DNA from: Candidatus Saccharimonadota bacterium
Lineage (GTDB): Bacteria > Patescibacteriota > Saccharimonadia > Saccharimonadales > Saccharimonadaceae
Direction: 5' to 3'
Assembly (NCBI GenBank): GCA_030445245.1
Contig: JAUCSD010000001.1
Span: 310,001-374,000 of the forward strand
DNA length: 64,000 bases
Below are positions 1 to 64,000 of this stretch, piece by piece. A model generated the notes under the pieces. It ran no database searches. It saw nothing but the letters and a program-made list of their open reading frames with translations, and was not told where the DNA came from. Made by a program: the position numbers and the translations under genes. How positions within the stretch are numbered: position 1 is the first letter of the stretch; the number at the start of each line of letters is the position of its first letter.

Positions 1-242
1 GTGCTCTTTGGGTGCGCTCGCTGACGCTCTTTATCGTGCATCGCAAAGTGCTCAATACCTACCGTTATCTTGAACATGCGGCGCACTACGTTATCGCTGC
101 CTTAGCTTTGACACTGCTTCTCGGTATTTTCTTTGAAATTCCCGAAGCACTAGTAGGTCTTGTTGGTATCGGAGTTATCGCCGTGGCTGTCGTCCACTCA
201 AAACGAGATAACGATAAAGATGACGTTGTTTTGTTGAAGTAG
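1..242 (+). CDS. DUF475-type integral membrane protein, C-terminal end only
   Basis: The window opens inside this gene; the reading frame is already open at base 3 and ends at a TAG at 240-242. The visible part has the pattern TLFIVHRKVLNTYRYLEHAAHY, followed by a hydrophobic helix, a short FEIPE link and a second helix, then a charged tail. This matches my memory of the C-terminus of DUF475 proteins, distant relatives of the TerC membrane family whose transported substrate is not settled. The start lies outside the window, so length and signal sequence cannot be judged. It ends 52 bases before tRNA-Trp and is probably transcribed separately from it. Confidence 0.6.
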   Translation, partial: ALWVRSLTLFIVHRKVLNTYRYLEHAAHYVIAALALTLLLGIFFEIPEALVGLVGIGVIAVAVVHSKRDNDKDDVVLLK

Positions 243-272
243 TATTTGCTGCTCACCTCTGGAGTAGTATGG

Positions 273-278
273 TATAAT
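273..278 (+). promoter_or_regulatory. -10 box of the tRNA-Trp promoter
   Basis: A perfect TATAAT lies 16 bases before the mature 5' end of tRNA-Trp, a spacing that would give a short 5' leader to be cut by RNase P. No convincing -35 hexamer is seen at standard distance. Confidence 0.55.
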
Positions 279-294
279 TAAGAGCGTAACGCAT

Positions 295-370
295 AGGGGC
301 ATAGCTCAGTTGGTAGAGCACTGGTCTCCAAAACCAGGTGTCGTAGGTTCGAGTCCTGCTGCCCCTGCCA
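295..370 (+). tRNA. tRNA-Trp (anticodon CCA)
   Basis: A 76-base cloverleaf with acceptor stem AGGGGCA pairing TGCCCCT, a D-arm (AGCTCAGTTGGTAGAGC), anticodon stem CTGGT/ACCAG with CCA at 328-330, T-loop TTCGAGT and an encoded 3' CCA at 368-370. It reads UGG (Trp). Its 3' end and the ten bases after it (AGCATAAGCA) are copied many times downstream, so this gene looks like the anchor or insertion site of the repeat array described below. The matching aminoacyl-tRNA synthetase (trpS) lies at about 45 kb. Confidence 0.97.
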
Positions 371-391
371 AGCATAAGCACAAAAGACTAA

Positions 392-413
392 GATTTCTTC
401 GGAAGTCTTTTTT
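392..413 (+). terminator. Terminator of tRNA-Trp with UUCG tetraloop
   Basis: A six-pair stem, GATTTC/GAAGTC, closes a TTCG loop and is followed by six T. It sits 21 bases after the tRNA CCA. Recognisable variants of this hairpin recur in many downstream repeats, and an almost identical copy lies at 17531. Confidence 0.85.
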
Positions 414-439
414 GTTTGAGATTATATTGTACGAAAATA

Positions 440-503
440 GCCACCGAAGTAGCTCAAGCTGTGTGTTCGATCTTGAACTCCACGGCGTGCTATTTTCGGT
501 GGC
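440..503 (-). terminator. Long hairpin just after the GC-rich gene at 506
   Basis: GCCACCGAA at 440-448 pairs with TTCGGTGGC at 495-503 around a 46-base structured loop. It begins two bases beyond the stop codon of the minus-strand gene. No clear T run follows, so its role as terminator is inferred. A similar CCACCGA/TCGGTGG outer stem follows the GC-rich gene near 30.8 kb. Confidence 0.5.
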
Positions 504-505
504 CG

Positions 506-784
506 TTATGCCACAGGTGCGTTGCGTTTCCGCGGTTTGCGGATAGCAACGATGAGTCCAGCGAGACAGAGGGCCCATGTGATCAGAGCCCATGCCGTTC
601 CCGCATGCCACTGAGGCTCTTCCCATGACGGGTAGTACTCTGTGATGAGCGTGAAGAACGCACCGGCGCCAAGAAGATTGGCGAGCCAGCCCCAAACCGC
701 ACGACCCCGCGTCGCGGATGTGAGCGGAATGAGTAGCATGCCGATCTCCGATAGGATTACCAGGCAAAAAATAGCCGTAGCCAT
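506..784 (-). CDS. Small four-helix membrane protein, GC-rich orphan
   Basis: This 92-residue protein is almost entirely hydrophobic. It has a first helix at residues 3-23, then a hydrophobic second span, a WEEPQWHAG loop, a last helix ending near residue 82 and a basic tail (IRKPRKRNA). A purine-rich site, GAAGGGAAAC, precedes the ATG. The gene is clearly richer in G+C than its neighbours and points towards tRNA-Trp, the opposite way from most genes of the array. It lies between the tRNA and the first repeat, so under the cassette model it would be the most recent arrival. A long hairpin follows its stop. I recognise no family; a helix bundle of unknown function is all that can be said. Confidence 0.65.
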   Translation of the reverse strand: MATAIFCLVILSEIGMLLIPLTSATRGRAVWGWLANLLGAGAFFTLITEYYPSWEEPQWHAGTAWALITWALCLAGLIVAIRKPRKRNAPVA

Positions 785-870
785 TGCGTTTCCCTTCGGC
801 TCCGTATTGTCAATGTGACATTTAATATTATATCATACAATATTGCTTAAGTCAATCATCCAGTAAAATT

Positions 871-941
871 AGTTCGAAGTGCGTCCATGAGGGGCTGCCA
901 AGTATAAGCAGTATAGACGAGTCCCATTTCGGAGACTTTTT
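871..941 (+). repeat. Array repeat R1
   Basis: The 40-base box at 871-910 differs from the array consensus at one position (AGTATAAGCA instead of AGCATAAGCA). A terminator-like hairpin, GTCCC...GGAGAC followed by T5, fills 920-941. The next gene's -10 box starts three bases later. Confidence 0.85.
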
Positions 942-955
942 GTTATTATAGGATT

Positions 956-1495
956 ATGAAACCACGATTCATTTACATGCATGGAAATCAAACGACACAT
1001 TGGTCTTTCGCGTGGGCAAAATGGCTTGAACGTGAATTGAAGACTCTTGGCTACGATACTTTCTTTGAGACAATGCCGGATTCAATCATTGCGAGAAAAG
1101 AGTATTGGCTTCCATTTCTGAAGGATCAAGCAAAAGTCACGGAGGATGATGTAATAATTGGCTGGTCAACCGGAGCGGTTGCGGCAATGAGATATGCAGA
1201 GAACAATAAGATCGCGGGAAGTGTCCTTATCTCCCCGTGTTATACAGACCTTGATGATGAACTTGAGAAACAAAGCGGCTATTATGATAATCCATGGAAT
1301 TGGGAAGCTATAAGATCTAATCAGTCGAGTATTGCGCTCATATACGGTGATGATGATCCGTATATTAAGCAGGCAGAATTTGAAGAAATTGCAGAATATT
1401 TGGAACCAGCCGTTCTTAAAATTACTGGAGGAAAACACTTTATTGAACAAAATGAGTTTCCTGAACTTCTAAGCTATATTCGACAGACGTATTAG
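956..1495 (+). CDS. Alpha/beta hydrolase of the RBBP9/YdeN type
   Basis: A 179-residue serine hydrolase of the small RBBP9/YdeN family. The opening strand FIYMHGN is typical. The nucleophile elbow is GWSTG near residue 70, the acid is in the GDDDP turn near residue 130 and the histidine is in GGKHF near residue 160. Together these give the Ser-Asp-His triad, so it is probably active as an esterase or peptidase; the substrate is unknown. TATTAT at 944-949 ends six bases before the ATG, so the mRNA is probably leaderless. The stop codon is one base from the next repeat, making the gene exactly fill the space between R1 and R2. Confidence 0.85.
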   Translation: MKPRFIYMHGNQTTHWSFAWAKWLERELKTLGYDTFFETMPDSIIARKEYWLPFLKDQAKVTEDDVIIGWSTGAVAAMRYAENNKIAGSVLISPCYTDLDDELEKQSGYYDNPWNWEAIRSNQSSIALIYGDDDPYIKQAEFEEIAEYLEPAVLKITGGKHFIEQNEFPELLSYIRQTY

Positions 1496-1496
1496 A

Positions 1497-1566
1497 AGTT
1501 CGAAGTCGTCCACTAGGGGCTGCCAAGCATAAGCAGTATAGAAAGACCTTTACAAGAAGTCTTTTT
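1497..1566 (+). repeat. Array repeat R2
   Basis: Box at 1497-1535 with one deletion and a CACTAGGGG variant in the middle; the right arm CTGCCAAGCATAAGCA is intact. Terminator AAAGAC...GTCTTT with a T run at 1542-1565. Confidence 0.83.
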
Positions 1567-1674
1567 CATTTTGATTCAATCTATACGAGGTATGATTTCA
1601 GATGAGAATGTCATTCTTGATTAGTCGAAGCCTTACTTTAATAAGAGAATTTCATTTTCTCTAGAACTGTTGTT

Positions 1675-2604
1675 CTATCGTGGATCGGTAAAGTCATAAA
1701 ATTTAATGCTCTCGACTTCCATGCGCCACGTGTCCATGGCGGAGTCAATCTTACCTCCACCACTACCTCCCATTGCGAGATTTAGAATGGCGTAAAATTT
1801 ATTCCCATTGCCGAATGGCCATTCGTCCGGATTCTCAGATGGTTTCCTAACCTCATAGTACGGCGTTCCATCAAGTGTCCAGACGATTCCCGTTGGCGTA
1901 ACTTCTACGCCGTAAGTGTGAAATCCATCTTCACTATCGGGTAGCATGATTCGCTTCTCTTGACTCTTAGCGTGCGTATGAACCGTGGCTTCAATTTGAC
2001 CTGGTGAATTGCCATATGCTTCTAGTATGTCCAGTTCGCCGTCGTGCATATAGAATCTTTCATCAGATTCGTTCCATTTGACATTGCTCGTATATGGATT
2101 ATTCGCAGAAAGCATCCAAAAGGCAGGCCATGTCCCCTTCCCTTCGGGAAGTTTAAGCCTTGCCTCGATCTTACCGTATTCAAATGTGAAGCTATCACGG
2201 GTGTCTATCCAGCCGGAGGTAATCTCATAATGATGAGCAGGGTCATCGGGGTAGGTGTAGGGCTCTCGATGTGCTTCGATGATTAGCCTACCACCTTCTA
2301 TGCGGACATTCTCTCGATTTTTTGTGTACCCTTGCTCCTCCTGATTGTATCCGGGTACGACTGGGTCTGTTTCGTATGTCCAAATGGTTTGATCTATGGG
2401 GCCATCTTGTAGAGTACTGAAGTCTTGTTCCCAGCTAGTTTTGGTTTCAAAATTCCCCTTCGGTTGCTGCACCTCCCCTGTTGTATCAGGCATGGTATCG
2501 CATCCTGTCATCATTCCAAGTGCTACTGCCCCACTCAACCCTAGAGCAAGGCGTAAGAAATCTCGCCTCGATGGTTCGAAGTTTGGTCCAAGTTCTGCGT
2601 TCAT
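1675..2604 (-). CDS. GH16 family beta-glucanase, Tat-exported lipoprotein
   Basis: A glycoside hydrolase family 16 enzyme of 309 residues. The catalytic signature ELDILE gives nucleophile E190, assisting D192 and acid/base E195. Preceding GKIEARLKLP and GTWPAFWML are typical of GH16 laminarinases and lichenases, which cut beta-1,3 or mixed beta-glucans. The N-terminus carries a full twin-arginine motif, SRRDFLRL (residues 12-19), a hydrophobic core and a lipobox MTGC with C35. It should therefore be folded inside, exported by Tat and anchored as a lipoprotein. I chose the ATG at 2604 because CGGAGAACGT precedes it and the signal begins properly; a longer in-frame start upstream would spoil it. 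tatA and tatC lie at 28 kb. The gene faces the tRNA. Confidence 0.88.
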   Translation of the reverse strand: MNAELGPNFEPSRRDFLRLALGLSGAVALGMMTGCDTMPDTTGEVQQPKGNFETKTSWEQDFSTLQDGPIDQTIWTYETDPVVPGYNQEEQGYTKNRENVRIEGGRLIIEAHREPYTYPDDPAHHYEITSGWIDTRDSFTFEYGKIEARLKLPEGKGTWPAFWMLSANNPYTSNVKWNESDERFYMHDGELDILEAYGNSPGQIEATVHTHAKSQEKRIMLPDSEDGFHTYGVEVTPTGIVWTLDGTPYYEVRKPSENPDEWPFGNGNKFYAILNLAMGGSGGGKIDSAMDTWRMEVESIKFYDFTDPR

Positions 2605-2771
2605 ACGTTCTCCGTTTATTATTATAATAATAAAACATTTCGTAACTTGTTGCAAGTATGTTAACAGTCAGCCGATATGTTATTGGTGTTGATGAGCGTC
2701 AGACAAAGGTGTTACGTATATAGCAGACGATACGGAAGGGTTAACATGGGTAGTTAACTATAGTGTATAAA

Positions 2772-2845
2772 AGTTCTAAGTACGTCCAGTAGGGGCTGCC
2801 AAGCATAAGCATGATTAAAACGGTCTCCATTTCGGAGGCCGTTTT
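2772..2845 (+). repeat. Array repeat R3, long-stem terminator subtype
   Basis: Box 2772-2811 keeps the right arm intact; the left arm has AGTTCTAAGTACGTCC. The terminator (2817-2845) has a long stem AAAACGG.CTCC/GGAG.CCGTTTT, a subtype shared only with R8. Confidence 0.83.
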
Positions 2846-2949
2846 GTTATTACTAGCGCATGGCAACTCACTCCCCTAAATACATATTTAGCATTGAAGG
2901 CCTGGGTGTGAATACTACTAAACCATGCCACAAGGGCTGAGCGGCTCAA

Positions 2950-4035
2950 CTAGCTGCCAATAGGGAGGATCTCGACGGGTGCTTGCATGAATTGGCCGTA
3001 TCGGTTGCCTGCTTGTGTAATATCTGACATTTCCGGGCCATTAAGTGATACAAATGGTATGAGTTGTATCTGAATACCACCCTTGCGAATTATCTTCTTC
3101 CATGTCCCTACTACCTGACCATCCACAACAATAGTCGAGAGGAACATACCATTATTGCCAGGAACAATTTTTGATGAGTGCTGCACCTCAAGTGCAGGTG
3201 TGCGATCTTTATAGCCGAGCATATATTCATCAAATCCTGGAAGTAATAAGGATACGACTCGAGCTGTTGTCTTCTCTGTTGTGTCTGTATGCCAGTACTC
3301 CACGTTATCGATAACAATTTTTCTGATAGTGTCCCTAGCGAGCTCTATACCAAGACGAGAGTCTTTTAGAGTCATTTTTCCCCATCCGGCAAAATCTTTC
3401 AGAGTAGCAGGCCCGTGACTTGTGAAGTAACGTTTTGCAAGAAGTGAGAGTGACTCGTCCCTTCCTTTTTCTTGCGTCGGAGGAATCCATTCTTCGAGGA
3501 GGACAAACGTAGGCTGCTTTCCTTCGTGAGGTCCAAAACAGAGCACGCCTTCTTCAGAAAGATGGAGAAGGATGTGAATACCTCTTTGTCCTGTGGTTGC
3601 AATGCCATTATCATCAAGGAGTCTGCAAAGGGCATCTCTAGTAAGACATTTTCCGCCTGAAAGCGCGTTCTCGATGAGAGATCGACTTTTTCTAAGGACA
3701 GTGTCGTCTAACTCTAATTGTCGTCGTCGCCCTGCTGTACCTGAAATAATTTGTGGAGTGAGAAGCTTAATCATCCAACGAACATCTTCTGCTGCAAGAA
3801 AGTGGAGTGTTCCTCTCATTGGCCAGGTACGAACAATCTCACGATTACTGATGGATTGCTCTATATCTTGTCGCGTAAGCTTTTGTGATCTTAGGCCAAT
3901 AGACCAAAGTGCTCCATTATAATCCTGGGCTTGCATTGCACCCATCCACGAAACAACGTCGCGGGCTGTCGTAAAGTCAGCTTGGATTATATGTTGGTTA
4001 TACAATCTGAGACGAGCTATGTCGGTAAAGTTCAT
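2950..4035 (-). CDS. YcaQ/AlkZ-like winged-helix DNA-binding protein
   Basis: A 361-residue protein of the winged-helix family that includes YcaQ and AlkZ (HTH_42), which are DNA glycosylases acting on interstrand crosslinks and alkylated bases. Visible marks are the N-terminal RLYNQHI...MQAQDYNGALWSIGLR segment, the REIVRTWPMRGTLHFL block near residue 70 and the C-terminal LLLPGFDEYMLGYKDR and VVDGQVVGTWKK segments. The QxQ catalytic motif of AlkZ is not obvious, though MQAQD is similar, so glycosylase activity is only possible. On the minus strand TATACT (4042-4047) is six bases from the ATG, indicating a leaderless mRNA. It faces the tRNA and is the main gene between R3 and R4. Confidence 0.8.
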   Translation of the reverse strand: MNFTDIARLRLYNQHIIQADFTTARDVVSWMGAMQAQDYNGALWSIGLRSQKLTRQDIEQSISNREIVRTWPMRGTLHFLAAEDVRWMIKLLTPQIISGTAGRRRQLELDDTVLRKSRSLIENALSGGKCLTRDALCRLLDDNGIATTGQRGIHILLHLSEEGVLCFGPHEGKQPTFVLLEEWIPPTQEKGRDESLSLLAKRYFTSHGPATLKDFAGWGKMTLKDSRLGIELARDTIRKIVIDNVEYWHTDTTEKTTARVVSLLLPGFDEYMLGYKDRTPALEVQHSSKIVPGNNGMFLSTIVVDGQVVGTWKKIIRKGGIQIQLIPFVSLNGPEMSDITQAGNRYGQFMQAPVEILPIGS

Positions 4036-4070
4036 ATAGGTAGTATAGATGATTAATAGGATTCATCGCG

Positions 4071-4108
4071 AATCTGAGGGAGGAGTGGGATCACCCCTCC
4101 CTCAGATT
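4071..4108. other. Strong GC-rich hairpin between divergent units
   Basis: AATCTGAGGGAGG pairs with CCTCCCTCAGATT almost perfectly, followed on the plus strand by TTTTCTTT. It lies 24 bases upstream of the -10 box of the minus-strand winged-helix gene. As a plus-strand terminator it has no obvious transcript to stop; it could also be a remnant of a lost gene. Confidence 0.5.
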
Positions 4109-4240
4109 TTCTTTACGCTTCGTGATGAAGGTTGTGAAAGAATTCCTGTACGTGTCATAGTTGTGCTAGCTAAAGAGAATGTTCCCAATCCAGTAGTGAG
4201 TAAAATCGCTGTCAATAATCCCGATAAATATATGATTTAA
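4109..4240 (+). pseudogene. Possible tail of a decayed gene
   Basis: An open frame after the hairpin reads like ordinary protein (RDEGCERIPVRVIVV, then LAKENVPNPVV, ending in NPDKYMI) and stops at 4238-4240, eleven bases before repeat R4. There is no promoter or ribosome site, and the apparent start upstream at 4049 would run through the hairpin. I therefore read it as the remaining 3' end of a cassette gene, not a functional ORF. No family is recognised. Confidence 0.25.
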
Positions 4241-4250
4241 TACTATATAA

Positions 4251-4326
4251 AGTTGTGAAGTACGTCCACGAGGGGCTGCCAAGCATAAGTACAATAGACT
4301 AAGACCTCTTCGGAAGTCTTTTTTGT
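4251..4326 (+). repeat. Array repeat R4
   Basis: Box 4251-4291 with an extra base in the left arm (AGTTGTGAAGTACGTCC) and a final AAGTA. The spacer and terminator (ACAATAGACTAAGA, TTCG loop, T6, then GTTTGG) closely copy those of tRNA-Trp. Confidence 0.83.
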
Positions 4327-4371
4327 TTGGTATACTAAATTTAGTAAAACTCACTTCATAGTCAGGATTTC

Positions 4372-5310
4372 ATGAAACCAAAGATTCTAATTACAGACAC
4401 GTTATTCATCACAAAAGCAGACGAGCAAAAAATGCTAGATGCTGGATTTGAGATTGAAAGAATCGAAGACCCTGGTATGGACAATGTTCTCCTGAGAGAA
4501 GCTCTCAAGGATAAGACTGGCTATATTATTGGCGGAACAGAATCTGTTACGGATGAAGTGATCGAATCAGCCGATAATTTAAAGGTCATTACATTTACGG
4601 GTGCGGACTGGGCACATTTTATACCTGGCCATGAACTGGCTACAAAAAAAGGAATTCGGATCACTAATACACCTGGTACTACCATGTTTGCCGTAGCTGA
4701 ATTCACGCTCACCCTTCTTCTTATGATGCTTCGTCGTGCACTTGAGCTCGGGGGTCCAGGAGATGCTGGGTTTATAACAACTAAAAGTCTAGCTAACTCA
4801 CACATTGGCATTATTGGTGTAGGGTATATTGGCACAGAGATGGTGCGTATGTTAACGGCCCTAGGCGCTAAAGTAAGTTACTGGGATCGTAATCGTAATA
4901 CAAGCATTGAAACTCAGTACAATGCCACCTATCTAACCTTAGATGAATTATTTTCTCAATGCGATATTATATCTAACCATGTTTCATCTCAAGCTGGTGA
5001 AATTATAACTGGCGAACTTATTAATAAAACTAAAGAAGATGTTCTTTTCGTCAATACTGGTGCTGGTAATACCTTTAACATGGATGCACTCTATGATAGA
5101 ATCGCCTCTAAAAAAGCTCGTGCTGCGTTTGATGTACATGGTATTAAGGACGTGAGATTTGATGAGCTTCCGTTATCGGATTGGTATGCCACAAATGATA
5201 ATGGTGGTTTTAATACTCGACAAATGCTTGATAAAACAAATGAGATGGCCGTATCATCAATCATTAATGCATTAAAAACGGGTACCGACGAGCACGTAGT
5301 TAATTTATGA
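4372..5310 (+). CDS. D-isomer-specific 2-hydroxyacid dehydrogenase
   Basis: A 312-residue NAD(P)-dependent dehydrogenase of the D-2-hydroxyacid family (lactate, glycerate or phosphoglycerate type). The Rossmann fingerprint IGIIGVGYIGTEM lies near residues 143-155, with the acidic/basic end of the next strand in SYWDRNRN. The substrate-binding helix preceding it (MFAVAEFTLTLLLMMLR) matches the family. The usual catalytic Arg is probably in FVNTGAGNTFNMDAL, where GAG replaces the more common RG, so activity should be treated with care. TATACT at 4330-4335 would give a leader of about 30 bases with CAGGA before the ATG. It is the only gene between R4 and R5. Confidence 0.82.
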   Translation: MKPKILITDTLFITKADEQKMLDAGFEIERIEDPGMDNVLLREALKDKTGYIIGGTESVTDEVIESADNLKVITFTGADWAHFIPGHELATKKGIRITNTPGTTMFAVAEFTLTLLLMMLRRALELGGPGDAGFITTKSLANSHIGIIGVGYIGTEMVRMLTALGAKVSYWDRNRNTSIETQYNATYLTLDELFSQCDIISNHVSSQAGEIITGELINKTKEDVLFVNTGAGNTFNMDALYDRIASKKARAAFDVHGIKDVRFDELPLSDWYATNDNGGFNTRQMLDKTNEMAVSSIINALKTGTDEHVVNL

Positions 5311-5349
5311 GTACACTTTGCATGTAACACGGTATTCTTATTTTTAGAA

Positions 5350-5422
5350 AGTTCGAAGTGCGTCCATGAGGGGCTGCCATAGTGCTTACATTTAAATAGA
5401 CTTCGTTCGCGGAGTCTATTTT
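5350..5422 (+). repeat. Array repeat R5, left arm perfect and right arm lost
   Basis: The first 30 bases (5350-5379, through GGCTGCCA) are identical to the consensus; after CCA the sequence diverges completely (TAGTGCTTACA). A terminator AGACTTC...GGAGTCT and T4 follow at 5398-5422. Confidence 0.8.
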
Positions 5423-5436
5423 GATATAATTTCAAT

Positions 5437-5838
5437 ATGATTCATGTTAAATATAAACTGAAAGAATCTGCCCTACACGGTATTGGTTTATTCAGTGATC
5501 AAGACACTAAACAAGGTGAGCTAATTTATACGGCCAGTCCCCTACTTGATCTTAATATTACGCAACAACAATTCGATGCGCTCAACCAGGAAGAGAAAGA
5601 CGAAGTATTATGGTGGGGATTCTTCGATCAGCCAAGTCGAATGTGGCATGTTGATTTTGATGTCTCTAAATTTATCAATCACTCGTATGATGCCAACGTT
5701 ACTCAGCATAGAGACCACGATGAAGCTTATTTAATTGCCGCTCGAGATGTAACGATGGGAGAAGAACTTACGCAAAATTACCTAGAGTTTGAGGCGCAAG
5801 ATGATCTTACCCGCCGTGGAATTCCGCCTCACTCATAA
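5437..5838 (+). CDS. SET domain protein (putative lysine methyltransferase)
   Basis: A compact 133-residue SET domain. The N-terminal strand KLKESALHGIGLFS, the knot motif INHSYDANV (family NHSxxPN) and GEELTQNY (family GEELTxDY) are all present, so S-adenosylmethionine binding and methyl transfer to a protein lysine are expected; bacterial examples act on ribosomal or histone-like proteins. Pre- and post-SET regions are absent, giving a minimal enzyme. TATAAT at 5425-5430 is six bases from the ATG (leaderless). The TAA stop shares its last base with the start of repeat R6. Confidence 0.85.
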   Translation: MIHVKYKLKESALHGIGLFSDQDTKQGELIYTASPLLDLNITQQQFDALNQEEKDEVLWWGFFDQPSRMWHVDFDVSKFINHSYDANVTQHRDHDEAYLIAARDVTMGEELTQNYLEFEAQDDLTRRGIPPHS

Positions 5839-5910
5839 GTTCGAAGTACGTCCACTAGGGGTTGCCAAGCATAAGCAATATAGAATTAGACTTCGCAATG
5901 AATTCTTTTT
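5838..5910 (+). repeat. Array repeat R6
   Basis: Box 5838-5877 with GTACGTCC, CACTAGGGG and TTGCCA changes; right-arm AGCATAAGCA intact. The terminator is weak: AGAATT/AATTCT followed by T5 (5882-5910). Confidence 0.8.
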
Positions 5911-5943
5911 CATTTACTGTAGTAGATACCAATTATTATGCGG

Positions 5944-5976
5944 TGTTACTCCATGGTTTATAGCCATGGAGTAACA
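5944..5976. other. Perfect 13-bp inverted repeat
   Basis: TGTTACTCCATGG and CCATGGAGTAACA flank the seven bases TTTATAG. It stands where the other units have their promoter, directly after R6. It could be an operator, a terminator or the scar of an element; nothing in the sequence decides. Confidence 0.55.
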
Positions 5977-6013
5977 GCCTTTCTACCTTAAAGAGGACAA
6001 GTCTTAACTTTAG

Positions 6014-6332
6014 TATAACAAGCGTTACCGTGACCATGCATATGCTGACCGCAAACTCGACTGCCATCTTTGCCAGAACAACGCCCGCTATGGAAGTGGG
6101 GATTTTGACTGCAAGTCAACAGTTTCGCGTAAAAGATGTCTGTATGTCTATGAGCATCTGACTTAGCCGTGACTCCTCTCCTCGGGAAGAAAGCAAAACA
6201 CCACGGATAATTGTAGGGTTAACTCCATTGTACGATATTAAAATAAGTCCTATTAAAGACTATAGAAGCGATTACGAGCTTAATAATAAGGATGTATTGG
6301 CTAGGGTTATTGGGCATAAGGACAGTAAATAA
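6014..6332 (+). pseudogene. Decayed cassette between R6 and R7
   Basis: This stretch has no intact gene. One frame (about 6014-6163) reads RDHAYADRKLDCHLCQNNA with later cysteines, resembling a zinc-ribbon fragment, then stops. A second frame (6204-6332) continues with RIIVGLTPLYDIKISP and ends GHKDSK, running into R7. Neither has a start codon or ribosome site. I read this as one or two broken genes separated by frameshifts; the family is not recognised. It is the only gene-poor stretch longer than 300 bases in the array. Confidence 0.35.
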
Positions 6333-6355
6333 AAATTTCTTCGGAAGTCTTTTTG
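6314..6355 (+). repeat. Partial array repeat R7
   Basis: Only the right part survives: GGCATAAGGACAG, then AATTTC TTCG GAAGTC and T5. The same A-rich spacer and hairpin (AATAAAAATTTCTTCGG) occur in R9. The left arm is not recognisable. Confidence 0.6.
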
Positions 6356-6373
6356 TTTTGGTATACTTAAGCT

Positions 6374-6499
6374 ATGAAAAGATTTCTCCGAAGGGTTTGG
6401 CCCAACAGTCTGATTGGTAAAATTATTGTTACTTGGCTATTTGTTGTCGCATTTATTTTGATAGTCGGCTTTATCGTAAGCTTAGTAATATACACTTAA
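6374..6499 (+). CDS. 41-residue single-span membrane peptide
   Basis: A very small gene missed by length cut-offs. The protein begins with a basic stretch (MKRFLRRVWPNS), then one long hydrophobic helix from about residue 14 to residue 40, and ends in YT. TATACT at 6362-6367 is exactly six bases from the ATG, the same architecture as its neighbours, and the gene sits alone between R7 and R8; this placement is the main support for it being real. It could be a membrane-active peptide, a toxin or a regulator of a membrane complex. No family is recognised. Confidence 0.6.
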   Translation: MKRFLRRVWPNSLIGKIIVTWLFVVAFILIVGFIVSLVIYT

Positions 6500-6513
6500 T
6501 ATTCGCGCTCACA

Positions 6514-6586
6514 AGTTCCAAATACGTTCAAGAGGATTACTGAGCATAAGCATGATTAAAACAGTCTTCCACTTTGGGGCTGTTTT
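6514..6586 (+). repeat. Array repeat R8, diverged
   Basis: Box 6514-6552 (AGTTCCAAATACGTTCAAGA, then GCATAAGCA) is about 70 percent conserved. The terminator AAAACAG...CTGTTTT with preceding CATGATT matches the R3 subtype. Confidence 0.75.
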
Positions 6587-6632
6587 GTTACGGGAAAGTT
6601 AATTGGTTAAGAAATCAGGTATACTAACAAAT

Positions 6633-7169
6633 ATGCCAGCAGAAATTCCTACAAATTCACCAGAGAAAAAAGAAACTCTTGATGATAATGCAAGAAAGTT
6701 TATACTCGAAGGGATTGATCCCAAACTTCTAGATGAAAATAACGCGTCATCATTTAGTCTTATTATTGATTGGCTAGAAACAGACAATGATAACGATAAC
6801 GAGACGAAGGTTGCATATAAAGAATTTGATAATGGTGATGTTCAGATTTTATTAATAACGAAAACTACCACAGACGGTAATCGGACTTCAATAAAAGAAA
6901 AAATTACCAAAGAAGAATACGAACAACTCGTAGTTTCTTCGGTACTCCATCTTGAAAAGAAACGTTATGAATTTACGTACGCTCAAGGTAGTGTTGTTTT
7001 TTCTGTTAAATATGACGAGTTCACGGATGGCGAACTTTGTATGCTAGAGGTTGATGCCTCAAGTGAAGAAGAGAGAAGGTCTTTTAGCCCTGGTGAGTTT
7101 CCAAGTAAATTAGTAGAAGTTACAGGTGATACACAATATTATGGCTATAGAATAGCTGAGATCATTTGA
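6633..7169 (+). CDS. CYTH-like protein
   Basis: A 178-residue protein whose C-terminal half resembles the CYTH (triphosphate tunnel) fold: alternating charged strands KEKITKEEYEQL, then KKRYEFTYAQGS, KYDEFTDGELCMLEVD and SSEEERRSFSPGEF, ending with an YGYRIAEII tail. Family members hydrolyse tri- or polyphosphates or act as adenylate cyclases using Glu and Lys pairs inside the tunnel. The classic N-terminal ExExK motif is not clear here (RKFILEGI comes closest), so function is uncertain. I start at the ATG 6633 because TATACT (6620-6625) lies seven bases before it; an in-frame TTG upstream lies above the promoter. A second CYTH-like gene lies at 21.9 kb. Confidence 0.6.
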   Translation: MPAEIPTNSPEKKETLDDNARKFILEGIDPKLLDENNASSFSLIIDWLETDNDNDNETKVAYKEFDNGDVQILLITKTTTDGNRTSIKEKITKEEYEQLVVSSVLHLEKKRYEFTYAQGSVVFSVKYDEFTDGELCMLEVDASSEEERRSFSPGEFPSKLVEVTGDTQYYGYRIAEII

Positions 7170-7186
7170 TTCTCTCTTAAGGCAAT

Positions 7187-7258
7187 AGTTCGAAGTGCGT
7201 CCATGAGGGGCTGCCAAGCATAAACACGATGAATAAAAATTTCTTCGGAAGTCTTTAT
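7187..7258 (+). repeat. Array repeat R9, nearly perfect
   Basis: Box 7187-7226 has one change (TAAACA). The hairpin AATTTC TTCG GAAGTC is followed by a short T run. It is well preserved although it lies beyond the diverged R8, so age does not follow position strictly. Confidence 0.85.
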
Positions 7259-7278
7259 TAGTGTTAAACTACTTAACA

Positions 7279-7773
7279 ATGAAAAGTATTAACCAAACAC
7301 TTACTTCGTCTATAGGACGCACCTTTATTTATCTGAGCATTTTTATTGCTGGATCGGCATTACACGAACTGCTCTTTCGACTTATAAACCCTACGATATG
7401 GTCTGGTAGCGCAATAGTACTGACTCTATCCACTCTCGGCGCCTTTGTACTTATAGGTGCCGTACTTGCCTGTGAGCGCCATGCAATGTCTCGAGTGACC
7501 TCCGCCGCTACCTTGTTTATCCTAGGCGTTATTGCCCTTAGAATAGGACATTCTGTCGTACCCGATCCGTATTTACTTGTAGCTGCATTTTGCATTGCCA
7601 CTATTGGTGCACAGCCAGCGTTACACCGTAAGTTAACGAGTTTTAAGCGAACGGTTTTGTATAGCTTACTTACTATTTTTATCTCATTAGCTATAGCAAT
7701 TACGTTCGCTTACGGAATGACCATGCTTGATCGTCTTACCATTTCGCGACAGTACGATTTTCACACAAACTAA
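7279..7773 (+). CDS. Four-helix integral membrane protein, unknown
   Basis: A 164-residue protein with about four membrane spans: residues near 12-30, 40-60, 70-90 and 125-150. Short loops are basic inside (RHAMSR, HRKLTSFKR), giving a clear topology. No enzymatic motif is visible and no family is recognised. TAAACT (7265-7270) is eight bases from the ATG at 7279, which I prefer over an in-frame GTG at 7261 inside the R9 terminator. It is the only gene between R9 and R10. Confidence 0.6.
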   Translation: MKSINQTLTSSIGRTFIYLSIFIAGSALHELLFRLINPTIWSGSAIVLTLSTLGAFVLIGAVLACERHAMSRVTSAATLFILGVIALRIGHSVVPDPYLLVAAFCIATIGAQPALHRKLTSFKRTVLYSLLTIFISLAIAITFAYGMTMLDRLTISRQYDFHTN

Positions 7774-7784
7774 ATTAGTTCAAA

Positions 7785-7855
7785 AGTTTGAAGTGCGTCC
7801 ATGAGGGGCTGCCACGATATTATCAATGTAAAAAAGACCACTTCGGAAGTCTTTC
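7785..7855 (+). repeat. Array repeat R10, right arm lost
   Basis: Bases 7785-7814 match the consensus except for AGTTTG; after GCTGCCA the AGCATAAGCA arm is replaced. A hairpin ACTTCGGAAGTCTTT remains at 7840-7855. The break point after CCA is the same as in R5. Confidence 0.78.
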
Positions 7856-7875
7856 CTGTTTGCTATGATACGGTT

Positions 7876-8175
7876 ATGAATTTAGAATTTCCATATCAGC
7901 TCGTTGCGTTCATTGATAAAGAACCGAAAATTAGTGAACCCGTCTACTATGGTGAAAATGGTTGGTACCCACAAATTGCTTTAAAGAGGCGTTTTAAGAT
8001 AACTGAGATGAACGAAGATACCTTTATATCGAAACTAGAAAAGTATTGCGATAGTAAAACTAGTTTCACAGTGAAAACCGGTGACTTAGTGCAGCCTGAT
8101 CGTATGCCTGTAAAAATTCTAGAGGTTGAGTCGACCACCGAGTTAATAAGTTTCCATAGAGATTTCATTACATAA
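7876..8175 (+). CDS. Truncated 2'-5' RNA ligase-like (2H phosphoesterase) protein
   Basis: A 99-residue protein that resembles the N-terminal half of 2'-5' RNA ligase family proteins: an opening strand YQLVAFID, a GWYPQIALKRRF block where the family has PHITL, then FTVKTGDLVQ and VKILEVESTTELISFHRDF. The catalytic HxT appears as QIA and the second half with its second HxT is missing, so the enzyme is probably inactive or the gene broken. TATGAT at 7864-7869 is six bases from the ATG. About 160 bases of unassigned sequence follow before the next gene; no repeat copy is seen there. Confidence 0.5.
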   Translation: MNLEFPYQLVAFIDKEPKISEPVYYGENGWYPQIALKRRFKITEMNEDTFISKLEKYCDSKTSFTVKTGDLVQPDRMPVKILEVESTTELISFHRDFIT

Positions 8176-8334
8176 AGTCATTATTCGGAATTAAAGGATT
8201 TAAAACTTCATATCAACGAATTAGCTAAGCAAATCGGCAACGTTATGCAAATAACTTCCCCGGTCGTTTATGTGTAGTATATTATTTCAGAGTCCTCACC
8301 CTTCCCCGCTGCGGAGTGGTACAATAGTGCTTGT

Positions 8335-9399
8335 ATGAGAACACTACGCCATGAAAAACTCATTAGTTTTGCGCAGGCTGTCGACGAACCGGGTGTGTGG
8401 ATGCCGGAGCTTACGCAATTTGAAACCGATTATGCACAATATGAGCTTACATCAGTGCATGAATTTATGAAGGGCTTTGGACGTTCGTGGTTTTTGGCCG
8501 GAGGCACTGCACTGGATCTCTATGTCGGTGCGTTCACGCGATCGCATAAGGATACTGATGTTGCGATAGAACAGGCTTTTGCCGAGGAATTTCATATGTA
8601 TGCTACATCCGCGGGCTACGCCTTCTTCGACCATGAATCTACCGTTCTGGATAAACCGGAACACCTGGCGGATGGTCGAGAAAATGCCTTTCTACATAAG
8701 ATTGACTTTACCGTACCCGGTCCCGAAGCATTTGAAATTATTTTTTTGCAGCGCGATGTTGATGGCAATATACCGTTCTATCATGATCGTCGGATCAAGT
8801 TCCCCTGGCGATACTACGAAGAAGCTCCCGTAAGACCCATACCGGGTGCTTCTTCTGGCCTGATTATCCAGTTGCAACCGCCCGTTGTAATCTTGCTACA
8901 TAAGTTACTGGATGGCCGCAGGCAAGATATTAGGGATGTGTCACATACATTGGAGCTGTTGAACGCTGAGGACCATGCGAATATTGAATCATCCATCTTA
9001 AAAATGCGTAACTTATATATTCCACGTTCTGGCCAGGGGCTTCTAAAGAATGTGTTGCGTGCGCCACTTGGGCTAGTCGGTAGTGAGCGCAGGCAATTAA
9101 CGAGGCTTGCTTTCGATTCTTTTATGAAAGATGAACCCACTCTTCGGCAAATGCTTGCAGCCGGCGATGAAGCAAAGATGCTTGATGTGGATATCTCTGC
9201 AAAAATGAATCATTTCTATAAAGCTGTGAAGGCTGAAAACAAGCACGGTACAATGCGTATGTATGAGCTGGAGTTGGGTAAGGCCGCCTTCGGACTGGTT
9301 CAAGGGATGTCACACGAAGACTACTTGAACTATGAATTGCGTCGTCGCTTAGTGCGTTCTGCGAATAGTAAGCAAGTCGTGATTCCCTTTCATGCATAG
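8335..9399 (+). CDS. Nucleotidyltransferase-like protein (aminoglycoside adenylyltransferase type)
   Basis: A 354-residue protein with a polymerase-beta-type nucleotidyltransferase signature, FLAGGTALDLYVGAFTRSHKDTDVAI at about residues 52-77; GG followed by DTD supplies the metal ligands. Spacing and the RxHxDxD ending resemble the Aminoglyc_resit and AbiEii families, which transfer nucleotides to drugs or tRNAs. The C-terminal half (from about 200) is helical and unassigned. TACAAT at 8320-8325 lies nine bases before the ATG. It may be an antibiotic-modifying enzyme or an abortive-infection toxin; no AbiEi-like partner is adjacent, which speaks against the latter. Confidence 0.65.
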   Translation: MRTLRHEKLISFAQAVDEPGVWMPELTQFETDYAQYELTSVHEFMKGFGRSWFLAGGTALDLYVGAFTRSHKDTDVAIEQAFAEEFHMYATSAGYAFFDHESTVLDKPEHLADGRENAFLHKIDFTVPGPEAFEIIFLQRDVDGNIPFYHDRRIKFPWRYYEEAPVRPIPGASSGLIIQLQPPVVILLHKLLDGRRQDIRDVSHTLELLNAEDHANIESSILKMRNLYIPRSGQGLLKNVLRAPLGLVGSERRQLTRLAFDSFMKDEPTLRQMLAAGDEAKMLDVDISAKMNHFYKAVKAENKHGTMRMYELELGKAAFGLVQGMSHEDYLNYELRRRLVRSANSKQVVIPFHA

Positions 9400-9505
9400 C
9401 CCCACTTTTTAATCTCGGCATAAAATGCGCTCACCCAAATGGTTGATTTCCTACACCTGTACAATAAATAGTATTTTGGATATTCAGTGATATGTTAGTG
9501 CCTAA

Positions 9506-9577
9506 AGCTCGATAGTTGTCCATGAGCTTCTGCCAAGCATAGCTACCATGACGAAGGATTCATTCGGAAGTCTTTTA
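9506..9577 (+). repeat. Array repeat R11, decayed
   Basis: Box 9506-9545: AGCTCGATAGTTGTCC, then CTGCCAAGCATAGC, about 31 of 40 bases conserved. The hairpin residue CATTCGGAAGTCTTTTA persists. Confidence 0.72.
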
Positions 9578-9622
9578 TCCTGCTATACTTACTAGGATAA
9601 TACCAAAAAAAGGAAAAACCTT

Positions 9623-10006
9623 ATGAATATGAAACTAGAATTAGTTCCATTGCCAATCTCGGACGTTGAGCGGAGTAAAGCATTTTATATCAATACTGTT
9701 GGCTTTAATCTGGACCACGATGTCCAGCCTGGTAATGGCATGCGCATTGTTCAACTAACACCTCCTGGCTCGGCCTGTTCAATCGTGATAGGTACGGGAA
9801 TGGGACCTGCTGATGTCAAGCCAGGATCCGTGCGGAACCTTCACTTAGTCGTTTCTGGTATAGAAGCTGCGCATACATTACTAACTAGCCGTGGACTCGC
9901 TATCAGCTCGGTTGAGGATATGGGAGGGGTGAAGTATGCGTATTTCAGTGATCCGGATGGCAACACCTGGGCTCTTCAAGAGATTAGTCCATCTGCTAGG
10001 CTATAG
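9623..10006 (+). CDS. Glyoxalase/VOC superfamily protein
   Basis: A 127-residue protein with two beta-alpha-beta-beta-beta units of the vicinal oxygen chelate fold. The first has PLPISDVERSKAFYINTVGF, the second has LHLVVSGIEAAHTLLTSRG and ends with the family hallmark YFSDPDGNTWALQE. The metal ligands would be found around the HLVV strand and the Glu in ALQE. Such proteins cover lactoylglutathione lyases, dioxygenases and antibiotic-binding proteins; the role here is open. Unlike most neighbours it has a leader: TATACT at 9587-9592 and an AAGGAAAAA ribosome site before the ATG. Confidence 0.85.
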   Translation: MNMKLELVPLPISDVERSKAFYINTVGFNLDHDVQPGNGMRIVQLTPPGSACSIVIGTGMGPADVKPGSVRNLHLVVSGIEAAHTLLTSRGLAISSVEDMGGVKYAYFSDPDGNTWALQEISPSARL

Positions 10007-10015
10007 TTAACGATT

Positions 10016-10055
10016 TGCTTGGAGTGTATCTACGAGAAGTTGTTGAGTATAGATA
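10016..10055 (+). repeat. Array repeat R12, strongly decayed
   Basis: Aligned without gaps to the consensus it keeps 22 of 40 bases, and 17 of the 18 differences are transitions (mostly C to T and G to A). Right-hand AGTATAGATAGTATA mirrors AGCATAAGCAGTATA of R1 and R2. No T-tailed hairpin follows. Confidence 0.55.
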
Positions 10056-10185
10056 GTATAATGTTTTAAACATTCGAATCGTATAACTAACTAGATAGAA
10101 TTCTTTAAAACTAACTACTACGCCAGGTATTGGTATGCTATTTAGATATAAGTTCGATGGTGTAGGATTTGCATGCGTAGCTAAT

Positions 10186-10259
10186 AGTTTCGAAGTGAGT
10201 TCGCAAGAGGGTTGTTAGGATAGGTATGCTGGTAAGAGATTGCTACGGAAGATTTTTTA
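10186..10259 (+). repeat. Array repeat R13, decayed
   Basis: Box AGTTTCGAAGTGAGTTCGCA, then GAGGGTTGTTAGGATAGG, with two small insertions. A weak hairpin ends in CTACGGAAGATTTTTT. The 130 bases between R12 and R13 hold no gene. Confidence 0.6.
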
Positions 10260-10276
10260 TTTGTTATGATTAACGA

Positions 10277-11035
10277 GTGCAGGAGAATTATAATTCAGGT
10301 GATTTACACTATGAAGAACATGGAAGCGGCAATGATGTTGTCGTACTGGTGCATGGGTTTTTATCGTCCTCAAGTTATTGGAGTAGGATTAGACCGAGCT
10401 TAGTGCGCGCGGGATATAAAGTAATCTCCATAGATTTACTTGGATTTGGCGATGCGATGAAGCCGCAGGATATCGAATATGGTTATAGTGATCAGGTCGA
10501 ATATGTGGGTCAAATCGCTCGTCATTTAAAACTAGAGACATTCACTCTGATCGGTCATTCCATGGGTGCGTTAATAGCTGCACGTTATGCGATACTACAC
10601 CCTGCTAAATTAAAATATTTAGTACTTCTTCATCCTCCTTTATATATGAATACGACAGAGGCAAATAATACCCTTATAAACACAAGTATGCTGTATCGTT
10701 ATCTATTGAGATCAAAGTATAGAAACATCGCCTGGAAGGTAATCAGATGTTCTATACCGGGTATAATTGCAAAACATTCTCACGATGCTCGTGAGAAATC
10801 ACTGATGAATATAATAGTAAAAGCGGAATTATTTACAGATCTACAGAAGATGAAGACGAATACACTTCTCCTTGTTGGGTTAAAAGATCGCCCCATATAT
10901 CTAGACAACCTAGCAAATGTTCCCTTGCGGTTACCGGTAAAAGTAATAAAAGAAAACGTAGATCATCATTCTCCGATTAAATATCCTACGTTAGTTCAGA
11001 ATCTCATCTTAGATTTTATTTCTAAGCAGTCCTAA
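10277..11035 (+). CDS. Alpha/beta hydrolase
   Basis: A 252-residue alpha/beta hydrolase. The oxyanion strand is VVVLVHGFLSSSSYW, the strand ISIDLLGFGDA follows, and the nucleophile elbow is GHSMG near residue 96. The catalytic Asp (LVGLKDRP near residue 202) and a His (NVDHHSP near residue 234) complete the triad. The same DLLGFGD signature occurs in the hydrolase at 47.7 kb, so the two are probably homologues from one family. GTG is the start: TATGAT at 10265-10270 is exactly six bases before it. The substrate cannot be read from the sequence. Confidence 0.85.
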   Translation: MQENYNSGDLHYEEHGSGNDVVVLVHGFLSSSSYWSRIRPSLVRAGYKVISIDLLGFGDAMKPQDIEYGYSDQVEYVGQIARHLKLETFTLIGHSMGALIAARYAILHPAKLKYLVLLHPPLYMNTTEANNTLINTSMLYRYLLRSKYRNIAWKVIRCSIPGIIAKHSHDAREKSLMNIIVKAELFTDLQKMKTNTLLLVGLKDRPIYLDNLANVPLRLPVKVIKENVDHHSPIKYPTLVQNLILDFISKQS

Positions 11036-11138
11036 GCATGCTCACGAGATGCTCTTCGCCTGCCCTATTCGACAGGTGGAGACTTTATTGGTATTATATC
11101 TAAGCAAAATCCATATTGCCCGCAGACAAGGTGAACCA

Positions 11139-11717
11139 ATGGGTAAAAAGATCAAGTGGTCTTTTCTAAGACCGCAGAGACGAACCCATCCTGACCGTGT
11201 CCGTCAGGCCCACGAGTTGCTCGCCAGCTTACTCGACCAAATGGTTGGCAACGCTCATACGATGGTTGAACGATTTAGTGCGGACTACCTCAAGGATGAG
11301 TGGCGCGAGAAGCACGGAGCGATGCTTACCGACAAACTCAACGTCGGAGTAGCCGCTGCCCAAAAATCCCTGGATGCGCTCGAAGGCGAATACGTCAAGG
11401 GGAAGCGTCGAGGAAAAGAGTTTGATCTCCAAAAGTTCAGAGAGGCTTACTGGCATGGATCAAGCGAGGTCCTTCATGGGCTGGAGCATGTCATTCAGGA
11501 AATTCTCTTTGATTATGACGGTGACTGTCGGCCGATGACCCGGCTGGCAAGGGGCAGCTATAACACGGTCGTCATTAGGAGAGACCTGGGTGTTGAAGTC
11601 GGATTCTGTTGCCACGCCTTTCTCTACATGATCGGCCGTGTAGGCAACCGACCCAAGGGTCTCGATCTTCGCATGAAGCCCATCATTCCCATCGAAGCCG
11701 GCGACAAATTCGGATGA
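11139..11717 (+). CDS. GC-rich orphan protein
   Basis: A 192-residue hydrophilic protein rich in Arg and Lys near its N-terminus (KKIKWSFLRPQRRTHPDRVR), helical in the middle (KLNVGVAAAQKSLDALEGEY) and ending with a possible strand-rich domain (GSYNTVVIRRDLGVEVGF). The base composition is well above that of the flanking hydrolase genes. The ATG at 11139 has AAGGTGAACCA before it; an earlier in-frame start at 11049 has no such signal. A GC-rich hairpin follows the stop. It is one of five similar GC-rich single genes in the window and probably came from another genome. No family is recognised. Confidence 0.6.
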   Translation: MGKKIKWSFLRPQRRTHPDRVRQAHELLASLLDQMVGNAHTMVERFSADYLKDEWREKHGAMLTDKLNVGVAAAQKSLDALEGEYVKGKRRGKEFDLQKFREAYWHGSSEVLHGLEHVIQEILFDYDGDCRPMTRLARGSYNTVVIRRDLGVEVGFCCHAFLYMIGRVGNRPKGLDLRMKPIIPIEAGDKFG

Positions 11718-11722
11718 TGCAG

Positions 11723-11754
11723 AAGCCGAGGGGCCGATTCAGGCTCCTCGGCTT
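11723..11754 (+). terminator. GC-rich hairpin after the orphan gene
   Basis: AAGCCGAGG.GCC pairs with GGC.CCTCGGCTT around GATTC; no long T run. Confidence 0.6.
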
Positions 11755-11787
11755 ACGCCTAAATTGCTCGGTCGTAGAGTACACTTC

Positions 11788-11861
11788 TTGATATGGAAGG
11801 TGCGTTCCGCCATTTCTAATTGCTAAGTACAACAGCTAAAGCTCTCTCGAGAGCTTTTTAT
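11788..11861 (+). repeat. Possible last array repeat R14
   Basis: GATATGGAAGGTGCGTTCC, then TTGCTAAGTACAACAGCTAA, then a clear terminator AAAGCTCT.CTCG.AGAGCTTTTT (11838-11860) with TATAAT following. Box similarity is weak, but the order box, terminator, promoter, gene is kept. Confidence 0.4.
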
Positions 11862-11928
11862 AATATTGTGAGCTCGATCACTGTATGCGTACTAATATCA
11901 GTATATTCTGAGGCCATAGAGGTATTTT

Positions 11929-12693
11929 ATGAAAAGTAAGCTGAACAAAATCTGGCACGAACATAACAAGCTTAAGACGAATGCGTCGCTGGGAGAACGG
12001 CTCATATGGCATCAAGAGCACCAGAAGAACTGTGGCTGCAGACCAATTCCAAAACGTCTGAAGAATCCGGATGAAAAAATTGACTATAAAAAAGAGTTAA
12101 AGCGATTTTATGCTGCGAAGGTTGATAAGCAAGTAGTCGTCCGCATTCCTAGGATGAACTATATTGCTATAGATGGTATGGGTGATCCTAATACGAGTCA
12201 GGAATATAGTGATGCCATCCAAACGCTTTACTCCGTTGCTTATATGATTAAGTTTACGAGCAAGGATATGCAGGGCAGTGATTTTAAGGTTATGCCACTA
12301 GAGGGCCTTTGGTGGTCGGAAGATATGGCTAATTTTAATCCAAGAGATAAAAGTAATTGGCTCTGGAGGGCTATGATTATGCAGCCGAACGTCGTTAGTG
12401 AAGATATCTACAATCGGGCTATCCAACAGGTGAAAGAAAAGAAAACTGCCAAGTCTCTCGATAAGGTGCGTTTCATATCATACGATGAGGGTCGAGCGGC
12501 ACAAGTATTATATGTCGGTCCGTATTCTGACGAAGGGCCAACAATTCGAAACCTGCACGGTTTTATAAAAGAACGGGGCGGCATGCTCGATGGGGTGAAT
12601 AAACATCATCACGAGATTTATTTAAGTGACTCGCGTCGTATTGATCCAGCAAAACTTAAGACGATCATCAGACAGCCTTTTAACTATCTCTAG
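11929..12693 (+). CDS. GyrI-like small-molecule-binding domain protein
   Basis: A 254-residue protein. After a charged N-terminal segment with CGCRP (residues 37-41), the body has RIPRMNYIAIDGMGDPN, then SDAIQTLYSVAYMIKF and MPLEGLWW, which are hallmarks of GyrI-like (YdhB/SOUL-related) domains known from multidrug-binding regulators; the C-terminal HHHEIYLSDSRR...LKTIIRQPF block closes the domain. There is no DNA-binding domain, so it is likely a binding or sequestering protein. AGAGGTATTTT precedes the ATG. It follows the last recognisable array repeat. Confidence 0.7.
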   Translation: MKSKLNKIWHEHNKLKTNASLGERLIWHQEHQKNCGCRPIPKRLKNPDEKIDYKKELKRFYAAKVDKQVVVRIPRMNYIAIDGMGDPNTSQEYSDAIQTLYSVAYMIKFTSKDMQGSDFKVMPLEGLWWSEDMANFNPRDKSNWLWRAMIMQPNVVSEDIYNRAIQQVKEKKTAKSLDKVRFISYDEGRAAQVLYVGPYSDEGPTIRNLHGFIKERGGMLDGVNKHHHEIYLSDSRRIDPAKLKTIIRQPFNYL

Positions 12694-12759
12694 AATTCGT
12701 CTGAATTTTTAGAACGAGTCTAGCTTCTTTATTGCCAGCACTCGTGTATAATTGGGATG

Positions 12760-13434
12760 ATGTTAAAGCCGACAAATTATATAATCGATTTTGACAGCAC
12801 TATTATCCGTTGTGAATCTTTGGACGAACTGGCACGTATTGCATTACGGAATAAAGCAGATCATGAAGACACGATGATTACCCTGGAACGTCTAACAATT
12901 GATGCTATGGACGGCAAGATCGCCTTTGACGAGGCACTAAGACAGCGGCTCGCTCTCTTTCAAGCTACGCGCGAACATGTGAACGAACTCACCCAGTTCT
13001 TGCATGGCCAAATAACTACTTCCCTGAAGAACGATATGACATGGTTTAATGCCAACAGCGATCGTATATATGTTGTGTCCGGAGGGTTTGAAGATTATAT
13101 CAAGCCAGTAGTAGCGCTTTTAGGTATAGCGCCTGAGCGTGTCTTCGCCAATCGTTTTACCTATGATGATGCGGGAGACGTAACAGGTTACGACCACACT
13201 AGCTTACTAAGTCGCCAAGGTGGCAAAGTAGATCAGGTGGTGTCTATGAAGCTAAGCGGACCAGTGATTATGATCGGCGACGGCTACACTGATTACGAAG
13301 TAAAAGCCCATAAGGCGGCTGATGAATTCTGGGCGTTTACCGAGAATGTCCATCGTGGACGTGTCACCGAGAATGCTGATAGGATTATCGAAACATTTCC
13401 TACTGTTGCACCTAAGCTTGTACTCGTATCATAG
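12760..13434 (+). CDS. HAD-family phosphatase, phosphoserine-phosphatase-like
   Basis: A 224-residue HAD hydrolase. Motif I is IDFDSTI with nucleophile and acid/base Asp at the N-terminus, motif II is VVSGG near residue 107, a Lys lies before GDGYTD and motif IV GDGYTD binds Mg. The helical cap after motif I (CESLDELARIAL) resembles SerB. Dephosphorylation of phosphoserine or a similar small phosphate is expected. Two ATGs are adjacent at 12757 and 12760; the second is seven bases after TATAAT (12747-12752), matching the leaderless pattern. Confidence 0.8.
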   Translation: MLKPTNYIIDFDSTIIRCESLDELARIALRNKADHEDTMITLERLTIDAMDGKIAFDEALRQRLALFQATREHVNELTQFLHGQITTSLKNDMTWFNANSDRIYVVSGGFEDYIKPVVALLGIAPERVFANRFTYDDAGDVTGYDHTSLLSRQGGKVDQVVSMKLSGPVIMIGDGYTDYEVKAHKAADEFWAFTENVHRGRVTENADRIIETFPTVAPKLVLVS

Positions 13435-13631
13435 CTAAGGGGTCCGATGCTGTCTGCAAAGTTTGTTCTGTAAAAAGTTGGTAGGGATTGATCTCAACTC
13501 CCTCTTAAAAGTTATCGCTCCATCTCTAATTTCTGCTGCATTGTTTTTAATGATGTGCCCTATCTATTCGAAGATAAATGAATGTGAAATATATCGTACA
13601 TAGTCTATTGCTTGTTGATGATAATACCTAT

Positions 13632-15815
13632 ATGATGATGAAAATGCCAAGGTTTAATATATTCGGCCATCGGCATATTAATGTGAGTAAACGTATCCCT
13701 CTTCGCGTTGCTTTGACTCTAGCGGCGATTGGTGTCGTCTATGGTGACATCGGTACATCACCACTCTATGTTATTAACGAAGCCTTCTTCGGTATGGGTC
13801 ACTTGGCTGTAACGAGGCCTCATGTGCTCGGTATTGTCAGTATGATCATTTGGTTACTAACGATCGTTGTATCAATTGAATATATTTTTGTTGTTTTGCG
13901 TGCCAGCTATCAAGGTGAAGGCGGTGTCTTTGCACTCCATGAACTAATCGCGGGTATTAAGAGTAAGCGAAAGCCTCTCTTGCTGTTGCTTGTGTTCGCT
14001 GCCACATTGCTCCTAGGTGACGGAATGATTACCCCGGCTATTTCGGTACTATCTGCAGTAGAGGGCTTGAAAGTCGTAACCCATGTGTTCTCGCCGTACG
14101 TCGTCTATATTACCGCGGCCATTCTCATCGGCCTTTTTTTAGTCCAACGAAGAGGAACGGCAAAAGTGGGTATGCTTTTTGGACCCGTCATGGTGGTCTG
14201 GTTTGTAGCGATTGCCGGACTTGGTCTTCATCAGGTGATACAGACCCCAGATATTCTCAATGCGCTTAATCCGGTGTTCGCCTTTCAGTTTGCTGTGCAG
14301 ATAGGATTTCATAATTTTCTTCTTGCAGTCGGCGCTGTGACATTGGCCGTAACGGGAGCAGAGTCGCTCTATGCTGATCTAGGTCATTTCGGCAAGCGAC
14401 CGATTCGCCAGGGATGGTTCTACGTAGCGTTCTGGGCGCTGGGGCTCAACTATCTAGGTCAGGGTGCTTATTTGCTTAGTGGCCAGTCCATCAATGGCGA
14501 CAATGTCTTCTTTAGTCTTATCCCACATCTAGCCGTTTCACCTGCCGTGGCGCACCTGTTTCCTGCCTGGATAGCCGATCACTTAGCATACGCCCCTCTT
14601 TATACGATGGTGGTTCTCGCGACAGGTGCTGCTGTCATTGCGAGCCAGGCGCTCATTACGGGTGCGTTTACATTGGCATCACAAGCAATGGCGCTTGGAA
14701 TGGCACCACGCCTCAATATTATTCACACAAACCATCAACACGAGGGGCAGATATATGTTCCTGCGATTAACTGGCTTCTGATGGCTGGTTGTCTGGTCTT
14801 AGTCTTCGTATTTAGATCCAGTTCTAATCTGGCCGCTGCCTATGGACTTGCCGTGACCGGCGTGATGATGGCGACAAGTGCGTCAATGTATCAGGTTGCG
14901 CGTCATAAGTGGAACTGGCAAACCTTTCCTGCGACGCTTATATTCCGGGCCTTTCTTGCGATTGACCTTACCTTGTTTACGGCAAACCTTTTAAAGTTCT
15001 TCACCGGAGGGTATGTCCCCGTTATTGTCGCACTTTCTCTTTTCGCGTGTGTCCTGACGTGGCGCTGGGGGCGTGATTTCGTTCATACTTCCTATGCTGC
15101 ATACACCTCGTATGCTACGTCAAAAGACATCGCGTGGTTAGCAGATCTAAAGCGCCGCCTGAGCAAGAAGTCAGTACTGTTTGACCGTGCTCGCCGAATC
15201 ACTGAAACCGATCGCGCATCAGTGTTTCTTGTGTCCCAGCCGGTAACGTCGATTACAAGTCAGCTGCCAATTATCATTCGTATTTACATGAAACGTCATG
15301 GGTCGTTGCCTAAGCACATTGTAATGCTCACCATTTTGCAGGAAAAGAAACCGTTTGTCAGTGAAAGGGATCGTATTGAGGTGATAGATTTTGGATATAA
15401 TATTCTTGCGGTGAAGGCACATTTTGGGTTCATGCAGGTGCCAAATGGTCTCGAAGTTCTCAAGGACCTTAAGAAGCTTGGACACATGGGGGATGAGATT
15501 CATCGGTGCTCGGTTGAGGTGGCAGAGGAAGAACTGTTCGTTGGTAAGAATGCCCGTTTTGTTGATAAAATCCGTGTTGGTGTTTATCAATTCTTTGCCA
15601 GGATTTCTCCACCGGCCTATCATTACTTTCGATTTGACACTAAACCGGGTCTATCAAAAACGGTCGTTCCTATTCTTCTAGGCAAAAATGGTTGGCGCAT
15701 CGATATACCTGAATATGCCCTGGAATCTGAGGAAGAGCGAATCGATCCAGACACACGTCTGAAAACTGACCTGCGCTTTGTCCGTACTGGCAAGCAGCCT
15801 GAAATTTCCGTGTAA
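13632..15815 (+). CDS. kup: Kup-type potassium uptake permease
   Basis: A 727-residue member of the KUP/HAK/KT family of potassium-proton symporters. It has the signature GVVYGDIGTSPLY in the first span, GDGMITPAISVLSAVEGL in a later span, about twelve membrane spans to residue 480 and a soluble C-terminal domain of about 230 residues. I prefer the ATG at 13632: GATAAT lies six bases before it and the protein starts at the usual distance before the first span. A start at 13578 would add 18 residues and has no signal. The 200 bases upstream contain only a weak GGGA/TCCC hairpin and nothing like a cyclic-di-AMP riboswitch. Confidence 0.92.
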   Translation: MMMKMPRFNIFGHRHINVSKRIPLRVALTLAAIGVVYGDIGTSPLYVINEAFFGMGHLAVTRPHVLGIVSMIIWLLTIVVSIEYIFVVLRASYQGEGGVFALHELIAGIKSKRKPLLLLLVFAATLLLGDGMITPAISVLSAVEGLKVVTHVFSPYVVYITAAILIGLFLVQRRGTAKVGMLFGPVMVVWFVAIAGLGLHQVIQTPDILNALNPVFAFQFAVQIGFHNFLLAVGAVTLAVTGAESLYADLGHFGKRPIRQGWFYVAFWALGLNYLGQGAYLLSGQSINGDNVFFSLIPHLAVSPAVAHLFPAWIADHLAYAPLYTMVVLATGAAVIASQALITGAFTLASQAMALGMAPRLNIIHTNHQHEGQIYVPAINWLLMAGCLVLVFVFRSSSNLAAAYGLAVTGVMMATSASMYQVARHKWNWQTFPATLIFRAFLAIDLTLFTANLLKFFTGGYVPVIVALSLFACVLTWRWGRDFVHTSYAAYTSYATSKDIAWLADLKRRLSKKSVLFDRARRITETDRASVFLVSQPVTSITSQLPIIIRIYMKRHGSLPKHIVMLTILQEKKPFVSERDRIEVIDFGYNILAVKAHFGFMQVPNGLEVLKDLKKLGHMGDEIHRCSVEVAEEELFVGKNARFVDKIRVGVYQFFARISPPAYHYFRFDTKPGLSKTVVPILLGKNGWRIDIPEYALESEEERIDPDTRLKTDLRFVRTGKQPEISV

Positions 15816-15871
15816 CCTTACTCGTACTCATATACCTACGAATGTAGGCGTCTATCCGTTACAATTGAAGG

Positions 15872-16453
15872 ATGAATCTAAAAAACAGATCACCAAAATT
15901 TCCAATAATTTTTATTGCGATTGATGGCAAAGGTGGAGCTGGCAAGTCAACGTTAGCCAGTCAACTTAGCGAACTACTTAAGACTGGCGTTATCCATACG
16001 GATGACTTCACGACCTTTGATAAACCGGCATATGGTGGCTCAGATTTAGTTATAGAAAAGGTGTTCAAACCCATTATCGAGGGGCGCAGAAACCTAAGTT
16101 ATGAACGACTGCAGGTCTGGCCTGGTGAGCCTCATTTCGTGCAAGACCAGGTTGTAACCGACATTATGCTTATTGAAGGGTGCGGTGTCTCTTGTGAAAA
16201 ATTTAGGCCATACCTCTCTTATGTCATCACCGTTGATCTGGACGATGATATAAGAATCAAAAGAATTATTGAAAGAGACGTTGTCGTAGGAGGTAGGTCT
16301 TCTGAGGAAAATGATAGAGTCGGAAAATTATGGGAAGCGGGTGAGGTTGAGTATTTTAGTAGTGACAATCCCCTCTCAAGATCTGACATGGTCGTGGATA
16401 GTACTGATCTGTACGACATCAAACAGATCATGATAAAACTATCCAAGATATAA
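15872..16453 (+). CDS. Uridine kinase-like P-loop protein
   Basis: A 193-residue P-loop kinase. Walker A is IDGKGGAGKSTLA near residues 14-26, DDF at about 45-47 is the acceptor-base region seen in uridine and phosphoribulokinase-type enzymes, and a lid region with RIIERD follows near residue 131. It resembles the (deoxy)nucleoside kinase or uridine kinase group, but the nucleoside specificity is not evident. TACAAT (15860-15865) sits six bases from the ATG (leaderless). It is a stand-alone unit. Confidence 0.75.
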   Translation: MNLKNRSPKFPIIFIAIDGKGGAGKSTLASQLSELLKTGVIHTDDFTTFDKPAYGGSDLVIEKVFKPIIEGRRNLSYERLQVWPGEPHFVQDQVVTDIMLIEGCGVSCEKFRPYLSYVITVDLDDDIRIKRIIERDVVVGGRSSEENDRVGKLWEAGEVEYFSSDNPLSRSDMVVDSTDLYDIKQIMIKLSKI

Positions 16454-16507
16454 ATGTGGCATAGACTAGTTGGCATAATGAGACAATAAACACGTTGAAT
16501 TGTCGTA

Positions 16508-17527
16508 ATGGCCCTCCTAGTTTACAAGTGGTTTCACAGCTTAATCTTATATAGTGTTCGAGTGTCTGCGCCATATACAACCTATCGTCCAATCCAACCA
16601 ACGCTAAGAAAGAGTAAGAAGAAACAAAAAATTTTACTCTCCATGGCGTTATTTGTTGGTGTAGGTTGTCTATCTCTCTATCTTGAAAATAGTGGCACCA
16701 TCTCACATTCCACGTCGTCACAGACGGCCAGTACCTCTACCTCAACGACTCCGATCACTGTACCAATTGCGCCTAAAATTCAAACAGTGTCACCTGTCCT
16801 TGAAAGTAAATGGAAAAGTATTTTAGGTGGGCGTCAAGGAAACGTGGACATAGCGCTGTATAACAATAAGACGGGCGAGGTCGCGCACGTTACAAATGCT
16901 ACCGGCACCTATAACACGGCAAGCATCGTGAAGTTGTCTATTCTTGAGGAGATTCTTCTACAGGATCAAAAAGACGGTACAACGATATCGAGTTACCAAC
17001 TCTCAGAAGCCAAACCAATGATAGAAAATAGTGATAATGACGCGGCAACGGCACTATGGAATGAAGTAGGAGACCAGCCTGCGATGGATAGTCTTTTCAA
17101 TCAGCTAGGAGCTACCTCTACGCAGGTGAATGCGGACGGTTACTGGGGACTTACGCAATCGACCGCGGTCGATCAGTTGTCTGTTCTTAATGCATTCGCC
17201 TACCCGGGCAAGCTTATTAGTAGCAATTCTGCTACCCTTATAAGCAATCTACTCGCTAATGTAGAGTCTGATCAGACATGGGGTGTAAGCGCCGGCGTAC
17301 CAACAGGAGTAACCATAGAGCTTAAAAATGGATGGTTGCCGGATTCTCAGACGGATGATAATGAGACTACGGAATCACAGAACTGGACGGTTAATAGTAT
17401 CGGACATATATACGGTAATGGGGCTGACTATACGATTGCCGTTCTTACGGATCATCAGACAAGTGAAGAGTATGGAATTGAAACAATCGAAGAGCTATCC
17501 ACTGCGGCATGGAATATCGTAGGCTGA
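16508..17527 (+). CDS. Class A beta-lactamase-like serine hydrolase, membrane-anchored
   Basis: A protein of up to 339 residues with one N-terminal span (around residues 44-60), a Ser/Thr-rich linker and a penicillin-binding-type domain. The SxxK motif is in NTASIVKLSIL, SDN in ENSDNDAATAL and the KTG-like box in LKNGWLP, the full set for class A enzymes. It may be a beta-lactamase or a cell-wall hydrolase outside the membrane. Start is uncertain: the ATG at 16508 is the longest, but TATAGT at 16550-16555 lies six bases before an in-frame GTG at 16562, matching the leaderless pattern and keeping the span. Confidence 0.8.
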   Translation: MALLVYKWFHSLILYSVRVSAPYTTYRPIQPTLRKSKKKQKILLSMALFVGVGCLSLYLENSGTISHSTSSQTASTSTSTTPITVPIAPKIQTVSPVLESKWKSILGGRQGNVDIALYNNKTGEVAHVTNATGTYNTASIVKLSILEEILLQDQKDGTTISSYQLSEAKPMIENSDNDAATALWNEVGDQPAMDSLFNQLGATSTQVNADGYWGLTQSTAVDQLSVLNAFAYPGKLISSNSATLISNLLANVESDQTWGVSAGVPTGVTIELKNGWLPDSQTDDNETTESQNWTVNSIGHIYGNGADYTIAVLTDHQTSEEYGIETIEELSTAAWNIVG

Positions 17528-17530
17528 TCA

Positions 17531-17556
17531 TAAAGATTTCTTCGGAAGTCTTTTTT
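17531..17556 (+). terminator. Terminator nearly identical to that of tRNA-Trp
   Basis: The hairpin GATTTC TTCG GAAGTC with T6 and flanking bases matches 29 of 30 positions of the tRNA-Trp terminator 17 kb away, including AAGATTTC before and ATTTGA after. GGCTGATCATAA upstream is only loosely like the array right arm. It may be a displaced piece of an array repeat. Confidence 0.7.
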
Positions 17557-17576
17557 ATTTGATATAATCAGCGAAT

Positions 17577-18101
17577 ATGAAGACCTTTAGCCAAAATGTG
17601 TTCAATAGTATTCTCCAGCAGGTTGATATGAAGCCTCGATTGAAAAAAGAACTCAAGTTTGTAGCCAGTGCTTCACGTCTTTTGGACGACTGGTCGAGCT
17701 ATGAACTCGTCTCTATAGCGGACCGGACTGGAGACAAAGGTGTGCTTCTTTTGCGACCAGAGGATGCACTCTATGTTACGCCGTATGAGCTATCTCGGAG
17801 AATAGTCGACTCAAGTACAGGGCGCGATCGGGCGGTTATCTGTGACTTTTGTTATACATGGCAGCCAGGATCAAACGCAGCCAGTATCACTTTTCCTCAC
17901 GCCGATACTAAACACAGCATTCGACTTCTCTGTTGTGCTGATCTAGATTGTAGCCAGCACGTAAGAACGGCAACTCAGGCTTCTGTCGTGTCGCGTGCAC
18001 GGCTAAGAGAGGATTTAACGAATGAAGATCGGGTCGAACGACTAAAACAACGGCTGGTGAAGAACATTGAGCAGTTAGGCCTAAAGCCAGTCGTCGAGTA
18101 G
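17577..18101 (+). CDS. FBP-type zinc-finger protein (EF-G-binding C-terminal domain)
   Basis: A 174-residue protein. The middle has a treble-clef zinc finger, with CDFC at the first knuckle and LLCCADLDCSQH at the second. This and the closing NEDRVERLKQRLVKNIE helix are typical of the FBP domain found at the C-terminus of elongation-factor-G-binding proteins, which rescue ribosomes blocked by fusidic acid. It lacks the N-terminal half of those proteins. TATAAT (17563-17568) is eight bases from the ATG, directly after the terminator. Confidence 0.75.
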   Translation: MKTFSQNVFNSILQQVDMKPRLKKELKFVASASRLLDDWSSYELVSIADRTGDKGVLLLRPEDALYVTPYELSRRIVDSSTGRDRAVICDFCYTWQPGSNAASITFPHADTKHSIRLLCCADLDCSQHVRTATQASVVSRARLREDLTNEDRVERLKQRLVKNIEQLGLKPVVE

Positions 18102-18175
18102 GAGCACCCTTACTATCATTAGTTATGATATTGGCGTAGACTACGACGAGTTAAGCATATAAAAGGAGCTCATAC

Positions 18176-18967
18176 ATGCCGTTATCGTCTCGCGAAATTA
18201 CCGGATCACTCAAGCTTATCATCGACACATTTAAAGAACTACGGCCTGAGCTCATGAGATACTATGGGAATATAGACCATACTTCCAAAGAGGATGATTC
18301 TCCAGTTACTGAACTTGATGTACGTGTTGAGACAATTCTCAAAGAAAGATTAGCTAAAGAGTATCCACACATCGGTTTCCACGGTGAAGAAACAGATGAT
18401 CTACCGAGTGCGTCAGGTGCGACATGGATCGTCGATCCTATTGATGGCACGCTAAGCTTTATGCACGGACTTCCCTATTGCACGAATATGGCTGGACTTG
18501 TCGTCGATGGCGAAGCGGTCGCAGCAGCTATTTACCAGTTCCCTTCCGATGACCTTTACACCGCAGTTAAAGGCGAAGGTGCATACAAAAATAGTGAGAA
18601 GATATCCGTTAAGAATACGCCACTAGACGATAGTTTAGTTTTTGCAGGATCATTCGTATATAAGAACTTATACTCGCTCCTCAAACCGCATAAGATCGGC
18701 GTATCTGCTCCTATCGGGGCATCGGGATATGAGTTTACTCGTCTTGCTCAGGGGAGTATCCAGGGGGTGACTAAGCTTCGCTGTCATTCGAAAATGCATG
18801 ACGATGTACCTGGTGTGCTCATTGCACGGGAAGCTGGTGCAAAAGTTATTTCATTTGAAGCTGAAGAATATACATACGAAGCGGTCAGCTTTGTTATTGG
18901 TACACCGAATCTAATGAATGTCATTGAAGAGCACTATGATGCAATTTATGAGATCATTGCGACGTAG
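18176..18967 (+). CDS. Inositol monophosphatase family protein
   Basis: A 263-residue phosphatase of the inositol monophosphatase family. The metal-binding motifs are present: SPVTELD (D of motif before Glu), GEE near residue 66, WIVDPIDGTLSFMHG near residues 82-96 and, at the C-terminus, HDDVPGVLIAREAGA where the family has WDxAAG; the Trp is replaced by H. Substrates may include inositol phosphate, histidinol phosphate or adenosine bisphosphate. It has a strong ribosome site, AAAGGAG, before the ATG. Confidence 0.85.
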   Translation: MPLSSREITGSLKLIIDTFKELRPELMRYYGNIDHTSKEDDSPVTELDVRVETILKERLAKEYPHIGFHGEETDDLPSASGATWIVDPIDGTLSFMHGLPYCTNMAGLVVDGEAVAAAIYQFPSDDLYTAVKGEGAYKNSEKISVKNTPLDDSLVFAGSFVYKNLYSLLKPHKIGVSAPIGASGYEFTRLAQGSIQGVTKLRCHSKMHDDVPGVLIAREAGAKVISFEAEEYTYEAVSFVIGTPNLMNVIEEHYDAIYEIIAT

Positions 18968-19036
18968 TTCTTCGTCTCTCGTTGGTGCGTTTAATATCTG
19001 CTTACGATAAACGTGAAAACACTGTAGAATAACTTC

Positions 19037-20140
19037 ATGAATACTCTACGCAAAATATTGGTCGCATTTGCAGGTTTTATTTGCCTGCTGGCAATTTCTG
19101 GCTTCATAACCCTTCTCACTTTACAAACTACTATCATGGACCAGACGGTAGTTAAGGGGTGGCTTAGCTCGAGCAAAATATATGATGGCAGACTGATCTC
19201 TATGATTGCGCAGGCAATCAATACGGGCAGTAATCAGAATAACTTACAGCAGTCACAAACAGGTATCACCGTGCCGCAAGAAGCCCTTACGACTGCGCTT
19301 AACGCCACTTTTACGCCAGCCTTCGTTCAGTCCCAAGTCGAAACGGTCATCACCAATGCGTATGATTGGTCCGAGGGTAAAACACCGGAGTTTACGTTTT
19401 CAATACCAGTTGATCAGAAGCGTGACACGCTTATCCAGCAACTGGCTAAGGCAATTGAGCCACAAATTGCAGCATTGCCTGTCTGTCAGTCTTTTCAGCA
19501 AATTCAAGAGTCTACCTGTCGGCCACCAAATATCACTGTAGAACAATTCGCTAATCAGCTAACAACTGAAAGCATTGATAAGTCAGGTACGTTTGCTGCT
19601 CCAATTACCAACGAATCAGTCGCAAAAGATAAACAGCCCGATGCGTCATCATCTCCGCTTACTCAGCTATCTCAATTTCCTACTATCCGAACGGCTGTTA
19701 ATATGCTTCTGTTTATCCTACCTATCGTGGCTATCGTCAGCACCGCCACTATTATTGCAGCGACCGTAAAAGAACGTCGTCTTCATGTAGCCTCGCGACT
19801 GTCTCGACGTATTTTCTTTAATATGTTGTTGATTCTTATCCCTGCTGTTGTAGCGATATGGATTGCGGGGAATAAGGATATTGGCTTGTCGAATAGTTTA
19901 AATCCTCAAATTGGTGACTTAGTCATGCCACTCATTAAAATAATTGTCGTCGGTATATCTACTAAACTGGCGATATATAGCGGAGTTGTATCCGTTGTTA
20001 GTCTTGGGGTATGGATTGGGTTTACTATTTGGCGACGAAAATTGCAAGAGATTGAGGCGGCTAGAGTGCCTGTTCCCGTCCAGCCAGTTAGTAGTGTAGA
20101 GACAACACCTTTGTTGTCACCGCCACAAGAACTTAAATAG
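19037..20140 (+). CDS. Membrane protein with large external domain, unknown
   Basis: A 367-residue protein. A first span lies at residues 8-31, followed by about 190 residues of hydrophilic sequence containing two cysteines (PVCQSF and STCRPP) that could form a disulfide outside the cell, and then three spans at about 220-245, 262-280 and 305-335. The tail is Pro-rich and cytoplasmic. I recognise no catalytic motif. TAGAAT (19025-19030) is six bases from the ATG. Confidence 0.6.
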   Translation: MNTLRKILVAFAGFICLLAISGFITLLTLQTTIMDQTVVKGWLSSSKIYDGRLISMIAQAINTGSNQNNLQQSQTGITVPQEALTTALNATFTPAFVQSQVETVITNAYDWSEGKTPEFTFSIPVDQKRDTLIQQLAKAIEPQIAALPVCQSFQQIQESTCRPPNITVEQFANQLTTESIDKSGTFAAPITNESVAKDKQPDASSSPLTQLSQFPTIRTAVNMLLFILPIVAIVSTATIIAATVKERRLHVASRLSRRIFFNMLLILIPAVVAIWIAGNKDIGLSNSLNPQIGDLVMPLIKIIVVGISTKLAIYSGVVSVVSLGVWIGFTIWRRKLQEIEAARVPVPVQPVSSVETTPLLSPPQELK

Positions 20141-20170
20141 GTCTTCCTCTATGTTTGATATGATTAGATC

Positions 20171-21022
20171 ATGACATGGCAACTTTATACGATTATCAGT
20201 GTTCTTGCGCTATCTTCTTCAGTTCTTTTACAAAAAGTACTTCTCAGTAAATTTAAATCAGACCCATACGCCTATGCGGTCGTGTTCCAAGGGCTCGTTG
20301 GAGTCTTGCTTATGATTTTTGCGCTGCTTGTTGACTTCAAATTGCCAGGTATACAAGATGTAATCGTGCCGGTCATCGTTTCTGTAGTTGCTTTCGGACT
20401 TGGTCATATCGTCTATGCGAAGACACTTCAGGTTGTTGAAGCTTCGGCGTTCTCTGTTTTATTTGCCACTCAGGCGATATGGATAATGCTTCTAGGCATC
20501 CTGCTATTTAACGAGACTCTTACGATTCTGCAGATTATTGGAGCAATCGTCATATTTTGTAGTGTAGGTCTTTTAGTAAAAAACATTAAGGAGCTGAAGC
20601 TGGATAGAGGAACGCTCCTCGGATTATTGACGGGTCTGCTGTTTGGAGTGGCCATTACCGCCTGGTCGTACGTTGGACGTCACACAGATGGTACATCATG
20701 GGCGGCGATTAGTTTCATCGGTACTTCTTTGGTTGCATTTCTAGCAAGACCTCAGTCCGCGAAGCACATGAGCAAGCTTTTTAGGTCGAAGGTGCTTCTA
20801 AGCCTCGGGGTGCTTACTGTATTTTATGCGATTGGTAGCTTGACGATGCTTTATGCATACAAGGAGGGAGCTTTCTCGATTGTCACGCCGTTAAGGCAAT
20901 CGTCAATTATCATCACTACCCTTTTGGCACTATTATTCATATCGACTGAAAGAAACCGGATTAAAAGAAAACTGGTAGCTGCAGCACTCTGTTTTATCGG
21001 CGTATTGCTGATCGTTGTCTGA
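20171..21022 (+). CDS. EamA/DMT family transporter
   Basis: A 283-residue transporter with about ten membrane spans arranged as two repeats, as in the drug/metabolite transporter superfamily. Typical marks are LLGILLFNETLTILQIIGAIVIF at the end of the first half and the matching closing segment of the second half (ALLFISTERN, then LVAAALCFIGVLLI). These proteins export amino acids, nucleobases or other small molecules; the substrate is unknown. TATGAT is six bases from the ATG. The Nudix gene begins two bases after the stop and is probably co-transcribed. Confidence 0.82.
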   Translation: MTWQLYTIISVLALSSSVLLQKVLLSKFKSDPYAYAVVFQGLVGVLLMIFALLVDFKLPGIQDVIVPVIVSVVAFGLGHIVYAKTLQVVEASAFSVLFATQAIWIMLLGILLFNETLTILQIIGAIVIFCSVGLLVKNIKELKLDRGTLLGLLTGLLFGVAITAWSYVGRHTDGTSWAAISFIGTSLVAFLARPQSAKHMSKLFRSKVLLSLGVLTVFYAIGSLTMLYAYKEGAFSIVTPLRQSSIIITTLLALLFISTERNRIKRKLVAAALCFIGVLLIVV

Positions 21023-21024
21023 TC

Positions 21025-21438
21025 ATGGGTGGCCGTATCGATATACATAAAGCTGGTGGTGTCATCATACGTAATCGACACTTTCTCGTAACTCGGTCAA
21101 AAGGCAGTGATATATTTATAGCGCCTGGCGGAAAACTGGAGAACGACGAAACGCCAATGCAAGCATTGATGCGAGAGATATTAGAGGAAATTGATGTCGA
21201 GACTAATGTTGGTATGCTCGACTATCTTGGTACATTTTTTGCTGATGCGGCGGGCAAAATCGGTGTGCATCTACGAATGGATGTGTATCTGATTAATGAT
21301 CTAACGAGTGAACCGACACCTTCAAGTGAGATAGAAGAAATTAGGTGGATTAATACTCAGACGACTGGAATCAAGCTCGGTTCCATTTTTGAGCATGATG
21401 TCATGCCACTTCTAAAGGCAAACGACTTGATCGATTAG
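21025..21438 (+). CDS. Nudix hydrolase
   Basis: A 137-residue Nudix enzyme. The Nudix box runs from GGKLENDETPMQAL to REILEEID (about residues 35-58), with all Glu ligands for Mg present (REILEE). It removes nucleoside diphosphates linked to other groups; house-cleaning of oxidised or capped nucleotides is likely. The short gap to the EamA gene indicates translational coupling. Confidence 0.85.
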   Translation: MGGRIDIHKAGGVIIRNRHFLVTRSKGSDIFIAPGGKLENDETPMQALMREILEEIDVETNVGMLDYLGTFFADAAGKIGVHLRMDVYLINDLTSEPTPSSEIEEIRWINTQTTGIKLGSIFEHDVMPLLKANDLID

Positions 21439-21460
21439 GAATTCGGGTCGTGCTACATAG

Positions 21461-21480
21461 AACGAAGTCTTTCGTTTTTT
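21461..21480 (+). terminator. Terminator after the Nudix gene
   Basis: AACGAA and TTCGTT form a stem around GTCT, followed by T4. Confidence 0.65.
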
Positions 21481-21494
21481 GGTATGATGGAAAT

Positions 21495-21860
21495 ATGAAT
21501 AAAGATAAAGCCACTCGCTTTTTAGAACTGATTATCTCTGGTGATATTGATACCGCTTATGACACCTACGTCGATTTCGATGGCAAGCATCATAACGTGT
21601 ATACTCCTGCTGGTTTCGATAAACTGAAGGAAGGCATGCAAGACGCGGAAACGAAAACGCCAAATAAACACTTTGAGATCAAGAATGTGTTTGATGGTGG
21701 CGATATGGTTGCGGTTCATTCCCATCTTACGTTGAGCCCTAACGAACCTGGCATGAGTGTAGTCCACATGTTTCGGTTTAAGAATAAAAAAATCATTGAG
21801 ATGTGGGACGTTGCTCAAACCATTCCTTCGGAGTCAGTTAATAGTGACGGACCGTTCTAA
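21495..21860 (+). CDS. SnoaL-like/NTF2-fold protein
   Basis: A 121-residue protein with the NTF2-like pattern: an N-terminal helix (DKATRFLELIISGDIDTAYDTY), a helix ending in ETKTPNKHFEIKNVF, then three long strands DMVAVHSHLTL, MSVVHMFRFKN and KIIEMWDVAQTI. The closing EMWDVAQ is typical of SnoaL-like proteins of unknown or ester-cyclase function. TATGAT is six bases from the ATG 21495; an upstream start in frame would lie inside the terminator. Confidence 0.72.
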   Translation: MNKDKATRFLELIISGDIDTAYDTYVDFDGKHHNVYTPAGFDKLKEGMQDAETKTPNKHFEIKNVFDGGDMVAVHSHLTLSPNEPGMSVVHMFRFKNKKIIEMWDVAQTIPSESVNSDGPF

Positions 21861-21889
21861 GCAACCGAGTCTTTAGCGGATATGATGCA

Positions 21890-22429
21890 TTATAATTTCA
21901 ATAACTCTTTTACCGCCACAACCGAAGGACCGGTAATAACTTCTTCGTTCGAAATACCAAATAGTGACAGGAGCTTCTCTATCCCATCTGATGTCTGCGA
22001 TTTGAATTCTATCGATGGGTATTTATCGTCAATAATCTCGAGATCAACGACATTACCATTAGGCATAATGTACTGCCAACCTATTCTGGAAAATGAAAAA
22101 GCCGTCGTATAATCATTGCTAAGATGTTGAGTGTAGTATGTTTCAGCGTCGTCCTTCTTATCAAATTGTAACCTAAGAGGTACATCTGAGTTCTTGCCGA
22201 CCGCTTGCAGTTCGGTCGTTTTTATGGCGAGCACGACAGCCTTGTCGTCCCAAATATTTTCAGGTAGCACGCGCAGTCGCAGGAACTCCTCTATGAGCGG
22301 TATCGATGGATCAGTACTCTGAAAAATCTCATCAATGATTTTATAGCGACCCTTATTTATCGCTTTTTGAGCGGTAAGAATCGTTTTTGCCTCGTCAAGA
22401 CTATCGGTAAAGATTCGAGCTTCAATCAT
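21890..22429 (-). CDS. CYTH-domain (CyaB/ThTPase-like) protein
   Basis: A 179-residue protein. It opens with IEARIFTDSLDEAKTIL, which carries an N-terminal E-x-R variant of the ExExK motif of the CYTH superfamily. It continues with FLRLRV, LAIKTTE, DVPLRLQFD, a YTTAFSFSRIGWQY strand pair and VVDLEIIDDKYPSIEFKS. The alternating charged strands match a triphosphate tunnel. It may hydrolyse inorganic or thiamine triphosphate. I begin at the ATG 22429, which leaves seven bases after the preceding small gene; a start at 22477 would overlap it by 41 bases. Confidence 0.72.
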   Translation of the reverse strand: MIEARIFTDSLDEAKTILTAQKAINKGRYKIIDEIFQSTDPSIPLIEEFLRLRVLPENIWDDKAVVLAIKTTELQAVGKNSDVPLRLQFDKKDDAETYYTQHLSNDYTTAFSFSRIGWQYIMPNGNVVDLEIIDDKYPSIEFKSQTSDGIEKLLSLFGISNEEVITGPSVVAVKELLKL

Positions 22430-22436
22430 TGTATTT

Positions 22437-22622
22437 TTAATCCTGAGACCATGTATGGTTTGTATTTCCTGGATCATACGTCACGGAAACGCCAATATCC
22501 GTCGTATCAACTTGTGCCCACGGGCCATTGAGCGAGTATGGTGTCGTTGGTCTGAGCGGTGTTGGTCGCAAAGCGCCGCCCCATGCTCCATCGTCACTTC
22601 CAAGTATTGGTAATCGTGTCAT
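22437..22622 (-). CDS. Small hypothetical protein upstream of the CYTH gene
   Basis: A 61-residue protein rich in Pro, Thr and Gly (LRPTPLRPTTPYSLNGPW). An AAAAGGATTAC ribosome site precedes its ATG, and a TACAAT box lies further up, so it is probably translated and leads a two-gene unit with the CYTH gene. No membrane span, no cysteine and no known motif. Confidence 0.5.
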   Translation of the reverse strand: MTRLPILGSDDGAWGGALRPTPLRPTTPYSLNGPWAQVDTTDIGVSVTYDPGNTNHTWSQD

Positions 22623-22778
22623 GTAATCCTTTTATGTTTTTCGGCCCCTATTAGGCTCATGCTTGTTATTTAAATTGTAGCATACGATGATAATACTGCA
22701 ATTATGAGTGAGAATCATGTTCTGGCTCCTATGTATACCGTTCGCATAGCATCTCGTATTCGGTTATACTTACTAGGT

Positions 22779-23483
22779 ATGGTTTTGAAAACAAGTATCC
22801 TCGTAGAGGCAAAGAACATATCGAAAAAATATCATCGTGGTTCTGAAACCATTATGGCGCTCGGAGACGTGTCGCTTACTATTTCAAAAGGTGAACTACT
22901 CGCTATTGTCGGGCCGTCCGGGTCAGGCAAAACGACGCTTACACACATTATTGGAGGACTCTCTACACCTGATACGGGTATGGTAGTCGTTGAAGGACGG
23001 GAGTTAAAAAAACAGAGTGACAAGTTACTTTCGGCCTATCGAAATAGCGAGGTCGGCTTTATCTTTCAGAATTTTGGCCTCGTCCCCTCTTATTCAGCTA
23101 TTGAAAATGTCATGATTCCTCTTGTCGTCGCTAATCTTTCGGCGAAGCAGCGATATGACAAAGCAAAGGAATCCCTTGTTCTTGTCGGACTGCAAAAGCG
23201 CATGCATCAGCGGGCCGACGAACTATCTGGTGGTGAACAACAGCGCGTCAGTATCGCCAGGGCACTTGTGAATGCGCCAAAGATTATTATTGCTGATGAA
23301 CCAACTGGAAGTTTAGATTCAGCTCGTGGTGAAGAGATTATGAAGATCTTAGAAGATCTTGCCCATAAACAAGGTATATCGGTACTTATGGTGACACACG
23401 ATATGGGACTCGCTGCACGAGCGGATCGCATTATTCATATTCGTGATGGTCGTATCGAAAAGGAGTCGCATGCGAATAATTGA
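22779..23483 (+). CDS. ABC transporter ATP-binding protein, MacB/LolD type
   Basis: A 234-residue ATPase. Walker A GPSGSGKTT, Q-loop FIFQNFGL, signature LSGGEQQRVSIARAL, Walker B IIIADEPTGSLD and the switch His in VMVTHD are intact, and the whole follows the MacB/LolD/FtsE pattern. It would power the permease encoded by the next gene. TATACT (22765-22770) lies eight bases before the ATG at 22779; longer starts lie above this box. The gene overlaps the permease gene by 14 bases. Confidence 0.9.
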   Translation: MVLKTSILVEAKNISKKYHRGSETIMALGDVSLTISKGELLAIVGPSGSGKTTLTHIIGGLSTPDTGMVVVEGRELKKQSDKLLSAYRNSEVGFIFQNFGLVPSYSAIENVMIPLVVANLSAKQRYDKAKESLVLVGLQKRMHQRADELSGGEQQRVSIARALVNAPKIIIADEPTGSLDSARGEEIMKILEDLAHKQGISVLMVTHDMGLAARADRIIHIRDGRIEKESHANN

Positions 23484-24813
23484 TTATACAAATATTGCTC
23501 TTAAAGATCTGCGTGGTCAAAAGATACGATCGAGCCTAACCCTCTTCGCATTGATTATCAGTACGGTCATTTTAGTATTGATGGCTGCGATAAGTATCGG
23601 GGGTCGTCAGGCGATTGCCAATCAGTTTGGTACTGACAGCGCACTTGCTACTATCATGGTAACTCCGAACCAAAGCGGTAGTTCATTAAATCCTTACGGC
23701 AATGTCCAAGAGGTAAATGCTACTGCGAGCAAGCTTGATGATACGGTGGTTACTCAACTTGCCAGCTTGTCTCATGTGCAGTCGGTGACCCCACGCTCAC
23801 ATGTATGGGAATTTAATCATTTTTCACTCGAGGGTAATGGCAAACAATTCGTAGCACAAGCAGAGGGGGTGGCCGCAGATGCTCATATCTCATTGAGCGC
23901 TGGTATGCCATTTGGGTCAAATGACGATAAGAATAGCATCATTATTGGTCTTGGGTATGCCAAGGAACTAGGTCTTGAAAGTGATCCTCAAGCCTTAATT
24001 GGCAAGATGCTTACTATTACGACACAAAAAGGTTATCGTGGTGTTGAAGCGAAGATTCCTGGAGTAAATGCGAGTGCGGCTGAAAACGAAGTATTTAATA
24101 AAAGTGAAACAACGCTTCAGGCAACGATTGTAGGCGTGACGGCTACAGGGCAGGACCAAAATAATATATATATTCCACTAGGCTGGGCACATGCGGTGCG
24201 GACGGCTCGTTATCAAGAGGGTGCAATCTTAAAGACGGTTGACCAAATCGCTCAGGATGGCTATAGCTCTCTCCAGCTTCGAACAGACGAGACGGCGAAT
24301 GTAAAAGAAGTTTCGGATGCTATCATGCAGCGTGGATACGGCCAAGTTTCAACCTTGGCGCAAATTGAACGCCTCCAGCAGTTTACGACTTTAATGTGGG
24401 CCATACTCGGAACGGTAGCACTTATAGCTGTCGTAGCCGCCGCTCTTGGCGTTGTGAATACTATGTTGATGGCTGTAACTGAACAACGCCACACGATTGG
24501 CGTGTGGCGTGCTTGTGGGGCTCGGAAGAGCTTTATTGTGAACCTGTTCTTGATAGAAGCTGGTTTGCTTGGATGTATCGGTGGAGTAGTTGGCGTCGGT
24601 ATTGGCTTTATACTCAGTAAGTTTGTTAATGAATATATAACGGTGTTACTTAAATCACAGGGCCTTGCGTTGACAGATGTTGCCGTTATTCCATGGTGGC
24701 TTATGATTGGTACGGTACTACTGACAACCCTATTCGGTATTCTTGCAGGAATGTATCCTGCCTACCGAGCGGCTAGGCAGGATCCGTCGCGAACATTGTC
24801 CAGCGGCCAGTAG
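23470..24813 (+). CDS. FtsX-like ABC permease, MacB type
   Basis: A 447-residue permease with an N-terminal span (after ALKDLRGQKIRSSL), a large extracytoplasmic domain of about 230 residues and three C-terminal spans with the FtsX pattern (ALGVVNTMLMAVTEQRHTIG). With the ATPase it forms a MacB-type complex that moves substrates mechanically, such as peptides, toxins or lipoproteins. An AAAAGGAGTCGC site precedes the ATG inside the ATPase gene. It abuts the convergent glycosyltransferase gene with no spacer. Confidence 0.88.
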   Translation: MRIIDYTNIALKDLRGQKIRSSLTLFALIISTVILVLMAAISIGGRQAIANQFGTDSALATIMVTPNQSGSSLNPYGNVQEVNATASKLDDTVVTQLASLSHVQSVTPRSHVWEFNHFSLEGNGKQFVAQAEGVAADAHISLSAGMPFGSNDDKNSIIIGLGYAKELGLESDPQALIGKMLTITTQKGYRGVEAKIPGVNASAAENEVFNKSETTLQATIVGVTATGQDQNNIYIPLGWAHAVRTARYQEGAILKTVDQIAQDGYSSLQLRTDETANVKEVSDAIMQRGYGQVSTLAQIERLQQFTTLMWAILGTVALIAVVAAALGVVNTMLMAVTEQRHTIGVWRACGARKSFIVNLFLIEAGLLGCIGGVVGVGIGFILSKFVNEYITVLLKSQGLALTDVAVIPWWLMIGTVLLTTLFGILAGMYPAYRAARQDPSRTLSSGQ

Positions 24814-26313
24814 TTAGGCTGTGTTTGCCATTCGTGCAAGATATACACTGAATAATGCAGGAACAGCGATAACGATGGTTGATATGATCGTGTGATTGAA
24901 AATATATGCAACGGCGAGAATCGTGACGCCGAATAGCAGCTCCCCACGGCTAGCTATAAAGGCGTCTTTTTTTGTAATGAAATCATGCTCTTTTGGCGTT
25001 ACGACAAAGATTGATTTACCGAAAGTTGATTTGATCGAGGCACGTAGGCTGATGAAAAGCATGGAACCGTAGAGTAATACGGTGTGCAGGAGGTACCAAA
25101 CAAGGCGATGTGGTCGAACCTTACCGCCACCATAAAATATGATATCGTTGAGCATCGGAGCAAATAGGAACATAACAGTCGGTGCGAGCAACCATATCGG
25201 GTACGTGACGGTGTAATGAAGTGATGGAAGTAGTATGACGTTAATGATGATATAGAGGGCAAAGAAGGCTGAGAGTGGTAAGCTATAGGTAAAAAGTATG
25301 ATGTCAAGCTTTTCGAACCATGTCATTTTTGAGCGAATAATACGCCATGTATATTTCTTAATGAACTCCATATTCCCCTGTGTCCACTTCGAATGACGTT
25401 TTTTGAATGCCTGGTAGCTAATAGGGTATTCTTCCTCGCAGATGATATCTTGTGCGAAGGCCACGAAGTATCCTTTGTTACGTGCTTCAATGCTCATGCA
25501 GAGATCCTCGGCGACAAGGTGCGGGAAGCCGCCAGCCGCCATGTAGCACTCTTTACTGATCAAAGCACCATGACCGAGTAGTGACAGGAAGCCATTATGA
25601 TGTTTGACAGTTTGGTATGTTGGCCAATGCGAGTCAACGCCAATAGAAAACAAACGCATGAACTTATTTCGGTTGCGCGTGGCGACATGGTTAGCCTGGA
25701 CGATGCCTGCGTTCGGGTAGAAAGCGAAGTAATCAAGACTTCGCGTGATGAAGTTTGACGGTATTACCTCATCGCTATCTAAGATTATAAAGAAGTCGTA
25801 CTCACCGTGTTTTAAGTAATTATTTAAATTTCCGGCCTTAAAGCCTGATTTATCAGTTCGACGCACGACTTCGATTCCTTTTTCAAGAGCAAAGGCGTCG
25901 ATATCGTCCATATAGCTTTTCTGAGTTGAGTCGTCGAGAATGACGAAAGATACGTTCGGATAGTCCTGGTAGAGACACGCCTCGAGACTTGAACGATTGA
26001 AGTCATTGAACGTACAGTAGACGGCTACGATCTCTTTGTCAGCAGTCGAACCATTTTTAACTCGCCACTCTCCTTCTGGAGGTAATGGAAACCTCTTGCG
26101 TTTGAGAAAATAATAGAATGTGTAAATGAGGTCTTTTGTCCCATTGAGCCAAAAATACGCAATGAATAATGTGCTCATGATTACGAGGGTCATTGTAACG
26201 GTTCCATGATTTTCTGAGTTTTGAACGGCTTCTAGAAACGGCGTGAAGGCGACGGCAATAAGCCCGAGCCAACAAGCAATGATTATGACGTAGAGCGAGG
26301 CTGATTTCTTCAT
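24814..26313 (-). CDS. Membrane-bound family 2 glycosyltransferase
   Basis: A 499-residue processive-type glycosyltransferase resembling cellulose or hyaluronan synthases. Two N-terminal spans are followed by a GT-A domain with VAVYCTFND, LDSDE (metal-binding DxD), GHGALI, AEDLCMSIEAR and KRHSKWTQG, the last corresponding to the Q/RxxRW loop but with KW. About five C-terminal spans follow. It probably builds a surface polysaccharide. The start is backed by AAAGGAGATAC. The stop codon directly touches the stop of the permease gene on the other strand. Confidence 0.85.
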   Translation of the reverse strand: MKKSASLYVIIIACWLGLIAVAFTPFLEAVQNSENHGTVTMTLVIMSTLFIAYFWLNGTKDLIYTFYYFLKRKRFPLPPEGEWRVKNGSTADKEIVAVYCTFNDFNRSSLEACLYQDYPNVSFVILDDSTQKSYMDDIDAFALEKGIEVVRRTDKSGFKAGNLNNYLKHGEYDFFIILDSDEVIPSNFITRSLDYFAFYPNAGIVQANHVATRNRNKFMRLFSIGVDSHWPTYQTVKHHNGFLSLLGHGALISKECYMAAGGFPHLVAEDLCMSIEARNKGYFVAFAQDIICEEEYPISYQAFKKRHSKWTQGNMEFIKKYTWRIIRSKMTWFEKLDIILFTYSLPLSAFFALYIIINVILLPSLHYTVTYPIWLLAPTVMFLFAPMLNDIIFYGGGKVRPHRLVWYLLHTVLLYGSMLFISLRASIKSTFGKSIFVVTPKEHDFITKKDAFIASRGELLFGVTILAVAYIFNHTIISTIVIAVPALFSVYLARMANTA

Positions 26314-26388
26314 GTATCTCCTTTGTATAAATGTTACAAAGGAAAGACTAGCACAGAAGAAAATAGTAAAAATACGAAATATTTCACA

Positions 26389-27048
26389 TTAACGAATTAG
26401 TCGACGTTCGTACCCGTCGTCAAGAAGCTCATCGAGTCGGTCGGTTAAAACTACGTAATTCCGATTGCGAGAGAGGACGACTCTCTCTGTAGCAAGTTTC
26501 TTTAATTCAGTGCCTACAGTCTCGCGCGTTAAGCCTGTAAAATTTGCAACGTCCTGCTGAGTTATGGGTAATGGAATCTCAACCATATCTTTTCGCAGGT
26601 CTTTACCGAAACAGAGTGAAAAGTAATGAATTGTATGGATCACCTTTTCGTATGCCTTTGATTGCTCAAGCGCGTTTATATGCATCTGATGAATGAGCGT
26701 CTCGGATGCACATTGATTCAGAATTTGAAGCATCGCTTCGTTATTACCACGAAGAAACTCAAGTAGCTGGGCCCGAGGAACTAAATAGACACAACAGTCA
26801 CTCATCGCCTCGTAGTAGTATTGCGATCGCGATATCTTTCCTAGGACCCATCCTAGTGGAAAGAGGTTATCTTTAACGTCAAATCCAATAGGCTTCTCCT
26901 CACCTTTAGAGGTTATATTATAGGTTTTTATAATGCCCTCTTTTATAACGTAGGCATAAGCCGGTTCGATATCTTGTTGCAAAATGACGTCACCTTTTCT
27001 GAATAGTTTCGTCTTTTGCGCCTGTAAATAGGTTTGCAAATTGATCAA
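26389..27048 (-). CDS. Crp/Fnr family transcription regulator
   Basis: A 219-residue regulator with a cyclic-nucleotide-binding-type barrel at about residues 10-110 (LFRKGDVILQQDIEPAYAYVI) and a helix-turn-helix ITQQDVANFTGLTRETVGTELKKL near 170-195. No Fnr iron-sulfur cysteines occur at the N-terminus. I favour a TTG start at 27048, which has AAGGAG five bases before it and lies below a TATACT box at 27083-27088. A longer reading to 27111 would begin above the promoter. Its targets are unknown. Confidence 0.78.
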   Translation of the reverse strand: MINLQTYLQAQKTKLFRKGDVILQQDIEPAYAYVIKEGIIKTYNITSKGEEKPIGFDVKDNLFPLGWVLGKISRSQYYYEAMSDCCVYLVPRAQLLEFLRGNNEAMLQILNQCASETLIHQMHINALEQSKAYEKVIHTIHYFSLCFGKDLRKDMVEIPLPITQQDVANFTGLTRETVGTELKKLATERVVLSRNRNYVVLTDRLDELLDDGYERRLIR

Positions 27049-27258
27049 ATAGTCTCCTTGTTGATAATTGGCATACCATCTTAGTATAAGTGATTTTATG
27101 TACATTAACACACTAACGGTGTATTTTTAGCTTAGTCAAAGTGGGCTGTAGGTTGGTAAAATTATATGATCTGGTTGCGACTTCGTACTTCTTACCGGGT
27201 GTACTGCTCGGATGTATTCTCGGAACATTAAGAGGGATCCCGCACGTATCTCTGAGGC

Positions 27259-27486
27259 ATGGTATTTGTTGCAAATAAAGCTGAACTTGATAGGCATATC
27301 CAGACACTTATTCAAATGGCAACGCGAGGAATGATGGTTTGGCTAGCGTATCCTAAGGCAAAACAGCTCGATACGGATTTAAATCGTGATATCATTTGGA
27401 CGTATATGTGCACTTTCGGATTTGATGCGGTGCGACAGGTTGCGATTGATGACATGTGGTCCGCGCTTAGGTTCAAATTGTTATAA
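27259..27486 (+). pseudogene. C-terminal piece of a DUF3052-like protein
   Basis: A 75-residue frame reads VFVANKAELDRHI, then MMVWLAYPKAKQLDTDLNRD and AIDDMWSALRFK, which looks like the second half of DUF3052-type proteins of 130-150 residues. The first half is missing: upstream frames contain hydrophobic sequence but are closed by stops. No ribosome site is visible. Probably a truncated gene. Confidence 0.45.
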
Positions 27487-27576
27487 ATGATCAGGTGTTA
27501 CAGACGGCGACACTAACTAGTGGCATCTCAAGTAAGATTTACAAGAAGTTGAATCGATTATAGCTAAAACCCAGGC

Positions 27577-27807
27577 TTAGTTGGATTGTTTGCTACGTCG
27601 AATTCGTTTTACGAGCAGAATGACTGAAGCGATAACGATAGAAACGCCGAGCGCAAGAGGAAGTAATATATCGAAACCGGTGCTGGCGAGCAGATTGTTA
27701 GAAGATGGGTTAGTTGCTGCTGTGGTGCTACATTCGCCGTATGCGTTTGCCCCGTATGCGTCACAGCTATACGCTGCGAGGAGATGAATAGTGACTAAAT
27801 GATTCAT
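27577..27807 (-). CDS. Small surface protein with LASTG sorting signal (putative sortase substrate)
   Basis: A 76-residue protein with a short hydrophobic N-terminus, a Cys-, Tyr- and Gly-rich middle (AYSCDAYGANAYGEC) and a complete cell-wall sorting signal: LASTG at residues 40-44, a hydrophobic stretch to about 66 and a basic tail KRIRRSK. LASTG differs from LPXTG by Ala for Pro, as accepted by some class E sortases. A sortase gene is 1.7 kb away. AAGAGAGAAC precedes the ATG. The exposed part after processing would be only some 20-30 residues. Confidence 0.65.
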   Translation of the reverse strand: MNHLVTIHLLAAYSCDAYGANAYGECSTTAATNPSSNNLLASTGFDILLPLALGVSIVIASVILLVKRIRRSKQSN

Positions 27808-27934
27808 ATTGTTCTCTCTTTTGTATTTATCTTGCTATAAAGACACAACCGTTATACTATAGTTGGTAGTATAACGTAAACGATGAATAGCAACAATAGC
27901 TTCTAAACAAATCTGTTGCGTAGGGAGAAAATAC

Positions 27935-28123
27935 ATGTTTGGTCTAGGCGCACCTGAACTTATCATTATCTTATTAATATTAGTATTATTATTCGGTGCA
28001 AGTAAATTACCTCAATTGGCTAAAAGCATTGGTACATCGGCAAGAGAACTTCGTAAGGGATTGAACGATGATGAAAGCACGGCTACAAAACCAACAAGCA
28101 AACCAACAGAAAAAAAATCCTAG
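27935..28123 (+). CDS. tatA: Twin-arginine translocase subunit TatA
   Basis: A 62-residue TatA: a short periplasmic start MFGLGAPE, one span (LIIILLILVLLFGASKLP) with the conserved F-G hinge, an amphipathic helix (QLAKSIGTSARELRKG) and an acidic, Lys-rich tail. It forms the pore of the Tat pathway for folded proteins. The ribosome site is GGGAGAAAATAC. It overlaps tatC by 56 bases, so the two must be co-expressed. No TatB is seen, so this is a minimal TatAC system. Confidence 0.92.
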   Translation: MFGLGAPELIIILLILVLLFGASKLPQLAKSIGTSARELRKGLNDDESTATKPTSKPTEKKS

Positions 28124-29150
28124 TTCTGAGCAACCTGCTGGAACGACGTTTTCCGATCATGTCGTAGAACTTCGCAACCGGGCCATGTGGGTAGGACTTG
28201 TTTTTATTATTTTTTCTGCCCTCGCGTATAACTATCACGAGGTATTATTGAAGGTCATCATGGCGCCGCTTGATGGGAGTAAACTTGTCTATCTGACCCC
28301 AGGCGGTGGCTTTAGCTTTATCTTTCTTGTCTCAATGTACACGGGATTGCTTGCTTCGATTCCCCTACTTATCTATCACTTGCATGCATTTGTTAAACCG
28401 GCATTGCCCTCGCGTGCGCGTCGTTCGGCAGGAAGGGTTATCCTTTCTGCTACCGCGCTTATAATAAGTGGTGTTGCTTATGGGTATTTTATTGCCATTC
28501 CCGCAGCCTTACATTTTCTAACGACATTTGCAGGGGATACGGTGACGCCGAACCTGACGGCGGACTCGTATCTTAATTTCTTTTTGGCGTATGTCGCTGG
28601 ATTAGCAGTGCTCTCGTTGCTACCGCTTCTACTTATGTTTGTTCATTGGATAAAGCCGTTGAAGCCGAGTGGTCTCCTTAAGACTGAGCGTTGGGTTGTA
28701 TTGTTTGCCTTTATAGCCGCTGCCCTTATTACGCCAACGCCAGACGTCGTTAACCAGTCGATGATTGCCTTGCCGGTTATTGCTATCTACCAGATTGGTG
28801 TAGTTGCTGTGTTTGTAGCAACGCTTAAGGAAAAACGACATAAGCGTGCGCTTGATAAGCGTCAAGAGCAAGAAGCGGCTAGATTGTCTCGATATGCGCC
28901 TGTCGTTAAGACGCTTCAGGCGGCTTCTGTTGTCACCCAACCACAATTAAAATCTGCATCACAACCTGTCGCGACGCCTGATAACATTACTATGCAGCGT
29001 GTTTCTTCGGTTCGATCAATGCGGACTGTGCGTTCAGTTGATGGTTTTCGTTCATCGAAGCAGATTCAAGTAGTGCCTCGTTCACCGAAAGTACGACCTC
29101 GCAGTATAGATGGTATGACGTTTCGACGCAGTCAAATGCCGCAAAATTGA
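28068..29150 (+). CDS. tatC: Twin-arginine translocase subunit TatC with long basic tail
   Basis: A 360-residue TatC. The conserved N-terminal HVVELRNRAMW and six spans are present, with ITPTPDVVNQSMIALPVIAIYQIG near the C-terminal spans. TatC recognises twin-arginine signals. Unusually, about 110 residues follow the last span; they are rich in Ser, Arg and Val (e.g. VRSVDGFRSSKQIQVV) and have no known motif. Two adjacent ATGs (28068, 28071) could serve as start. It lies between tatA and a small gene with a Tat-like signal. Confidence 0.9.
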   Translation: MMKARLQNQQANQQKKNPSSEQPAGTTFSDHVVELRNRAMWVGLVFIIFSALAYNYHEVLLKVIMAPLDGSKLVYLTPGGGFSFIFLVSMYTGLLASIPLLIYHLHAFVKPALPSRARRSAGRVILSATALIISGVAYGYFIAIPAALHFLTTFAGDTVTPNLTADSYLNFFLAYVAGLAVLSLLPLLLMFVHWIKPLKPSGLLKTERWVVLFAFIAAALITPTPDVVNQSMIALPVIAIYQIGVVAVFVATLKEKRHKRALDKRQEQEAARLSRYAPVVKTLQAASVVTQPQLKSASQPVATPDNITMQRVSSVRSMRTVRSVDGFRSSKQIQVVPRSPKVRPRSIDGMTFRRSQMPQN

Positions 29151-29210
29151 CCTATACACAGCTTTTAATTTGCGATATAGTAAAGATAAGCGCAATAAAA
29201 GGAAATTGAA

Positions 29211-29444
29211 ATGCAAAACGAAATACAAAAATTACTAGAAAAAGACATGGATCGTAAGAATTTCTTAAAGCATGTCGGGATTGGCTTTGCGGCTATCGCA
29301 GGCATTACGACAGCGCTTAAGACGCTCACTATGCTAAATGGCTCGCATAAGAATGTAGACACTGGTTATGGCTCAAGCGCGTACGGTGGTAGCTCTGCTT
29401 CTTCAAAAGTGGCCAATGTGGCACAACACAAAACTCAAGGATAG
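29211..29444 (+). CDS. Small protein with twin-arginine-like (RK) signal
   Basis: A 77-residue protein. Residues 13-20 read MDRKNFLK, a Tat motif with RK in place of RR and the usual FLK, followed by a hydrophobic helix (GIGFAAIAGITTALKTL) and a Gly/Ser/Tyr-rich tail (GYGSSAYGGSSASSK). It stands just after tatC, with AAAGGAAATTG before its ATG. A membrane-held Tat substrate or a helper of Tat is likely. RK signals are rare but known to work in some proteins. Confidence 0.65.
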   Translation: MQNEIQKLLEKDMDRKNFLKHVGIGFAAIAGITTALKTLTMLNGSHKNVDTGYGSSAYGGSSASSKVANVAQHKTQG

Positions 29445-29462
29445 CTCTTTTTAGTGGCCGCA

Positions 29463-30062
29463 ATGGCGAAACTATCTGCATCACGTTCAGGTATATATCG
29501 TTTTAGGGGTGCATTTACTTTTTCTATCATAATTCTCGGCCTGGTAATCGGCCTGTATATTATTATTACTGCTCTGAGCCCGGCTTTAGTTGAACTGCCG
29601 ATTGTTCATCGGCTCATTAGCAGGCCGGAACCAGTTAACAAAACGGTACTTGATGATAGGCTCTATATCCCACAGATAGGGGTTAATGTGGCTATCGTGA
29701 CGGGAGATACTGAGGATGCACTTACTAGGGGCGCATGGCACCGTATGCCGCAGAATGGTGATCCCGAAAAAGGTGGTAACTTTGTCCTTAGTGCCCATCG
29801 CTTCGTGATGAGTTGGACCCCTGGTCAAACAGTAGAGCGCTCACCGTTTTATAATATCGATAAGCTAAATATTGGCGATCAGCTACGGGTAGACTATGAT
29901 GGTATCCGCTATACGTACGCTATCACGAAAAAGTATAAGGTTAGCCCGAACCAAACAGATATTGAGAAAACCAGTGTCGAGCCGAAATTAACTCTTTACT
30001 CGTGTACTCTGCGCGGCTCCGCAGATGGACGAGATGTCATTGAAGCTCATCTTGTTAAATAA
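29463..30062 (+). CDS. Sortase (class D/E-like)
   Basis: A 199-residue sortase with an N-terminal membrane anchor (TFSIIILGLVIGLYIIITAL). The catalytic residues are His in LSAHRF (about residue 116), Cys in LYSCTL (about 180) and Arg in SADGRDV (about 190). It cuts sorting signals and couples proteins to the wall or to each other. The nearby LASTG protein is a natural candidate. Start is uncertain: GTG at 29454 or ATG at 29463. Confidence 0.85.
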   Translation: MAKLSASRSGIYRFRGAFTFSIIILGLVIGLYIIITALSPALVELPIVHRLISRPEPVNKTVLDDRLYIPQIGVNVAIVTGDTEDALTRGAWHRMPQNGDPEKGGNFVLSAHRFVMSWTPGQTVERSPFYNIDKLNIGDQLRVDYDGIRYTYAITKKYKVSPNQTDIEKTSVEPKLTLYSCTLRGSADGRDVIEAHLVK

Positions 30063-30102
30063 TAGAGGCCTGTTTATTCCATTAGTTGCTATAATTTAAT
30101 GA

Positions 30103-30195
30103 ATGGATAAAGAGAACATAAATCATCATTATGTCACTGAAAGCTTTGTAAATCTAAAAAAGACGGGCATCTCGCAATGGGCCATAAAAAAATAA
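30103..30195 (+). CDS. 30-residue upstream ORF overlapping the next gene
   Basis: TATAAT at 30090-30095 is seven bases before an ATG that opens a 30-codon frame (starts MDKENINHHYV, ends AIKK). It overlaps the start of the membrane-protein gene by 19 bases in another frame. The layout suggests a leaderless leader peptide whose translation feeds ribosomes into the downstream gene. There is no sign of an attenuator hairpin. It may equally be a chance frame. Confidence 0.4.
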   Translation: MDKENINHHYVTESFVNLKKTGISQWAIKK

Positions 30196-30689
30196 AAACC
30201 GAACAGCAAAAAGAATATATCGCCGATCTTCTTAAGGAGCGTATCTATGCAACCCTTGCCCTACTTGCTGTTTTGATTAGTATTGACACCGCGCACTCTA
30301 GTTCGCTGCATGCTGCGTATATTATCAGTGGAACAATCATATCTTTATGGGCGGCTAGCATGGTTGCAACTCAGATGTCCCGACGTATGATATTCCAAGG
30401 AGAGTTAAACCAGGCCGACGAGGTGCAGCATCAGATTCGTCGTCATGCGCCAATGCTTGCATCGCTTGTCTTCCCTCTTATGATGATTGGCCTTTCGATG
30501 ATCCATATCATTAGTCTGGGTATGGCTATCGATATTTCAATTGTAAGTTCCCTGCTGTTACTCGTAGGTTGGTCGATTGGATCAGCCCGCTCACTCAGTG
30601 CAAAGAAGTTGCCGACATTTGTTCTTATTATTATCGAGCTTGCAATCGGTCTCAGTATTGTAGGACTGAAGCTACTTGTTGACCATTAG
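30177..30689 (+). CDS. Membrane protein, unknown (three to four spans)
   Basis: A 170-residue protein. The start is basic (GHKKIKTEQQKEYIAD), followed by four hydrophobic segments: residues 25-38, 47-65, 97-137 (long, probably two spans) and 148-166. Charged residues between spans 2 and 3 (RRMIFQGELNQADEVQHQIRRH) form a cytoplasmic loop. No family is recognised. It is probably translated by coupling to the small ORF that overlaps its start. Confidence 0.55.
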   Translation: MGHKKIKTEQQKEYIADLLKERIYATLALLAVLISIDTAHSSSLHAAYIISGTIISLWAASMVATQMSRRMIFQGELNQADEVQHQIRRHAPMLASLVFPLMMIGLSMIHIISLGMAIDISIVSSLLLLVGWSIGSARSLSAKKLPTFVLIIIELAIGLSIVGLKLLVDH

Positions 30690-30716
30690 GGTCTAGAATA
30701 CGTTATATTGAAAGCG

Positions 30717-30776
30717 CCCACCGAGGAGCACTGCGCGGAGGTTGTAGCCTCAGCGGGCGCTTTCGGTGGGCGTCAC
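30717..30776 (-). terminator. Large GC-rich hairpin after the GC-rich gene at 30.8 kb
   Basis: GCGCCCACCGA at the left pairs with TCGGTGGGCGTC at the right; the inner part can also pair. It resembles the hairpin at 440-503 in its CCACCGA stem. No long T run. Confidence 0.5.
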
Positions 30777-30783
30777 TGTGCCG

Positions 30784-31125
30784 TCAGCAGCTCCAGGACG
30801 TATCCGGCCGCGTTGTCCCTTCGGTGCCTCGTGGGTACAGCCAGCGAGCACCATCTGGCGACGGTAGCTTCGCATCGAGGATGCTGCCGCCAGGATGCCG
30901 GTGTACTTCCAGCACTCCTTGTCCGCACTCACCTTGGAGATGAACGGGAAAGGTGTTGATGCTGTCTCCTGGCAATCCGTCCAGGATGATGGCGACGAGC
31001 TCCTCGCGGTGCTCGTCGTACAGTCTGCTTGCGTCGGGTAGTGTCAGCGCCGTCACGACGGTCAACCCCAACCCATCGAGGGCTCTCAGGCGCTGGTCAT
31101 CGACCACGAGCACTCCTATGTTCAC
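30784..31125 (-). CDS. GC-rich orphan protein
   Basis: A protein of about 113 residues. It begins VNIGVLVVDDQRLRALDGLG, with a strand-DD-helix pattern like the first unit of a response-regulator receiver domain, then EELVAIILDGLPGDSINTF where a receiver would have its phospho-acceptor Asp. The later part (HRHPGGSILDAKLPSPDG) does not follow that fold, so the resemblance may be superficial. GC content is far above that of both neighbours. GTG at 31125 is chosen because GAAGAGAACC precedes it; earlier starts would run into the shared promoter with yaaA. Confidence 0.5.
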   Translation of the reverse strand: MNIGVLVVDDQRLRALDGLGLTVVTALTLPDASRLYDEHREELVAIILDGLPGDSINTFPVHLQGECGQGVLEVHRHPGGSILDAKLPSPDGARWLYPRGTEGTTRPDTSWSC

Positions 31126-31157
31126 GGTTCTCTTCACGTCAATCAATAGTATCGCGT

Positions 31158-31165
31158 AGTATACT
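31158..31165. promoter_or_regulatory. Palindromic divergent -10 element
   Basis: AGTATACT reads TATACT on both strands. On the plus strand it lies six bases from the GTG of yaaA. On the minus strand it points to the GC-rich orphan gene. Confidence 0.5.
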
Positions 31166-31171
31166 TGAAAG

Positions 31172-31957
31172 GTGATCATCCTTCTTCATACGTCAAAAAC
31201 GATGCGACAAGTAGTATCTTCGGACACCATGCCGCTTCGGCCTCTGTTTGCGACTGAGGCACGCACACTCGCAGAATATATCCAGACGCTCTCCTTGGAG
31301 CAGCTGACAAGCGTTATGCGCATCTCCTCTTCACTGGCGAAAAATGTAGCAGACACATACAGTTCATGGAGTCAAAAAGAACAATCTCTTGCGATTGATA
31401 GCTTTATTGGGGACATCTATAGTGGTCTACGTGCGAGTACGTTAGACCCTGCCGATCGCGAGTATGCCAATGCGCATCTTTGGATACTCTCCGGTTTGTA
31501 TGGTATATTGCGTCCTTTTGATGACGTCTCTCCATATCGACTCGAGATGGCCTATCGGCTTCCTGATAAACGCTATACGAACCTGTATACCTTTTGGGGC
31601 GATAAGGTTGCTAAAGCATTGCCCGATGATAGTGAGTCGATTGTGAATCTAGCCGCCGTAGAGTATAGTCGTCTTATAACGCCCTTTATTGATACGTCTC
31701 GAATAATTACGCCACGTTTTTTGACGGTAAATGAGAAAACACATGAACCAGTTTTCGTCGTGGTGCATGCAAAGATTGCTCGTGGAGCATTTGCGCGTTG
31801 GCTTATTACGTCCCGCATCACGTCAATCGAGAGACTTCGTGAGTTTAGTGATATTGGTTATAGTTACGATTCAGGCCTCAGTACTCCGAGCGAACCGGTA
31901 TTCGTATGTAACGAATTTGGTGGTATAGGCTTGAGTATGCGCCTTGAAAAGGCGTAA
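31172..31957 (+). CDS. yaaA: YaaA/DUF328 family protein
   Basis: A 261-residue protein of the YaaA family, which in Escherichia coli lowers free iron and limits oxidative DNA damage. Diagnostic segments are the opening ILLHTSKTMR, then YSGLRASTLDPADREYANAHLWILSGLYGILRPFDDVSPYRLEM around residues 90-130, FWGDKVAKAL and VVHAKIARGAFARWL. The GTG start is fixed by TATACT six bases upstream. Confidence 0.88.
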   Translation: MIILLHTSKTMRQVVSSDTMPLRPLFATEARTLAEYIQTLSLEQLTSVMRISSSLAKNVADTYSSWSQKEQSLAIDSFIGDIYSGLRASTLDPADREYANAHLWILSGLYGILRPFDDVSPYRLEMAYRLPDKRYTNLYTFWGDKVAKALPDDSESIVNLAAVEYSRLITPFIDTSRIITPRFLTVNEKTHEPVFVVVHAKIARGAFARWLITSRITSIERLREFSDIGYSYDSGLSTPSEPVFVCNEFGGIGLSMRLEKA

Positions 31958-31960
31958 TTA

Positions 31961-32743
31961 TTACTTTCTTATTCCTACAAGCACGCCGAGTCCTTTATAG
32001 CCGTGGGTATCATCCTTTTCTCGCATTTGACCTGAAGCGGAGGTAAAGAAGTTTTGTATGTCAGTAAGCTCATCGCTGGCATATCGGACCACTTCATCCG
32101 GCATGACGGGATATGCGGGATATTTCTTTCCATCAGCGGTATAACCTTCTGAACCTACAACATACGCCATATGGACGATGCCACCAGGTTTAACAGACCT
32201 AAAGAAGCGGCGAAGACTGGATTTATATTCCTCACGATCTTGAGTAGCCGATTCGAATACATGTTCTGCCGTGGCTATGTCGTATGCATTTTCCCTTAGC
32301 TTAAACATGTCGAGCTCTTTTACTTCGCTAAGGTGTGCAGCTGCTTGAAATGCCCCATGCCACAGCGGATTAGCCGCAGCCATATCGTCCTCGTGCGCTT
32401 GCCATATCCCGAGCTCGTTTGAGCGCAAATTTGTCATTAATTTTTTAGTAGCATCTAGTTTGATCTGGCCAATATCACCCATTGTTATTGTGGCGCCGGT
32501 TCTTGGATGTGCCATAAAAGGTGCGATAAGGGCACTTCCTCTTGGAACGGCTCCGATACCTATGTGGAGCCCGTTCTTCAGCGTGCCGGGTGTGTGATTT
32601 GTTTTGCTCATCAGGGCATGAATAGCGGCTCTGCTAAGATGATGGTCTTCCGGTATGAGGAGGGCGTAGTTATCTTTGACATAGGTTGTTGGGTCGTAAT
32701 CCCAGTCATAATCGCTATTAAGTTTTTTAGTACGGACTCTCAT
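31961..32743 (-). CDS. SAM-dependent methyltransferase-like protein
   Basis: A 260-residue protein. The core resembles class I methyltransferases: a nucleotide-binding strand LHIGIGAVPRGSALIAPF, an acidic end in TMGDIG, YDIATAEHVFES as motif IV, and a FFRSVKPGGIVHMAYVVG strand-helix after it. The overall pattern is closest to small-molecule N-methyltransferases and related actinobacterial proteins. The substrate is unknown. It is divergent from the TrmB-type regulator at 32797, which might control it. Confidence 0.65.
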   Translation of the reverse strand: MRVRTKKLNSDYDWDYDPTTYVKDNYALLIPEDHHLSRAAIHALMSKTNHTPGTLKNGLHIGIGAVPRGSALIAPFMAHPRTGATITMGDIGQIKLDATKKLMTNLRSNELGIWQAHEDDMAAANPLWHGAFQAAAHLSEVKELDMFKLRENAYDIATAEHVFESATQDREEYKSSLRRFFRSVKPGGIVHMAYVVGSEGYTADGKKYPAYPVMPDEVVRYASDELTDIQNFFTSASGQMREKDDTHGYKGLGVLVGIRK

Positions 32744-32796
32744 GTGTACTCGAAGTGTAGCTTTATTGGGAGTGATAGTATAAACTGTTCACCAGA

Positions 32797-33579
32797 ATGA
32801 ACAACAATGCAGATATTATGGCCCAATTCGAGGATTTGGATTTTACTGTTGATGAGACGAAAATATACCTCGAGCTTCTTCGAGCACCAAGTTCTCATCT
32901 TCATCTAAGTCATGCGACGGGCATTAACCGAACGAAAGTATATCGAATCGTAGAATCTTTAGAGCAGCGAAGTATTGTTTCTCGACGAACAGATGATAGA
33001 GGGACGTTTCTTACGGCTGCTGATCCAACAGCTCTAGAAGTGACGCTCGCGACAAATCAGCAAAAATTATTAAAGCAACAGCAAGTCGTCAATCAGCTTA
33101 TACCGACGCTTAGTGCAATGCAGTCAAAAGACAGTAGTGCTTTCGTGCTTCGGCACTACGAGGGTGTGGCTGGACTGAAGCAAATGTGCTGGCATGAATT
33201 AAAAGCTGAAGGAGAGCTCCTTTCGTTAGGCAATGGCACGATTGAACAGCTTATTGATGATGATCGCTGGGCAGCTAATCACAGGAGTCGACAAATTGAA
33301 GGCAAATATACTACGCGTGAATTGATTAATTATGACTATACAACGGCTGAACTTCCTGAGCTTGCAAGTGAAGTGCTTTTAGCCTCTAGCCTTTACTGTA
33401 TGCGTAAGTTGCCTCATGATCTTATTAACTTTGATAATCAAACAGTCATCTATAACGATACGGTCTCTATTTACCACTGGAAGCATGATCAAAAAGTCGG
33501 GATAGAAATCATTAGCCCGACATATGCGCAGATGATGCGACAAGTCTTTGAACAGTATTGGCTCATCGCTAAAGAATAA
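32797..33579 (+). CDS. TrmB-family transcription regulator
   Basis: A 260-residue regulator. The N-terminal winged helix FTVDETKIYLELLR...LSHATGINRTKVYRIVESLEQRSIV is typical of TrmB proteins, which in archaea sense sugars. A coiled helix (NQQKLLKQQQVVNQLI) follows, then a C-terminal ligand or phospholipase-D-like domain. It may control the divergent methyltransferase gene; the alpha-glucan operon 1.1 kb downstream is another possible target (inference). Confidence 0.78.
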   Translation: MNNNADIMAQFEDLDFTVDETKIYLELLRAPSSHLHLSHATGINRTKVYRIVESLEQRSIVSRRTDDRGTFLTAADPTALEVTLATNQQKLLKQQQVVNQLIPTLSAMQSKDSSAFVLRHYEGVAGLKQMCWHELKAEGELLSLGNGTIEQLIDDDRWAANHRSRQIEGKYTTRELINYDYTTAELPELASEVLLASSLYCMRKLPHDLINFDNQTVIYNDTVSIYHWKHDQKVGIEIISPTYAQMMRQVFEQYWLIAKE

Positions 33580-33596
33580 AGGAATATAAGGTAGTA

Positions 33597-34541
33597 CTAG
33601 TCCTTTTTAAGGCGTACTGCACGTTTGAAACGGCGTTCGGCTTCAGGATCGGCGTAGCGAGCAATAGGCTCATGAATAAAGATACGGTCAGCTTTTTTCT
33701 TATCCTCGTCCACTTCCTTTAGTGCATGAAGGAAATAGTTGTCGATTAGCCATTCACGTCCAGGAGGGGTCTCGCCGACTATGGTCAGACGCCAGAGTTC
33801 ATCATCCCAGCGTTCGGCGTACTTGATGCGAAGTGGTCGAGCTAGAAGCATATCGCCTGTAGGTACAGTGGCAATGATCTTTAGAATTGCCTTTTCGCCC
33901 TCTGCCCTATCGCGTACGAATACGTCGACGGCCATAGTCCGCACACCACGCGGCGTTACCTGTACTGCCATGATTTGCTGGTTGTGTACCCAGATGACTT
34001 CACCACTTAGACTACGGAGCCTCGTAGAGCGAAGCGTGAACCGTTCGACGATACCTGACACATTGGTAAATGGTTCGATTTTGATGTAGTCACCAACATT
34101 GAACCATTTTTCAATAATCATTGTAGCTCCGGCAGTCACATCACGTAGTAAAATACCGACTGTTTGGCCAGCAATAACAACAAAGACTGTTCCCGCACCA
34201 ATAGCTGCGAGACTTGATGAACTATCTGCAGGTTTAAAAATAGTCCAGGCAATGAAACCGAGAATACAGAATAGTCCAACGCGTACAACGGCAACAGTTA
34301 CACTCAGATACGTCTCAATCTGTCGGAGGCGAATGAAGCGCTCTTCGTCAGTCTCGTTATCAGTGTGGGTTGCAACAACTTGTGCGACTTTAATAATGCC
34401 TTTCGCGACGAAATGGCTTAGCCAATAGACAAGGACGATCGAGATCAAAAATATAAGGATAGATTGGTAAGAATTGGGTTGTGAAAAGAATTTTTCTATT
34501 TCGTGAGTAAGGTTACTTAGTTGCTCTTGCATAGTTTCCAT
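33597..34541 (-). CDS. MscS-type mechanosensitive channel
   Basis: A 314-residue small-conductance channel. Three spans lie at about residues 24-45, 80-105 and 112-140, with the pore-lining Gly/Ala helix LAAIGAGTVFVVIAGQTVG, followed by the beta domain GDYIKIEPFTNVSGIVERFTLRSTRLRS and VIWVHNQQI, hallmarks of MscS. It releases solutes under osmotic shock. A charged C-terminus follows. Confidence 0.9.
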   Translation of the reverse strand: METMQEQLSNLTHEIEKFFSQPNSYQSILIFLISIVLVYWLSHFVAKGIIKVAQVVATHTDNETDEERFIRLRQIETYLSVTVAVVRVGLFCILGFIAWTIFKPADSSSSLAAIGAGTVFVVIAGQTVGILLRDVTAGATMIIEKWFNVGDYIKIEPFTNVSGIVERFTLRSTRLRSLSGEVIWVHNQQIMAVQVTPRGVRTMAVDVFVRDRAEGEKAILKIIATVPTGDMLLARPLRIKYAERWDDELWRLTIVGETPPGREWLIDNYFLHALKEVDEDKKKADRIFIHEPIARYADPEAERRFKRAVRLKKD

Positions 34542-34702
34542 TCTATATCACCCGTGACAAAAGTGATAGGTCGCTGGCTAGTCCGCGGAAGTAATAATTG
34601 GACGAATTTACGCTTGTAAAAGCATAAGCGTAGCCCTATAATAGAGCGCAAAGCAGGAATATAAAAAGGAGCGTTCGAGCTAGTAACTCGTAAGTAGTTG
34701 GC

Positions 34703-35932
34703 ATGAATATACTAATGCTCGGGTGGGAGCTTCCGCCACATAATAGTGGTGGTCTAGGCGTAGCCTGTTATCACATGTCAAAAGCCTTAGCCCTACAGGG
34801 TGCTTCAATTGATTTCGTCCTTCCTTACACCGCTCATCACCCGGATACTGAATTCATGACAATTCATGGCGCAACGACATTGTCGCCACTTGAACGCTAT
34901 GGCCGAATGGGCGCCTATGATAGCAAGTATATTACTGAACATGGATACGATAGTGTCGAGGAGAGCGATCTTAGTGACATGCGAGGTGTTCAGCGGCACT
35001 ATACGCGCTTCGTTGAGCAACTCGTTAAAAAGAATGGTGCTCCTGATGCCATTCACGCTCACGATTGGTTGACAATGGAAGCGGGTATGCGTGCTAAGGA
35101 GATAACCGGCGCGCCGCTCATTGTCCACGTTCACGCAACAGAATTTGATCGCTCAGGTGAAAACTCGGGTAATCCGATCGTTCATGAAATCGAATACCAA
35201 GGTCTTATGATGGCTGATCGAATTATTGCCGTGAGTGCTATTACTAAATCAATTATTATGCGGCGATATGGTATCCCAGGAGACAAAATCGAAGTGATTC
35301 ACAATGCTATTGACGTTGCCAGTTTAGGTAACTATGACTACGACGGCCGTACTTATAAATACTTGGAATCACTAAAAGAAGAGGGCTACGTCGTTGTTGC
35401 AACTGTAACCCGATTCACTATTCAAAAGGGTTTAACTCATTTCATCCGCGCAGCTGCCCGAGCTAGTGAGAAGTATGACAAGCTTGTCTTTCTTCTTGCC
35501 GGAGATGGAGAGCAGCGCGATGAACTGATCAGCTTAAGTGCAGATCTTGGAATTGCCGATCGAGTCTTCTTTACGGGTTTTGTACGCGGTAAACCTTGGC
35601 GGGATGCGTACAATGTTGCCGACGTGTTCGTGATGAGCTCAGTGAGCGAACCGTTCGGATTGACAGCTCTTGAGGCTGCGCATCACAACGCGGCATTGAT
35701 TATTACGCGGCAATCTGGTGTTAGCGAGGTACTTAATAGTATTTTCCGTTATGATTTCTGGGATATAGATGTCCTAGCTGACCAGATGGTCGGTATCGCT
35801 CTTTCCCCATCGCTAGCTAAAGATTTAAAGGCCAACGTACGTAATGAATATGCGCGTATATCGTGGCATGATGTTGCTCGCAACTGTTTAAGATTGTATT
35901 CGCAAGCGGCGAGTGGAAAGGTGCACGCATGA
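34703..35932 (+). CDS. Glycosyltransferase family 4, glycogen-synthase-like
   Basis: A 409-residue GT-B enzyme, beginning MLGWELPPHNSGGLG with the Gly-rich donor loop. The second domain has VVATVTRFTIQKGLTHFIRAA, LAGDGEQRDEL and SEPFGLTALEAA, the E-x7-E signature. It would transfer glucose from a nucleotide sugar to an alpha-glucan. TATAAT lies about 60 bases upstream; AAAAAGGAG lies 37 bases before the ATG with a CGAG/CTCG hairpin between, an odd leader. It starts a four-gene operon with a four-base overlap to the next gene. Confidence 0.85.
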   Translation: MNILMLGWELPPHNSGGLGVACYHMSKALALQGASIDFVLPYTAHHPDTEFMTIHGATTLSPLERYGRMGAYDSKYITEHGYDSVEESDLSDMRGVQRHYTRFVEQLVKKNGAPDAIHAHDWLTMEAGMRAKEITGAPLIVHVHATEFDRSGENSGNPIVHEIEYQGLMMADRIIAVSAITKSIIMRRYGIPGDKIEVIHNAIDVASLGNYDYDGRTYKYLESLKEEGYVVVATVTRFTIQKGLTHFIRAAARASEKYDKLVFLLAGDGEQRDELISLSADLGIADRVFFTGFVRGKPWRDAYNVADVFVMSSVSEPFGLTALEAAHHNAALIITRQSGVSEVLNSIFRYDFWDIDVLADQMVGIALSPSLAKDLKANVRNEYARISWHDVARNCLRLYSQAASGKVHA

Positions 35933-37152
35933 GTAGTCGTGGTATCGTCCTCTATCTTCACGTACACCAGCCGCTACGAGTTCGTAAATATAGTATCTTT
36001 GATACAGCCGAAAATCATGATTATTTTGATGAGAGTGACACGACCACTGATCGTAACAATGAGCGTGTACTGCGTAAGGTAGCCGATAAGTCGTATCGGC
36101 CTATGAATGAGTTGCTTGAAAAGTTACTTCATAAATATCCTGACTTTAAAGTATCACTGAGTATCACGGGCACATTTATCGAGCAAGCTGAGCAATGGGC
36201 GCCAGACGTCCTTGAAAGCTTCAAGCGACTGGTCGCTACTGGCCAGGTTGAGATTGTCTCTGAAACCTACTACCACAGTCTTGCATTCTTCTATAGTCTT
36301 GAAGAATTTGAACGTCAAGTACGAATGCACCGGGATAAAATTCGTGAGCTATTCGGCGTAGAGACTTCTGTTTTTCGTAATACAGAGCTTGCCTACAACG
36401 ACAGTCTTGCTAAATGGGCTGACGAATATGGCTTTAAGGGGATTATCGCCGAAGGATGGGACCCTGTTCTAGAGTGGCGCAGTCCGAATCATGTGTATAA
36501 GCCAGCTGGCACTCAAGATATCAGTCTTCTCTTAAAGAACTATCGTTTGAGTGACGACCTCGCATTCCGTTTTAGTAACAAGGCATGGGAACAATGGCCT
36601 CTTACCGCTGACACCTATAGTGAGTGGGCCAATGCTTCGATGAAAGATAGTCCTCTGGTTAATCTTTTCATGGACTACGAAACCTTCGGTGAGCACCAGT
36701 GGGCTGACACAGGCATATTTGACTTCTTTGAGCAGTTTGTCGGCAAATGGCTCGATAATCCTGACAATACGTTCTATACACTTAGCGAAGCAATCGATAC
36801 GCATCAACCCGCCGGTGAAATTAGTATGCCGAATACGGTAACATGGGCAGATACCGAGCGTGACCTAACTGCTTGGCTTGGTAATAGCATGCAGCAAGAA
36901 GCGCTTCGACATCTCTATGCGCTCGAAGATGAGATTATTCGCAGTGGTGACATAGGACTCATCGGAGATTGGCGAAAACTACAGACCTCTGATCACGTGT
37001 ACTATATGTGTACCAAGTGGTTTACGGATGGTGATGTGCATGCTTACTTTAGCCCCTATGAATCTCCGTACGACGCGTTCTTATATTTCATGAATGCACT
37101 ACGAGACGTACGCTACCGGGTATCGGAATATCATAAACACAGGGGGCTATAA
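35929..37152 (+). CDS. Glycoside hydrolase family 57 alpha-amylase-like enzyme
   Basis: A 407-residue GH57 protein. The opening IVLYLHVHQPLR is the family's first conserved block. The second is SITGTFIEQA, followed by VEIVSETYYHSLAFF, then VFRNTELAYNDSLAKWADEYGFKGI with the probable nucleophile Glu, and FMDYETFGEHQW with the acid Asp. These enzymes cleave or transfer alpha-1,4 glucans. Start overlaps the stop of the glycosyltransferase gene (ATGA). Confidence 0.9.
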   Translation: MSSRGIVLYLHVHQPLRVRKYSIFDTAENHDYFDESDTTTDRNNERVLRKVADKSYRPMNELLEKLLHKYPDFKVSLSITGTFIEQAEQWAPDVLESFKRLVATGQVEIVSETYYHSLAFFYSLEEFERQVRMHRDKIRELFGVETSVFRNTELAYNDSLAKWADEYGFKGIIAEGWDPVLEWRSPNHVYKPAGTQDISLLLKNYRLSDDLAFRFSNKAWEQWPLTADTYSEWANASMKDSPLVNLFMDYETFGEHQWADTGIFDFFEQFVGKWLDNPDNTFYTLSEAIDTHQPAGEISMPNTVTWADTERDLTAWLGNSMQQEALRHLYALEDEIIRSGDIGLIGDWRKLQTSDHVYYMCTKWFTDGDVHAYFSPYESPYDAFLYFMNALRDVRYRVSEYHKHRGL

Positions 37153-37157
37153 GGCTT

Positions 37158-39104
37158 ATGGCTAGACCGATTGTACTTAGTAACGGTGAACTTCATGTCG
37201 GCATAAATAAATTCGGCCTGGTTCACGATTTCTACTTTCCGTATGTCGGTCTTGAGAACCATGCAGCTGGCCAGTCACTTCGTCACCGTGTAGGTGTTTG
37301 GATCAACGGTGAGATCAGCTGGCTTGATGATGGTTCATGGCAACTCACATTTCACTACCCACTTCATGCACTTATCGGTCACACGATTGCTAAGAATGAG
37401 CGCATGGGGGTGCTTCTTGAGTTTGATGACGTAGTCGACAGCGACATCAATGCGTTCATGCGTAATGTGCATGTCGTTAATCTCTGGGAACAATCTCGTG
37501 AGATACGATTGTTTATGCACCAGGCATTTGTTATTGGGGATGCACGCAGTAACACCGATACCGCACAGTATTTGCCTGATAATGATGCCATCCTTCACTA
37601 TCGTGGTCGTCGTGCATTTGTCGTCTCGGGCATGACCGGTGATAAGTTATTTGATCAATACACTGTTGGTCTATTTGGCCTTGAGGGCCGCGAGGGTACT
37701 TATCGCGACGCTGATGACGGTGAGCTGAGTTTTTGTACCGTAGAGCATGGACGGGTTGATTCAACGCTGCGATTTGCACTTCAGATTGACGGGCTTAGTT
37801 CCGCACGAGTTCATTATTGGATTGCGGCTGGTGATTCGACGCACGAAGCGCTAAACATACACCAGCAGATACGAGATGACGGCGTACTGAAGCATCTTCA
37901 TGATACGGCTGATTGGTGGCACGCTTGGTTAAAGCCTGCGCTTCAAGTAGCTGAAAAAATAGCTCCTGAATACCGTGAAAGCTTTGTAAAAAGCACGATG
38001 ATTATTAAGTCGCAAATAGATAAGCGTGGCGCAGTTATTGCGAGTACGGATACGACTATGCTCAACTATTCACGCGATGCCTACGCCTACTGTTGGCCTC
38101 GTGATGGCGCCTACGTCCTCTGGCCGCTTATTCGTATGGGTTATGTTGATGAGCCCTATCGATTCTTTGAATTCTGTCGCCGTGGACTTCACCCGGACGG
38201 CTATTTAATGCATAAATATCGTGCCGATGGTGCGCTAGGAAGCAGTTGGCATCCTTATGTTCACGACGGTAGTGTTGCTCCGCCAATCCAAGAGGATGAA
38301 ACAGCTCTTGTGTTGTTTGTCTTCGCACAGTATTACCACATGCATGCCGAGCCATTGCTCCTTAACGAGTTTTATCACACCATGGTGACGCCGATGGCTG
38401 ATTTCCTCGCATCATATATTGATGAGGTGACGGGTTTACCTCGAGCTAGCTACGATCTATGGGAAGAAACATATCTTACGACAACGTATACGACATCCGT
38501 AGTATACGCAGCGCTCCTTGCTGCTGCCGATCTTGCGGACGTTGCAGCTGACTCGAATAAAGCAGTGATGTGGCGTTCACGTGCGGAAGATATTTTTGCC
38601 GCCGCTCATAAGCATCTGTTCAATGAAGAACGAAAAGCGTTCTATAAAGGTATTCTCGTAAAGAATGGCGAAATCGAATATAACGCTACACTTGATACGT
38701 CGAGTATATTCGGTGCATTTATGTTTGGGCTATTTCCTGTTGGAAGCGAACAGCTTATCGCGGCCGTCGAGACAATGAAAGCAACGTTTGGCGTCAATGA
38801 CGGTGCGTTAGGCTTGCCTCGCTATGAAAACGATAACTACCGCCGAGTTGGCGATGATGTGACTGGTAATCCTTGGATCATTACATCCTTGTGGCTTGCG
38901 CAGTATTATATTGAAATAGATCAGCCAGCCGCTGCTGCAACGATAACCGCTTGGGTGCAAGCTCAAGCTATGAGCACGGGCGTTCTCTCAGAACAGATTA
39001 GCCCTCATGATGGTTCTCTTATCTCCGTAGCACCACTTACGTGGAGTCATGCTGAATATATGGCTACATTGCTCGACACCATAACTGAGAAAGAGCATAA
39101 ATGA
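37158..39104 (+). CDS. Glycoside hydrolase family 15 glucoamylase-like enzyme
   Basis: A 648-residue protein with an N-terminal beta-sandwich (residues 1-270) and an (alpha/alpha)6 barrel. SRDAYAYCWPRDGAYVLWPLIRMGY is the first barrel block, DLWEETYLTTTYTTSVVYAALLAAADLA carries the general acid Glu and TWSHAEYMATLL is the C-terminal block with the second acid changed or shifted. Family members remove glucose from starch, dextrans or trehalose. There is no signal peptide, so it acts inside the cell. The gene begins five bases after the GH57 stop. Confidence 0.9.
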   Translation: MARPIVLSNGELHVGINKFGLVHDFYFPYVGLENHAAGQSLRHRVGVWINGEISWLDDGSWQLTFHYPLHALIGHTIAKNERMGVLLEFDDVVDSDINAFMRNVHVVNLWEQSREIRLFMHQAFVIGDARSNTDTAQYLPDNDAILHYRGRRAFVVSGMTGDKLFDQYTVGLFGLEGREGTYRDADDGELSFCTVEHGRVDSTLRFALQIDGLSSARVHYWIAAGDSTHEALNIHQQIRDDGVLKHLHDTADWWHAWLKPALQVAEKIAPEYRESFVKSTMIIKSQIDKRGAVIASTDTTMLNYSRDAYAYCWPRDGAYVLWPLIRMGYVDEPYRFFEFCRRGLHPDGYLMHKYRADGALGSSWHPYVHDGSVAPPIQEDETALVLFVFAQYYHMHAEPLLLNEFYHTMVTPMADFLASYIDEVTGLPRASYDLWEETYLTTTYTTSVVYAALLAAADLADVAADSNKAVMWRSRAEDIFAAAHKHLFNEERKAFYKGILVKNGEIEYNATLDTSSIFGAFMFGLFPVGSEQLIAAVETMKATFGVNDGALGLPRYENDNYRRVGDDVTGNPWIITSLWLAQYYIEIDQPAAAATITAWVQAQAMSTGVLSEQISPHDGSLISVAPLTWSHAEYMATLLDTITEKEHK

Positions 39105-39805
39105 AGCATGCGATAGTCACTAAAAGTAAGCAAGCCCTAAAAGCTTTCGTCCCTTCGAAAGTAATTCAGTCGCGACTTCATAAACGTGTCTTTATGCAGT
39201 TTGCCGAGAAGATAGGAATGGTCTATTTCGGATATGTTGACCAGCGCAACGATGAGCATCGCTTGGTTCGTGGACTCACCGTTTCTGCAAATCATCGGGA
39301 TGACCACTACTGTATTGGGGACTTTGGTGGCTATGATGTTATGCTTGTCGAACGAATCGATACAATCCACTTTCCGGGAAAGCCGACTCGTACGCACGAC
39401 TGGATTATCATGACATTCGATCTACATACAAAAGCAGATGTACCTCATATTTTTCTCGGACTGCACACCCATAGTGATACATTTTATGCCCATTTATTTA
39501 CGAAGTTCGCTCAACTGGTAAAGGTACCGCTAGAATCGAGTGGAGCTTACAACCAAGCGTTTACAAATCGGTATGCTATGTATACTGAACCTGCTCAGTT
39601 AGCTGCTGCTCAGCAATTATTTGATCATGAAATCACTAAGACAATCGCTGATCATTTTGGAAGTATGACCGTTGAGATTACTGACGGATCACTTTATCTA
39701 TACGTGGAGCATCAACGACCGAGTATCCCTATTTTAGAAAAAATGATTAAATACGGTGCCTGGTTAGCCAAGACGATTGATGATCGCAAGCAAGAAGACT
39801 TCTAA
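39101..39805 (+). CDS. Unknown protein, fourth gene of the alpha-glucan operon
   Basis: A 234-residue soluble protein. Features are an N-terminal helix SKVIQSRLHKRVFMQFAEKI, alternating strands (DYHYC-like block near residue 70, DWIIMTFDLHT near 100) and a C-terminal stretch with LYLYVEHQRPSIPILEKM. No family is recognised by eye. The start overlaps the GH15 stop by four bases (ATGA), so translational coupling to glucan enzymes is likely. It ends in the palindrome shared with the convergent formyltransferase gene. Confidence 0.65.
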   Translation: MKHAIVTKSKQALKAFVPSKVIQSRLHKRVFMQFAEKIGMVYFGYVDQRNDEHRLVRGLTVSANHRDDHYCIGDFGGYDVMLVERIDTIHFPGKPTRTHDWIIMTFDLHTKADVPHIFLGLHTHSDTFYAHLFTKFAQLVKVPLESSGAYNQAFTNRYAMYTEPAQLAAAQQLFDHEITKTIADHFGSMTVEITDGSLYLYVEHQRPSIPILEKMIKYGAWLAKTIDDRKQEDF

Positions 39806-39825
39806 AGCATCTGTAGATGCTTTAG
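39802..39825. terminator. Palindrome holding both stop codons
   Basis: CTAAAGCATCT and AGATGCTTTAG are perfect arms around GT. The TAA of the plus gene (39803-39805) and the TAG of the minus gene (39802-39804) lie inside it. It can fold on both transcripts; T runs are short. Confidence 0.6.
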
Positions 39826-40524
39826 ATAATTGTTAATTATTTTCGGTGTATAGATTTTCTCGATTGTTTGTACATTCTCGCGAATATCTTGAGGTGTATC
39901 ACTTAGACTGATAGGAACGGGTACCATCTCTAGTACGGTTCCCATGTCATATTCGGGATGGACAAGTTGAATAGTGAATCCAGTTTCTTTCAAGGCGTCT
40001 GCCTGCCGTAGTTCGTAGGCACGCTGATGGACGGCGTTGCCCCAGATACCTCGCAGTTCTGGTATGTCCACCCGCCCCGGGTGGTTATTAGTGAGGAACC
40101 CTTTATCGGCATAGCGAGTGAGTAACTTACCACGTATCATTTTACGGAACCCAAGAAGTAAACCAAGAGCTGCGTGCGTGTCGTCAAGGACCTTGCACAT
40201 CGCCTCAGACGCCTCGTCGCTTATCATTGTCTGATGAATCAGGCCACCAGGGTGAGTAGCATTGCTAATCAAGTGCATTGCAATAACACCAGGGTGCTTG
40301 CCATATGTAGCGTACTGCTTATTGAGTCGTCTAATACGCGTTGCGATATGGTTGTTTGAATTCTCGGGAGTTATAGGGTTGTTATAGATGACATCCGTCA
40401 CTACCCCATTTACGAGCCCCGCTTGGCTTGCGTGGATAAAGGCTTCGGCCGTCGTGCCGCCGTCACCTGCTGCAATAATAACAAGTCGTGGTGTCGTGTG
40501 TTGCGCCGCTTTTGCTGCTGACAT
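39802..40524 (-). CDS. PurN-like formyltransferase
   Basis: A 240-residue member of the formyltransferase family to which PurN (glycinamide ribonucleotide formyltransferase) belongs. The start RLVIIAAGDGGTTAEAF, the motif NNHPGRVDIPE (PurN: NIHPS) and the Asp in PEYDMGTVLEM keep the catalytic Asn-His-Asp set. The second part after the motif differs from PurN. Saccharibacteria usually lack purine synthesis, so the substrate may be another amine. ATG at 40524 is preferred to the GTG two codons before it. Confidence 0.65.
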   Translation of the reverse strand: MSAAKAAQHTTPRLVIIAAGDGGTTAEAFIHASQAGLVNGVVTDVIYNNPITPENSNNHIATRIRRLNKQYATYGKHPGVIAMHLISNATHPGGLIHQTMISDEASEAMCKVLDDTHAALGLLLGFRKMIRGKLLTRYADKGFLTNNHPGRVDIPELRGIWGNAVHQRAYELRQADALKETGFTIQLVHPEYDMGTVLEMVPVPISLSDTPQDIRENVQTIEKIYTPKIINNYLKHLQML

Positions 40525-40704
40525 ATACACTTCACTCTATAGAGGAAAGCCAGCATTTGCAAGCCGGAATCATGGGGTAAAGATTCGCCATGGCTTCGTA
40601 TGTTCCAAAATGCGCAACTATGGTCTGACGGACGGATCACTACAGATTGACATATAGTGTTTATAATGCTAAAATAACTCTTAATTACGTAAAGAGGTTA
40701 TTTT

Positions 40705-40980
40705 ATGATTGAATCACTGAAAACATCACTTGCCATCTGGCAGACTAAGACAAGTGACCGAACGAAGCTACAGCACACGTATATTACCGTGGCTGGTGGT
40801 CTACTCATCGTTGCAGGTATTGTTGGCCTTCTTAACCCTACGCTAGGACAGAACATTCTCGGTGTTGCGATTTTAAGTGCCGCTATGTTCCTTGCTAACG
40901 CGGTCGTGTGGTCGCTTTTGCAGTCGGCAGTACTTTCTCGTATTAGTACCCGTCGTCCTAGTGTTACCCGTAAAAAATAA
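40705..40980 (+). CDS. Small membrane protein, two spans
   Basis: A 91-residue protein with an N-terminal amphipathic segment, two membrane spans (YITVAGGLLIVAGIVGLL and ILGVAILSAAMFLANAVVW) and a basic tail (RRPSVTRKK). AAAGAGGTTATTTT precedes the ATG. No family is recognised. Confidence 0.6.
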   Translation: MIESLKTSLAIWQTKTSDRTKLQHTYITVAGGLLIVAGIVGLLNPTLGQNILGVAILSAAMFLANAVVWSLLQSAVLSRISTRRPSVTRKK

Positions 40981-41041
40981 CCCCTTATAGCTCTTCTTGG
41001 CATTCTCGGTTCAGTTTGCTACAATTGACCGAGGCCCGCGT

Positions 41042-41117
41042 GCCGCGATAGCTCAGTTGGTAGAGCGCATCCATGGTAAGGATGAGGTCCTGGGTTCAAA
41101 TCCCAGTCGTGGCTCCA
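41042..41117 (+). tRNA. tRNA-Thr (anticodon GGT)
   Basis: A 76-base cloverleaf: acceptor GCCGCGA/TCGTGGC with one G-T pair, GGT at 41075-41077 in the loop of CATCC/GGATG, T-arm CTGGG TTCAAAT CCCAG, encoded CCA at the end. Confidence 0.95.
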
Positions 41118-41199
41118 TTTAGTCCTCCACCTCTAGCAATTACAGTAATTCCATGCTAGAATATCAAGAAGAGCAATAACAAATCTAAGTGAGTAGTAA

Positions 41200-41406
41200 A
41201 TGGCAAAGAAGAATACAAAGCGCAAATTGGTTGGTTTGGTAAGTGATCTTAGTGGTCACCGTACCTACTACACGAGCAAAAATGTCCAGAATACGACCGA
41301 AAAGATCGTTCTTAAGAAGTACGATCCAAAAGCTCGTAAGCATGCAACCTACACAGAAACCAAGAAGAACCTTGGTCGTAACGAAATCAAACCTCGTAAG
41401 GGCTAG
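41200..41406 (+). CDS. rpmG: 50S ribosomal protein L33, zinc-free form
   Basis: A 68-residue L33. [36 protein letters not shown] is the classic core. The four zinc cysteines are missing, so it is the C-minus form. L33 sits near the E site of the large subunit. A promoter-like TAGAAT lies 40 bases upstream and a strong terminator follows. Confidence 0.93.
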
Positions 41407-41431
41407 ATCCCAGTTTCGAACAAGCATTTAT

Positions 41432-41464
41432 AAAGACTCCGCGACTTGCGGAGTCTTTATTTTT
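41432..41464 (+). terminator. Terminator of rpmG
   Basis: AAAGACTCCGC and GCGGAGTCTTT form an 11-base stem around GACTT, followed by a broken T run. Confidence 0.88.
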
Positions 41465-41515
41465 GTATGTCTTTAAATGATATCAATAATATCCTCTCGC
41501 TTCATCAATAAAATA

Positions 41516-41546
41516 AATAGCCTTATCGGCGAGGATAAGGCTATTT
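41516..41546 (-). terminator. Terminator after tRNA-Tyr
   Basis: AATAGCCTTATC and GGATAAGGCTATT form a stem; it lies four bases past the CCA of tRNA-Tyr on the minus strand and is followed there by a T-rich stretch. Confidence 0.75.
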
Positions 41547-41549
41547 ACA

Positions 41550-41635
41550 TGGTACTGGGGGTAGGATTCGAACCTACGAAGGCATAAGCCGACAGATTTA
41601 CAGTCTGTTGTGTTTGACCGCTTCACTACCCCAGC
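41550..41635 (-). tRNA. tRNA-Tyr (anticodon GTA)
   Basis: An 86-base class II tRNA with a long variable arm. Acceptor GCTGGGG/CCCCAGT, anticodon loop CTGTAAA with GTA, T-arm GTAGG TTCGAAT CCTAC and an encoded CCA. It follows tRNA-Thr by 14 bases, probably in one transcript. Confidence 0.95.
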
Positions 41636-41649
41636 ATATATTCTATACT

Positions 41650-41726
41650 TGGAGCCGCCTTTCGGATTCGAACCGAAGACCTGCTGTTTACAAAACAGCT
41701 GCTCTAACCAGCTGAGCTAAGGCGGC
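41650..41726 (-). tRNA. tRNA-Thr (anticodon TGT)
   Basis: A 77-base cloverleaf: acceptor GCCGCCT/AGGCGGC, anticodon loop TTTGTAA with TGT reading ACA, T-arm TTCGG TTCGAAT CCGAA and encoded CCA. Confidence 0.95.
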
Positions 41727-41782
41727 ATTTGAATTTGTTACAGATACAAGTGTACGATATCGTGGCCTTATTATCAAGGGTT

Positions 41783-42436
41783 TTACATAACCCGGCGTGC
41801 TGGGCGGGTGTGTTGACGTGGCTGTCCTTGCGGAATAAGCATGCGGGCTGCTTTTTCGCGTAAATCAACGGCCAATTCCTCTTGATTGTTGCGATCATAC
41901 GCATCTGCAAGAATGTTAAGCGTTTGAGGCGATTCGTCAATTTCAACGGCTCGTTCAAGCGATTCGATCATTTTCTTATTGCGACCTAGCTTCTCTTGTA
42001 CCTTGGCATACGCCACATGACGGGCGGCGACGTCATCTTCCATCGTTAAGGCTTGTTCGAATGCGAGAGCAGCCTTTTCATATTGTTTCGTTTCATAGTA
42101 AATCAGACCGACGTTGTGAAGACTGCTTGCACTTGGCTCAAGGCTTTGGGCAATTTCAAAACATTCGATAGCGTCTTTAAAGGCCTGCTGTTTGGCGTAG
42201 AGAATACCGAGGCGGTTGTAGGCGGTTGCATTACGCTCGTCGACACGGAGAATAGTTAGGAGTGCCTTCTCAGCACGGAGGTACTTTTTTTCACGAAGTG
42301 ATTCTTGGGCGACGTCCCACAGACGCTCAAGTTTATCGGAAATCTTAAGGGGAAGATCGGTCACTACTTCGGTAATAGTTTGTGGTCGCAGAATAGCCCA
42401 TGTGCCAAGTCCTGCAAGCAATAAGATTCCTAACAT
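41783..42436 (-). CDS. TPR-repeat protein with N-terminal anchor
   Basis: A 217-residue protein with one N-terminal span (MLGILLLAGLGTWAIL) and four to five tetratricopeptide repeats: EKALLTILRVDERNATAYNRLGILY, DAIECFEIAQSLEPSASSLHNVGLIY and KAALAFEQALTMEDDVAARHV give the pattern. It should act as a protein-interaction scaffold at the membrane. It follows the holB-like gene by ten bases and probably belongs to its operon. Confidence 0.85.
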   Translation of the reverse strand: MLGILLLAGLGTWAILRPQTITEVVTDLPLKISDKLERLWDVAQESLREKKYLRAEKALLTILRVDERNATAYNRLGILYAKQQAFKDAIECFEIAQSLEPSASSLHNVGLIYYETKQYEKAALAFEQALTMEDDVAARHVAYAKVQEKLGRNKKMIESLERAVEIDESPQTLNILADAYDRNNQEELAVDLREKAARMLIPQGQPRQHTRPARRVM

Positions 42437-42446
42437 ATATCGTTTA

Positions 42447-43274
42447 TTATACCACGAACAGAGCTAGTTGAAGAGGTATGTTGTGGTTAGCCGAGATACG
42501 TTCACGGGTTTCTAGGAGTCGCTTAAGTTGTACAATAAGCGCTGGTTGGGGGCGAGCGCTCATGCTATGTCTCAGAATCTGCAGGCAGCTGTCGATCAAT
42601 TGGATGGCTTTTGCGCGGTCACTTCGGTACTTCTGGACTACAAGTAATTTCTTGTAGGTATCTGCCTGGAGAAGATCTCGGGCATCACCCATAATTTCTG
42701 ATCGAGCGGCAAAGTATGCTTCGTTATTAGTAAGACGGGTCAGTTCCGCAGGCAGGCCTTCGGCTATAAATTGTAACTGGGCCTTCTTAACGGGAACTAT
42801 GTCGCCTAGAGAGTTGATAAACTGGCTTGAAGACGGCTTATCAAGCGGCTGAACGACTACATGCTGCGTACGGGATCGAATGGTCGGGAGTAAGTCTTGT
42901 GGGCTATGTGAGGTCAATACGAAGTAGATCTGGCTACCAGGTTCTTCAAGTAACTTCAAAAAGGCATTTTGCGCGCCACGGCTCATCCGATCGGCGTCAT
43001 CAATAATAATGACCTGACGGGATACATACTTAGCTCTCGTTTGTTCGTAGAGCTGACGGATCATCTCAACGCTGATCGTACCATTTTCATTATCTGTATT
43101 TTCTTTGGCATCCTGAGGGCGTACAAGACCTGCAAGTTTCTGATTAGCGAACCACACGGCAATTGTGAGCAGACCGACACCGCGTGTTCCGCTAATAAGT
43201 AGTGATTGAGGCGGATTTGATTTTAGGCTATCAAATACTCGTTTAGACGTAGGATGAATAGCTATCTGGTTCAC
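42447..43274 (-). CDS. holB: DNA polymerase III delta-prime-like subunit
   Basis: A 275-residue clamp-loader protein. ISGTRGVGLLT stands where the P-loop would be, with Lys changed to Leu, so it cannot bind ATP, as is normal for delta-prime. VIIIDDADRMSRGAQNAFLKLLEEPGSQIYFVLTSHSPQDLLPTIRSRTQ holds the Walker B region and the SRC-like sensor (SRT). It helps load the sliding clamp at replication. It overlaps the rluD gene by four bases. Confidence 0.82.
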   Translation of the reverse strand: MNQIAIHPTSKRVFDSLKSNPPQSLLISGTRGVGLLTIAVWFANQKLAGLVRPQDAKENTDNENGTISVEMIRQLYEQTRAKYVSRQVIIIDDADRMSRGAQNAFLKLLEEPGSQIYFVLTSHSPQDLLPTIRSRTQHVVVQPLDKPSSSQFINSLGDIVPVKKAQLQFIAEGLPAELTRLTNNEAYFAARSEIMGDARDLLQADTYKKLLVVQKYRSDRAKAIQLIDSCLQILRHSMSARPQPALIVQLKRLLETRERISANHNIPLQLALFVV

Positions 43275-44440
43275 AGACTGGCTTTCGGAAACCTGTCCTT
43301 AAACTCGCTAGGTACAGGCGCGGTAAATACTTTTCGATCGCTAACAGGGATGGTAATTTCGAGTTCCTTGGCATGTAGATACAGTCGGTCGGCTGGTTTT
43401 TTGCCGTATACACGGTCACCAACAATCGGAGTGCCTAGATACGCCATATGCACGCGGAGTTGATGGGTACGACCAGTGAGTGGCTTTAGTTCAATAAGAC
43501 TTTGCGTATCAGTAGTATCGAGTACTTTGTATGTCGTAGTCGCAGACTTACCCTTTGCGTCAACGCGGAACGTGCTTGGCGCAGATGGATTACGGGCAAT
43601 AGGTAGGTCGATCTTGGCTTCGAATTCTTTTGGCTGCCCTTCAACAATAGCGATGTAGGTTTTCTTCGTTTTACGATCAGCAAACTGCTTCTGTAACATG
43701 ACTGCCGTTTCTTTATTACGGGCGCCAATCATAATGCCACTTGTATCGCGGTCGAGTCGGTGAATGATACCAGGTCGGTTCGTATCTGCAGCGAAAGTAG
43801 TGTATTGACGGAAGAATTCAGCCACGGTGAACTCGTCGCTCAGGGCGCTCTTAGCATGCGTTAAAACGCCAATTGGCTTATTAATAACAATGACGTTGTC
43901 GTCGATATAAAGTATCGGAAGTTCTTGTCCGGTGAAATCAATAGCATCAGGCACATTGATAGCAATGTTATCCGCATCAGTTACGTCTTGTTTTGGAGAG
44001 AGCTGTTCAACGCCGTTGACGCTAACATGGCCTGCCTTGACGTGTTTTTGCCAGGTGCTACGAGATATCTCAGGATATCGTTCAGCAAGAACGGTATCAA
44101 GACGTCGCTTGTCGCTTAAGACGGCAAAGAGATATACTTCTTTGCCCTTGAACGGAAGACCATAAGTGCGGACTTGGTCATTTGGATTGACCATTACTTC
44201 ACCGATGACGTCTTGTTTAGCTGTGCGAACCTGGCTCAGGATGTAGTCGAGGTCGTCTTCACCTGTTTCATCAAATAGTACGTAGAACTGACGCTTATTG
44301 AAGCGAAATGAAATAAGGGTATTTTTCTCATCTGGATTAGAGAATTTTACCTGTTCGATATGGCGAGGCACATTGTCATCATTCGCGAGGTCGAAACGTC
44401 GCAAAATAGCAATAAGATCACCGCTAGAAACTTTAACCAT
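43271..44440 (-). CDS. RluD-type pseudouridine synthase with extra N-terminal domain
   Basis: A 389-residue pseudouridine synthase. An S4 RNA-binding domain (RLDTVLAERYPEISRSTWQKHVKAGHVSVNG) lies at about residues 112-145, and the catalytic motif GIIHRLDRDTSGIM with the Asp near 230. TGRTHQLRVHMAYLGTPIVGD is the third family block. The first 110 residues (VKVSSGDLIAILRRFDLANDD) are not part of standard RluD and form an extra domain of unknown role. It modifies uridines in 23S rRNA or tRNA. It overlaps trpS by one base. Confidence 0.88.
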   Translation of the reverse strand: MVKVSSGDLIAILRRFDLANDDNVPRHIEQVKFSNPDEKNTLISFRFNKRQFYVLFDETGEDDLDYILSQVRTAKQDVIGEVMVNPNDQVRTYGLPFKGKEVYLFAVLSDKRRLDTVLAERYPEISRSTWQKHVKAGHVSVNGVEQLSPKQDVTDADNIAINVPDAIDFTGQELPILYIDDNVIVINKPIGVLTHAKSALSDEFTVAEFFRQYTTFAADTNRPGIIHRLDRDTSGIMIGARNKETAVMLQKQFADRKTKKTYIAIVEGQPKEFEAKIDLPIARNPSAPSTFRVDAKGKSATTTYKVLDTTDTQSLIELKPLTGRTHQLRVHMAYLGTPIVGDRVYGKKPADRLYLHAKELEITIPVSDRKVFTAPVPSEFKDRFPKASL

Positions 44441-45480
44441 TACTTGCCTTCCGGACGTAGGCCGACAGCCTGTTGAGCACGAAGAAGCGTTGCGTTTGCT
44501 GTTCCGCTGAGCAGTTGTTCCGACGATTCAAGTTTTGCAAGAATAGCGGCATTATCAACCGATGCTAGTTGTGCTTGGAAATTGGTTAAGAATTGCTCAA
44601 CTTCGCCCGCGACAGTCTTCTTGAATTCACCATATTGTGTCTGACCTTCGAATTCGCCGATCGTTTGTTGTAGGTCTTTACCGCGGAGTAACGCAAGTAT
44701 TTCGAGCAAGTTAGTAATGCCAGGCTGGTTTTCTTTGTCATAATGAATTTCAGCCTTGTCGTCGGTAGTAGCGCTCATGATTTTCTTAGCAGCTACGGCT
44801 GGATCGTCGCCAAGGAAAATGACACCTTTACCAAGCTCATCACTTTTGCTCATTTTTTTCGTTGGATCAACAAGATCCTTGATTCGAAGTCCCTGGTCTT
44901 TGCCGAAAAACTCATGTTGCTTGGCTACTGATTCGGGCAGTGTGAAGATATCGCCAAAACGGTTGTTCATACGTTCACCGATGCCTCGCGTAAATTCGAT
45001 ATGCTGAGATTGATCATCGCCTACGGGCACGTACTTTGCATTGTAGAGGAGAATATCTGCAGCCATGAGAACTGGATAATTGAACAGTCCCATACTTGTG
45101 CGCTCAGCGCCAAGCGTGCCTGACTTATCTTTGAACTGTGTCATGCGACTCATTTCACCAAAACCAGTGAAGCAATCGAGAATCCAAGTTAATTCGCTAT
45201 GTGCTGGAATATAGCTCTGACGATAAAGATGAATATCGTCGTTATCCAAAGGGAGTCCTGCAGCTACGAATAGACGAGCATTATGAAGGATCTGCTCATA
45301 TAGCAGCGTGTGGTCGACCGGAGTAGTGAAGCTATGAAGGTCTGGGATAAACATGTTGATCTGATACGCTTCAGATTTTTGGTTAGCCATGTCAATCATA
45401 GGCAAAATAGCACCAAAATAGTTGCCGATTGTTAGGTCGTTGTTGGCACGGATGCCAGTAAGAATTACAGGTTTTGTCAT
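44440..45480 (-). CDS. trpS: Tryptophanyl-tRNA synthetase
   Basis: A 346-residue class I synthetase. TGIRANNDLTIGNYFGAI contains the HIGH-equivalent (TIGN), MAADILLYNAKYVPVGDDQSQHIE is the tryptophan pocket region and KKMSKSD is the KMSKS loop. It charges tRNA-Trp such as the gene at 295. The promoter TATAAT lies ten bases before the preferred ATG at 45480, and GGAGAAAG between them can serve as ribosome site; an ATG four codons earlier lies within the -10 box. Confidence 0.93.
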   Translation of the reverse strand: MTKPVILTGIRANNDLTIGNYFGAILPMIDMANQKSEAYQINMFIPDLHSFTTPVDHTLLYEQILHNARLFVAAGLPLDNDDIHLYRQSYIPAHSELTWILDCFTGFGEMSRMTQFKDKSGTLGAERTSMGLFNYPVLMAADILLYNAKYVPVGDDQSQHIEFTRGIGERMNNRFGDIFTLPESVAKQHEFFGKDQGLRIKDLVDPTKKMSKSDELGKGVIFLGDDPAVAAKKIMSATTDDKAEIHYDKENQPGITNLLEILALLRGKDLQQTIGEFEGQTQYGEFKKTVAGEVEQFLTNFQAQLASVDNAAILAKLESSEQLLSGTANATLLRAQQAVGLRPEGK

Positions 45481-45561
45481 ATCTTTCTCCATTATAGCGT
45501 ATTAGTGATTTATTTGCTTGTTTATCGCCTTTATTGCGCAGTTATATTTGCTTCTGCCGAA

Positions 45562-46278
45562 TTATAGATGTATAGTCTGGCTTTTGTATGCCTTAAAACC
45601 GAGGTACTCCGTCTGCTTTTTATACGAGTTTTCTCCTACTAGAATGGGATAGTATCCTTGCGGACTACGATGAAAATTACGTAGTGTCGCCGCCTCTTCG
45701 TCGGTTACTTCCGTTTTCTTTAGGAGGTCATTAATATGATAGATTGTCTTTACGGCAGTGCCTGTGTCGCCATGAATGTAGCGTTCAATATCGTCGCATA
45801 GAGAATCAAGTAACACACTTGTCTTAGCTTCTTGTCGATTTACCTCAATCGATACAGCCTGGACACAATTTCCAATGAGCGACGAGGCTATGATCGAATG
45901 GTTCATTTGGACGATCCGAGTTATCGACGAGGCACGAATAAAATGCTCAATGCCGGGTGTGATGCCTGGAGCGATAAAACAGGGAGGTTGCTCGCAGGTG
46001 GTTGTATGCAGGTCGAGCACGAGGTCAAATTTATTTTGAATAATATATTTTAGAATTCGTTTTGCTCTCCGCTCCTCGTAGGTTCTACTTTTACCTGTAT
46101 AACTACGGTTGAGGTCGGATTCAATATATCGGACATTTTGCTTACGGGCCTGAATATTCCCAGTCTTGTAGGTAACAAATGGAAGCATCTGAGGGCGTTT
46201 ACGCGTGATGTGCTCATAGAGCTGTATTCCGAGTAATTCGTTGCCGTGTTGGGCGCCAAGGAGAAGTATCTTATTCAT
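45562..46278 (-). CDS. Succinylglutamate desuccinylase/aspartoacylase family protein
   Basis: A 238-residue zinc hydrolase of the AstE/AspA family. Metal and substrate motifs are GAQHGNEL (His and Glu ligands), SDLNRSY and LDLHTT (His ligand). EVNRQEAK near residue 150 probably holds the catalytic Glu. It removes acyl groups from amino acids or trims peptides. It overlaps the frameshifted acetyltransferase gene by eight bases, so the two may form an operon. Confidence 0.85.
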   Translation of the reverse strand: MNKILLLGAQHGNELLGIQLYEHITRKRPQMLPFVTYKTGNIQARKQNVRYIESDLNRSYTGKSRTYEERRAKRILKYIIQNKFDLVLDLHTTTCEQPPCFIAPGITPGIEHFIRASSITRIVQMNHSIIASSLIGNCVQAVSIEVNRQEAKTSVLLDSLCDDIERYIHGDTGTAVKTIYHINDLLKKTEVTDEEAATLRNFHRSPQGYYPILVGENSYKKQTEYLGFKAYKSQTIHL

Positions 46279-46883
46279 GATCTGCTCCTGGTATAGCTAC
46301 TGATACGGCCAATGCGTGATTTGGGTTTTGGAGAAGTGTGGCACGTTCCTTTAGCACTACCCCGTTGTAGCTTCGGTCAGCCGGATCGTATGATCCGTAC
46401 AAACCATCTGGTCCATAGCGGTCGAGATGATAGAGTACGCCTTCGTGGACACTCGTATACGCTAGCTGGGCCGCGATCTCCTCGGGTCTTTCTTGTCTCA
46501 GAACGTCGTCTTGAGATGAAATATCTCCCAATATACGTAGGACGCTTGGGTTTCTCGTGTAGGCGGTAAGGGTGTCGGGACTATATTCATTGATAAATTC
46601 CTGGACCATTTCCGAGCCTCTACCCCTTTTCTGGAAGTCAGGATGGATAATAATACCGGCTAGCTCAATACCCCGCTTGCCAAAGTTGTCTCCGGTAGAC
46701 AGCAAATGCAACTAATCTCTCTTGTTCGCGAAGAATCTGAATATGATCAGCACTTTCGAGGTGAGCGAGCGTATCGCTATAATTCGCCTCGTCGTTGTCT
46801 CGTCCAAAGCCAAGCGCCGTAACGGCAGCAGCATCGTCCATGTTAAAAAAGTTACTATTGTTACCTGTTTCTAGATTGCGCAT
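46271..46883 (-). pseudogene. GNAT acetyltransferase split by a frameshift
   Basis: Two overlapping frames together make one N-acetyltransferase. The first (46665-46883) ends with REQERLVAFAVYR, the central strand of the fold. The second (46271 to about 46711) continues with GIELAGIIIHPDFQKRGRGSEMVQEF, which includes the acetyl-CoA loop (QKRGRG). The shift lies between about 46680 and 46710. A sequencing error, recent mutation or programmed shift are all possible; I see no clear slippery heptamer with a following hairpin. A bidirectional hairpin precedes it. Confidence 0.7.
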
Positions 46884-46919
46884 AGTGGCAATTCTCCTCG
46901 TAAGTTATGTAGTTGTAAT

Positions 46920-46953
46920 AAAAAAGACCGTCAGGTGATTCTGACGGTCTTTT
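46920..46953. terminator. Bidirectional terminator
   Basis: AAAAAGACCGTCAG and CTGACGGTCTTTT form a perfect stem around GTGATT, with T and A runs on both sides. It stops minus-strand transcripts from the 47.7 kb side. A weaker ACCGTCAG/CTGTCGGT pair follows at about 46995-47015; the rest of 46954-47124 shows nothing else. Confidence 0.85.
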
Positions 46954-47124
46954 CAGTATTTTCTAGATTGTGTTAAAAAACACGGAACAAACCGTCAGAT
47001 AGACTGTCGGTCAACCAAGTTATGTTTACTAAGGTCTGTTTGTTCATTACTTTTTATTTATAGCATGGACACACTAATCTGTCTATGTTTTTTTAAATCT
47101 AATATTTATCCTATGTGTTAGCAT

Positions 47125-47163
47125 ACTCCCGTGAACACTGGCTAAAGCCGTGCCCACGGGAGT
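47125..47163 (-). terminator. GC-rich hairpin after orphan gene
   Basis: ACTCCCGTG at the left and CACGGGAGT at the right form a perfect nine-base stem, with an inner GGCTAAAGCC hairpin. It follows the stop of the GC-rich gene by 13 bases. Confidence 0.6.
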
Positions 47164-47176
47164 CCACCGAAGCCTA

Positions 47177-47674
47177 TTAGTTGAAGTTGATTTGTGCCTT
47201 TGCCCTCTTGAATTGCTCGACGACTAGGCCGAGTGGGGCGTTGAGTATGACACGCAGAAACAGGACACGTTCATCCCCGAGGGTGTCACCGATCGCGTAA
47301 AAGCCTACGGGCAGTTGACACTTCTTTGCCAACTTGAGGGCCTCTGCCCATTCCACCCGACCGGATCTTCTACTGCCCCCTTCAACAACCAGTTGACGTT
47401 GTTTGCGGACATCAACTCGACTCACTTCGGCGGCAGTGATGGTGTCACGTAGCTCGACTAGGCCGACGTCACGCTCCGGCCTCCTTCCTGTCTTGATGGC
47501 GACGTATATCCCTTGATCGGGGAAGAGGCCGACGTACGTGTGATAGTGAACCTTCATACTGGGCGTTACGAGCGGACCGGCTAGATGGACGTCATACGAA
47601 GCCGGGATCTCTTCCTTTGGAAGTTGTCCTCGATGCCATAACACCGCACGATGAACAGGGGGTACGAGACTCAT
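47177..47674 (-). CDS. GC-rich orphan protein
   Basis: A 165-residue protein, strand-rich in the first two thirds (HRAVLWHRGQL, MKVHYHTYVGLFPDQGIYVAI) and with a helix VEWAEALKLAKKCQ near residue 115. No cysteine cluster or known motif is seen; possibly an immunity or cargo-type protein, but that is a guess. GC content is much higher than in the adjacent hydrolase gene. GAAGGAACCGTC before the ATG at 47674 decides the start over a GTG ten codons upstream, which lies at the likely transcription start. Confidence 0.55.
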   Translation of the reverse strand: MSLVPPVHRAVLWHRGQLPKEEIPASYDVHLAGPLVTPSMKVHYHTYVGLFPDQGIYVAIKTGRRPERDVGLVELRDTITAAEVSRVDVRKQRQLVVEGGSRRSGRVEWAEALKLAKKCQLPVGFYAIGDTLGDERVLFLRVILNAPLGLVVEQFKRAKAQINFN

Positions 47675-47734
47675 GACGGTTCCTTCAACTCGACGATTCG
47701 GCACTATAAGTATAGTTCAACCAATCGATGTGAA

Positions 47735-48559
47735 TCAATGTCTCTTTTCAAGGGAAGATAGAACTGCCGATATGACTGCATTGATATATATTGGACCTTT
47801 AATCTCATGAGACGCGAGTATGCTTGCGAGGCTAACATTTGCATTCGCTTTTTTAAGATTACGAAGATTCTTCCCCACCACGACCGGGTCAAGCCGCCCG
47901 TTGATGATTTGTATGGGAAGCGCTAGCTTCATGGCATCTTTAAGTGATGTTTGGTTGATAATACTTGATTCAAGTGCATTCATGTACGTCGATACGTTGT
48001 CAGTTGTGAGATTGAATGCTTTATTGACTAACCCGAGGCGCGCTGCAAGTGTTGATATCCTCAAAAACTGTTCTGGATGTTTGTGAGCGAGCATATATAT
48101 CTCACGCAGTGCGTTGTCGCTGCGCGGAATGAGCCGACGCTTCTCCTCGTCGATTTGGTAGAACGGTGGGCTGCAGAGGATGAGCGACCGAACGAGCAAA
48201 GGGTATCGTTTTGCGATTTCTACCGCAACGAGTGCGCCGAGTGAGTGACCGACGATAATAATGGGATGAGTGATGCGAAGTTTAAAAAGAGTCGCGAGCA
48301 CAGACCGAGCCTGTGTTTTAACGCTATATACGGCCCATGGGGGGCGTTTGGAATCGCCAAAGCCTAGTAGATCAATCGATATGACGCGTATGTGGTCAGG
48401 CAGCCTGTGAGTCACTTCTTTCCATGCCGCGCCAGAATTTCCAATGCCATGAATAAAGAGGACTGTTGCCTTCGAATTCTTCCCATGCTGATCAGTATGG
48501 ATATGGAGTGCATAGGGCACTTTAAACCACCGGTGTACTAATGTATCTCTGATTGCCAT
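47735..48559 (-). CDS. Alpha/beta hydrolase
   Basis: A 274-residue hydrolase. TVLFIHGIGNSGAAW is the oxyanion strand, VISIDLLGFGDS the second marker and VGHSLGA the nucleophile elbow near residue 100. The acid (NGRLDPVV near residue 220) and histidine (ASHEIKGP near 250) complete the triad. It resembles the cassette hydrolase at 10277 (HGFL..., IDLLGFGD, GHSMGA). A paralogous pair with one copy inside the array is likely. Substrate unknown. Confidence 0.85.
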   Translation of the reverse strand: MAIRDTLVHRWFKVPYALHIHTDQHGKNSKATVLFIHGIGNSGAAWKEVTHRLPDHIRVISIDLLGFGDSKRPPWAVYSVKTQARSVLATLFKLRITHPIIIVGHSLGALVAVEIAKRYPLLVRSLILCSPPFYQIDEEKRRLIPRSDNALREIYMLAHKHPEQFLRISTLAARLGLVNKAFNLTTDNVSTYMNALESSIINQTSLKDAMKLALPIQIINGRLDPVVVGKNLRNLKKANANVSLASILASHEIKGPIYINAVISAVLSSLEKRH

Positions 48560-48596
48560 ATGTATAGTATAGAGTATTTATCCCGGACGTGATTGT

Positions 48597-48626
48597 GGGA
48601 GCGATGTCGTTTATGACACCGCTCCC
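48597..48626 (-). terminator. GC-rich hairpin after orphan gene
   Basis: GGGAGCGATGTC pairs with GACACCGCTCCC around GTTTAT with one mismatch; it lies 27 bases beyond the stop of the minus-strand gene at 48654. Confidence 0.6.
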
Positions 48627-48653
48627 TTTTGGATGTAACATTGCGGATTCCTC

Positions 48654-49037
48654 TCAGAGCGCAGGGATCAGGGTGAGTGAGGTGCCTACGGTGTGGATCA
48701 GGCCGGCGATGCCGAAATTGACCTGATAGTCCCGGCCGCCACGTGCCGGTACGCTGCGCTTCTGCGCATCCTTGTACAGGTCACGGAGCGTGGTGGGCAG
48801 CATGTGGTGCGTCATGCGTCGGGTGCGGCTGGTGTTCTTGGGAGTGATCCCGAGGGCCAGACCGATCTCGATGCAGACGTCCTGCAGTGCAGACCAGACC
48901 ACTCCAGGCTCGAGCTGGTCACTGGTGTGGGCAGCCTCTACGAGGTCCCGGTCCAATGCCTCAACAGCGAGCCGAAGTGCTTGACCGTAGGTCACGCGCG
49001 CAATGATTGCAGCAGTCATGTCCTTCACGTCCTTCAC
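48654..49037 (-). CDS. GC-rich orphan protein
   Basis: A protein of up to 127 residues, mostly helical: YGQALRLAVEALDRDLVEAA, then VWSALQDVCIEIGLALGITPK and a basic RTRRMTHHMLPTTLRDLYKDA. The end GIAGLIHTVGTSLTLIPAL is hydrophobic. No known motif. Composition is strongly GC-rich. Repeated GTGAAGGAC units at the start make the first codon uncertain (GTG 49037 or ATG 49019). A hairpin follows the gene, as for the other GC-rich orphans. Confidence 0.5.
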   Translation of the reverse strand: MKDVKDMTAAIIARVTYGQALRLAVEALDRDLVEAAHTSDQLEPGVVWSALQDVCIEIGLALGITPKNTSRTRRMTHHMLPTTLRDLYKDAQKRSVPARGGRDYQVNFGIAGLIHTVGTSLTLIPAL

Positions 49038-49150
49038 TTCATGTCGATCTACCGTGGATGGTATGATTTAATTATGGCACTATGTTTACTAATAGTCAAT
49101 TCTATATTAAAACATACATATGTTATGTGTCGTAAAATATGATAAAAACT

Positions 49151-49180
49151 AAAAACTCCCTCGCTATGGAGGGAGTTTTT
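49151..49180. terminator. Terminator at the end of the ribosomal protein operon
   Basis: AAAAACTCCCTC and GGAGGGAGTTTTT form a near-perfect stem around GCTAT, T-tailed in both directions; 17 bases after the stop of rpsI. Confidence 0.9.
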
Positions 49181-49196
49181 ATATGTATAAAGCAGA

Positions 49197-49595
49197 TTAA
49201 CGCTTTGAGTATTGCTCGCGCTTACGAGCTGATCGAAGACCGTATTTCTTACGTTCTTTTTCGCGAGGATCGCGACGTAGGAATTCGGCTTTTTTCAGTG
49301 TCGTGCGGAGGTCAGCGTGGCCTGCCGTAAGAGCTTTGGCGATAGCAAGTTTAATTGCATCGACTTGGCCGGCGAGTCCACCGCCACTTACCTTCACTGT
49401 AACATCGAACTCTTTTTGCTTGTTCACGAGCGCAAGTGGATCAGTGATTTCAGCTAATTGAGTTTTGTTCTCAGAAAAGTAAACATTTGCTGGCTTGTCG
49501 TTGATCGTTACAACGCCCTTGCCTTCGTACAAACGAGCACGAGCGGTAGCGGCTTTGCGTCGGCCTAGACCGTAGAAGTAAGTTCCTTCAGCCAT
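49197..49595 (-). CDS. rpsI: 30S ribosomal protein S9
   Basis: A 132-residue S9. FYGLGRRKAATARARLYEGKG opens it and the C-terminal RKREQYSKR tail reaches the P-site tRNA. It is the last gene of the alpha operon, two bases after rplM, as in most bacteria. Confidence 0.97.
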   Translation of the reverse strand: MAEGTYFYGLGRRKAATARARLYEGKGVVTINDKPANVYFSENKTQLAEITDPLALVNKQKEFDVTVKVSGGGLAGQVDAIKLAIAKALTAGHADLRTTLKKAEFLRRDPREKERKKYGLRSARKREQYSKR

Positions 49596-49597
49596 AA

Positions 49598-50047
49598 TTA
49601 TTTAACCTCAACTTTCTCTGGAGTCTGAGCGGTGTGCGTGTGATCACTACCAGGGAAAACACGTAGACGTTTCATACGCTCGTCAGAAAGCTTGTTTTTA
49701 GGAAGCATTCCTTTGACTGCAGCTTCAATGATACGCTCAGGATATTTTTCACGCACTTCAGAAAGTGTCGCGTCTTTAATACCACCAGGGAATCCTGAGT
49801 GACGGTAGTAGATCTTACCGGTTTCTTTGTCGCCAGTTACAACCGTATTCTTCGCGTTGATAACAACGACGAAATCGCCACCATCAATGTGAGGAGTGTA
49901 GCTTGGCTTGTATTTACCGATAAGGTACGTAGCGATTTGTGTTGCTACGCGACCAAGTGGAGCTTCCGCGGCGTCGATAAGAATCCAACGACGAGTAACT
50001 TCGCTTGGCTTTTGTGAGTAGGTGCGTGAGTGTGGATTAATAGACAT
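49598..50047 (-). CDS. rplM: 50S ribosomal protein L13
   Basis: A 149-residue L13. RRWILIDAAEAPLGRVATQIA and the later YRHSGFPGGIKDAT and GMLPKNKLSDERMKRL blocks are diagnostic. It binds 23S rRNA early in assembly. Its ATG overlaps the stop of rplQ. Confidence 0.97.
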   Translation of the reverse strand: MSINPHSRTYSQKPSEVTRRWILIDAAEAPLGRVATQIATYLIGKYKPSYTPHIDGGDFVVVINAKNTVVTGDKETGKIYYRHSGFPGGIKDATLSEVREKYPERIIEAAVKGMLPKNKLSDERMKRLRVFPGSDHTHTAQTPEKVEVK

Positions 50048-50439
50048 TACGCCTTCACCTCTTCTTTAGGAACCGACTTCAACTCATCGACAAACGCGAT
50101 AGTTGCCATTTGCGCACCATCACCTGTACGAAGACGGGTGCGGGTTACGCGAACGTGGCCACTTGTGCGTCCGGTAAGCTGAGGCGCAATCTCATCGAAC
50201 AGTTTGAATGCTGCTGCCTGAGTAGACAAAGCGGCAATAACCTGACGACGAGATGCAAGGTCGCCTTTTTTAGCTTTAGTAATAACTTTTTCGATGTAAC
50301 GCACTAGCTCTTTAGCCTTTGGAAGCGTAGTCTCTATCTTCGTGTGAAGAACGAGGCTAGTCGCTAAGCCTTTAAGCAGCGCGCGGCGCTGGTCGCGTTC
50401 GCGACCAAACTTGCGCCCTTTATATCCATGTCGGTGCAT
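50047..50439 (-). CDS. rplQ: 50S ribosomal protein L17
   Basis: A 130-residue L17. It begins MHRHGYKGRKFGRERDQRRALL, the family signature (normally RHRKxGRKLGR), and contains ETTLPKAKELVRYIEKVI. It lies near the peptide exit tunnel. It shares one base with rpoA. Confidence 0.96.
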   Translation of the reverse strand: MHRHGYKGRKFGRERDQRRALLKGLATSLVLHTKIETTLPKAKELVRYIEKVITKAKKGDLASRRQVIAALSTQAAAFKLFDEIAPQLTGRTSGHVRVTRTRLRTGDGAQMATIAFVDELKSVPKEEVKA

Positions 50440-51362
50440 TAGAGTTCAAGCTCCGCTAGTTTATCTTTAACTTCATCAAGTGCTTTTGAACCGAAGCCCT
50501 TGAGTTCACGTAGATCTTGTTCACTTAGTGTTACGAGGTCGTGTACGGTGCGGATATCATTGTTGATAAGCGCATTTGCAGTACGAGCAGTAAGACCAAG
50601 CTCTTCGATAGACGTGTTAAGTTCGTTTGTCTCGTCCTCAGTTGCTTGACCAAGTGCAGGAGCAGATTCAACAGTTGTTGAGCCAGCAAGTGCAGTATAT
50701 TGGTTAACAAGAACTGCGGCAGCTTCTTCGAATGCGGCGCGAGGGCTGATTGAGCCGTCGGTTTCAACACTGAGTTCAAGCTTGTCGAGGTTGGTTTCTT
50801 GACCAACACGAGTGCTTGCTACTTTGTAACGCACACGAAGTACTGGGCTGAAGACCGCGTCAAGAGCAATCATGTTGCTGTGAAGACGTTCTTCGCTTGA
50901 TTCTTCGATGCTTCGGTAGCCACGACCTGCTTCAACAACAAGGTCGATAACAACTGATTTCTTTGGATCGTCAATTGTAGCAATAACATGCTCAGGGTTA
51001 ACGATTTCAACGTCAGCAGTTGTTTTGATATCACCAGCAGTAATAACTCCGGCGCCTTTTTTCTCAAGACGAAGTTCAACTGGTTCGTCGCTGTGTACTT
51101 TTAGACGTACGTTCTTGAGGTTAAGCATGATGTCAACGACATCTTCTTTTACGCCTTCTACGGTCGTAAACTCATGAGTAGCACCTTCAATACGGAATGC
51201 GACGATTGCAGCACCTTCGATGCTTGAGAGCAATACGCGACGTAAGCTATTACCAAGGGTATTGCCGTAACCGGCGTGCAACGGCTCGATTGAGAAGGTA
51301 GCATTTGTACTGCTAGTCTCATCAATGTTTGCGAGTAACGGGTTGTGAATTACTTTTGACAT
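50439..51362 (-). CDS. rpoA: RNA polymerase alpha subunit
   Basis: A 307-residue alpha subunit. The N-terminal dimer domain has GYGNTLGNSLRRVLLSSIEGAAI, the C-terminal domain has ELGLTARTANALINNDIRTV with the helix-hairpin-helix that binds UP elements and activators. It nucleates RNA polymerase assembly and lies between rpsD and rplQ in the usual order. Confidence 0.97.
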   Translation of the reverse strand: MSKVIHNPLLANIDETSSTNATFSIEPLHAGYGNTLGNSLRRVLLSSIEGAAIVAFRIEGATHEFTTVEGVKEDVVDIMLNLKNVRLKVHSDEPVELRLEKKGAGVITAGDIKTTADVEIVNPEHVIATIDDPKKSVVIDLVVEAGRGYRSIEESSEERLHSNMIALDAVFSPVLRVRYKVASTRVGQETNLDKLELSVETDGSISPRAAFEEAAAVLVNQYTALAGSTTVESAPALGQATEDETNELNTSIEELGLTARTANALINNDIRTVHDLVTLSEQDLRELKGFGSKALDEVKDKLAELEL

Positions 51363-51381
51363 TACTTTCTCTCCTTACCCT

Positions 51382-52002
51382 TTAACGTGAGTAATACTCA
51401 ACGATTAGCTGCTCATTAATATCTGCTTCGGCTTCTTCACGCTTTGGAAGTCCTGTAATTTCGATCTTCAATTTCTTCTCATCGCTTTTAAGCCATGAAA
51501 GTGGAACCTGAACCGAGTTTTTAACAACGTCATCAATTTGTGAGAAATAACCAGATTTGGCGCTCTTTGGACGAACAACAAGTTCATCACCAGGCTGAAC
51601 GCGGATTGACGGGATGTCAACGCGACGACCGTTAAGGATGAAGTGTCCGTGGCCAACTAGCTGACGAGCTGCACGTCGTGAGGTCGCAAAACCTGCACGG
51701 TATACGGCGTTGTCGAGGCGGAGTTCAAGAAGTTGAAGCAAGTTTTCACCTGCAAGACCTTCTTTGCGTCGTGTTGCCTCATCCATAAGTCGTGCGAATT
51801 GCTTTTCAAGAAGGCCGTATGTTCGGCGAACTTTTTGCTTTTCACGCAGCTGAGTAGCGTAAAGGCTTTGTTTGCCTTGACGACCATGAGCATGCTGACC
51901 TGGAATACCAGATTTTTTAGCCATGATTTTGTGTGCTTTAGGGTGAAGCGCGTAACCCTCTCGGCGACTTTGCTTCACAATAGGCGAAGTATCTCGTGCC
52001 AT
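51382..52002 (-). CDS. rpsD: 30S ribosomal protein S4
   Basis: A 206-residue S4. The N-terminus (ARDTSPIVKQSRREGY) has no zinc cysteines, so it is the C-minus form. The S4 RNA-binding domain is RLDNAVYRAGFATSRRAARQLVGHGHFILNGR. It initiates small-subunit assembly. Confidence 0.97.
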   Translation of the reverse strand: MARDTSPIVKQSRREGYALHPKAHKIMAKKSGIPGQHAHGRQGKQSLYATQLREKQKVRRTYGLLEKQFARLMDEATRRKEGLAGENLLQLLELRLDNAVYRAGFATSRRAARQLVGHGHFILNGRRVDIPSIRVQPGDELVVRPKSAKSGYFSQIDDVVKNSVQVPLSWLKSDEKKLKIEITGLPKREEAEADINEQLIVEYYSR

Positions 52003-52005
52003 AGA

Positions 52006-52398
52006 TTAAGCCCTCCGTGCCTTACGTGGGCGAACGCCACCATGTGGCACGCCAGTCACGTCTTTAATACTATCAACGGTAATATCGAAATTACCAAGTG
52101 CGCGTACTGCAGCATCACGTCCAAGACCTACGCCTTTAACGAACACATCTACAGCGTTCATGCCATGAAGAGTTTTAACACCTTCAGCGGCTTTCTCAGC
52201 AGCAATCTGGGCAGCGTATGCTGTACCCTTTTTGCTTCCGCGGAATCCACAGGCACCAGCACTGCTGGCTGTCAACTTATTACCTTTTTTATCAGTAAAA
52301 GTGACAATCGTGTTGTTAAACGTTGCCTGGATGTGCAGTTGACCAGAAGGAACTGATCGGCGCTGCTTCTTGCGAGTTGTCGTTTTAGCTTCTGCCAT
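52006..52398 (-). CDS. rpsK: 30S ribosomal protein S11
   Basis: A 130-residue S11. GQLHIQATFNNTIVTFTDKKGN and GVGLGRDAAVRAL are diagnostic; the C-terminal GGVRPRKARRA binds rRNA. It forms part of the mRNA exit platform. Confidence 0.97.
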   Translation of the reverse strand: MAEAKTTTRKKQRRSVPSGQLHIQATFNNTIVTFTDKKGNKLTASSAGACGFRGSKKGTAYAAQIAAEKAAEGVKTLHGMNAVDVFVKGVGLGRDAAVRALGNFDITVDSIKDVTGVPHGGVRPRKARRA

Positions 52399-52415
52399 AA
52401 TCTTATAATTCCTTT

Positions 52416-52802
52416 CTACGTCTTAGACGCGGCCTTCTTTTGTGTTCCGCCCACAGCTACAGATTTACCCTTACGAGTTCGTGCATTCGTACGAGTACGC
52501 TGACCGTTGACGGGGAGTCCTGCTTTGTGGCGTAAACCACGGTATGCATTCACATCCTTTAAACGTTTGATATTATTTGTTACCTGACGCTGTAAGTCGC
52601 CTTCCACGGTATAATCAGAATCGATTAATTCGCGAAGTCGTTGTTCTTCAGCCTCGGTGAGATCTTTCACCCGAGTGGTCGGCTCAACATTTGCCGCCGC
52701 AAGGATGGTCGATGCGAAGTGTGGACCGATGCCGTAAATATACGTCAATGCGATCTGCACTTGCTTTTCTGATGGGATTACTATCCCAGCAATTCGAGCC
52801 AT
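52416..52802 (-). CDS. rpsM: 30S ribosomal protein S13
   Basis: A 128-residue S13. It begins [26 protein letters not shown] and has the C-terminal [18 protein letters not shown] signature touching the P-site tRNA. It lies two bases before the stop of rpmJ. Confidence 0.97.
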
Positions 52803-52804
52803 GC

Positions 52805-52933
52805 TTAACCCTGCCTTTGCTTATTCTTAGGTTTTTTCTTGTTGATGACGTATAGCTTGCCCTTACGACGAGCGAACTTGTCACCATTCTTTGGATCTTT
52901 GTCGATTTTTTTGACGCTCGCACGAACTTTCAT
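52805..52933 (-). CDS. rpmJ: 50S ribosomal protein L36, zinc-free form
   Basis: A 42-residue gene too short for usual ORF filters. It begins [20 protein letters not shown] and ends KNKQRQG. The family start ([10 protein letters not shown]) and end (KQRQG) are exact, but the three Cys and one His that bind zinc are gone, and it is a few residues longer than usual. Its place between infA and rpsM is standard. Confidence 0.94.
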
Positions 52934-52962
52934 GAGGTCTAAAACTCCACTTTCCCTTAAAT

Positions 52963-53187
52963 TTAATCTCGCATGCGGAAGCTAATTCTGCCCTTAGTAA
53001 GATCGTAAGGGGTCAACTCAACTTCCACTCTATCGCCTGGTACAAGACGGATATAATGCTTGCGCATTTTACCTGAAATGTGGGCAATAATCCTATGACC
53101 GTTCTCAAGTTCGACAACAAATTGAGTATTAGGCAGTGCTTCCACTACCTTTCCTTGCAACTTGATTACTTCTTTTAAACTCGCCAT
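52963..53187 (-). CDS. infA: Translation initiation factor IF-1
   Basis: A 74-residue S1-fold protein: [62 protein letters not shown] spans the family. It blocks the A site during initiation. It heads the alpha operon, with two promoters upstream. Confidence 0.96.
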
Positions 53188-53202
53188 AAATTACAGTTGT
53201 TG

Positions 53203-53231
53203 ATTATACAGGAAAACATTCCGCGCCGCAA
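53203..53231 (-). promoter_or_regulatory. Promoter P2 of the infA-rpsI operon
   Basis: TTGCGG (53226-53231) and TATAAT (53203-53208) with a 17-base spacer. The -10 box is 15 bases from the infA ATG, so the leader would be less than ten bases. Confidence 0.75.
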
Positions 53232-53286
53232 GCGCTTTAAGATTATTTCACAGGGATTATTCCCAATGAAAGCTTTACTGTTTTCT

Positions 53287-53314
53287 ATTATACCGCACCC
53301 ATTGACGAGATCAA
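53287..53314 (-). promoter_or_regulatory. Promoter P1 of the infA-rpsI operon
   Basis: TTGATC (53309-53314) and TATAAT (53287-53292) with a 16-base spacer, about 100 bases before infA, giving a longer leader than P2. Confidence 0.65.
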
Positions 53315-53322
53315 ACTACAAT

Positions 53323-53991
53323 TTACGAAATACGTTCACTATAGACAAGAATACGATCATTGTATGTCTGGCGCTTATAGTCATATACGCCGCCACAGGT
53401 TATGAGATTAAGGCCTTCTTTGCCAGAACTAATGGATTTGAGCATGCCAGCCATATCAACTTGCTCGAGAGGCTTTTGATCGACCTTGACAACCTTATAG
53501 GTGAACATTTGTCGATCACCACGTTCGATTTTCATCTGATCCCCCGCTTTAAGGGTATCTATGTGATAAAACACTCCAGGGCTGTTGAGGGCATCATTGA
53601 CGTGGCCGTCGATCAGGAGCGCATTTTCGTCAGAGCCGGGTAAAGCACTCTGTTTGTACCAACCCACGTCCCAGGCGGTCTTAGGAGCCTCCAGGGCACC
53701 ATTTTGTAGGATGCCCATGGGTTGAACATTTGCTGAAATTCCTAACTTATCAATAATTAAATTGCGTGGGTTGTTTGTCGGGACATCATAACTCAATTTT
53801 TCTTTCGGGGTTTTCTTAACTCCTGATACATTCGCCTTAGATAGCTTCGGTGGTTCGGGCTGGTGAGCATTTATATACGACCCATAAGCGAACGCTCCAC
53901 CCGAGCCGAGGATGACAGCGACAACAAGAGAAGCAAGCCAGAAACGCTTCGAGTGTAGTTTTGATTGTCTCTTTGATTTGTTTCTCATCAT
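53323..53991 (-). CDS. Sortase (class F-like)
   Basis: A 222-residue sortase. After a basic start (MMRNKSKRQSKLHSKRF) and one span, a linker rich in Pro and Lys leads to the catalytic domain. His is in LIDGHVND (about residue 127), Cys in NLITCGGVYD (about 199) and Arg in YNDRILV (about 213). It differs in sequence from the sortase at 29.5 kb, suggesting a different target motif. It lies in the block between infA and secY. Confidence 0.85.
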   Translation of the reverse strand: MMRNKSKRQSKLHSKRFWLASLVVAVILGSGGAFAYGSYINAHQPEPPKLSKANVSGVKKTPKEKLSYDVPTNNPRNLIIDKLGISANVQPMGILQNGALEAPKTAWDVGWYKQSALPGSDENALLIDGHVNDALNSPGVFYHIDTLKAGDQMKIERGDRQMFTYKVVKVDQKPLEQVDMAGMLKSISSGKEGLNLITCGGVYDYKRQTYNDRILVYSERIS

Positions 53992-54097
53992 CTACTTATA
54001 GTTTATCACTCAAAACGATGACTTGATGTTTTAGCGCTAGTTTTATAGAAACAGACATAGGCACACTTGCAGTCTTTTGGATGCAAAGAAGCCGCTA

Positions 54098-54934
54098 CTA
54101 GCGTATTGGCGTAGCTGACTGTAGTTCCCATCCATTTTCGCGGGGGCTGTATATCCTTGTGGTTCTGTCCAGGCCCGCAAATTTTTTATACAATGTTACT
54201 TTGGCCGAATCTGCAATTGTAAGAGGCTGTTCGAGCATAGATTTCACTCGTGCAATATGTGCCGGTGCAGAGATATAGAGAAACGAACTGTCAGGTGGAT
54301 ACTCCTTGGCTGTTTGGGATATGCCACGTGCTGTTAATGCTCGTCGTGCATCATTTGCGTTTGGCGTGTATCGCTCCATGCGGCCTGGCTCAACTGAGTA
54401 TGTCCCTTTTTTGCGCGCTGCCTGGTACGTAAGACTTGCGACGTACGCTTCTCCAGCTGCAAAAGCTGCAATACCAAGTGGAGTCTGCGATCGAGCGCCT
54501 GCTAGCGCCGTCGCCCCAACGGCAGGAAACACGCCCAGGTGCCATGCTTCGTACAATGGTTTATTGGCGATATCGGCAACAGCTACGTTTTTCCCTTGCT
54601 TGTGAGCCATATCTGCGACCCTACCGAACACATCGGCGATATTCCTAGAAAATGACCCCATCTTGTGAAAATAAGGCATATTTTCTTCAAGTTCTGGGAC
54701 AAAGTATTCAACAAAAACGAGATCGGCACTTTCCATCGCCTGCGAAACTTGCTCCTGCCAATCCGGGGGTGTTACGCGCTCATCTGAGGCGTAGTCAGCT
54801 TCGAGTGACAATAGATTCAATGTTCGGCTATCATGGTGTAATGTCTCTATCCGAAATGCCCTTTGCTGCATTTCTGGGCTACCAGAGGGTGTCCATACTT
54901 TGGATGTCTGCCGATCCAAAATGAACTCGGACAT
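54098..54934 (-). CDS. Unknown protein in the infA-secY block
   Basis: A 278-residue protein. EQVSQAMESADLVFVEYFVPELEENMPYF near residues 60-95 forms a helix and strand with acidic residues; a Gly/Ala-rich region (GVFPAVGATALAGARSQTPLGIAAFAAGEAYVASLTYQAA, residues 135-175) may touch the membrane. It resembles TraB/PrgY-type proteins only in general layout. The ATG shares one base with the stop of the preceding gene (TGATG), so they are coupled. Function unknown. Confidence 0.6.
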   Translation of the reverse strand: MSEFILDRQTSKVWTPSGSPEMQQRAFRIETLHHDSRTLNLLSLEADYASDERVTPPDWQEQVSQAMESADLVFVEYFVPELEENMPYFHKMGSFSRNIADVFGRVADMAHKQGKNVAVADIANKPLYEAWHLGVFPAVGATALAGARSQTPLGIAAFAAGEAYVASLTYQAARKKGTYSVEPGRMERYTPNANDARRALTARGISQTAKEYPPDSSFLYISAPAHIARVKSMLEQPLTIADSAKVTLYKKFAGLDRTTRIYSPRENGWELQSATPIR

Positions 54935-55212
54935 CACCTGTGATTACGATGAATAACTGCAGCGGCTGCAAGAGCACCGAGTGTCGTCACGACACCTGCC
55001 ATTGTCATAGATAACAATTCGAGTGAACCACCACCAGCCTGAGCGGGTTCTGGGGTTTGCGACTTGCCAGATCCCAGGTTTGATTCATTCGTTAGCTTAA
55101 ACTGTGAATGAGACTGTCTAGCACTTCGATTAAAGTCATCACTAGACTGCTTGTTTTTATGATGCATGTTCGCACTTCCGTCTTCGGCACGTTCCCAGTG
55201 GTTTTTTGGCAT
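54934..55212 (-). CDS. Small tail-anchored protein
   Basis: A 92-residue protein: a hydrophilic, Ser-, Asn- and Lys-rich N-terminal part (residues 1-55), a Gly-rich turn (AQAGGGS) and one C-terminal span (LLSMTMAGVVTTLGALAAAAVI) followed by HRNHR. It would sit as a tail anchor in the membrane facing the cytoplasm. The start at 55212 is backed by AAAGAGAATACC. Coupled to the following gene. Confidence 0.6.
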   Translation of the reverse strand: MPKNHWERAEDGSANMHHKNKQSSDDFNRSARQSHSQFKLTNESNLGSGKSQTPEPAQAGGGSLELLSMTMAGVVTTLGALAAAAVIHRNHR

Positions 55213-55354
55213 GGTATTCTCTTTCAAATGAAGTGATTTATAGTAGTAATAATAGCATACCCCTGTAGTGCTTCCCTAGCTTTCGATCGTTGCTTTTGCG
55301 TCACGGTATCCAAAATACGCTCGAATGGAGGTATTTTGTTTGATTATAATCTCA

Positions 55355-55381
55355 TGGCTGGGGAGAAGGGATTCGAACCCT
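55355..55381 (-). repeat. Stranded 3' end of a tRNA (tRNA-Gln-like)
   Basis: On the minus strand AGGG TTCGAAT CCCT is a T-arm, followed by TCTCCCCAG and CCA, exactly a tRNA 3' end. The rest of the tRNA is missing: upstream lies the coding end of another gene. CTCCCCAGCCA resembles tRNA-Gln ends. Such fragments mark integration into a tRNA gene (att site) or a broken tRNA. Confidence 0.7.
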
Positions 55382-55395
55382 GAATGCTATCTGCG

Positions 55396-55677
55396 TCAGT
55401 ATTCAGCTCTATCGTACTGTCCGTAGCCGGCAATGGCAGAGTCCGGATGGACTTCTTGCTGTAGCTCTTGTGCTAAAGCCCAAATGTCGACACCCCTACT
55501 TCTCAGCGTTTCGTTTGCATGAGTCATTGTTGCAAGACAAGCTTGGTATCTGGTCGTGACATCGTTTAGTAGTACACTGAGATCGCCAAGCTCTTTGTGT
55601 AGGTCTCTTCGAAGTTGTATGAGCATTTCGGTATCGAGATCAGTAGGACGGGGCTGGGCAGGTATTTCAATAGACAT
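55396..55677 (-). CDS. Small coiled-coil protein next to the tRNA fragment
   Basis: A 93-residue protein. Residues 14-55 (DTEMLIQLRRDLHKELGDLSVLLNDVTTRYQ and on) are helical with a coiled-coil pattern, followed by helix VDIWALAQELQQEV and a polar tail (GYGQYDRAEY). No family is recognised. Its stop lies 15 bases before the tRNA fragment, as expected for a gene carried in by an integrated element. Confidence 0.5.
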   Translation of the reverse strand: MSIEIPAQPRPTDLDTEMLIQLRRDLHKELGDLSVLLNDVTTRYQACLATMTHANETLRSRGVDIWALAQELQQEVHPDSAIAGYGQYDRAEY

Positions 55678-55865
55678 AGGTATCCTTTACTTTATGTTTA
55701 AAGTATACCCTAGTTTTGTTTTTACGCATAAGAGCATGCCGCACCTCTCATCCGCGTGGCTGAATCTGACCGACTGCAAGATCGTATCCCTCTGTTCCCG
55801 TGTAGCTCCGTAAAACATAAATGACGCCTCCAGTGAAGACGTCGTTCATGTTTAGCTGGCTGCTA

Positions 55866-57275
55866 TTACTTGTAGTCGTCGTAGGTAACCATCAACGCTC
55901 GTGAGTTGATTTGGCGAAGTGACTCAAGTCCTACAGAGACCACGATCAGGAGGCCAGTACCACCGATTGCGAGGTTAGCTGCCTGTATGCCAAGCTGAGC
56001 AAAGATATATTCAGCGCCAAACGGCATGACGGCGATAATACCAAGAGCAATTGAACCGAATAGGATAAGACGGTTAACTGTTTGGGAAAGATACTTTTCA
56101 GTTTGAATACCTGGACGTACACCTTCGATGAAACCACCTTGCTTTTGCAAGTTTTCAGCGATCTCGTTGGCATTAAAGACGATACCGGTGTAGAAGTAGG
56201 TAAAGAGGATAACGAGAATGAAGTATGCAGATGGATAGATGAGTGCGCTTGCCGTATCACCCGTGAATGCGCCTGGCTGCGGTGCCTGGAACCAGGTGAT
56301 GAGGTTAGTCGCTACTTGAAGGAATGCTGGGTTGCCCGATGCCTTAAGGATCTGTCCGGCGAAAGCTGGGAGTGAAAGGAAGGCAACGGCGAAGATCACA
56401 GGGATAACACCAGCAGCAATTAACTTGACTGGTAGCATACTCTTGATGCCGCCGTAGCTACTGTTACCTTGGACGCGCTTAGCGTAATTGATGGTAATCA
56501 CACGCTGGGCTTCATTGATCTTTACAAGCATATAGAGGACAAAGAGCGACACGGTTCCAATACCGAGGGTTACCCAGAACGCCGTGGGATTTATAGGTAT
56601 CGTAAACCAGCCAAAGACACTTAATCCACCGGCTGAGGTATCCATGAGCGAGCTACCGATAGTAGCGAATGTTTGTGGTAGCTGGCTGATAATACCAGCG
56701 AAGATGACGAGGCTAATACCGTTACCAACACCTTGTTCGGTGATAAGCTCACCAAGCCACATCAGGAGAATCGAACCAGCGGTCATGGCAGATACAGCAA
56801 CAATCCATTCGATAGTTGTCGGATCAGATAGGCCAGTTGTGTTCCCTGCAAGTACCGTTTGACGTAGGATGTAGATGAAGGCAATTGACTGGACGATAGC
56901 AAGCGGCACGGCTATCATACGGGTCCATTGGTTGATCTTACGACGACCGGATTCACCATCTTTATGGAGCTCTTCAAGGCTTGGGATAGCCTTGGTAAGG
57001 AGCTGGGTAATGATTGAAGCCGTAATGAATGGGCTCATACCAACAAGAACGATTGAGAACTGAGCGAGGGCACCACCAGAGAGAAGATTTAAGAAACCTC
57101 CAAAGTCGCTACCGCCGATAACACTGTTAATAACTTCTTTTAATTTTGTTGGTTCAGCAAGCGGCACTGGAATGTGAGCTAACAGACGATATGCGACGAT
57201 CAACCCAAGCACAATAAGCAGACGTTTCTGCATATCTTTGTTTTTGAATGATCGGAAAATGGTTTTCCAGTTCAT
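55866..57275 (-). CDS. secY: Preprotein translocase subunit SecY
   Basis: A 469-residue SecY with ten spans. RLLAHIPVP, GGALAQFSIVLVGMSPFITASIITQLL and GQGVGN-like GVGNGISLVIFAGI are diagnostic, and RPGIQTEKYLSQTVNRL is the cytosolic loop that meets SecA or the ribosome. I prefer the ATG at 57275; a TTG four codons earlier touches the GAGAGGG ribosome site. It ends the spc part; adk and map, which often follow, are not here. Confidence 0.95.
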   Translation of the reverse strand: MNWKTIFRSFKNKDMQKRLLIVLGLIVAYRLLAHIPVPLAEPTKLKEVINSVIGGSDFGGFLNLLSGGALAQFSIVLVGMSPFITASIITQLLTKAIPSLEELHKDGESGRRKINQWTRMIAVPLAIVQSIAFIYILRQTVLAGNTTGLSDPTTIEWIVAVSAMTAGSILLMWLGELITEQGVGNGISLVIFAGIISQLPQTFATIGSSLMDTSAGGLSVFGWFTIPINPTAFWVTLGIGTVSLFVLYMLVKINEAQRVITINYAKRVQGNSSYGGIKSMLPVKLIAAGVIPVIFAVAFLSLPAFAGQILKASGNPAFLQVATNLITWFQAPQPGAFTGDTASALIYPSAYFILVILFTYFYTGIVFNANEIAENLQKQGGFIEGVRPGIQTEKYLSQTVNRLILFGSIALGIIAVMPFGAEYIFAQLGIQAANLAIGGTGLLIVVSVGLESLRQINSRALMVTYDDYK

Positions 57276-57371
57276 GAATGTATTCAACCCTCTCTTCAGT
57301 AATGGACATAACTATTGCTACTCCGCGGAGTACACTATAATTAGTATACTCCGAAAAATGCAACCGTCTAA

Positions 57372-57851
57372 TTATTTATCGGCTTTTTCTGCTTCGGCAG
57401 TGCTCTTCTTCAAAGGTGTGGCTGTTTTTACAAACGAGCCGCCAGCTTTAGTGATAGCTTCCTGGACGCTTTTACTTGCCCCTTGGACATGCAACGTAAT
57501 CTTTTCAGTTAGTTCACCGCGAGCGATGATCTTAACTGTGTGGAATGGCGTACCGATAAGACCTGCTTCAAATAAAGAGGCGTTATCAACTGTCTTGCCA
57601 GCAAATACATTCAGGTGGTCTAGGTAGACAACTTGAGCTGGAGTACGCAAGCTTTTGAAGCCACGAGCTTTTGGTACAGCCTGTACAAGTGCGCGCTGTC
57701 CACCTTGGAACATAACACCGAGCTTCTTACCTGTTCGTGAGCCTTGACCTTTAGTACCACGGCCGGCAGTTTTACCTTGGCCAGCTGCAATACCACGTCC
57801 AACACGTTTTCGGTTCTGAGTGCCTTGCGTCTGAAGATCGTTATATTTCAT
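57372..57851 (-). CDS. rplO: 50S ribosomal protein L15
   Basis: A 159-residue L15. KRVGRGIAAGQGKTAGRGTKGQGSRTGK is the N-terminal Gly-rich extension, ending with a KTATPLKKSTAEAEKADK tail. It starts directly after the rpsE stop, with no room for rpmD (L30). Confidence 0.97.
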   Translation of the reverse strand: MKYNDLQTQGTQNRKRVGRGIAAGQGKTAGRGTKGQGSRTGKKLGVMFQGGQRALVQAVPKARGFKSLRTPAQVVYLDHLNVFAGKTVDNASLFEAGLIGTPFHTVKIIARGELTEKITLHVQGASKSVQEAITKAGGSFVKTATPLKKSTAEAEKADK

Positions 57852-58433
57852 CTACTTAGTCTCCTCGGTCTTTGCTTTAGCAGCCTTTTTAGGGGCGTTT
57901 AGCCATTGCTCACGTGGTACGAGAGTACGGAGAGCTTCGATTGTCGCGTAAGCGATGTTCACTTTGTTTGTAGAACCAAGTGATTTCGAAAGCATGTTAC
58001 GGATACCGGTTACACCGATGATTGAACGTACCACACCACCAGCAATAATACCGGTACCAGGAGCTGCAGGTTTAATAAGCACCTGAGCACCAGAAACCTT
58101 TACTTCTGCATCGTGTGGAATCGTGTCATTAGCGACAGGAATCGTAATCATGTTCTTCTTAGCAACGTCAGTTGCTTTAGCGATAGCCGCTTGTACGTCT
58201 GCACCCTTAGATACACCAACACCAACTTTATTTTTGCGGTCACCCACAACAACAAGAGCTTTAAAGCGGAAGCGTCGTCCACCCTTTACAACACGTGATA
58301 CACGGTCGATGTTGATGACTAGTTCTTCAAACTGCTTAGGCTCAGCAGGCGTCTGGTCGCGACGGTTGTCACGGCGAGGTGCGTTACCGCGAGCCTGAGG
58401 CCGTGGAGCGTTTGTTGTAGCTACTTCAGCCAT
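57852..58433 (-). CDS. rpsE: 30S ribosomal protein S5
   Basis: A 193-residue S5. LVINIDRVSRVVKGGRRFRFKALVVVGDRKNKVGVG is the double-stranded RNA-binding part, PAAPGTGIIAGGVVRSIIGVTGIRNMLSKSLGSTNKVN the second domain. The first 28 residues are a disordered, Arg-rich extension. ATG at 58433 is chosen since longer frames run into rplR. Confidence 0.97.
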   Translation of the reverse strand: MAEVATTNAPRPQARGNAPRRDNRRDQTPAEPKQFEELVINIDRVSRVVKGGRRFRFKALVVVGDRKNKVGVGVSKGADVQAAIAKATDVAKKNMITIPVANDTIPHDAEVKVSGAQVLIKPAAPGTGIIAGGVVRSIIGVTGIRNMLSKSLGSTNKVNIAYATIEALRTLVPREQWLNAPKKAAKAKTEETK

Positions 58434-58434
58434 G

Positions 58435-58788
58435 TTAGAACTCCAACCCTTCTTTACGTGCAGCGTCAGCGAGCGCAGCGAGACGACCAGCGTACTGGCG
58501 ACCGTTACGATCAAACACTACTGCGTTAATCTTTGCTTTTTTAGCTTTCTTGGCAATATCACTGCCAACGAAAACTGCTTGTTCGGTAGTTGAACCAGTT
58601 TGCTTTGTGCCGACAGTAGTACTGGCAGCAAGCGTGTGGCCACTTGCGTCATCGATAAGTTGCGCACTAACGTGCTTGTTGCTGATAGTGACACTCAGGC
58701 GTGGACGCTCTGCAGAACCAGTTACTTTGCTACGTACACGATTCTTACGTAAACTCTTGTTGAGTAATTTTTTAGCTAAGCTATTCAT
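58435..58788 (-). CDS. rplR: 50S ribosomal protein L18
   Basis: A 117-residue L18, binding 5S rRNA. RVRSKVTGSAERPRLSVTISNKHVSAQLIDDASGHTLAAST and the C-terminal VVFDRNGRQYAGRLAALADAARKEGLEF are diagnostic. Confidence 0.96.
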   Translation of the reverse strand: MNSLAKKLLNKSLRKNRVRSKVTGSAERPRLSVTISNKHVSAQLIDDASGHTLAASTTVGTKQTGSTTEQAVFVGSDIAKKAKKAKINAVVFDRNGRQYAGRLAALADAARKEGLEF

Positions 58789-58790
58789 GA

Positions 58791-59324
58791 TTACTTACCA
58801 GCCTTTCCTGCCTTGCGAAGGATAACTTCGTCAGCGTACTTAATACCTTTACCTTTGTATGGTTCAGGCTTTTTGAGCGCACGGATTTCAGCGGCAACTT
58901 GACCAACTTGTTGTTTATCAATACCGCTTACAAGGATGGTCATCTTCTCAACAGTAAGCGTAACACCGGCTGGTGCCTCATACTTAACGGTGTGAGAGAA
59001 GCCGAGGCTCATTTCAATTGCTTGGCCGCCGCCGTTGATACGAAAACCAACGCCGTTAACTTCAAGCTTCTTCTCAAAACCTTTAACAACACCATCAACG
59101 GCATTGTTAAGAAGGGCTCGCTGCAAACCATGCTGCGCTTTAGCGATGCGCTCGTCATCTTTACGAGTAACGATTGCTTGTGTACCTTCAATGGCAACGG
59201 TCACGTCGCTCAAGTGTGGCACTGTTAGTTGACCCTTAGGTCCCTTAACGGTGATTTCACTTGAGTCAACCGTGATTGTCACACCGGTAGGTACGTCAAT
59301 TGGTAGTTTTCCGATTCGACTCAT
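58791..59324 (-). CDS. rplF: 50S ribosomal protein L6
   Basis: A 177-residue L6. It begins MSRIGKLPIDVPTGV and holds GFEKKLEVNGVGFR and KKPEPYKGKGIKYADEVI, all typical. It lies near the factor-binding site. Confidence 0.97.
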   Translation of the reverse strand: MSRIGKLPIDVPTGVTITVDSSEITVKGPKGQLTVPHLSDVTVAIEGTQAIVTRKDDERIAKAQHGLQRALLNNAVDGVVKGFEKKLEVNGVGFRINGGGQAIEMSLGFSHTVKYEAPAGVTLTVEKMTILVSGIDKQQVGQVAAEIRALKKPEPYKGKGIKYADEVILRKAGKAGK

Positions 59325-59349
59325 AACTATTCCTTTTCTTTATTCTTGA

Positions 59350-59751
59350 TTAGTATACCTTAAGTAGTAGTTCACCACCAAGGCGTTGCTTGACAGCTTC
59401 GTGACCAGTGATTACACCCTTGCTCGTACTAATAAGCACAAGTCCACGGCCACTTTTAACGCGTGGGATGTCGGTAGATGCGACATAGACACGACGTCCA
59501 GGCTTAGAAAGACGGGTGATCTCGTTGATCGTACTGTTTTCACCAGGCTTGTTGATCGTAATGACCAATGTATCGCGAGGCTTACCAGCTTCTACCTTTA
59601 CATCCGTAAGGTAGTGGTTCTTCTTCAGTTGCTCAGCAACTACTTTTTTGATGTTGCTCGCAGGAACGCGAACTTCGTTTTTACCAACCATTACTGCATT
59701 TCGAATGCGAGTAAGAAGGTCAGCGATTGGGTCAGTTGATTGTAATGACAT
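59350..59751 (-). CDS. rpsH: 30S ribosomal protein S8
   Basis: A 133-residue S8: DPIADLLTRIRNAVMVGKNEV and the C-terminal GLVLISTSKGVITGHEA. It organises the central domain of 16S rRNA and, in other bacteria, represses the spc operon. Confidence 0.97.
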   Translation of the reverse strand: MSLQSTDPIADLLTRIRNAVMVGKNEVRVPASNIKKVVAEQLKKNHYLTDVKVEAGKPRDTLVITINKPGENSTINEITRLSKPGRRVYVASTDIPRVKSGRGLVLISTSKGVITGHEAVKQRLGGELLLKVY

Positions 59752-59769
59752 AGTTTAATCCTTTCCTTC

Positions 59770-60039
59770 TTACCAACTACTCTTTGTAATACCAGGGATT
59801 TCGCCTTTTGAAGCCTTCTCACGGAAGTTAATACGTGAAAGTCCAAAGCGACGCATAAATCCGCGGGGGCGACCATCAAGGGCGTCACGGTTCTTGAAAC
59901 GTGTTGGTGAGCTGTTCTTTGGAAGCTTCTGCAAGCCTTCAAGGTCACCTAGTTCTTTAAGTTCAGCGCGTTTTGCGGCAAATTTTAAGATCATTTTCTT
60001 ACGTTTCTCATCTCGAGCGATCATAGATTTCTTAGCCAT
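59770..60039 (-). CDS. rpsN: 30S ribosomal protein S14, zinc-free long form
   Basis: An 89-residue S14 starting [66 protein letters not shown] follows. The zinc cysteines of the short form are absent (PKNSSPTR). The start at 60039 is preferred; a longer frame overlaps rplE. Confidence 0.96.
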
Positions 60040-60040
60040 A

Positions 60041-60628
60041 TTAGCGTCTGCCTCCTTCTTTCTCAAATGGTATGCCGAATTTTTCAAGTAATGCGCGGGA
60101 GTGAGCAGGATCTTCGTTACGAATAGCGAAGGTTACTTGTAGTCCGTGGAGTACTTGTGTCTCTTCGAAACTAAGTTCTGGAAAAATTGATTGCTCAACG
60201 ATTCCGAGGTTATAGTTACCACCTTGATCAAATTTAGCTGAAACGCCGTGGAAGTCACGAACACGTGGAAGGGTGATGTTAGTCAAACGGTCGAGGAACT
60301 CGTACATACGAGCGCCACGAAGCGTGACATTGATACCAACACGGTTCAAACCGGCACGAATCTTAAATGTAGCGATAGACTTCTTAGCCATACGGTCAAC
60401 TGGCATTTGGCCAGTGATCTTGGTAAGTGTATTACGAACTGTCTCGTAATAACGCTTGTCTTCCTTGTTTTTGCCGATACCGACGCTTACTACGATCTTC
60501 TCAAGTTTCGGTACTTGGTGTACGTTACTGAGGTTCAATTCGGCTTGGAGTTCTTTGACATACTGATCTTTGTACAAAGCTTTCAAGCGAGGAGTAGCGG
60601 CAGTAGCAGTAGTTTTAGTACTAACCAT
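60041..60628 (-). CDS. rplE: 50S ribosomal protein L5
   Basis: A 195-residue L5. [24 protein letters not shown] and [20 protein letters not shown] are diagnostic. It contacts 5S rRNA and the P-site tRNA. It overlaps rplX by one base. Confidence 0.97.
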
Positions 60629-60951
60629 TACTTGATCTCCTTATTTTTAGCCTGACGGGCAAGGCGAACCTTGGTACCATCGGCGTTCTTAATGTAACCA
60701 ACACGGCTAGTTGCACCAGTTTTTTCATCGACAACAAGAGCTACTTTGTTAAGTGGCGTTGAAACGTGAATATCTTTTGTGCCACCACGTGGGTTAAGCT
60801 TTGATGGCTTAACATTACGGTGCATTGTACCGACACCCTCAACGAGGACGGCATTCTTCTTGTTCAGTACTTGAAGTACCTTTCCGGTAGTTCCTTTTTT
60901 AGCACCACTGATGATCTTAACAAGATCATCTTTTTGAATACGTTGTGCCAT
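60628..60951 (-). CDS. rplX: 50S ribosomal protein L24
   Basis: A 107-residue KOW protein: DDLVKIISGAKKGTTGKVLQVL, then LNPRGGTKDIHVSTPLNKV. It starts assembly of the large subunit. Confidence 0.96.
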   Translation of the reverse strand: MAQRIQKDDLVKIISGAKKGTTGKVLQVLNKKNAVLVEGVGTMHRNVKPSKLNPRGGTKDIHVSTPLNKVALVVDEKTGATSRVGYIKNADGTKVRLARQAKNKEIK

Positions 60952-60952
60952 A

Positions 60953-61321
60953 TTAGAGTACCTCCGGTGCTAGGCTGATGATCTTTGAGTAGCCCATGTC
61001 ACGTAGTTCACGTGGCACTGGTCCAAAGACACGAGTTGCTTTAGGGTTTTTGTCATCACCGATGATAACTGCGGCGTTGTCATCGAATGCGATCGTGCTG
61101 CCATCTTTACGCTGGATTTGGTCGCGGGTGCGAACAATTACAGCCTTAACAACAGACTTCCTCTTGACGGCACCAGTTGGGTTAGCAGTTTTAACGGTAG
61201 CGACGATAACGTCACCAACGCGAGCATAACGACGCTTGGTACCACCGAGAACACGAATACAAAGAATAGTCTTTGCACCTGAGTTATCGGTTACTTTAAG
61301 ACGGGTTTCTTGCTGAATCAT
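60953..61321 (-). CDS. rplN: 50S ribosomal protein L14
   Basis: A 122-residue L14: [33 protein letters not shown] and the C-terminal [26 protein letters not shown]. Highly conserved and complete. Confidence 0.98.
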
Positions 61322-61322
61322 A

Positions 61323-61601
61323 TTATTTTACCTCAGCCTCGTCTTTTAGTTCGATTGAACCACGAGACTTTTGCTCGATGTGATCGAGTACAAAAGCTTT
61401 TCGCTTTGAAACGGGACGTGATTCACGGATCTGAACTTTGTCACCGATTTTTGCTTCATTGTTTTCGTCGTGTGCAGCGTACTTGCGGTTTACAGAATAC
61501 TGCTTACCATAAATAGGATGCGTTTCACGACTAGTCACAGTGACGGTGATGGTTTTATTTGCGACGTCCGAAGTCACAATACCGGTCAATGTCTTGGCCA
61601 T
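61323..61601 (-). CDS. rpsQ: 30S ribosomal protein S17
   Basis: A 92-residue S17 starting [42 protein letters not shown] and [17 protein letters not shown] are diagnostic. I use the ATG at 61601, one base after the rpmC stop. Confidence 0.96.
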
Positions 61602-61602
61602 A

Positions 61603-61839
61603 TTATTTACTCTCCTCTTGCGCGAGCTCTGCTGCCCGGATGGCAGTGTGCAGACGTGCAATTTCTTTCTTAGTACTTGTGAGCACACGCGGGTTAATTA
61701 ATTCACCAGCGGCGTGAGAACGACGAGCCTCAAGAAGATCATTCTGCTTTGTAGAAAGTTCTTCTACGAGCTGCTCGATAGTCTTAACCTCAGTCGCTTT
61801 CACGGCTACTTTTTTCACAGTTGTTTTCTTCTCAGCCAT
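61603..61839 (-). CDS. rpmC: 50S ribosomal protein L29
   Basis: A 78-residue L29 with a basic N-terminal extension (KKTTVKKVAVKATEVK) before the two-helix core EQLVEELSTKQNDLLEARRSHAAG...KKEIARLHTAI. It lies at the tunnel exit. Its ATG shares a base with the stop of rplP. Confidence 0.95.
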   Translation of the reverse strand: MAEKKTTVKKVAVKATEVKTIEQLVEELSTKQNDLLEARRSHAAGELINPRVLTSTKKEIARLHTAIRAAELAQEESK

Positions 61840-62252
61840 TATACTTGCTCCCTTACGATGAACTTGGTCTTAACAGGAAGTTTGTGAGCCGCAAGACGCA
61901 TTGCCTCGCGTGCAACAGACTCGTCAACACCTTTCATTTCAAATAGGACAGTTCCGGCCTTTACCTTCGCAACAAAGTACTCAGGGTTACCCTTACCGCT
62001 ACCCATTTTTACATCTGCTGGCTTGCGCGTAACAGGTGTGTGTGGGAAGATGCGGATCCAGATTTTACCACCACGCTTGATGTGACGGGTCATCGCTTGA
62101 CGTGAAGCCTCGATTTGGCGGCTCGTGATACGTTCGTTGCTTTGTGATTGGAGACCATAGTCACCAAAAGCTACATAGTTACCACGTGTCGCGTTACCAC
62201 GGTTCTTACCTTTGCGAACTTTTCGATGTGCCATTTTTTTAGGAAGTAACAT
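61839..62252 (-). CDS. rplP: 50S ribosomal protein L16
   Basis: A 137-residue L16: [39 protein letters not shown] and [21 protein letters not shown] are typical. The start overlaps the rpsC stop (TAATG). Confidence 0.97.
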
Positions 62253-62893
62253 TATCGATCTGCCCTTTCACCTTTGTAAATCCATACCTTAACGCCTACG
62301 ATACCACCGGTACCTGGCATTTGAGCACGAGCACTGTGGAAGTCGATGTCTGCACGTAGTGTGTGAAGAGGCACTGAACCTTCAATGACCTTCTCTTTAC
62401 GTGCCATTTCGGCGTTGTTCAATCGTCCGGCAACCTGGATACGAATACCCTTGGCACCAGCGGCGATTGTGTTCTGTGCAGTCATCTTGGTTGCGCGGCG
62501 GAAGTTGATGCGGCGTTCAAGCTGACGAGCGATGTTTTCAGCAACAAGCTTTGCAGCAAGTTCTGGACGTTTAACTTCTTCAATGTTAATACGAACTGGT
62601 AGGCTGGCAATCTTTTCGATTTGAGCTTTAAGTTCAGTGACGCCTGCACCACCACGACCAATCACAACACCAGCTTTGGCAGTATGAATAGTAATAGTGA
62701 TAAGGTTAGCTGAACGTTCGATTTCAACACCGTTGATTGTTGGACGAGAAATGAACTTCTTTTCGATCAGATCACGAATATGGATGTCTTCGGCAAGCCA
62801 CTTAGCAAAATCTTTCTTGCTAGCGAACCAACGTGAACTCCAGTTTTTGTGAACTTGCAAACGGAAGCTAATTGGGTTTACTTTTTGTCCCAT
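62252..62893 (-). CDS. rpsC: 30S ribosomal protein S3
   Basis: A 213-residue S3: [22 protein letters not shown], the KH domain with [15 protein letters not shown], and [35 protein letters not shown]. It forms the mRNA entry site. Confidence 0.97.
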
Positions 62894-63297
62894 TAGTTGG
62901 TCTCCTCTGCGACAGCTTCGCTAACTGGCTTAGCGGCAGCTTTCTTAGGTTTTTCACTACCAGTTACTTCTACAAGGATGTGGCTGCTCTTCTTTTGGAA
63001 TGGCAGTGCACGACCACGTGAAGCTGGTTTGAATCGCTTGAGGCGAGGACCGGCAGTTACGCTCAAAGTCGTAATCTCAAGTGTCTTACCGTCAAGATTG
63101 TGGTTATTGGTAGCGTTCGCTTTAGCGCTCTCAATTGCCTTAATTACAGGCTGAGCGGCGCGTTTAGGAACGTGTTCCAAGATAACAAGCGCATCGGCAA
63201 CAGTTCGGCCACGGACAAGGCTAGCAACAAGGCTAACTTTACGTGGCGTCTGGTCAACACCCTTAGCGTAAGAACGTACGGTATATTGCTGTGCCAT
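62893..63297 (-). CDS. rplV: 50S ribosomal protein L22
   Basis: A 134-residue L22: SYAKGVDQTPRKVSLVASLVRGRTVADAL and RLKRFKPASRGRALPFQKKSSHILVEV. The hairpin loop reaches into the exit tunnel. A Lys/Ala-rich C-terminal tail is present. Confidence 0.97.
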   Translation of the reverse strand: MAQQYTVRSYAKGVDQTPRKVSLVASLVRGRTVADALVILEHVPKRAAQPVIKAIESAKANATNNHNLDGKTLEITTLSVTAGPRLKRFKPASRGRALPFQKKSSHILVEVTGSEKPKKAAAKPVSEAVAEETN

Positions 63298-63563
63298 TAC
63301 TTCTTATCCTTTCCGCCGTGTTTGCGGAATTTACGAGTTGGGCTAAACTCACCGAGTTTGTGGCCAACCATATTTTCCGAAACAAGGACAGGTACGTGTA
63401 CACGACCGTTGTGAACAGCGATCGTTCGGCTTACCATCTCTGGGGTAATCGTGCTAGCACGAGCCCAAGTTTTGATGATAGTACGATCATCAGATGTCAA
63501 AGCTGCCACTTTACGAGCAAGCTTGAAATCGATGAATGGGCCTTTTTTAAGTGATCGACTCAT
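63297..63563 (-). CDS. rpsS: 30S ribosomal protein S19
   Basis: An 88-residue S19: [60 protein letters not shown]. Complete. It binds the head of the small subunit. Confidence 0.97.
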
Positions 63564-63566
63564 ATA

Positions 63567-64000
63567 CTACTTCTTCCTCTTCGCTTCATGGCGACTTTTA
63601 ACAATCAACTTACTGACGTCTTTACGACGACGAGTACGGTAACCAAGCGTCAACTGACCCCATGGTGTACGAGGCGTTCGTCCGACACCGTGAGCACCAC
63701 CATCACCACCACCATGTGGGTGGTCAACTGCGTTCATGGCGATACCACGAACACTTGGACGGATACCCTTACGGCGGTTTCGACCGGCAGAACCAATCTT
63801 AACGTTTTGGTGCTGGACGTTACCAACGACACCGATAGCTGCGGTCGCTTCCAAACGGAAACGGCGAACTTCACCAGATGGCATACGAATCTGTGCATAG
63901 TCACCCTCTTTAGCCATGAGCTGTGCCTTAGTACCAGCGGAACGAACCATCTGAGCACCTTTACCTGGGTAGATTTCAATTGCGTAGATCTGTGTACCAA
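63567..64000 (-). CDS. rplB: 50S ribosomal protein L2, C-terminal part
   Basis: The window ends inside rplB; the C-terminal 144 residues are visible. The peptidyl-transferase-proximal block [27 protein letters not shown] is intact, with its conserved His. Upstream codons ([21 protein letters not shown]) continue to the window edge. Confidence 0.97.

Follow-up and report, generated by a model that had tools for sequence, protein, structure and literature searches.

The genomes of Saccharibacteria are tiny, and how such bacteria come by new genes is still to be explained. The stretch of DNA analyzed here (the window: 64,000 nucleotides, bases 310001–374000 of a complete 1.16 Mb genome) poses that question at a single locus, where a tRNA-Trp gene is followed by a row of small genes with a short conserved box after each. 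Where do the boxes come from, and what could have placed genes between them? An earlier note on this DNA held that the left arm of the box derives from a mobile element and not from the tRNA. Our comparisons support a model in which the left arm is very probably the attP-type half-site of a large serine recombinase (LSR) and the array a product of tRNA-anchored cassette insertion.

Anatomy of the array

The platform of the array is a tRNA-Trp gene with a CCA anticodon (295–370, plus strand; ARAGORN). Its last six nucleotides (365–370) read CTGCCA, and its distal motif, GTTCGA at 347, has the attB spacing discussed below. Directly 3′ of the tRNA there now lies the right end of the tRNA-proximal cassette (371–416, plus strand; type X1), made up of AGCATAAGCAC and a terminator-like hairpin. 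Each box consists of an arm, GTTCGAAGTGCGTCCATGAGGGG, and the core CTGCCA, usually followed by AGCATAAGCA and a terminator-like hairpin. In box R1 (872–900), on which the earlier note centered, the arm occupies 872–894 and the core 895–900. Seven further good boxes follow, all on the plus strand: R2 (1498–1525), whose arm is shorter by one base; R3 (2773–2801); R4 (4253–4281); R5 (5351–5379), followed by an alternative right end, TAGTGCTTACATTTAAATAGA; R6 (5839–5867), with the core TTGCCA; R7 (7188–7216); and R8 (7786–7814), followed by a differing right end, CGATATTATC. The eight share the left arm, as had been noted for the repeats. Three decayed boxes, likewise on the plus strand, lie at 6515–6543, 9507–9535 (R9) and 10188–10217; the last two are at the tRNA-distal end, and the final one marks the far limit of the recognizable array. 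Chance is excluded as the source of the boxes, because none of 100 shuffles equaled either the number of core matches (9, with 0.66 expected) or the number of arm matches (7, with 1.5 expected). In sequence searches of the 1.16 Mb genome the boxes were confined to this array, and two other matches with two mismatches were at control level.

The genes between the boxes are mutually unrelated and lie in both orientations. Cassettes 1 to 6 carry, in order, a 92-aa open reading frame without a Pfam match (506–784, minus strand), a Ser_hydrolase protein (PF06821; 956–1495, plus), a glycosyl hydrolase 16 (1675–2655, minus), an AlkZ-like DNA glycosylase (PF06224; 2950–4035, minus), a D-2-hydroxyacid dehydrogenase (4372–5310, plus) and a SET-domain protein (5437–5838, plus). 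A glyoxalase cassette (frame at 9623–10006) lies behind the decayed box R9, and a 77% identical relative of it is found in an array-bearing region of another genus (L060:3391–3817). The remaining cassette genes of the window are unknowns.

Spread among Saccharibacteria

Boxes like those of the window also occur in Candidatus Saccharibacteria sequences. Of 198 genomes in the same family, 38 were matched by a sequence model of the box at E ≤ 0.01, the weakest of which may be chance matches; at 1e-5 the model also matched further families within the order and a single genome of the class from outside it. Reading of the arrays gave a total of 163 non-redundant boxes, spread over about 43 genomes or loci and situated at genes for tRNA-Trp, tRNA-Gln, tRNA-Asn and tRNA-Arg. 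Spread by viruses was considered and rejected: two core matches on viral contigs were chance matches within GC-rich phage genes. As a separate observation, about 180 nt behind tRNA-Trp are conserved in several loci (L050:4094–4278, L052 on the minus strand, L059:7741–7926 and L161) and finish with a duplicate of the 3′ end of the tRNA, TTCCACGTGCCCCTGCCA; in some genomes this duplicate is followed by AGCATAAGC and boxes, as a decoy attB site would be.

The arm and the core have different origins

Ahead of CTGCCA, tRNA-Trp carries GTTCGAGTCCTGCTGCCC, and unbroken identity between the tRNA and the boxes therefore starts at CTGCCA. The earlier statement that identity begins only there holds for these six unbroken bases; it does not hold for likeness as a whole, since GTTCGA and TCC are present in both the arm and the tRNA.

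The boxes at other tRNA genes separate the two parts more clearly. Among boxes found by the arm alone, the core varied with the resident tRNA, being CTGCCA at tRNA-Trp, CAGCCA or TAGCCA at two tRNA-Gln genes, GAGCCA at tRNA-Asn and GCACCA at tRNA-Arg. Core and resident tRNA agreed exactly in 69 of 99 cases (permutation p about 5e-5), and among the 29 boxes at tRNAs other than Trp, 20 matched their own tRNA and one matched tRNA-Trp. Across the four types of tRNA the arm stayed constant and the final hexamer changed; the arm thus travels with the cassette, and the six bases alone are matched to the target.

Cassettes shared between genomes show where the borders fall. One cassette is 98.3% identical in G131 and UBA6025, against 81% for the backbones, and the identity extends through the arm that belongs to this cassette and breaks off immediately behind the core. 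In a second pair (L047 9420–10019 and L059 7143–7745), identity begins at CTGCCA and the preceding arms differ. The native flank of tRNA-Trp abuts CTGCCA in G007, G126 and G035, and in G079 it lies 3.8 kb away, after the last box. Taken with the constancy of the arm at four tRNA types, borders that fall on the core uphold the view of the left arm as belonging to the element, and the comparison also supports the arm as the probable binding site of the recombinase. The borders further support a crossover within the shared sequence, for which the interval can be narrowed from the 16 bp first suggested to the 6-bp core. The observation named in advance as contrary evidence, an empty tRNA-Trp with the arm already alongside, was not seen in the 72 complete tRNA-Trp genes compared, a number that includes a few loci twice; the nearest box to any of these lies 286 nt away, and 27 have one within 12 kb, in stretches of varying length.

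The right side of the box had been described as lost after CCA in two boxes. This proved wrong: the bases after CCA are those of the next cassette, and at the box at 5351 the supposed loss is the second of two recurrent right-end types. The common type, AGCATAAGC, follows 59 of the 163 boxes (0.34% expected), and the type seen at 5351 follows 19 (0.25% expected). There is an exchange of right sides among cassettes, and no loss.

Half-site geometry

The distance from the start of GTTC to the end of the core takes two values, 24 nt in tRNAs (58 cases) and 29 nt in boxes (89 cases), with at most 13 cases, a background level, at any other spacing. In serine integrase sites the zinc-ribbon motif occupies positions 16–24 of the attP half-site (Rutherford 2013, PMC3783163), and in attB the motif has been proposed, with mutational support, to lie 5 bp nearer the center (PMC3783163). 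If the count starts at the CT of the core, positions 24–16 hold the motif of the box, and TCC lies at positions 12–10 in box and tRNA alike. Since GTTC is thus 5 bp further out in the arm, as in the published difference between attP and attB, the box reads as a putative attP half-site joined to a tRNA-matching core. This 5-bp shift is the strongest argument for the arm as the attP and the tRNA as the attB half-site. A dyad in one class of boxes, ATGCT-CTGCCA-AGCAT, is off-center from the crossover expected by LSR geometry and was given no weight.

Recombinase genes near the arrays

The enzyme behind the arrays is most likely an LSR, not a tyrosine integrase. Serine recombinases are encoded in 16 of the 18 array genomes; G035 and G064 gave no PF00239 match. 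Several of these genes abut tRNA-Trp, with frames that end inside the tRNA in antisense (WQGYVESNH), and the enzymes have Resolvase and Recombinase domains by Pfam, with a zinc ribbon in most. LSRs adjoin the site at tRNA-Trp in G048, G163, G179, G185 and G017. The array of G150 begins with a unit that carries the LSR (L047:166–1600) and is closed by a box at L047:4469; in G048, the LSR element ends in GTTCTATCTTCATCCATGTACCC-CTGCCA, followed by the native terminator flank. Relatives of the G150 enzyme (100/99 support) from other families lie against tRNA-Gln in G311, G249 and G250, at loci that also contain boxes with CAGCCA or TAGCCA and that have the LSR at their head; the domain assignment comes from a Pfam run for G150 and from similarity for these three. 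No solved structure is near in sequence to the G150 LSR.

Some further LSR loci deserve mention in their own right. The tRNA-Gln element of G250 (L216:10361–16336) also encodes a SMODS nucleotidyltransferase and an S_4TM effector, likely anti-phage cargo. On the minus strand of L129 (G163), two copies of the tRNA-Trp 3′ end lie 8.4 kb apart (1564 and 9953), and the region between them is headed by an LSR. Most of the LSR genes retrieved from these Saccharibacteria (L183–L206) adjoin tRNA genes (Ser, Met, Leu/Cys, Gly, Glu, Gln, Asn and Pro), and their frames often run into the tRNA in antisense.

The array of the window itself contains no LSR. Its genome encodes a single distant one (612 aa, near 584 kb), with weak domain scores and not at tRNA-Trp. 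With no matching recombinase in this genome and none in G035 or G064, the enzyme is often absent today, and an array may persist after its enzyme has gone.

An alternative is that the cassettes are integrated at the 3′ ends of tRNAs by a tyrosine recombinase, in the simplest case the one Xer protein of the host, as in Xer-hijacking elements; the overlap would then be 6 bp, a length compatible with Xer. The window genome does encode an Xer, and in 13 of the 18 array genomes an Xer-like protein was the sole tyrosine recombinase found. We nevertheless regard this as improbable, since genomes in which no array was detected have Xer just as often, the boxes have no evident dif-like arms, and Xer would leave both the 5-bp motif shift and the LSR-headed arrays unexplained. 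A canonical dif search in 20 genomes gave no excess over a reversed control, although the dif of Saccharibacteria may differ. The window genome also carries a 400-aa tyrosine integrase by tRNA-Phe (G000:C1:643862–644419; L012), the mark of another, separate integrated element.

The clade that contains the G150 LSR has six members, and in five of them a G2P-like rolling-circle Rep adjoins the LSR; the autonomous unit therefore resembles a small rolling-circle integrative element. Could this HUH protein insert the cassettes itself, in the manner of IS91, beside a short target? The element borders do have just a short core in common with the target, but the Rep family is one of replication proteins and not a known transposase, an LSR adjoins in every place this Rep was found, no Rep was detected in the tRNA-Trp LSR elements of other lineages, and the 5-bp shift is a hallmark of LSRs. 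Insertion by Rep is accordingly more doubtful still than insertion by Xer.

A model for repeated insertion

From the observed box anatomy, cassette borders, core–tRNA tracking, LSR-headed arrays and 5-bp motif shift, we infer a reaction in which small circular elements bearing the arm, the core and a right end would recombine with the 3′ end of tRNA-Trp, the T-arm of the tRNA serving as the attB half-site. Exchange would fall within CTGCCA, the hexamer common to both partners, and the symmetry of the motifs makes its CT dinucleotide the most likely place. The tRNA would retain its CCA end and acquire the right end of the cassette together with a fresh terminator, and the arm and core of the cassette would land before the sequence that formerly flanked the tRNA. 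Repetition would build an array with the newest cassette nearest the tRNA. Autonomous members would carry the LSR and the rolling-circle Rep, and the window cassettes would be non-autonomous passengers, mobilized in trans by an LSR that has since disappeared. No recombination product, either a circle or an excision, was seen.

For textbook serine integrases, an occupied (attL) site is no partner for attP (PMC3783163), and repeated insertion thus requires an extra assumption. A shared right end could supply it, by restoring the same two site types at each insertion and so allowing repeated insertion at the tRNA. Many cassettes share a right end X; recombination of arm-X (P.X) with tRNA-X (B.X) would then return B.X and P.X, and one LSR could go on inserting and removing cassettes without limit and with no need of a directionality factor. 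The right ends differ between cassettes and LSR elements: the shared cassette right end was found at 37 of 69 boxes and at none of 8 LSR elements (p 0.005), whereas a GGA mirroring TCC was present in 6 of 8 LSR-element right ends and at 3 of 69 boxes. Unlike an expected P′ half-site, the AGCATAAGC right ends of cassettes do not mirror the left arm. We tentatively suggest, as a possibility that we rate somewhat below even, that Saccharibacteria possess a self-regenerating analogue of the integron built on serine recombination, with tRNA 3′ ends as the platform and the boxes as cassette sites.

Relation to known systems

Among characterized LSRs (A118/LI, Bxb1 and phiC31), the likeness lies in the Resolvase–Recombinase–zinc ribbon proteins beside the insertion site of the array relatives and in the 5-bp shift of the distal motif between attP and attB half-sites. 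The arrays differ in targeting tRNA 3′ ends, in their tandem non-autonomous cassettes and in the frequent lack of the enzyme from the array genome. The serine-integrase family fits those array relatives in which the enzyme is encoded, and the reaction would presumably be of that kind.

Serine-recombinase elements in tandem at one chromosomal site are known from ACME and SCCmec (PMC5964201), which use Ccr enzymes. In contrast, the present units are about 0.3–1.6 kb, usually with one gene, and occur at several tRNA genes of Saccharibacteria; SCC-like elements have a CcrA/B/C recombinase at rlmH, and the location here is a tRNA. Islands placed at tRNA genes by tyrosine integrases also restore the tRNA 3′ end on insertion, but they do so with a long duplication of the tRNA, compared with 6 bp of unbroken identity here, and the enzyme class appears to be different.

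The resemblance to integrons (IntI, attI and attC) is closest in layout: a polar array of small, unrelated and mostly single-gene cassettes, a conserved site per gene, a fixed platform and decayed boxes at the distal end. A true integron, in which attC sites fold and IntI acts in trans, is very unlikely and is contradicted by both folding and integrase content. The boxes fold no better than shuffled controls (z-scores −0.96 to 1.11 in ten folds), no second tyrosine integrase recurs across the array genomes, and the window array contains no tyrosine recombinase. A tRNA stands in place of attI, and the cassette genes lie in both orientations. Thus, the arrays are integron-like in their working but fail two definitions of an integron, IntI and a folding attC. 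It is equally improbable that the boxes are an ordinary repeat dispersed between genes, or a terminator element, with no link to mobility. The terminator-like hairpin after most boxes might suggest this, but the reading is contradicted by core tracking of the local tRNA, by shared-cassette borders on the core and by the restriction of the boxes to one array in the window genome.

In the limited literature covered, no description of such arrays was found in open papers, and to our knowledge no integron-like array based on serine rather than tyrosine recombination has been known before. If the proposed analogue is real, an LSR could be retargeted among tRNAs by a change of six bases. The findings predict new serine integrases with a conserved tRNA end and a six-base core as their target, which would be of use for DNA integration tools. 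For Saccharibacteria themselves, they provide a tangible site of gene capture that recurs in many genera and at several tRNA genes and whose borders can be predicted.
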